Source of the DNA: a virus
Length of the DNA stretch: 20,515 nucleotides
Strand: one strand, 5' to 3'
IMG/VR virus record: IMGVR_UViG_3300017779_000223
Coordinates: 1-20,515 of that record
Shown here: piece after piece, positions 1-20,515 of the stretch
Layout: the number at the start of each line of letters is the position of its first letter
How positions within the stretch are numbered: the first letter of the stretch is position 1
Position numbers and translations under genes: made by a program
The notes under the pieces: model-generated
What the model was told of the DNA's origin: nothing
The model's database searches: none
Seen by the model: the letters and a program-made list of their open reading frames with translations, nothing else

Positions 1-554
1 AAGAATGCTTGTTCTGCACCTTGCTCAGTTACTCTAAACGTTAGTTTAATAAATAATGTATTTTGAATTAAACCATCTTTTTCTTTATTATCAATATTAA
101 TTGCTGATACTTTAATATATGGTAACCAATAGCTAATTGCATCTTGAATTTCTTTATTTAGTTTTACCACTAATTCTGGTGAATTAGGTTCAAATACTCT
201 ATCTTTAATTCTTACTCCAAATGTTGGCTGCATATATCTTTCACCTGGATATGTTAATAATAAATTTTTTAAATTTGATAAGGCTTGTTCTTCGGTTGTA
301 TATGACAATGGAAATTTACCAGGTATTTTTTTTGCACTAGCATTTACTGTTGTTGCCGCAGATCCTGATACTGATTCATATGCATCGGTTGGTTTAAATT
401 CTGCAACTGCATTATTTGCTCCATTAAATGGTAACATTACACCAATAGCAATATCTTCTTCTATATCAATAGGATTGTAAGAATACAATGGTCTGCCACC
501 TCCTTTGAGATATGCAGATTGTCGCTCTTTATTAAATGTCCTATTATTTGCCAT
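1..554 (-). CDS. gp25: Baseplate wedge protein, T4 gp25-like (3' end outside window)
   Basis: This is a structural protein of the contractile-tail baseplate, where gp25 joins the wedge complex near the inner ring and sheath start. The reading frame opens with ATG at 554 and is still open at position 1, giving 184 complete codons. The family signature lies at about residues 93-116: a stretch reading SNLKNLLLTYPGERYMQP followed by TFGVRI, which closely matches the NLLLT-x-GER-x-M-x-FGxRI core of gp25/GPW family proteins. The part after it (ELVVKLNKEIQDAISYWLPYI) is the usual second half. Residues 1-80 are longer than the N terminus of T4 gp25 (132 residues in total), so this is an extended version. 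It follows the 560-1009 gene with a 5-nt gap and belongs to the same late-type unit as the hub genes. The family call is confident. Confidence 0.9.
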   Translation of the reverse strand, partial: MANNRTFNKERQSAYLKGGGRPLYSYNPIDIEEDIAIGVMLPFNGANNAVAEFKPTDAYESVSGSAATTVNASAKKIPGKFPLSYTTEEQALSNLKNLLLTYPGERYMQPTFGVRIKDRVFEPNSPELVVKLNKEIQDAISYWLPYIKVSAINIDNKEKDGLIQNTLFIKLTFRVTEQGAEQAF

Positions 555-559
555 TTATC

Positions 560-1009
560 TTATACTCCCATTTTACCATTTTTCTTATTAATTGCCTTTA
601 TTAAATGACTATAATCTTTATTAATAGCATTATTAACTGCTTCTAATTCTTTAGTTGCAGGCTTAACTGCTTCTCCATTAATACCAACCATTTGAGATTT
701 TCTAGTAGGGCCCATTTGAGGATAATCATCCATCATTCCTACTGCAGGTCCTTCCATCATTGATGCAAAATCACCAGTTGCTGCTGTTTCATTTAATAAG
801 TCATTAATCATTGAATTTTTTGCAAATTTTTTCTTTTTTGCATACGGACGAGTTGGCATAGGATTTTCTGCAATTTCAGATAAATTTATACCATGATCCA
901 TAACTTGTTTATCCGATATTACATTTTCATTTAAAGCTTTTGTTACAGCTTTAGAAACTTCTTCTCGAATTACTTTTCGTAAAATTTTTACAAAACTCTT
1001 TGTATCCAT
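560..1009 (-). CDS. Small protein with N-terminal RKVIREEV helix, baseplate cluster
   Basis: I do not recognise a family. The frame could be extended to a TTG at 1021, but ATG at 1009 is preceded by GGAG at a good distance, so 149 residues is the likely product. Residues 1-30 form a predicted amphipathic basic/acidic helix containing RKVIREEV and then LNE. Two other proteins here (16265-16564 and 16571-16966) have the same kind of N terminus. The middle is Met-, Pro- and Gly-rich and looks unstructured; a second Lys-rich helix ends the protein. It sits between the hub protein at 1065-2474 and gp25, so a virion or assembly role is plausible by position only. A CATATTTATATTAAA promoter-like motif lies directly upstream. 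Confidence 0.75.
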   Translation of the reverse strand: MDTKSFVKILRKVIREEVSKAVTKALNENVISDKQVMDHGINLSEIAENPMPTRPYAKKKKFAKNSMINDLLNETAATGDFASMMEGPAVGMMDDYPQMGPTRKSQMVGINGEAVKPATKELEAVNNAINKDYSHLIKAINKKNGKMGV

Positions 1010-1024
1010 AGTTTTCTCCAATTA

Positions 1025-1040
1025 TTTTAATATAAATATG
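1025..1040 (-). promoter_or_regulatory. Candidate late promoter, CATATTTATATTAAA motif
   Basis: On the minus strand this reads CATATTTATATTAAAA and is followed after about 5 nt by the GGAG ribosome site of the 560-1009 gene. Near-identical motifs stand before the genes starting at 5152, 12012, 17372 and 18758. If TATTTAT is taken as the -10 element, transcription would start a few bases before the ribosome site. The promoter call is inferred from recurrence and position. Confidence 0.6.
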
Positions 1041-1064
1041 AAGATACCTAAATTTAGGTACTTG

Positions 1065-2474
1065 TTATAAGGTCTTATTCTGAGGACTTTTAATTTGAGG
1101 AAGGCTTGAACGTAATGGGTTTATTAATGCTATATTAATAGCTGGTCCGGTTGGTCCTCCTGCATTTGTATAAGTCAGTTTAGACAATACATCTAATAAT
1201 CCATCTAACCATTGTTCTAACTCATTTCCTAACACTATTGGTTCTTCTGCTCCTAAACCTAAATATATTTCTGGAGCATTTACTGTAAAGTGTTGTCCTG
1301 CATCTACGCCAACAACTTCTAATGCTGAAAGTCCTATATGAGTTCCTGCTGACATTAGAATAGATTCTGCTCTTGCATTAAACAATAGCCTATCAGATGT
1401 AATAATTACTTGTGGTCCAGCATATTCTCCTCCTCCTGATGTTGGACTAGTAGGAGGTGGTGTATTTTGATTTAATGGTTTTTCATCTACTGCAGTTTTA
1501 TCTGCACCTACTTCTTTTGCATCTGCATCTGGTGTATCTGGACACTCCACTTGTATTGGCTTTCCTCTTTCATCTACCCAAGCCTCTTCAAGATTATCAG
1601 TAGTTCGATATTTTATTTCTGGTGATTGTCCTTCTATTTCATCTCCATTATCATCTAATACAGCTTCTTCATATGAATCTATTTCTCCTGATTCATTTGC
1701 CTTTTTATAACATGTAGTGGCTCCTGGTTCTTCCATACCATCTGTTATTCCTCCACTTCCAGGTCCACCTTTAAAATTTAAAGCTGCTAATAATGCAGCT
1801 GCCATTGCAGCAAAATTAAATGCATCTGATAAAGATGTTTTTGCATTATCTCCTAATTTGTCTGCTAATTGTTCTTGTGCAATTATGGCTTGTTGTCCAC
1901 CAGTTGTTGTTGTATCAAAATTATTTGGATTACTTATCATCGTAATATTAGGTACTAAATCATCAGGAATATCTAATGGAGGTATTATTGCTGGATCAAC
2001 TAATGCTACTCCTGTTAATGTTGGGTCATTAAAATCAACAGCTTGGGCGCCTGCTCCCATTGCAAATACAACATTTTCAAATGGATAATCTCTATCATCA
2101 GAACAACAACCACATAAGTTAATATGCTTAATATAATTAAATCCTCGTTCGTTAAATGTTTCTTTTGCATTCCATGCTGCTCTTTCAACCGACGTTTCAT
2201 GTGTATGTGCTATTACAACAATCCAATCATCTTGAGGTATATCTCCCATCTGGATTGCATTCATTACATAATCATATGCAAAATGTTGTCCAGGAAATCC
2301 TGGGTTATCTTTGTATTCGAATTCAGTATGTGATGGTGGAGGTATTACCCAAATTACGCCACGCGGTTGTTTTCCATCAGGTGGAAATACATATACATTT
2401 TCTTCACCCCAATGACTAGCTCCATATACGGTTTCTGCTCTTACTACTATATTATCTGCGCTTTTTTGTGACAT
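1065..2474 (-). CDS. Baseplate hub-associated protein with alpha/beta-hydrolase-like N-terminal half
   Basis: This 469-residue protein follows the gp5-like hub gene by 12 nt, with an in-place GGAG before its ATG. Its C-terminal part (about 355-415: VIITSDRLLFNARAESILMS, then IYLGLGAEEPIVLGNEL) resembles the repetitive beta C-terminal region seen in gp5/VgrG-like baseplate proteins, so it is probably a virion component. Residues 20-185 look different: alternating hydrophobic strands and helices (GVIWVIP at 39-45, DWIVVIAHT at 83-91, INLCGCCSD at 118-126, GVALVDPA at 155-162) recall an alpha/beta-hydrolase core, with CGCCS in the place of a nucleophile elbow. No classical GxSxG is present, so activity is unproven. 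Residues 210-232 are very Ala-rich, and 235-350 are acidic, Pro/Gly-rich linkers. Confidence 0.8.
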   Translation of the reverse strand: MSQKSADNIVVRAETVYGASHWGEENVYVFPPDGKQPRGVIWVIPPPSHTEFEYKDNPGFPGQHFAYDYVMNAIQMGDIPQDDWIVVIAHTHETSVERAAWNAKETFNERGFNYIKHINLCGCCSDDRDYPFENVVFAMGAGAQAVDFNDPTLTGVALVDPAIIPPLDIPDDLVPNITMISNPNNFDTTTTGGQQAIIAQEQLADKLGDNAKTSLSDAFNFAAMAAALLAALNFKGGPGSGGITDGMEEPGATTCYKKANESGEIDSYEEAVLDDNGDEIEGQSPEIKYRTTDNLEEAWVDERGKPIQVECPDTPDADAKEVGADKTAVDEKPLNQNTPPPTSPTSGGGEYAGPQVIITSDRLLFNARAESILMSAGTHIGLSALEVVGVDAGQHFTVNAPEIYLGLGAEEPIVLGNELEQWLDGLLDVLSKLTYTNAGGPTGPAINIALINPLRSSLPQIKSPQNKTL

Positions 2475-2486
2475 ATTATTTCTCCA

Positions 2487-4778
2487 TTAACCTATTATTC
2501 CATCACCATCACCTAAAAGACCAAGTGTCAATACTTCCGTTATAGCCTGACCTCCTGACCTTTTTGGTTTTAACCAAGCATTAGTTCCATCTTGGAAATA
2601 TTGGTCTTGGCCGTGCCATTTATTTCCACTACTTGGTCTTAATCTTCCAAATGGTCCTTTCTTTGCCCAACCAAGATTATATTCAAAATGCCATTCTTCT
2701 GATTTTACTGATCTTACAAATCCAAATTTATATGAATTTGCAACTAACCAAGCATATACACCATCTTTATCAGTAGTTCTTGTTTTCTTACCATCTTTAT
2801 ATCGTTTATAATCTAAATCAATTGCAGTACCACTTTGATGTCTACTAGTTCCTGGAATTGCTACCCATGGCTTAAATTTAGTAGAACCTGCTGTCCATAA
2901 TGGACTTTTTCTGTTCTCCATGTTTGATTTTGTAGACCAACTTTTATTTATAGCACATGAATATCTACAATTTACTTGTCCAGATGCTAATTTCTTTCCT
3001 GTTTTAGGGTGGTTTATTTGATATAAACCTCTGAATGAACTATTTAATTTTAAAGATATTCCATCTTCTTTTGCAGCTCTAAATAATGCAAGAACTCGAG
3101 GTGCCATTGTCTTACGTACAGGATTTCCTTGTATCAATACAAGCTTATCTGTTCCTACTACTTTTGCATAATTAGGAGTTCCTTTTGTAGTATTAAAGTA
3201 TTCATAATCACCATCTAATTCTTCTAGGTCTGATATATCTGCAACCTCATCTAAACTCATTTCTGCACTTGCATCAATTAATCCACTAGAGCCTCCACTA
3301 CAATTGTAAGATGGCATTACATTTCCATTTGAATCATATCTTGATCCTGCACAACCGGTTGAGTCTCCTGAATTACCACCTATACATTCTTGTAATGCAT
3401 CAAATGTTGGACTTGCTAATGTTATTGGAATTTGTTGACCCGAACACATATATATTGAAGCCTTATCTCCGTTAATATCTTCAATTATATAATCATTATT
3501 TTGATTTGTTTGGTTGGTAGATTGACCGGCTCTTAATATATTAATTGGAGCTGGTTGTCCTGCTGTACCAGCACTATATGATGGCTGTACTACATATCGT
3601 TTTGGATCTTTTGGATTAATTGTTGATCCTAATCTAATACTTTGGCCAAACCTACCTTGGATAAGCATATCACCTTCATATGGCTGTAAATTATTTAAAT
3701 CTTCTTGTTCAACAAAATCTTGATTTTCACCTCTATTTTTCCCTCCTCTAGGATTGCTAGTATTTGGATTAGAGTTTGGACCTCCTCCTCCAGGTGGTTT
3801 AGGATTAGGTGTAAAATTATTTAATTCTTCTAATGTATAAAAGTTTTTATCTCCCATACCTCTTGAATTTTGTGGAAGACTTTTTATCTTATCATAACTA
3901 AAAGTAGTTTGTCCTGCATCATATTGTTTTTGAAAATCGTAATTTTCAGCTCCTAATGTAGATAATTCTAAATAACCTGTATTTGTATCATATCCAAATT
4001 TTTCTTCAGACTCTTTAAATTCTCCTGTATATCCTCCTTCTTCTAATTCTTTTTTATAGTCTTCAATTTTTTGTTCTTTATCTTTTAGGCCTGCTTCATC
4101 TTTACCAGGAGCTCCTAAATCTAATTGGTTCTTATATACAAGTACAGCTTCTTCTAATTTTTGAAATTTTTCTACCATAGAAGTTGATAAATAATCCATG
4201 TTTGGTGGAAGTTTATCCATATTCTGTTTTGTATTAACTGTACCTGCATCCGTCGGTGCTTTATTTGTTGTTGATGGATTTCCTGATTCTATATTTTCAT
4301 ATGCCTCAGTTTTAGATTTTTTTTCTCCATCTTGTACAGTATTTGTCTTACTCTTTACCCCACCATCTGCAGCTTGAGGATTTGCATTTAAATGTACATT
4401 ACCACCAAGATATACTGGCGGAAGATAATACCAATCAACATCAAATTGATTTCCTGTTTTTTTATCTCCTGATTTTGTATCGGGTGGCGCTGATCCTGCT
4501 TCTGGTCCAGGACCTTGGAAGCATATAACATGTTCTCCAACCAATGGTGTTTTTATAATGTTTCCATCTGCTGGATATGCTGTTATTTTTTTACCTGATG
4601 TTTTATTTCCTGCGCCTGTCATGTTACCTTGTAACATTACTTCTATTTCACCACGTACAGTATCTTTAGCTTCGTCTTCACCGCCACCTTGTTTTGTTTT
4701 TTCTTTTGCAGCAGTTTTTTGGTTGAATGCATTATCAATGCTAACAACTTCACCATAGCCCCAAGTTATACTACTCAT
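2487..4778 (-). CDS. gp5-like baseplate hub protein with C-terminal M15 (VanY-type) peptidase
   Basis: This 763-residue protein probably forms the central hub/spike and digests peptidoglycan during entry. The N-terminal 130 residues (WGYGEVVSIDNA, then VGEHVICFQGPGP) fit an OB-like gp5 start. The middle is low-complexity, rich in Gly, Asn, Pro and Lys, and leads to EGDMLIQGRFGQSIRLGSTI at about 370-390, a typical hub segment of T4-like marine phages. The C-terminal domain carries both M15 D,D-carboxypeptidase signatures: SRHQSGTAIDLD (ligands about H647 and D654) and EEWHFEY (catalytic E694, ligand H697). T4 gp5 instead carries a lysozyme domain in its middle, so the wall-cutting module has a different family and place. 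The start overlaps the previous stop as ATGA, implying translational coupling. Confidence 0.9.
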   Translation of the reverse strand: MSSITWGYGEVVSIDNAFNQKTAAKEKTKQGGGEDEAKDTVRGEIEVMLQGNMTGAGNKTSGKKITAYPADGNIIKTPLVGEHVICFQGPGPEAGSAPPDTKSGDKKTGNQFDVDWYYLPPVYLGGNVHLNANPQAADGGVKSKTNTVQDGEKKSKTEAYENIESGNPSTTNKAPTDAGTVNTKQNMDKLPPNMDYLSTSMVEKFQKLEEAVLVYKNQLDLGAPGKDEAGLKDKEQKIEDYKKELEEGGYTGEFKESEEKFGYDTNTGYLELSTLGAENYDFQKQYDAGQTTFSYDKIKSLPQNSRGMGDKNFYTLEELNNFTPNPKPPGGGGPNSNPNTSNPRGGKNRGENQDFVEQEDLNNLQPYEGDMLIQGRFGQSIRLGSTINPKDPKRYVVQPSYSAGTAGQPAPINILRAGQSTNQTNQNNDYIIEDINGDKASIYMCSGQQIPITLASPTFDALQECIGGNSGDSTGCAGSRYDSNGNVMPSYNCSGGSSGLIDASAEMSLDEVADISDLEELDGDYEYFNTTKGTPNYAKVVGTDKLVLIQGNPVRKTMAPRVLALFRAAKEDGISLKLNSSFRGLYQINHPKTGKKLASGQVNCRYSCAINKSWSTKSNMENRKSPLWTAGSTKFKPWVAIPGTSRHQSGTAIDLDYKRYKDGKKTRTTDKDGVYAWLVANSYKFGFVRSVKSEEWHFEYNLGWAKKGPFGRLRPSSGNKWHGQDQYFQDGTNAWLKPKRSGGQAITEVLTLGLLGDGDGIIG

Positions 4779-5152
4779 TTAGTTCCTCCTAAATTTATTT
4801 CATCTTGTTCTTTATGTATCGCATCTAATTCTTCTTGAGCTGTTTGTAATAGTCTAGCTTTTTCTTCTTCACTCATTCCATATTCATCGCCACCATCTTT
4901 AGAAGCAGATCCTACTAACCGTTGTACTACAGCTGCTAATTTAACTAAATGTTCATCATTTTTTACCGATACATCAAGGTATTCTTTTATCAAAGGAACT
5001 ATTACTGTTGCATCACCTATATTTTTTATTAATGGCTGTAGTTCTTGAATCAATGTATTTATTTGTCTATCTTTCTTTTTAGAATTATGATAGATATCTT
5101 TCATTAAATCAGAAAATGTAGTTCCTTTGAACAATTCAAATTCATCATGCAT
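4775..5152 (-). CDS. Unknown 125-residue protein heading the baseplate operon
   Basis: I do not recognise this family. It is a mostly helical, acidic protein of 125 residues, with a heptad-like stretch in the last 35 residues (EEEKARLLQTAQEELDAIHK) that may form a coiled coil. It is the first gene of the baseplate run: a CATATTTATTTTAAA motif and a GGGA ribosome site lie directly before its ATG, and its stop overlaps the hub gene start by ATGA. That coupling suggests it works with the hub, perhaps as a small hub subunit or assembly helper like T4 gp26 or gp51, but there is no sequence evidence for either. Confidence 0.75.
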   Translation of the reverse strand: MHDEFELFKGTTFSDLMKDIYHNSKKKDRQINTLIQELQPLIKNIGDATVIVPLIKEYLDVSVKNDEHLVKLAAVVQRLVGSASKDGGDEYGMSEEEKARLLQTAQEELDAIHKEQDEINLGGTK

Positions 5153-5163
5153 AGTTTATTCCC

Positions 5164-5178
5164 TTTAAAATAAATATG
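5164..5178 (-). promoter_or_regulatory. Candidate late promoter, CATATTTATTTTAAA motif
   Basis: The minus strand reads CATATTTATTTTAAA and then GGGAATAAACTATG, so the motif lies 11 nt before the start of the 4775-5152 gene. It is the same motif as at 1025, 17396 and 18781. It separates the sigma-factor operon from the baseplate operon, which fits a switch to late transcription. Function is inferred. Confidence 0.6.
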
Positions 5179-5183
5179 TACAA

Positions 5184-6026
5184 CTATGATTTATGAGTAC
5201 CTATAAACCCTCTATCTGAATAGTTTTTGAACATTGTAGCATAATGTTTTTTCATTATGTTAACAACTTTGGTAATGTTTTGTGTTTTGAGACCTGTACG
5301 TTCTCGGATTAGTATATAAAGAGCCTTCTTATTAAAGTTTTCTATATTATCTCTAATACGAAATAGTTCTAATAAAGTATCTGCTACAATTATATCTCTT
5401 TTATTTGTAAAAATAGTATTAAGATTGGTAGAATAATACTCAACAAATTGATTTGTAAAGTCTTTAAGACTTTCTTGATAATCATTATAAACTGCTTCAC
5501 CTCCTAAGTCTCGAGAATCATCTATAACTGTTATATCTGTCTTTGCTTTCATTTTTGCATAATTTGCATTATTTGCAATAATAAGATAATTTTTTGCAAT
5601 AATAGAAAAATATGAAAAAGCCTTACCTTTACCTAAAACATATTTATGTATTTTTTCATTTAAAAATGCAACTACTTCACATTTAACATCTACATAAGGT
5701 ACATCAAAATAATAAAATTTAAATGTATGAATAATATTTTCGGCCAACTTATCAAATGCATAATGTATATGTTGTGAATAAACTTTATTACGTTTTAAAT
5801 ACTCAGGTTCGTTATTATATGCTACAATTGCTTGGTCTGTAATATATGTAAAATATTGCTTTTTAGTAGGTTTTCGTCCTCTTCTTTTTTTCTTTGGTAA
5901 TAAAGATTCAGCTTCAATTCGTGCCTTATCTTCTTCTAACCATATATAAAATTTATCTACAGGCGATTCACCATCTTTGTATACTATTGGCTGTTCTTCT
6001 TGTAAGTCTTGTTGTTGCTCATTCAT
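5184..6026 (-). CDS. gp55: Late-transcription sigma factor, T4 gp55-like
   Basis: This 280-residue protein is a divergent sigma-70-type factor. In T4, gp55 replaces the host sigma, recognises late promoters and needs the sliding clamp for full activity. Residues 75-150 resemble sigma region 2: a helical stretch (AFDKLAENIIHTFKFYYFD) and the diagnostic FSYFSIIAKNYLI at 137-149, which matches gp55 proteins of T4-like marine phages. The C-terminal part (TGLKTQNITKVVNIMKKHY, 244-262) looks like a helix-turn-helix. The N-terminal 55 residues are charged, with a KKKRRGRKPTKK patch that could hold DNA. The start overlaps the previous stop as TAATG. The CATATTTAT motifs elsewhere in this window are candidate targets. 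Confidence 0.85.
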   Translation of the reverse strand: MNEQQQDLQEEQPIVYKDGESPVDKFYIWLEEDKARIEAESLLPKKKRRGRKPTKKQYFTYITDQAIVAYNNEPEYLKRNKVYSQHIHYAFDKLAENIIHTFKFYYFDVPYVDVKCEVVAFLNEKIHKYVLGKGKAFSYFSIIAKNYLIIANNANYAKMKAKTDITVIDDSRDLGGEAVYNDYQESLKDFTNQFVEYYSTNLNTIFTNKRDIIVADTLLELFRIRDNIENFNKKALYILIRERTGLKTQNITKVVNIMKKHYATMFKNYSDRGFIGTHKS

Positions 6027-6313
6027 TAGTTAACTCCACGATTTAGGTCATCCATTACTTCTTTAATAAGTTTAAAAGATGTGCCTACTTCGTCTGAAGC
6101 TTCAAATGCTCCTTGTCTATCTGCGTTTCTTATTTCAGAGTTGGCTTGATTAATTTTTGTTTTTAATTGTTCTAAAAAGTCGTAATAGGCTACATTTGAT
6201 TGTTCTAAATCACTAATGTAATCTGTTTGGTCTTCTTGTTTTTTTAATTGATTTATATTAACAAATAATGATATTGCTAATATTACCGATATTACTATTA
6301 TTGTTGTTATCAT
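6026..6313 (-). CDS. Small membrane-anchored coiled-coil protein
   Basis: This 95-residue protein starts with a single hydrophobic helix (about residues 2-20, TTIIVISVILAISLFVNI) with no signal-peptide cleavage site, so it is probably an inner-membrane anchor. The rest is a soluble helical region with coiled-coil character (about 25-65). I do not recognise a family. Its ATG overlaps the end of the HD gene by 4 nt and its stop overlaps the sigma-factor start, so it is translated from the same message as both. Confidence 0.75.
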   Translation of the reverse strand: MITTIIVISVILAISLFVNINQLKKQEDQTDYISDLEQSNVAYYDFLEQLKTKINQANSEIRNADRQGAFEASDEVGTSFKLIKEVMDDLNRGVN

Positions 6314-7113
6314 TTTTTATCTCCAAATAAATCATCAAACATTTTCATGGCTGCTCCAGCTTCGCCCTTTGATGCTATATTACCTAATTTCTTAAAATTA
6401 TTTTTTTTATTATTTTTGTTAAATCCTGAAATAGAAGATTTAACTGCTGATGCTTGTGATGATTTTGTTTTTGCCCACATCTCATATTCTATTCTTGCTG
6501 CCATACAATCTGCTTGATGCATTACAAAACCTAAGTTAGTTTTTAATTTTGAATCTGCTGTTCTAGACATGAAATAAGGTTTATTATGTTCATCATATAA
6601 TCCATCAGTTAATTTAATACCTAACATTTCATTCCAAGTGATCTCAATACCATAATGCTGCAATAACCAAATAGATAGGTCATTTACAAGGGTAAATTGG
6701 TTGTTAGGATTAACTTTATACATCCTTCCCATATTCTTTCTATGCCATTCTGAATCATTTGGAATATATGTTTCATTTCCTTCTCCAGGAAATCCCATCT
6801 TACCAATATCATGATTCAATGCAACAAAGATCAATTCTTCCATTGTATATCCATCACAATCAGATCCCATTGATTTCCACAACATATATACTTGTTTAGC
6901 ACATTTAATAACTCGCAATACATGGTCTACATATCCACCTTCAAATGCGTTATGATAATGATCAATGCTTGAAGCAGGTTGCATACACATTCTATCTTCT
7001 AGATCTGTATACATTGCTTTTAGTTTATCTTTTCTTTCGCCTTCAAAGTTATCATCAATAACTCTTAATAACTCGTTCCAATTGTCTACAATTATTTCTG
7101 CTGGTAATTTCAT
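6310..7113 (-). CDS. HD-domain phosphohydrolase
   Basis: HD proteins are metal-dependent phosphohydrolases acting on nucleotides or cyclic nucleotides; similar genes are common in T4-like marine phages, where the substrate is generally unknown. The 267-residue protein shows the metal-site series: H64 in FEGGYVDHVLRVI, H101-D102 in LNHDIGKMG, and D202 in MHQADCMAARIEYE. The last 50 residues are Lys/Asn/Ser-rich (KNNKKNNFKK) and probably disordered, ending in a short acidic helix. The gene lies between the GroES-like gene (6-nt gap) and the small membrane protein (4-nt overlap). A nucleotide-signalling or nucleotide-pool role is inferred only. Confidence 0.85.
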   Translation of the reverse strand: MKLPAEIIVDNWNELLRVIDDNFEGERKDKLKAMYTDLEDRMCMQPASSIDHYHNAFEGGYVDHVLRVIKCAKQVYMLWKSMGSDCDGYTMEELIFVALNHDIGKMGFPGEGNETYIPNDSEWHRKNMGRMYKVNPNNQFTLVNDLSIWLLQHYGIEITWNEMLGIKLTDGLYDEHNKPYFMSRTADSKLKTNLGFVMHQADCMAARIEYEMWAKTKSSQASAVKSSISGFNKNNKKNNFKKLGNIASKGEAGAAMKMFDDLFGDKK

Positions 7114-7119
7114 ATTTTA

Positions 7120-7422
7120 TTATTTTGTTGATACCATTAGTATTTCTGATTCTCTTACTAACACATAATCAATATCATCGATTGTTACATCATTTCCATT
7201 TTTTCCTGATAATAATCTTGCAGGTGCCATAATTGTATCTCCAACTTTACATGTCATTGGAATTCGGTCTCCTGTTTGAGTATATAATCCATCTCCAACT
7301 AGAATTACTTCTGCATATTCAAATGCTGATTCATTTGATGATAAGATTATTCCTGTTTTTGTTTTAGTTTGTCTTTCCTTTGCTTTTAATAAAAGCGAGT
7401 CACCCATTGGTTTCATTTTCAT
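7120..7422 (-). CDS. groES: GroES-like co-chaperonin (Cpn10 fold)
   Basis: Cpn10 proteins cap the GroEL chamber; T4 gp31 is a phage example, needed to fold the large capsid protein. An upstream ATG in the same frame (7518) lies inside clpP and gives a non-family N terminus, so I chose ATG at 7422, preceded by AAAGAGA, giving 100 residues, the normal GroES length. Family features run in order: KPMGDSLLLKA (first strand), a polar loop followed by GIIL at the place of the mobile-loop hydrophobic contact with GroEL, YAEVILVGDG, CKVGDTIMAPA, and IDDIDYVLVRESEILMV at the end. Only 11 nt separate it from clpP, so both proteins should be made together. Confidence 0.88.
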   Translation of the reverse strand: MKMKPMGDSLLLKAKERQTKTKTGIILSSNESAFEYAEVILVGDGLYTQTGDRIPMTCKVGDTIMAPARLLSGKNGNDVTIDDIDYVLVRESEILMVSTK

Positions 7423-7433
7423 AACTGTTCTCT

Positions 7434-8072
7434 TTAAATTATTGTATCTACTACACCTAAATCTAATGCTTGATTTGATGTCAAATACATATCTGTTCTC
7501 ATTTGGTCTTTCCACCAACTTGCATCTTTTTTTGTTTTTTCTGCAAGTAAGTTGTATATATCTTGTTCTACTTGTTTTACAAAATCAACAGTAGCTGTTA
7601 CATCTGTTAATTTTCCTGATATCATTGATGATGCTTGATGGAACATTATAGTAGAATTTTTACTAACCATTCGTGTTCCTGTACCACATGCTAATATAAC
7701 CGAGGCTGCCGAAAAGGCTTTTCCTCTACATATTGTATTTACCTTTACATCTAATGAGTTTATATAATCTATAATTCCCATCATTTCATGAATATCACCA
7801 CCTGGACTATTTATCATTAAATTAATAGGATCTGTTTGTGATCCTTTAAAATCTTTTGATTGTCTAAACTTTAATGTACGTCGAATACGTATCACCAAAT
7901 CAAATAAAGTATGTCCTTCTATCTCATCATTAAGATATATTACAGAATCATCTAGTTCAATTTGATTTGCTAAAATTTCATTTAATTCTGTATACGGTGA
8001 TGATTCTTGCATGTTTGTTATAATTTCTTCAGGCGCTTGCCTATTTGGTCGTTCGTTATATAAATCACTCAT
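7434..8072 (-). CDS. clpP: ClpP-family serine protease
   Basis: ClpP forms a barrel-shaped protease that works with an ATPase or alone on small substrates; in some phages related proteins act as the prohead protease. The 212-residue protein shows the oxyanion motif INSPGGDI (87-94), the nucleophile in GKAFSAASVIL (S121), the histidine in IMFHQAS (H145) and the aspartate in MRTDMYLTSNQALDLGVVD (D194). The spacings of 24 and 49 residues fit the ClpP triad. The segment before S121 (RGKAF) departs from the usual GxAAS. It is followed directly by the GroES-like gene. No Clp ATPase gene is visible here, so it may use the host's, or it may be a head-maturation protease. Confidence 0.88.
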   Translation of the reverse strand: MSDLYNERPNRQAPEEIITNMQESSPYTELNEILANQIELDDSVIYLNDEIEGHTLFDLVIRIRRTLKFRQSKDFKGSQTDPINLMINSPGGDIHEMMGIIDYINSLDVKVNTICRGKAFSAASVILACGTGTRMVSKNSTIMFHQASSMISGKLTDVTATVDFVKQVEQDIYNLLAEKTKKDASWWKDQMRTDMYLTSNQALDLGVVDTII

Positions 8073-8115
8073 AATACTTTAATATAATAAATTATTTTCG
8101 TAATAACAAATTTCA

Positions 8116-8637
8116 CTATAACTTTTTTAACTGACGTTCTAACTTTCTTAACTTAACACCGCTTGACCTAATATCCTTTTTGTATTTAGCATTCTTTAGA
8201 TCGCCTCTAACCATTACCATTTGTTCAAGTATCTTAGTTCGTAGTAAACCTTTTTCTCGTTTAGTTAGTTTCTTTTTTTCAGGCTTTGCAGTTGTTGGTT
8301 CTAATGTTCCTTTTAGTTTAGGTTGTTCTTTTCCTTTATGAAATACATTTCCTTCTTTATCAACAAATTCTTTCATGAATTGCCAACCACGCAATCTACC
8401 AGATGATTTATACCCTCCTCTAATGTCAGGTGGTCCTACTGTTTTATTAACACATTTATAACATAACACCGCAGTTGCGCCTTCACCTACTTCTGACCAT
8501 TCATTGCATCTTGGATGTTTTGATAATATCTGCCAACCCCAATATGATTTATCTTCAATGCTATTTCTGCATATCATATAAGTTGTTTTATCTTTCTTCT
8601 TTGTTTTAAATTTTGTAACTTGTTTCTTTTTTGCCAT
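8116..8637 (-). CDS. Basic protein with Cys cluster, unknown
   Basis: The frame extends to 8691 inside the neighbouring gene, but ATG at 8637, just after that gene's stop, gives a natural MAKKKQVTKF start and 173 residues. The protein is strongly basic. Cysteines at about residues 23, 44, 60 and 63 (ICRNS, PRCNEW, VLCYKC) could form a zinc site; these residues and the WGWQILSKHPRC and LRGWQFMKEF segments look conserved-type rather than random. The last 50 residues form a Lys/Arg-rich helix pair. I do not recognise the family. A nucleic-acid-binding role is a guess from charge and cysteines. Confidence 0.75.
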   Translation of the reverse strand: MAKKKQVTKFKTKKKDKTTYMICRNSIEDKSYWGWQILSKHPRCNEWSEVGEGATAVLCYKCVNKTVGPPDIRGGYKSSGRLRGWQFMKEFVDKEGNVFHKGKEQPKLKGTLEPTTAKPEKKKLTKREKGLLRTKILEQMVMVRGDLKNAKYKKDIRSSGVKLRKLERQLKKL

Positions 8638-8638
8638 A

Positions 8639-9724
8639 TTATAAATTTTTAGTTTTATTTTTTGGTGGTCCTGGTATTCTTCCCATTCCATCTACACCTG
8701 GATTAAGTGCATGGTTTGCCTTTTTCTGGTCTTTATAGATATCTTCTTTTGAGTCTTTAATTACTTCTACTACTTTGTGGCCACCTGTATTATCTACCTG
8801 TATTACTTTTTCTTTTTTAATATTTGCTGTTGCTAGAATTTCTTCATTCTTTTTTATCATTTCTTCAACTGGATATGGCTCTCTCATATCAGGAACCTTA
8901 GCTGGAATGTCATAATCTTCTTTTGATTTTATTTGAGCAAAAGCAAAATTAGCTGCTACTACCAAACATATTGCTAATGGATCAAATACAAATATAATAA
9001 GTAATAAGAACCAATTCACTACTTGTCCCATATCCTTACCAGTTGTTTCTGATAGGTATTTAAGTGGTCCTAGTTCTCTTTGTTCTTCATTACCTATTTC
9101 TAAATCTAATAATTCTGTATCTATTCTCATTACAGAATCCATAACAGCTTCTAATTTCAGATTTATATTATCTCTATCTTCAATTGTAGTTTTTAATTCT
9201 GATTGTAATGCCCTTCTAGTAGAACTAGATGTAGTAGTAATTACAGATTGAGAATTTTCATCCCAATAAGATACTGATGTTGGACTAGATAATGACTTCC
9301 TTAAATCTGATATGGTTGTATTCAATTGTAATTTTTCTATTGTCAGATCACCTTTTTGTTCTTCAAACCTTTCTTGCTTGGTTTCTAACACTGCTAATGA
9401 TTTATCTAGGAATTCTGATTTGGTTGCTGTTTCTTGATAAGCCCCAGATAAGAATCCATATATACCACCAGATGTAATTACCATTAAAACAAATACTGCT
9501 ACAGATAAATAAAATCTTAAAAACTTATTTATTGTACCCCAATATTGATATAATAAAGAAGCAGTAACTAATTTAGCAAATTCTAAAGAACCAGCCATTA
9601 TTATTACCTGCAGGCTTGCACCTGCAAATAATTTACTTAATCCAAATACAGAATAGAACGCGGCTGAGCCGGATACAGCTAAAGCAGAAAGTCCTATTAA
9701 GAATGGAAAAAGTCTTTTTTTCAT
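8639..9724 (-). CDS. Four-helix membrane protein with large coiled-coil domain
   Basis: This 361-residue protein has three closely spaced membrane helices (about 5-27, 36-60, 68-95), a charged coiled-coil region of about 140 residues (100-233) interrupted by a Ser/Thr-rich segment (SYWDENSQSVITTTSSS, 152-168), a fourth helix (235-262) and a soluble Lys-rich tail of 100 residues. The topology implies that the coiled coil sits on one side of the inner membrane and the tail on the same side as the N terminus if there are four crossings. I do not recognise a named family. The stop lies 1 nt from the next gene start. A role in host envelope takeover or superinfection exclusion is possible, but nothing in the sequence proves it. 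Confidence 0.8.
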   Translation of the reverse strand: MKKRLFPFLIGLSALAVSGSAAFYSVFGLSKLFAGASLQVIIMAGSLEFAKLVTASLLYQYWGTINKFLRFYLSVAVFVLMVITSGGIYGFLSGAYQETATKSEFLDKSLAVLETKQERFEEQKGDLTIEKLQLNTTISDLRKSLSSPTSVSYWDENSQSVITTTSSSTRRALQSELKTTIEDRDNINLKLEAVMDSVMRIDTELLDLEIGNEEQRELGPLKYLSETTGKDMGQVVNWFLLLIIFVFDPLAICLVVAANFAFAQIKSKEDYDIPAKVPDMREPYPVEEMIKKNEEILATANIKKEKVIQVDNTGGHKVVEVIKDSKEDIYKDQKKANHALNPGVDGMGRIPGPPKNKTKNL

Positions 9725-9726
9725 AA

Positions 9727-9906
9727 TTAGTTTTGTATATTATCTTGGGCAAATTTTATTTTAGCGCGTATAACTTTAAATCTACGTTGTGCTTCAGATG
9801 GATCAATCTTCATTCCGCGTCTAATAATATCCTGCAAGATTTGCAACATATTGTCGGCTTCATCTAATTGCATCTTCACTTGTGGTGCATTTTTTACTGT
9901 ACTCAT
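9727..9906 (-). CDS. Small helical protein (59 residues)
   Basis: The frame runs ATG at 9906 to TAA at 9727. A strong ribosome site (AGGAGAAAAGTT) precedes the ATG; the same 21-nt stretch, start codon included, recurs before the gene at 17187-17372. The product is basic, wholly helical in prediction and contains LQILQDIIRRGMKIDPSEAQ followed by a Lys/Arg-rich helix. I do not recognise it. It comes 2 nt before the membrane protein start, so the two are probably co-expressed. Confidence 0.7.
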   Translation of the reverse strand: MSTVKNAPQVKMQLDEADNMLQILQDIIRRGMKIDPSEAQRRFKVIRAKIKFAQDNIQN

Positions 9907-10022
9907 AACTTTTCTCCTTTTTTTAGGTGGTTTGACTATGCTTATGCATAATTATTTTTAAATTATTATTTATTATAAATATATATATTATTAATATTAT
10001 TAATAGATTAATATATTATATT
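9907..10022 (-). promoter_or_regulatory. AT-rich intergenic leader with possible promoter
   Basis: Between the UV endonuclease stop and the 59-residue gene lies a 116-nt gap. About 75 nt of it (9948-10022) is almost pure A and T, with a minus-strand ATATTTATAATAAA at about 9970-9984 that resembles the CATATTTAT motif seen before other units. Closer to the gene come a short TTATGCATAA palindrome and the ribosome site. A promoter is likely here because it is the largest gap in this part, but the exact element is not certain. Confidence 0.4.
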
Positions 10023-10994
10023 TTAACTAACTTCGGCCATTATTGGCCTATTTTTTTGTTTATATAAACTTCTATGTTCTAATACTGCCAATTCTTTCGC
10101 TTTTGCTTCAACAACAATATCTAAATCTAATCCATATGTTCTAATCTCATCACGAATATAATCTGAATGGGCTTGTTTTCTAATCTTTTCATCTTGATAT
10201 TCACGGGCTCTACTTTCTGAATAATGACAACATTGCCTAATATCATCTGGCCATGTCTCACTGGCTAATTCTAATGCTTGCCTTTCTGATAATTCATCTG
10301 GATGAAATGTATGGTGGTGGTAATCAAATGTAATTGGAATACCTATCTCTTTATAAAAATAATGATATAGCATTCGAGTTGACCACATACTTGGTTTATC
10401 ATCATTTTCTAAAACCAATCTAGATTTAAGACTATCTGATAATCTATGCCATGAAGCAATCCATCGTTTTGCGGTGCCTTCGGCGTCACCATACATACCA
10501 CCTACATGAATATTTATCTTATTTTCAAATGAAGGCTTATATCCCATAAGGTCAAACATTTCTGAATGACGTTCTAATCCTATAATAGATTTTTCTACAA
10601 CTTCTTGCCTTGGAGAACCTAATACATGAAATGGTCCTGGATGTGTAGTTAACCTCATATTATGTTTACGAGCATATTCGCCGGCTTCATATAATCTATC
10701 AGAGATTTCTTTGATCTGAGGTAATTGATTAAGTTCATAATGATCATGCCATGGAAATAATTCAGAACCTATTCTAAACAATGTTATATCATGTTCGATA
10801 TTCCATTGTAAATAATGTAATAAATCAGTTGCGTTTTTTAATGCACGTTCACCTATTAGTTCATAGTTTCGATCTGGATACCATGTTGCTTTTCGTGCTG
10901 TCCTAGAAGTAGTTACTCTACCACCGGCCTTTTTAGGTCTATTTGTTAATGTCATATTGACACAAGCATAGCCTAGTCTTACATTTTCATTCAT
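10023..10994 (-). CDS. uvdE: UV-damage endonuclease (UVDE family)
   Basis: UVDE nicks DNA directly 5' of UV photoproducts and starts an excision-repair path independent of UvrABC. This 323-residue protein has the normal length and fold markers of the TIM-barrel family: RLGYACVN at the start, FRIGSELFPWHDHYE (73-87), THPGPFHVLG (117-126), NIHVGGMYGD (161-170), LENDD (195-199), FDYHHH (223-228), CHYSESR (256-262), HSDYI (276-280) and the closing VEAKAKELAVL (295-305). These supply the His, Glu and Asp ligands expected for the metal cluster. Its ATG lies 10 nt after an AT-rich promoter-like segment. It would protect phage DNA in sunlit water. Confidence 0.93.
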   Translation of the reverse strand: MNENVRLGYACVNMTLTNRPKKAGGRVTTSRTARKATWYPDRNYELIGERALKNATDLLHYLQWNIEHDITLFRIGSELFPWHDHYELNQLPQIKEISDRLYEAGEYARKHNMRLTTHPGPFHVLGSPRQEVVEKSIIGLERHSEMFDLMGYKPSFENKINIHVGGMYGDAEGTAKRWIASWHRLSDSLKSRLVLENDDKPSMWSTRMLYHYFYKEIGIPITFDYHHHTFHPDELSERQALELASETWPDDIRQCCHYSESRAREYQDEKIRKQAHSDYIRDEIRTYGLDLDIVVEAKAKELAVLEHRSLYKQKNRPIMAEVS

Positions 10995-11004
10995 ATACTT
11001 AATA

Positions 11005-11050
11005 TTTTTTATTATATATAATATAAGAAAAATATATCAATTATCCTAAT
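11005..11050 (-). promoter_or_regulatory. Candidate early/middle promoter of the UV endonuclease gene
   Basis: The minus strand reads a box ATTAGGATAATTGA (11037-11050), then ATATTTTTCTTAT, then TATATATAATA and a run of A. A closely similar 42-nt arrangement occurs at 15284-15331 (22 of 24 positions identical over the box side, with a small shift in the TATA part). The leader would be only about 10 nt. The box overlaps the stop of the gene at 11050-11286. Two more copies of the box occur at 14394 and 16249. Confidence 0.6.
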
Positions 11051-11286
11051 TATTCTTCAGGAAACTCTAATTGTAATTGTATATTATCTTCAGGTTTGAA
11101 GATAATAGCATCTTGGATTGTTTCGCAACAATATAGCCATCCATCCTTCTTTAATAAGATATCAGACCTAGTCCATTGTTTCATGATATTGGAATCAAAA
11201 TTAGGTTTTAATTGGCTTAATCTAATGGCTCGTTTTATGATAAGTTTACTATCATTAAAATCTATATAATGGCCGACTTGTAACAT
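11050..11286 (-). CDS. Unknown 78-residue protein
   Basis: I do not recognise this protein. It looks like a small alpha/beta protein (VGHYIDFNDSKLIIKRAIRL at the start; LLKKDGWLYCCETIQDAIIF in the second half) with an acidic end. It sits alone after a 62-nt gap holding two palindromic sequences, and its stop overlaps the promoter-like box of the next gene. No clear Shine-Dalgarno precedes the ATG. Confidence 0.65.
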   Translation of the reverse strand: MLQVGHYIDFNDSKLIIKRAIRLSQLKPNFDSNIMKQWTRSDILLKKDGWLYCCETIQDAIIFKPEDNIQLQLEFPEE

Positions 11287-11336
11287 ATGTTAATCGTTCT
11301 TATAAGGTGGTTTAACCTGGTTGATTATAGGTTGCT

Positions 11337-11352
11337 TTAATGTTAACATTAA
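11337..11352. repeat. Perfect 16-bp palindrome at gene end
   Basis: TTAATGTTAACATTAA is its own reverse complement over 16 bp and overlaps the stop codon of the 11349-11822 gene. Thirty nt further along the minus strand comes a second, shorter dyad (GGTTTAACC at 11309-11317). No U-run follows, so it is not a standard terminator; a protein-binding site or RNA 3'-end structure is possible. Confidence 0.5.
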
Positions 11353-11822
11353 CTTAAACAAATTGGTGGAACAGTACCAATAATATCATAACACCTATAA
11401 TATCGATATTTGTCTATACCTGGTATTTTTTTAGCAAATTTATTTCGTATTAAAATATGTCCATCCATCCATAATTTAAGTATCATACGCCTTAACCATT
11501 TTAAACTAGTTGAATTGATATGTATTGATCTATTAATTACTAATAAATTTAATTTATGGTCTCCCCATAAGAATTGTTCATATTGTGTATCTTGGAACAA
11601 TTCATTAATAGGCTGATCTTTATCTTGTTGATCTTCTATTTCAAAATCTGCTTCAAATTCTACTTCAAATTCTTCTTGTAGAGGAGGAATAACTACTTTG
11701 GATAATGCTGCATCCATACCTTTAGATTGAAGATCGTATAAAAACTCAATTTTTTGTTTTGGTTTTAAATTTACGAATAAATCAAATTCTTGTTCGTGTA
11801 TATGTAAACTATCTATTTGCAT
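11349..11822 (-). CDS. Unknown 157-residue protein
   Basis: The frame extends to 11849, but ATG at 11822 has AAAGGA at the right distance and overlaps the upstream gene by only 14 nt, so I prefer it. The protein has a helical start, an acidic middle (EEFEVEFEADFEIEDQQDKDQ, about 49-69) and a basic C-terminal half (LKWLRRMILKLWMDGHILIRNKFAKKI) that could be a compact winged-helix-like domain. That reading is weak. I do not recognise a family. It shares a message with the small gene before it. Confidence 0.65.
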   Translation of the reverse strand: MQIDSLHIHEQEFDLFVNLKPKQKIEFLYDLQSKGMDAALSKVVIPPLQEEFEVEFEADFEIEDQQDKDQPINELFQDTQYEQFLWGDHKLNLLVINRSIHINSTSLKWLRRMILKLWMDGHILIRNKFAKKIPGIDKYRYYRCYDIIGTVPPICLS

Positions 11823-12012
11823 ATAACAATCCTTTGTTTGAAGCACCATTGGTCATTTCTTTTACAACAAATAGATTACGGAATTGTTCTAACGTTAATT
11901 GTTTAACGCCTGCAAAATATGCTTCCGCTTGATTAACTGATGGCATATCAACTGTATTAATATGACCACTTCCTTCAACTTGACCTTTTGTATATAATCC
12001 AAATTTACTCAT
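11809..12012 (-). CDS. Unknown 67-residue protein
   Basis: A small soluble protein, with SVNQAEAYFAGVKQLTLEQFRNLFVV forming a likely helix-helix pair. I do not recognise it. It heads a two-gene unit, with AAGAG before the ATG and a GATATTTATATAAAA motif ending 11 nt upstream. That motif is part of a 25-27-nt sequence repeated 198 bp away inside the preceding gene. Confidence 0.65.
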   Translation of the reverse strand: MSKFGLYTKGQVEGSGHINTVDMPSVNQAEAYFAGVKQLTLEQFRNLFVVKEMTNGASNKGLLYANR

Positions 12013-12017
12013 CTCTT

Positions 12018-12044
12018 ATCCCTTTTATATAAATATCAATTACT
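12018..12044. repeat. Direct repeat copy A, containing a promoter-like motif
   Basis: On the minus strand this reads AGTAATTGATATTTATATA then AAAGGGAT. It matches 12216-12240 base for base, apart from a two-base TA insertion. Copy A spans the end of the 12036-12275 gene (last codon and stop) and the promoter-like GATATTTATATAAAA before the gene starting at 12012; copy B is inside the 12036-12275 coding region. Confidence 0.7.
12023..12036 (-). promoter_or_regulatory. Candidate late promoter, GATATTTATATAAAA variant
   Basis: The minus strand reads GATATTTATATAAA, then AGGGATAAGAGATG. It resembles the CATATTTATWTTAAA motif found before the genes starting at 1009, 5152, 17372 and 18758 and lies at the same distance from the start codon. 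It differs at the first base and in the 3' part, so it is a weaker member. Confidence 0.45.
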
Positions 12045-12275
12045 AGAATCTTTCTGTAATGATGCCTTGGAAATTTCTTCAGAGATTCTATTGAATCCGC
12101 GGACCGCGTCAACTTCATATATATTTAATAATGTATGTATATATTCAGATAATGGTCCTGATAATATTATTGCATCATTTCCTTTAAGGAACCAGTCAAT
12201 GACGGCTTGACATCCATCCCTTTTATAAATATCAATTACTTGTCCGTCATTGATATACCGTTTATGGAATCCCAC
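12036..12275 (-). CDS. Unknown 79-residue protein, GTG start
   Basis: The start codon is GTG at 12273-12275, and its final G position shares a base with the TAG stop of the gene before it (TAGTG), so translation is probably coupled; no Shine-Dalgarno stands out. The product has a DIYKRDGCQAVIDWFLKG segment suggesting a helical binding surface, followed by LSEYIHTLLNIYEVD. I do not recognise it. Codons near the N terminus contain copy B of a direct repeat. Confidence 0.65.
   Translation of the reverse strand: MGFHKRYINDGQVIDIYKRDGCQAVIDWFLKGNDAIILSGPLSEYIHTLLNIYEVDAVRGFNRISEEISKASLQKDSSN
12216..12240. repeat. Direct repeat copy B inside coding sequence
   Basis: This 25-nt segment encodes VIDIYKRD of the 12036-12275 product and matches copy A at 12018-12044 apart from a two-base gap. 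It contains GATATTTATAAAAGGGAT on the minus strand, so it could act as a second, internal promoter or be the source from which copy A was duplicated. Confidence 0.7.
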
Positions 12276-12550
12276 TACTTAGTTGTTTTACCCCATTTAC
12301 CTAAACGGTATGCCTTTTCCGCTTGATCCATTGCTGCACTACATGTTCTCATTAATTGATTTAATTCTGAATATGTTACATCAAATGAACGATTACCTAT
12401 TTCTATTTTACCTATAACTGGTTTCATTTTTGAATATTTAAAGTCGTCTGGATTAACACGTTCTTTTAATTCAAAGTCAATTGTTGACCAAAGTTTTCCT
12501 AAATGACGCGTCTTTTTAGTATCGTGCGCCGATGTCATGTTTACACTCAT
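12275..12550 (-). CDS. Unknown 91-residue protein
   Basis: A basic protein with KKTRHLGKLWSTIDFELKERVNPDDF in the first half and a helix with two small-residue faces (LNQLMRTCSAAMDQAEKAYRLGK) in the second. I do not recognise it. The minus-strand TATAAATA, the exact T4 late promoter core, occurs about 8 nt before its ATG, inside the end of the methyltransferase gene; that leaves almost no leader, so I treat it as unproven. Its stop overlaps the next start. Confidence 0.7.
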   Translation of the reverse strand: MSVNMTSAHDTKKTRHLGKLWSTIDFELKERVNPDDFKYSKMKPVIGKIEIGNRSFDVTYSELNQLMRTCSAAMDQAEKAYRLGKWGKTTK

Positions 12551-12555
12551 ATGTT

Positions 12556-13356
12556 TTATTTATATATTGTTAATGTGAATATTGAATCTGCAACACTATG
12601 ATCTAGTCTTACATTTCCTCCTAATTGGCCATATTCATTTAATGCCCAATCTAATACTTCTACTGGATCATATACTATATATGATTCATCATAATCTTCT
12701 GAAGTATTTAAACTTAATAATGAAATTACAATTGCTGTATCAGCTAATTCCATCATCTTTGAAACTGTATTTTTTAATGCATTCATTTGATCAAAATCGT
12801 TACCAGCCGGTTCATACATAATTGATAACCCACCAATATTAACAACCCAATCAGCTGCATAATTTCCATCTAGTTTAAATAAATTAGTAGCTGTAAATGT
12901 ACCTGTTGGTACTAATTCTTTAGCCGTACCAATTAATACTTTATTTAAATCAATTCCATGATATGATACATCATCTTGATATATTCCTTCTAAATGTCTA
13001 AGGAAATCTCCTCTACCACAACCAATATCTAAAACAGATTCGGCTGATGCATCAAAATTAGAAGCAACAAAATCATACATAATTGATTGTTCTTCTAAAT
13101 TTCTATATCCAACTACTCTTGGATCAACTTTAAGATAATCTCCTTCAAGTTCACCTAAAGCTTCTTCGGATACTGGATAATTTTCTACATAACCTTCTTG
13201 TTCTTCTATTGGTTCTGCATCTGCAGGAACATCTTCAGATTCTTTTTTAGTTTGTACTTGTGCTTCAAATACTTCTTGATCTGATACTATATTTGGTTGT
13301 AGATTCAAATCTTGCTCTTGAACAACTTGTTCTAAGTCTTTGTTTTCTTCATTCAT
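12556..13356 (-). CDS. SAM-dependent methyltransferase, class I
   Basis: This 266-residue protein has an acidic, probably disordered N-terminal extension of about 75 residues rich in Glu and Gln, then a Rossmann-type methyltransferase domain. Motif I is VLDIGCGRGDFLRHL (108-122); the acidic end of strand 2 is GIDLN (134-138), which would hold the SAM ribose; TATNLF (155-160) and WVVNIGG cover motifs II-IV; a final pair of strands ends the protein. No DNA-methylase DPPY or IPCQ motif is present, so DNA is not clearly the substrate. A small-molecule, RNA or protein target is possible. Similar genes occur in T4-like marine phages. Confidence 0.83.
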   Translation of the reverse strand: MNEENKDLEQVVQEQDLNLQPNIVSDQEVFEAQVQTKKESEDVPADAEPIEEQEGYVENYPVSEEALGELEGDYLKVDPRVVGYRNLEEQSIMYDFVASNFDASAESVLDIGCGRGDFLRHLEGIYQDDVSYHGIDLNKVLIGTAKELVPTGTFTATNLFKLDGNYAADWVVNIGGLSIMYEPAGNDFDQMNALKNTVSKMMELADTAIVISLLSLNTSEDYDESYIVYDPVEVLDWALNEYGQLGGNVRLDHSVADSIFTLTIYK

Positions 13357-13369
13357 ATTATTAACTTTT

Positions 13370-13669
13370 TTATTTACGTTTATTTCTAGGACCTCGTCGT
13401 TTGTTAATCCTATTTATTTTACTTTCAATATCAGATAGATCCATTCTCATTGGATGTGTTCTGTTAAATTGTTGAGATGTTTTACATGCAAGCGCTGCAT
13501 ATTCCCAAGCCTTATCTTCGGAATGCGTTGCAGGCAAATAAAACTCTTCAGCAATAAATATATCTCCGGACATTATTTGAGCACCTGTATTACCATAAAT
13601 TATCTTTGCATCAGGATACTGTTTTAAAACTTTTTTTCTAAGTCTAGCTTTTTTTATTTCTTCTCTCAT
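13370..13669 (-). CDS. Unknown basic 99-residue protein
   Basis: The frame is open further upstream, but ATG at 13669 lies one base after the stop of the previous gene (TAATATG) and gives MREEIKKARLRKK, so I prefer it; TTG at 13723 and ATG at 13711 are alternatives with no better ribosome site. The ends are very basic (KKARLRKKVLKQYP at the start, INKRRGPRNKRK at the end), and the middle contains IYGNTGAQIMSGDIFIAEEFYLPATHS, a likely small beta domain. I do not recognise it. Basic tails suggest contact with nucleic acid. Confidence 0.65.
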   Translation of the reverse strand: MREEIKKARLRKKVLKQYPDAKIIYGNTGAQIMSGDIFIAEEFYLPATHSEDKAWEYAALACKTSQQFNRTHPMRMDLSDIESKINRINKRRGPRNKRK

Positions 13670-13670
13670 A

Positions 13671-14111
13671 TTAAAACGATCTAGGTCCTTGGCATGGAAA
13701 TACAAAGTCATTATACTTTTCAAATTGACCTACCATTAAATCTCCTGAATTCATATCTTCACCATCTGCTCTTAATCTGGTTTTATCAGAATAATTTCCT
13801 CTTGTATGTCCATGTTTTTTATGAATAAACATATTATTGGTTCCACCATTTGATATCCATGCATCTGTAACAGATGACAAAATTGTTTGAGTTGATTTAG
13901 GTTCGTCAACACCTATCATTATTAGTCCTGAACCATCTTCTGTTCTAACATCATAACTTCGTTTAGGCATTTTACCAGCCGGACGAACATTAGTTACCAA
14001 TGCAACTCTTAATTTAAATTCTTCAGAATTCCATGATTTTGTTTTAACTACTACTTTATCTCCTTCGTAATACTTTACGCTATTACTTTTAATCTTAACT
14101 TTTTTAGCCAT
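13671..14111 (-). CDS. Unknown 146-residue beta-rich protein
   Basis: I do not recognise this protein. The first 75 residues look like a small SH3/KOW-like beta barrel (YYEGDKVVVKTKSWNSEEFKLRVALVTNV, then SYDVRTEDGSGLIMIGV), while the rest is polar and Gly/Asn-rich. Instead of a Shine-Dalgarno, a 16-nt A/T leader (AATTAAAAATTAAAAA) precedes the ATG; the same leader precedes the gene starting at 15240. This is the type of start region seen in Bacteroidota. Confidence 0.7.
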   Translation of the reverse strand: MAKKVKIKSNSVKYYEGDKVVVKTKSWNSEEFKLRVALVTNVRPAGKMPKRSYDVRTEDGSGLIMIGVDEPKSTQTILSSVTDAWISNGGTNNMFIHKKHGHTRGNYSDKTRLRADGEDMNSGDLMVGQFEKYNDFVFPCQGPRSF

Positions 14112-14143
14112 TTTTTAATTTTTAATTATTATTTAATTTTTAT

Positions 14144-14344
14144 TTATTTTTCGATTACTTTGATAATCTTGGAATTAGATACTGCTTTAACTTCAAAGTC
14201 AACTCCCGAACCTTCAAAATCTTTTACTACCATTGCTTCCGCATGGGTTACAGATTGAGCATCTACTAGATACATTTCTGTTACTCTTTTTACTCCTTTT
14301 GCTGAATCTACTGCGATTCTAACCTTAGCTGTATAATATGCCAT
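14144..14344 (-). CDS. DUF4494-like small protein
   Basis: A 66-residue protein: YYTAKVRIAVDSAKGVKRVTEMYLVDAQSVTHAEAMVVKDF, then VDFEVKAVSNSKIIKVIE. The order of two strands, an EMYLVDA turn, an HAEA helix and a closing strand resembles DUF4494 proteins, which are common in Bacteroidota and their phages. The match is from memory of the family pattern, so moderate. Function of the family is unknown. It lies 81 nt after the phosphatase gene and has its own promoter-like box. Confidence 0.7.
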   Translation of the reverse strand: MAYYTAKVRIAVDSAKGVKRVTEMYLVDAQSVTHAEAMVVKDFEGSGVDFEVKAVSNSKIIKVIEK

Positions 14345-14393
14345 TTCTTATTTTTTTTTATGATTAATAATATATAAATATAAAAACTTTTTC

Positions 14394-14407
14394 TCGTAAG
14401 TCCTAAT
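14394..14407 (-). promoter_or_regulatory. Promoter-like box ATTAGGACTTACGA
   Basis: The minus strand reads ATTAGGACTTACGA and is followed by TTTATATTTATATATTATTA before the DUF4494-like gene. Thirteen of 14 bases match the box at 16249-16262; weaker versions lie at 11037 and 15318, each before an AT-rich TATATA stretch. It sits in the 81-nt gap after the phosphatase gene. Confidence 0.5.
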
Positions 14408-14425
14408 GTTTTTCATGAAAAGTTT

Positions 14426-14905
14426 CTAAAAGTTTCCTGGTGCTACTTGCATACATGTTAATCCTATTTCTCTCCACATATTGACAACTTTATCTCTATC
14501 ATCAAATACTGCTACTACTTCTACTTCGTCCATATCTTCAGGATTAACAAATACTTCTTCAAACCAACCTAATTTTAATTTTTCATCAGGCATAAATTTG
14601 AATGGATGTTTAATAGGACGCATTTTTAATATATCATATTCAACTTCATATTCTTTTAACCAGTCTTTAGTAACTTGTTCTGATGATGCACTTCTACCTG
14701 AAAATATTGCTATTTTATATCCAAAAGCTTTTAATGCTTGAGCCATCATAATTACTGGTTGATTTGGTTCATCAGATGCGACAAGTTTATCTGAAAAAAA
14801 TATATCCCAATCCATTTTACCAGACTTAGATGCTAATTTTCTACGTATTTCGATATTGGCTAACGTGCCATCTAAATCGAATATTACCCATTTATCTTTA
14901 TTCAT
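14426..14905 (-). CDS. HAD phosphatase resembling the PNK 3'-phosphatase domain
   Basis: This 159-residue protein matches the C-terminal phosphatase half of T4 polynucleotide kinase (PseT), which removes 3'-phosphates from DNA or RNA ends for repair and ligation. HAD motif I is FDLDGTLA (D10 nucleophile, D12 acid/base), motif II is FSGR (S69), motif III is the Lys in DEKLKLGW (about K109/K111) and motif IV is FDDRD (D135, D136). Family-specific features include KMRP (94-97), VVNMWREIGLTCMQVAPGNF-type ending and a WLKE helix. The kinase half is absent, so it is a stand-alone phosphatase or works with a kinase encoded elsewhere. It precedes the DUF4494-like gene. Confidence 0.85.
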   Translation of the reverse strand: MNKDKWVIFDLDGTLANIEIRRKLASKSGKMDWDIFFSDKLVASDEPNQPVIMMAQALKAFGYKIAIFSGRSASSEQVTKDWLKEYEVEYDILKMRPIKHPFKFMPDEKLKLGWFEEVFVNPEDMDEVEVVAVFDDRDKVVNMWREIGLTCMQVAPGNF

Positions 14906-14907
14906 AC

Positions 14908-15240
14908 TTATATAGATTCGTTATACATTGCATTATCTAATTCCGCAGAACATTCTACTTCTGGCGTTCTGGTTGCATAATATATAAATTGAGCTCTACC
15001 ATGCTTAATTGCATCTTTAGGCCATTCCATTCTATCAATAATACCTTTCTTCAAACCTCTACGAAGCATATCAGCATATTTTTTATTTGATTGGCTTGAA
15101 CGATTTCTGTCATAACCAAATGCTGCTTTATGGATTTCTGTTTCGGTCATTGGACCTATTCTTTTTAAGACATCTACCATTTCGTGTACTGAATTATTTT
15201 TTGATAATCCCATTTCTTTTCTTGAATAACTATTTAACAT
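14908..15240 (-). CDS. Winged-helix-like DNA-binding protein
   Basis: This 110-residue protein has a pattern typical of a small winged helix: SVHEMVDVLKRIGPMTETEIHKAAFGY (helices 1-2), KYADMLRRGLKKGIIDRM (recognition helix) and RAQFIYYATR (wing strand). It is probably a transcription factor acting on phage or host promoters. Its leader carries a perfect 7-bp inverted repeat placed between a promoter-like element and the start, which suggests autoregulation. ATG at 15240 follows an A-rich leader; ATG at 15213 with AAGAAAAG before it is an alternative start. The stop is 2 nt from the phosphatase gene. Confidence 0.75.
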   Translation of the reverse strand: MLNSYSRKEMGLSKNNSVHEMVDVLKRIGPMTETEIHKAAFGYDRNRSSQSNKKYADMLRRGLKKGIIDRMEWPKDAIKHGRAQFIYYATRTPEVECSAELDNAMYNESI

Positions 15241-15257
15241 TTTTTAATTTTTAATTT

Positions 15258-15279
15258 AGGTCTACTTCTGGCTAGACCT
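15258..15279. promoter_or_regulatory. Inverted repeat, candidate operator of the winged-helix gene
   Basis: AGGTCTA and TAGACCT form perfect 7-bp arms separated by 8 nt. The site lies just downstream of the TATATAAATA element at about 15291-15302 and 18 nt before the ATG of the winged-helix gene, where a bound repressor would block transcription. It could instead be an RNA hairpin in the leader; no U-run follows, so it is not a terminator. Confidence 0.55.
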
Positions 15280-15283
15280 CTTA

Positions 15284-15331
15284 CCTTTTTTATTTATATA
15301 AAGATAAGAAAAATATTTCAATTAACCAAAT
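15284..15331 (-). promoter_or_regulatory. Candidate early/middle promoter of the winged-helix gene
   Basis: The minus strand reads ATTTGGTTAATTGA (15318-15331), ATATTTTTCTTAT, then TTTATATAAATAAAAAA. It is close to a copy of the segment upstream of the UV endonuclease gene at 11005-11050. It begins 32 nt after the terminator of the preceding unit, so it restarts transcription. Confidence 0.62.
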
Positions 15332-15363
15332 CTTTTTACAGCTTTTTTTGAAAAAGTTTACAA

Positions 15364-15390
15364 AAAGAAAGACGCCGAAACGCCTTTCTT
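15364..15390 (-). terminator. Intrinsic terminator of the outer-membrane/membrane protein unit
   Basis: On the minus strand AAGAAAGGCG and CGTCTTTCTT can form a 10-bp stem (one G-U pair) around the loop TTTCGG, followed directly by TTT. It lies 19 nt after the stop of the two-helix membrane protein. It is the only clear intrinsic terminator I find in this window, and on the plus strand no U-run follows, so it acts on the minus strand. Confidence 0.8.
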
Positions 15391-15409
15391 ATATAACAAA
15401 TTAAACTAA

Positions 15410-15634
15410 TTATTTTTTAGTAAAAAATGACATTACAATTACTAATACGATCAATCCTACAAAACCACCATTACCTAGTGCTTCTACAAGAGCTGATAAA
15501 TTAGCTATTACATCCATGCCAAATACTGTACCACCTGTTAAAACGGTCCACAAGATTGATACTGGTATTACTGCCATCATTACTGATAATAGTCCACCAA
15601 AAAATCCTGTTACATATTTAATTACTGAATCCAT
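15410..15634 (-). CDS. Small two-helix membrane protein, holin-like topology
   Basis: This 74-residue protein has two membrane helices (about 9-34 and 55-71), a Gly-containing, mildly acidic loop and a KK end. GAGG stands before the ATG. Size and two-helix topology match class II holins, but other small phage membrane proteins look the same, and no endolysin gene is next to it. It shares a unit with the outer-membrane protein before it and is followed directly by an intrinsic terminator. Its 5' leader has a GGCAATTTTGCC hairpin and one arm of a 13-nt inverted repeat. Confidence 0.75.
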   Translation of the reverse strand: MDSVIKYVTGFFGGLLSVMMAVIPVSILWTVLTGGTVFGMDVIANLSALVEALGNGGFVGLIVLVIVMSFFTKK

Positions 15635-15679
15635 ATTTAATCCTCTTTTTTATTTAATTATTTTGTGGCAAAATTGCCT

Positions 15680-15692
15680 AATTAGAGAGCTC
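15680..15692. repeat. Left arm of 13-bp inverted repeat flanking the OMP gene
   Basis: AATTAGAGAGCTC on the plus strand; its exact reverse complement is at 16167-16179. The two arms lie just after and just before the coding region at 15708-16118. On the minus-strand transcript they could base-pair and loop out the gene. Confidence 0.7.
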
Positions 15693-15707
15693 GTTTACTG
15701 TTACTTA

Positions 15708-16118
15708 TTAAAACTTAAACCCAAACCCTAATGTAAGGTTTGTAGTCTTAGTCCCTGTATTATAAACGACTTTTGGATCTACGTAAATATTACTTCTTAA
15801 AGTAAATAATTTACCAGCTCCAATTGACATTCCATCCGTAGATAGTCCGTCGGTTGCTAAATAAGCAAAATATCCTTTTATAAAATATCTTGCATGGAAA
15901 TCGATATCCATATCCACTGTTGAATCTGCTTGGCTTACTGAAGCACCTATCATTAGGTTATCCATTACACCGTAGCCGATTGTTGGAGATACTGACCATT
16001 CGGTCCATGCTGTATTTGCTACATCACCTGTACCTACGTACCAGTCTCCTGTTGTTTGTGCATTCATTCCAACTATCGTTGAGAATACTAATGCTAATGT
16101 TAAAATCAATTTTTTCAT
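15708..16118 (-). CDS. Outer-membrane beta-barrel protein with signal peptide
   Basis: The 136-residue precursor starts with a textbook signal peptide (MKKLILTLALVFSTIVGMNA, likely cut before QTT), in the style of Bacteroidota secreted proteins. The mature part of about 116 residues is made of alternating strands (WSVSPTIGYGVMDNLMIGASVS, FHARYFIKGYFAYLATDG, SIGAGKLFTL, NIYVDPKVVYNTG, NLTLGFGFKF) and ends in Phe after a beta-signal, so it should be inserted in the outer membrane by the Bam machinery. It is shorter than OmpX or OmpW and may form a small barrel or an oligomer. It has a 144-nt 5' gap with palindromes and its own promoter-like box. Phage outer-membrane proteins often block receptors against other phages; that role is inferred. 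Confidence 0.85.
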   Translation of the reverse strand: MKKLILTLALVFSTIVGMNAQTTGDWYVGTGDVANTAWTEWSVSPTIGYGVMDNLMIGASVSQADSTVDMDIDFHARYFIKGYFAYLATDGLSTDGMSIGAGKLFTLRSNIYVDPKVVYNTGTKTTNLTLGFGFKF

Positions 16119-16166
16119 AAAATTTCTCCTTTGTTTTATTATGCCACTATTGGCTTTTTATGTAAG

Positions 16167-16179
16167 GAGCTCTCTAATT
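16167..16179. repeat. Right arm of 13-bp inverted repeat flanking the OMP gene
   Basis: GAGCTCTCTAATT on the plus strand, the exact reverse complement of 15680-15692. It is in the leader of the outer-membrane protein message, between a palindrome and a GCCAATAGTGGC hairpin that precedes the ribosome site. Confidence 0.7.
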
Positions 16180-16184
16180 TATGT

Positions 16185-16202
16185 ACGCCATACGTATAGC
16201 GT
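16185..16202. promoter_or_regulatory. 18-nt near-perfect palindrome in the OMP leader
   Basis: On the minus strand ACGCTATACGTATGGCGT pairs with itself over all nine positions, with one G-U pair (one mismatch as DNA). It lies about 70 nt before the OMP start and 50 nt after the promoter-like box, so it could be an operator or an mRNA 5' structure. It is unusually GC-containing for this AT-rich gap. Confidence 0.5.
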
Positions 16203-16248
16203 AAATCTCCTAATTCATAATACTAATGTATAATATATAAAATATTAT

Positions 16249-16262
16249 TCGTTAGTCCTAAT
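16249..16262 (-). promoter_or_regulatory. Promoter-like box ATTAGGACTAACGA of the OMP unit
   Basis: The minus strand reads ATTAGGACTAACGA, then ATAATATTTTATATATTATAC, just after the stop of the 16265-16564 gene. It matches the box at 14394-14407 at 13 of 14 positions. It would drive the outer-membrane and membrane protein genes, leaving a leader of roughly 100 nt. Confidence 0.5.
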
Positions 16263-16264
16263 CT

Positions 16265-16564
16265 TTAGTCATCTTTTTTTACTTTAGTCGATGCATCACC
16301 TTTTGCATCTCTTTTATAATCTATGTAAGCTCTTAAAACTTCGTTAGGTGTAATTTCTAATGCCGTAGCTAAATTCATTATCACCTGTGAAACCACTTTC
16401 CTTTTTTGGAAAGATCCTTTTGCACGTTTCCCTAAACTATTTAAAATCATAGCTAGTCGTGCATTATCCGTAACTGTACCTCTTTGTACTACCGTTTTGG
16501 TAGCTTCGGTATTAATATTGTTAATTTCTTCTTTTATTATTTTTCTAATATCTGATTGTTTCAT
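16265..16564 (-). CDS. Small protein with N-terminal RKIIKEEI helix
   Basis: I do not recognise a family. The 99-residue product begins with MKQSDIRKIIKEEI, the same kind of amphipathic start as in 16571-16966 and 560-1009. The rest is helical and basic (ARLAMILNSLGKRAKGSFQKRKVVSQVIMNLATALEITPNEVLRAYIDYKRD), compatible with a small helical bundle, and ends in a Lys/Asp tail. It is the last gene of a run that begins with the Hc1-like protein, with a 6-nt gap to the gene before. Confidence 0.7.
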   Translation of the reverse strand: MKQSDIRKIIKEEINNINTEATKTVVQRGTVTDNARLAMILNSLGKRAKGSFQKRKVVSQVIMNLATALEITPNEVLRAYIDYKRDAKGDASTKVKKDD

Positions 16565-16570
16565 GACATA

Positions 16571-16966
16571 TTATTGTTTTGGAATAGGAATAGATCTTCT
16601 ACCACCTTTCAATCTTTTACCTTCTAATTGATTAGCAATATCTAATTCAGCTCCTATTAATTTATACAATATACCCGCATCACTAATTAAGTCTTGTAAT
16701 TGTTTATATGCTTCATAAGATGCATCTCCGCCCTTTGCTGCATCTTTTGCAGTAGCTAATGCTCCTGATAGCCTATCAACTATTTGTGTTCTAATAGATG
16801 ATCGATTGAGAGAAGCAAATCCTGATACTTTTACCATTGGGTCGTTTGGGTCCATATCTTTAGGATCTGCTAATGTTCCAAATTTATACGATTCTTCATT
16901 CATAAGCGAATGAACTTCTTCTCGTATAATTTGCTTCAATCTACCTTTTAAATCTTTACCTTCCAT
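16571..16966 (-). CDS. Small protein with N-terminal KQIIREEV helix
   Basis: A 131-residue unknown. LKGRLKQIIREEVHSLMNEE at the N terminus matches the recurring helix motif; next comes a Pro/Asp-rich linker (LADPKDMDPNDPMV) and a helical domain rich in Ala (LSGALATAKDAAKGGDASYEAYKQLQDLISDAGILYKLIGAELDIANQL), ending in a basic tail. The helical domain could be a virion-internal or assembly protein. It lies 3 nt after the stop of the 16970-17182 gene. Confidence 0.7.
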   Translation of the reverse strand: MEGKDLKGRLKQIIREEVHSLMNEESYKFGTLADPKDMDPNDPMVKVSGFASLNRSSIRTQIVDRLSGALATAKDAAKGGDASYEAYKQLQDLISDAGILYKLIGAELDIANQLEGKRLKGGRRSIPIPKQ

Positions 16967-16969
16967 TTC

Positions 16970-17182
16970 TTAATTCCAAAATATTAATTTACCTAATATG
17001 CCTAATACTGCAATCCATACAGACCATAAAGCACCATTAGCCTTTTTTCTAAAATCAGTGTTACGATTAACTCTAGATATAGTTCCATCATCTGGATCTA
17101 ATAATCTAATTTTAATTTCTTTTACATCTGCCTTAATTGATAAAAGTTCATCATGCAGTTGTTGGTTTGTTAATCGTGCCAT
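16970..17182 (-). CDS. Small C-tail-anchored coiled-coil protein, XhlA-like layout
   Basis: A 70-residue protein with a coiled-coil N-terminal part (LHDELLSIKADVKEIKIRLL), an RVNRNTDFRKKAN hinge and one hydrophobic helix at the C terminus (about 50-69, ALWSVWIAVLGILGKLIFW). This layout resembles XhlA-type phage accessory proteins, which assist holin function, but similarity beyond layout is not evident. It directly follows the Hc1-like gene (4-nt gap). Confidence 0.7.
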   Translation of the reverse strand: MARLTNQQLHDELLSIKADVKEIKIRLLDPDDGTISRVNRNTDFRKKANGALWSVWIAVLGILGKLIFWN

Positions 17183-17186
17183 ATTA

Positions 17187-17372
17187 TTATGATCTTTTAG
17201 ATTCTAATACTGATTGTTTTCTGTAATCGGTTACTAATTTTTTTATTTCACCAATTGATTTTCTTGCTCTTGTTGCTGCCGCCTTATTACCTTTATCGGT
17301 AAATTTTCTATGATTCTCTTGAAACTCTTCCCAAAGGTTATTCAATGTATCATATAACTGAGTTGTACTCAT
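17187..17372 (-). CDS. Histone H1-like (Hc1) DNA-binding protein
   Basis: The 61-residue product closely resembles the Hc1-type histone H1-like proteins of Bacteroidota. The characteristic core FTDKGNKAAATRARKSIGEIKKLVTDYRKQSV (about 24-55) matches the family pattern KGNKAAGTRARK...L.KL...FRK. It is a basic helical protein expected to bind and compact DNA; in a phage it might condense the phage genome or disturb the host nucleoid. AGGAGAAAAGTT precedes the ATG, and a CATATTTATTTTAAA motif lies upstream, so it heads a late-type unit with the three small genes after it. The host-type family supports a Bacteroidota host. Confidence 0.85.
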   Translation of the reverse strand: MSTTQLYDTLNNLWEEFQENHRKFTDKGNKAAATRARKSIGEIKKLVTDYRKQSVLESKRS

Positions 17373-17395
17373 AACTTTTCTCCTATTATTGTTAA

Positions 17396-17410
17396 TTTAA
17401 AATAAATATG
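17396..17410 (-). promoter_or_regulatory. Candidate late promoter, CATATTTATTTTAAA motif
   Basis: The minus strand reads CATATTTATTTTAAA, identical to the motif at 5164-5178, 23 nt before the start of the Hc1-like gene and just after the stop of the 17416-18030 gene. Confidence 0.6.
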
Positions 17411-17415
17411 CGTCT

Positions 17416-18030
17416 TTAGTAGAAATCACCACTATCAACACCATCTTCTTCTCTATAATCTATATCATCCATATCATCCATCTCAAAATCGGCGTCTACG
17501 GTATAGTCTATTATTGTTGCAGGCTCTTTGCCTTTCTTTCTAATTTGTATTATATCATCATCTTCCATTTCAAGTAAAATATCAGATTTTAGTATTTTAT
17601 CACGACGTGCAAATTTACCAATGACAGGTCCAAATTGTGGATGCATATGATAATCACCAACAAATTCTCTATCATCTGTTGTCATAAATTCACCACCCTT
17701 TGAATACAACCTAGGTTGATAATCAGGATCATCATCATCAAATTCTTGTTCTTCTCCTATATCTTCTTTATATCTATCTGAATTTGATTCTGGAAAATCT
17801 ATCTCATCTAAACCTTCTGGCTCAGACTTTATAACTTCAAATGCATCCAAAAATAATCCTTTAAGTTCATCTTCTGAATATACATCTGTTTCTTGAAATA
17901 TTAAATTTCCATCTAGGTAGACTTCTCCTAGATCCTTTTCATCATCGACCATCATTTCTATTTCTTGGCCTTGGTATACTGTATCAGTTTCTTTTTCTTG
18001 AAACTCGTAAAAAAAGTCATCTCTTTCCAT
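17416..18030 (-). CDS. Acidic 204-residue unknown, possibly related to its neighbour
   Basis: A strongly acidic protein. I do not recognise a family. Residues 36-67 (EVYLDGNLIFQETDVYSEDELKGLFLDAFEVI) resemble residues 102-131 of the upstream gene product, suggesting a shared domain. The second half contains FVGDYHMHPQFGPVIG (123-138), a pattern seen in phage virion proteins, and ends in an acidic tail (about 15 Asp/Glu in the last 30 residues). The start is 2 nt after the upstream stop, so both are made from one message. A virion or assembly role is likely from this context only. Confidence 0.75.
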   Translation of the reverse strand: MERDDFFYEFQEKETDTVYQGQEIEMMVDDEKDLGEVYLDGNLIFQETDVYSEDELKGLFLDAFEVIKSEPEGLDEIDFPESNSDRYKEDIGEEQEFDDDDPDYQPRLYSKGGEFMTTDDREFVGDYHMHPQFGPVIGKFARRDKILKSDILLEMEDDDIIQIRKKGKEPATIIDYTVDADFEMDDMDDIDYREEDGVDSGDFY

Positions 18031-18032
18031 AA

Positions 18033-18758
18033 TTACCTTTTATATCTTATGTGTTTATCGGTTACTATATACTCTGTATATAAGTCTTCATGATCTTCAA
18101 CCACATCATCTAATTCATCTTGAACCATATCAGTATAATGTTCTTGGAAATCATTACTAAACATTCCTGGATATTCTTGTTTAAGTCTCATTTGGTAATC
18201 TTCTTCAAACCTTTCAAGGTATTCAGCTTCTAGTTCAGACCTTAATTCATCCATTTGATCTTCTATTGCATCATCTAATTGGGCAGTTGCACCAAACATT
18301 TGCGGATCATCTTCTTCGTCTGCTAATATATTAGCTACTTGAGATGCTGATAATTGTTGTATATCAAACTCCTCAGCAAACTCTTCAATTAATTTTGTAC
18401 GACTTGCATTTCTTAATTGTGTTTCATAAATAACATGGCCATCTAATAAAACTTTTTCAGTACCACCTCTTTTATTTTTACCAAACATTTGGTGTACCTT
18501 ACCTCTATTAACATCAAAATCTAATATACGTCCTAAATATGATTCCTCAGGATCTGCATTAGATGTAATAAGAATATATCCGGTTGATTTTTGTGGTAAT
18601 TTTACATCACCTGGTTCCATTGCAGCAGCAATTGCTTCCATTTCTGGATTGCTTACTCTAGGTCTACGACCAACTAAGACTTGAGGTCCCCTTGGTTTCC
18701 TTGAACTATTACGCCCCCTGAACCCATTAAATACGTTACCCAATCCTAATAAACCCAT
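18033..18758 (-). CDS. Acidic 241-residue unknown, first gene of a late-type unit
   Basis: I do not recognise a family. The protein begins with a Gly- and Arg-rich, basic segment of about 35 residues (GNVFNGFRGRNSSRKPRGP), then a mixed alpha/beta part (TGYILITSNADPEESYLGRILDFDV) and a region related in pattern to the next protein (KVLLDGHVIYETQLRNASRTKLIEEF). From about 145 on it is an acidic coiled-coil-like helix (QMDELRSELEAEYLERFEEDYQMRLK). A CATATTTATATTAAAA motif and AGGAAG ribosome site precede the ATG. Confidence 0.75.
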   Translation of the reverse strand: MGLLGLGNVFNGFRGRNSSRKPRGPQVLVGRRPRVSNPEMEAIAAAMEPGDVKLPQKSTGYILITSNADPEESYLGRILDFDVNRGKVHQMFGKNKRGGTEKVLLDGHVIYETQLRNASRTKLIEEFAEEFDIQQLSASQVANILADEEDDPQMFGATAQLDDAIEDQMDELRSELEAEYLERFEEDYQMRLKQEYPGMFSNDFQEHYTDMVQDELDDVVEDHEDLYTEYIVTDKHIRYKR

Positions 18759-18780
18759 ATCTATTCTTCCTGTTATTTAT

Positions 18781-18795
18781 TTTAATATAAATATG
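18781..18795 (-). promoter_or_regulatory. Candidate late promoter, CATATTTATATTAAA motif
   Basis: The minus strand reads CATATTTATATTAAA, identical to the 1025-1040 motif, 22 nt before the start of the 18033-18758 gene. An inverted repeat with AACTATTCC/GGAATAGTT arms (18808-18828) lies just before it, at the end of the preceding gene. Confidence 0.6.
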
Positions 18796-18808
18796 GAGTT
18801 ACAAGAGT

Positions 18809-19327
18809 TTAACTATTGGAATAGTTAGATAGTTTCCTAGATATCCAACCTGCAAATCGTTTAAATATGTTCTGTTTCGTTGATTTTGGTTCTGTAGGCT
18901 TTGGTTTTGTAGTTTCTTCTTTGATAGGATTGGTTTTAGGAACGTATAAACGCTGGATTGGTTTATCTGTTTCTGTTTTTATGACATTAGATGATACAGG
19001 AGCAGTAGATATTACTCTTCTAGCCTTTCTAGGAGTCATTTTTCTTGGTACATAATTAGTTTTATCAGGAACATCTTGTCCTGGCTGTTCAATTTTTTGT
19101 ACAGCTACTTTTAATTCATGAAAATCGTTTGCATCTATTGCAGTAATTGTATAATCTGTACTATTATATGATAAAATATCACCAATTTCTATATTTTGGT
19201 TGTCTTGATAGTCTACAATTTTAACATTTTCATTTTCATCTTGTATAATTGTAGCAAATTGCATATCTTTTTTAAGATGAAATTCAGAATCTGAAATTTT
19301 TTTAAAATTATCTAGTATTGCTTTCAT
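18809..19327 (-). CDS. Unknown protein with C-terminal basic amphipathic helix
   Basis: A 172-residue protein. The first 90 residues look like a beta-rich fold (FATIIQDENENVKIVDYQDN, IEIGDILSYNSTDYTITAID); residues 95-150 are a Lys-, Pro- and Thr-rich linker (PRKMTPRKARR; TTKPKPTEPKSTK); the end, NIFKRFAGWISRKLSNYSN, is a short cationic helix with aromatic residues on one face. I do not recognise it. The overlap with the upstream gene (20 nt) suggests coupling. A membrane- or DNA-contacting tail is possible. Confidence 0.65.
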   Translation of the reverse strand: MKAILDNFKKISDSEFHLKKDMQFATIIQDENENVKIVDYQDNQNIEIGDILSYNSTDYTITAIDANDFHELKVAVQKIEQPGQDVPDKTNYVPRKMTPRKARRVISTAPVSSNVIKTETDKPIQRLYVPKTNPIKEETTKPKPTEPKSTKQNIFKRFAGWISRKLSNYSNS

Positions 19328-19502
19328 TTTTTGTATTTTTTATAACTTTTTCGTACGCATATGCCCATTTTTCACGAGATTCTTTGTACTTATGATGATC
19401 TTGCCAATTCATTTTACTCAATTGTGCATCAAATTCTTTTTTTAAGCCTAATTTATTAATTGATTCGGTAATTTCATACCATAAATCTTCATAATGACCC
19501 AT
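19308..19502 (-). CDS. Unknown 64-residue helical protein
   Basis: A small soluble protein rich in aromatic and charged residues (YEDLWYEITESINKLGLKKEFDAQLSKM, WQDHHKYKESREKWAYAYEKVI). It has regular helical periodicity and no membrane segment. I do not recognise it. It starts 19 nt after the small basic gene and overlaps the following gene by 20 nt. Confidence 0.65.
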   Translation of the reverse strand: MGHYEDLWYEITESINKLGLKKEFDAQLSKMNWQDHHKYKESREKWAYAYEKVIKNTKNESNTR

Positions 19503-19520
19503 AATTAAAACCTATTTAAA

Positions 19521-19658
19521 TTATCTTCCTTGACCTTTATACTTCTTTTTATAAAACTTTGATTGTTTACAGTTAGAAGTTTTGCTTTTTGCATGTACTC
19601 CAGGACGTTTTTTACGTTTTGCTGATGTATGAGTATATCCGGTTGCTTTTCTGGCCAT
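19521..19658 (-). CDS. Tiny basic protein (45 residues)
   Basis: The frame runs ATG at 19658 to TAA at 19521. The product is highly basic: MARKATGYTHTSAKRKKRPG, then VHAKSKTSNCKQSKFYKKKYKGQGR, with 16 Lys/Arg. The RPGVHAKSKTS and KKYKGQG parts look like a small family of conserved phage proteins rather than random coding. It fills a gap that would otherwise be 158 nt, with 2 nt to the gene before. A nucleic-acid-binding role is inferred from charge. Confidence 0.7.
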   Translation of the reverse strand: MARKATGYTHTSAKRKKRPGVHAKSKTSNCKQSKFYKKKYKGQGR

Positions 19659-19660
19659 GA

Positions 19661-20512
19661 TTAATATCTATTAATTCCTTTGCCTGTTTCAAATGCTCTT
19701 AACATTTCTTTAATATATCCTGCAGTTTCTTTTGATGCATCACGATTATAAGATCCATAACCTTGGGCCTTTTCTCTTTCTGCAGCATTATCTTGCCTAA
19801 TATATTCACCATATGATCTCAATGCTCTTGACATTGTTGATGTAACATCTTTCATTGCAACTTCATTACCATTAATGGTAGTTACTAATTCATCATATCT
19901 ACCTACCTTAATTACTGCCATTCCTTCTGCAATTGCTTCATTTGCTAGCTTAACTATCTTAGCAACCATAGAATCTACATTATCTCTTGATCCTACTCTT
20001 GCATTTAGAATATCTTTATATCTTTTAAGATTTGCACGCCTCCATGATGGTGCATCTTTAAATGTATCTTTACCTAATTTCAATTCAGCTCTTTTAGCTT
20101 TCAATGCTTTGGTTCCACCTCTGAAAGATTCAAAATCCATTACATAAATTTCATCAGCTATTTCTTTTAATTTTTTAAGTTGTAATGTTCCACGCTTACC
20201 ATGTCCTGATGCATCACCATATTTACTTATACCTTTTGGTCCAACTCCCGTACGGCCATCATATTGAACTTTACCCATTAATGTCACAGCCATGACACCT
20301 TCTGGTAATGTTGTGTCCCAATCTCTGGTTGCATATGGGTTTTGTTTTCTTTGTGTATTAACCCAGAATACCAATCCTTTCTTTACCATAGGATCATTCA
20401 TGTTAGTTGATTTATTTAATGTTCCTGCAGGAAGTTTATCCCATGCTATATTATGTGTATGTGCAAATCGCTTAAACCAGTTATTATATCTGTTTCCTTT
20501 GATACCACCCAT
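19661..20512 (-). CDS. Unknown protein, possibly truncated at the window edge
   Basis: The frame is open at the right edge: the codon before ATG at 20512 (AAG, 20513-20515) is still in frame, so the true start may lie outside; at least 283 residues are encoded. The protein is basic in the middle, with Gly-rich segments (GKVQYDGRTGVGPKGISKYG, GHGKRG) and a helical C-terminal half. I do not recognise a family; an internal-virion or structural role would fit its size and composition, but that is a guess. Confidence 0.75.
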   Translation of the reverse strand: MGGIKGNRYNNWFKRFAHTHNIAWDKLPAGTLNKSTNMNDPMVKKGLVFWVNTQRKQNPYATRDWDTTLPEGVMAVTLMGKVQYDGRTGVGPKGISKYGDASGHGKRGTLQLKKLKEIADEIYVMDFESFRGGTKALKAKRAELKLGKDTFKDAPSWRRANLKRYKDILNARVGSRDNVDSMVAKIVKLANEAIAEGMAVIKVGRYDELVTTINGNEVAMKDVTSTMSRALRSYGEYIRQDNAAEREKAQGYGSYNRDASKETAGYIKEMLRAFETGKGINRY

Positions 20513-20515
20513 CTT

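Follow-up and report, generated by a model that had tools for sequence, protein, structure and literature searches.

A predicted, covarying long-range helix around an outer-membrane barrel gene of marine T4-like phages

Introduction

Does a phage unit that pairs an outer-membrane barrel with a small membrane protein merely alter the host surface, or does its layout also serve the expression of its genes? The window analysed here, a whole stretch of 20,515 nucleotides of viral DNA (IMG/VR record IMGVR_UViG_3300017779_000223), carries such a unit on its minus strand, in the order leader, gene for a 136-aa barrel, gene for a 74-aa two-helix protein (TM) and terminator. The initial annotation described this unit as insulated and moron-like. 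Its main feature, absent from that description, is a predicted long-range helix, P1, with the barrel gene in its apical loop. The features of the unit, all on the minus strand and in the direction of transcription, are as follows.

16119 to 16262, minus strand: structured leader of the unit (from folding)
16184 to 16203, minus strand: outer 5' hairpin, UACGCUAU-ACGU-AUGGCGUA
16167 to 16179, minus strand: arm A of P1, AATTAGAGAGCTC, in the barrel leader
16165 to 16162, minus strand: short inner helix strand UUAC, which prolongs arm A
16143 to 16154, minus strand: CAAUNNUG-type small hairpin, GCCA-AUAG-UGGC, past arm A and ahead of the barrel start
16126 to 16131, minus strand: Shine-Dalgarno sequence AAGGAG of the barrel gene
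15708 to 16118, minus strand: gene for the 136-aa outer-membrane barrel, placed in the apical loop of P1 (from the ORF, the model and Pfam matches in relatives)
15698 to 15695, minus strand: inner partner GUAA, beside arm A'
15680 to 15692, minus strand: arm A' of P1, GAGCTCTCTAATT, in the barrel–TM spacer
15667 to 15678, minus strand: CAAUNNUG-type small hairpin, GGCA-AUUU-UGCC, past arm A' and ahead of the TM start
15641 to 15645, minus strand: Shine-Dalgarno-like GAGGA of the TM gene
15410 to 15634, minus strand: gene for the two-helix membrane protein TM, 74 aa (from the ORF and a structure model)
15362 to 15390, minus strand: intrinsic terminator past the TM gene, AAGAAAGGCG-TTTCGG-CGTCTTTCTT followed by a T run

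A two-gene envelope unit

The barrel protein has a signal peptide ending in MNAQ and a C-terminal F, and structure prediction, which the initial annotation had proposed as a check of its barrel assignment, bears that assignment out: the AlphaFold model (pLDDT 74) is eight-stranded and resembles the N-terminal barrel of OprF (VIA Z 13.5) and OmpA (12.3), and in structure comparison also OmpW and other outer-membrane barrels. Eight strands together with a signal peptide place it among the small outer-membrane barrels of the OmpX/OmpA/OmpW type, and 26 of 40 aligned barrel relatives match Pfam OMP_b-brl (best 2e-6). Ail gives only a weak fold match (Foldseek E 5.7e-3) and the Lom/Ail family gives no Pfam match; a sequence search against solved structures returned nothing useful. 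The tailed Vibrio phage nt-1 likewise encodes an outer-membrane barrel of eight strands (R9TIU5, structure match E 4.8e-4), but the two proteins share only 13% sequence identity, and the portions of the literature consulted report neither a paired TM gene nor an enclosing helix for small phage barrels such as that of nt-1. The TM protein, also recognized in the initial annotation as a two-helix membrane protein, is modelled as two long helices, a trait of class II holins; it had no family match in a profile search and no fold match in a viral structure library. The two proteins would alter the envelope of the infected cell, the barrel at its outer membrane and TM at its inner one.

The long structured leader and the terminator described in the initial annotation are both upheld. 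The whole unit folds with z = -7.9 relative to shuffled sequences, the leader being strongly structured, and a terminator-like hairpin lies within 80 nt of the TM stop in 91 of 109 relatives, against 24 of 109 after shuffling; a generic terminator scan of the window did not have the hairpin at 15390-15362 among its calls. The promoter boxes of that annotation were not confirmed: sigma-70-type sites in the window number 114 against 111.3 expected by chance, and a Bacteroidota-type motif at 15330-15299 is as frequent as chance predicts. Elsewhere on the same strand, the window encodes a histone H1-like Hc1 domain protein (17187-17372, Pfam E 1.1e-18) and a stand-alone polynucleotide kinase phosphatase domain (14426-14905, HAD_PNKP, E 3.5e-27).

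Relatives of the unit, confirmed by tblastn, occur in more than 100 IMG/VR contigs of marine T4-like phages (counted among the matches listed, at most 80 loci per query, which favour close relatives), with 59-90% identity to the window for the barrel and 41-89% for TM. Neither TM nor either of the two barrel types described below had a match among 50,697 annotated phage records, and tblastn of Flavobacterium phage immuto with barrel and TM gave none. The unit is found in at least three genomic contexts, namely at the g5184-hub (g5184 being gp55-like), between g16265/g16571 and g14908 (the window's own context) and after g12275, and the unit is missing from the g5184-hub junction of one record (L174). 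In two others (L294, L312) the frames past TM read by eye like a prohead core protein and a major capsid protein. Units of the g5184-hub context (e.g. L088, L084, L137) have leaders with repeated AAAGGTTA boxes upstream, possibly a phage promoter or regulatory element. TM precedes the barrel in a few records; seven of them (L121, L122, L277, L278, L282, L283, L284) have TM and then a type-2 barrel, and no P1 was seen in them by eye. Among the matches listed, the cellular relatives are confined to two short MAG contigs, one of which (L330, binned as Flavobacteriales) has a barrel alone, a 53% relative at 3998-4414 followed by a terminator-like hairpin.

The unit is best explained as an envelope operon of marine T4-like phages that comprises two genes and is bounded by a terminator. 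The label 'moron-like' is partly supported by these comparisons: the terminator, the several contexts, the presence or absence of the block, as at the empty g5184-hub junction, the lack of a match in immuto and the loss or replacement of the barrel alone (see below) agree with it, but its lysogen-expressed sense does not apply, because the carriers look like lytic T4-like phages. The very high conservation of barrel and TM makes the unit hardly a random passenger. That it is an ordinary moron which blocks superinfection or alters the surface, with P1 incidental, would fit the layout just described and the occurrence of small outer-membrane barrels in other phages, but leaves the covarying helix described below unexplained, and is the least probable of the explanations considered here.

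A predicted long-range helix around the barrel ORF

In P1, positions 16179-16167 of the leader pair with positions 15692-15680 of the barrel–TM spacer, so that the whole barrel ORF is enclosed. Within 1 kb, the window has no other perfect inverted repeat of 13 nt than these two arms. When the flanks of 34 genes were tested for pairing, the barrel gene gave -23.1 kcal/mol and the next best gene -13.5, and P1 is present in both the minimum-energy and the centroid structures of the transcript. In the relatives, the centre of P1 lies at a median of about 38 nt upstream of the barrel start and 26 nt past its stop.

Among the relatives the arms are unrelated in sequence, yet the two arms of a unit remain complementary, as in AATGAAGAGCG/TGCTCTTCATT (L003), CGAAAGCATGTT/AACATGCTTTCG (L008), GCGCGATG/CATCGCGC (L034) and ATTAACTATGAAGGT/GCCTTCATAGTTAAT (L129). 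For 12 arm types, the summed pairing of matched arms was -204.7 against -138.9 (sd 10.4) for permuted partners, and none of 100,000 permutations was as extreme; when the arms were grouped by the 5-mers they share, 8 groups resulted, too small a number for a fine permutation test, and the matched sum was still extreme. An earlier duplex statistic that permitted long bulges proved noisy and gave way to the one used here. In the GAGCTC arm family, both members of four pairs have changed, and none of 500 shuffles reaches the covariation score or the percentage paired of the family.

The P1 statistics were taken on the 92 of 111 distinct units that have a spacer of at least 45 nt. All 92 have at least six contiguous pairs and 86 have at least seven, and a helix of -13 kcal/mol or lower is found in 83, against about 14 with shuffled leaders (largest value 21), these counts taking in related sequences with no tree, so that the events are not all independent. 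At the same threshold, the flanks of TM gave 16 of 90 and the leader paired with downstream sequence 10 of 90. The pair probability of P1 has a median of 0.94 and reaches 0.5 in 80 of the 92 units; in some units P1 may be only 6-8 bp. Six of the 92 (L276, L301-L304, L306), with spacers of 47-48 nt and weak arms, have no predicted helix and are not counted as P1, and eight barrel–TM lineages with short spacers lack it. A chance repeat is ruled out by the permuted partners, the shuffled leaders and the comparison with other genes, and a general trait of genes in these phages by the TM-flank and other-gene controls. The predicted helix and its covariation are well supported by comparison of sequences. 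No Rfam 15 family reaches its gathering score within the unit, and we found no description of a P1-type element in the literature.

Exchange and loss of the barrel between the arms

Two types of barrel, B1 and the 144-aa B2, share slots and arm types: B2 occurs with window-type arms in L149 and L275, and with L029-type arms in L250, L263, L265 and L268. In L149 (6891-7053), the spacer before arm A' is about 90 nt longer than usual, perhaps the scar of a barrel swap. Four lineages have no barrel (L084, L215, L137 and L141). L084 and L088 are nearly identical on both sides, and the part missing from L084 is exactly the loop between the arms. The joined arms form a hairpin in L084 and L215; those of L137 and L141 amount only to a short palindrome, too small for a good hairpin. 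We infer that the barrel is accessory and exchangeable, and its turnover, together with the predicted localisation of the proteins, suggests an accessory modification of the envelope.

The exact loss in L084 and the presence of two barrel types within the same arms are what one would expect if the arms acted in DNA, as an inverted repeat or cruciform for gain, loss and swapping of the barrel. Several observations make this very improbable. The arm sequences drift, homologous recombination in the flanks explains the swaps, and no inverted barrel was seen among the relatives. In addition, among interior single mismatches in P1, a small sample, five are G.U and one is A.C, and the small hairpins associated with P1 are strand-specific.

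In many units these small hairpins, NNCAAUNNUGNN, flank P1 at its inner or outer ends. Around the unit, their density is about 70 times that on the rest of the coding strand, and the non-palindromic copies in UTR segments are all sense (64, with 0 antisense). This density and this sense-only bias favour a function in the transcript, and a role of P1 in the mRNA is the reading best supported by the sequences. The same figures would also be accounted for if the small CAAUNNUG hairpins, presented by P1, served as the operator of an RNA-binding protein from phage or host, whose binding switches translation of barrel and TM. As the position of the hairpin relative to P1 varies and some units have no hairpin, we consider such an operator distinctly unlikely.

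Possible action of P1 in the mRNA

Our proposal, built throughout on sequence comparison and prediction and given an even chance, is that P1 clamps the mRNA: it would protect and insulate the barrel cistron and organise a pair of Shine-Dalgarno-led starts. Together with the flanking small hairpins, P1 would close the barrel message on itself, shield its ends from RNases, separate the barrel and TM cistrons, and present two Shine-Dalgarno-led start sites so that translation is strong, probably at a late stage of infection.

In rRNA processing stems (16S, 23S), sequences before and after a segment of the transcript pair and enclose that segment. The enclosed segment is rRNA there but an ORF in P1, the cleavage of which is hypothetical. 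A stem of the RNase III processing type, the cutting of which would free the barrel message as a monocistronic RNA and leave a message for TM starting near the GGCAAUNNUGCC hairpin, is an unlikely alternative to the clamp: arms that vary freely provided that they pair are expected where a helix rather than a sequence is recognized, and further small hairpins flank P1, but in many P1 helices the contiguous pairs number only 6-9, which is short for RNase III. The icaR mRNA of Staphylococcus aureus resembles P1 in that a 5' leader and a region past the stop codon pair around an ORF (PMC3868564). In icaR, however, the 3' UTR pairs with the Shine-Dalgarno sequence and represses translation (PMC3868564), whereas P1 covers neither Shine-Dalgarno sequence, arm A ending well upstream of that of the barrel gene and arm A' lying upstream of that of TM, and, unlike icaR, P1 has arms that covary across many phage lineages.

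Shine-Dalgarno use, bS21 and host

In units with P1, the two genes have a strong Shine-Dalgarno sequence in 96% and 99% of cases. In the short-spacer class either figure is 4%, and L105, a Shine-Dalgarno-led exception there, has P1. Since other genes of these loci differ likewise (39% with a Shine-Dalgarno sequence in the P1 class, 5% in the other), this usage is a property of the phage group. A gene for bS21 is present in 8 of 13 large records of the P1 class and in 0 of 9 others, records that may be fragments; the eight are those behind L008, L014, L018, L055, L068, L006, L110 and L013. One bS21 reads as 111 aa (L333). The link of P1 with Shine-Dalgarno use and bS21 may reflect common descent or the host.

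According to the sections of the two papers that we consulted, Bacteroidia ribosomes normally hide their anti-Shine-Dalgarno sequence and ribosomes that lack bS21 initiate better on strong Shine-Dalgarno sequences (PMC9976891), and one proposal is that phage bS21 gives late phage messages an advantage (PMC9723584). Like the phages treated in these papers, the present group encodes bS21, and its genes described here have strong Shine-Dalgarno starts; those sections describe no P1, and the link here is a correlation only (PMC9723584, PMC9976891).

A wider and more tentative reading, possible rather than probable, is that P1 represents a new kind of cis-acting RNA, in which a hairpin would be a slot for whole genes, the stem evolving freely yet remaining paired and the loop taking various barrels or none, as part of a phage programme that turns translation to Shine-Dalgarno-led messages by means of its own bS21. 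To our knowledge, covariation has seldom revealed helices that enclose a whole protein-coding gene in mRNAs of bacteria or phages, and here evolution appears to have kept the message folded around a surface-protein gene that can be swapped. The natural compensatory changes, gene swaps and losses in the loop across lineages make closure of the mRNA testable with simple reporters, and the tie to Shine-Dalgarno use and bS21 would provide a handle on how bS21 phages redirect host ribosomes.

As to the host, two of the three genes tested (those for the HD and g8639 proteins) point to Flavobacterium phage immuto as the closest cultured relative, and Microcystis phage Mel-JY01 ranks first for g5184. 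Immuto has no bS21, and a Shine-Dalgarno sequence at 1 of 18 genes in the 12.7 kb examined. The signal peptide and the kinship with immuto suggest a Bacteroidota host for the P1 class, a tentative assignment in view of Shine-Dalgarno use and permuted tmRNA.

Phage-encoded permuted tmRNA genes, with tag peptides ending in AMAA, were found by ARAGORN in L004 (10355-10647), L008 (2804-3098), L012 (331-625), L018 (2785-3079), L035 (2585-2879) and L104/L107 (9245-9587), and Rfam RF04321 also matches the tmRNA in L004, L008, L012, L035 and L107.
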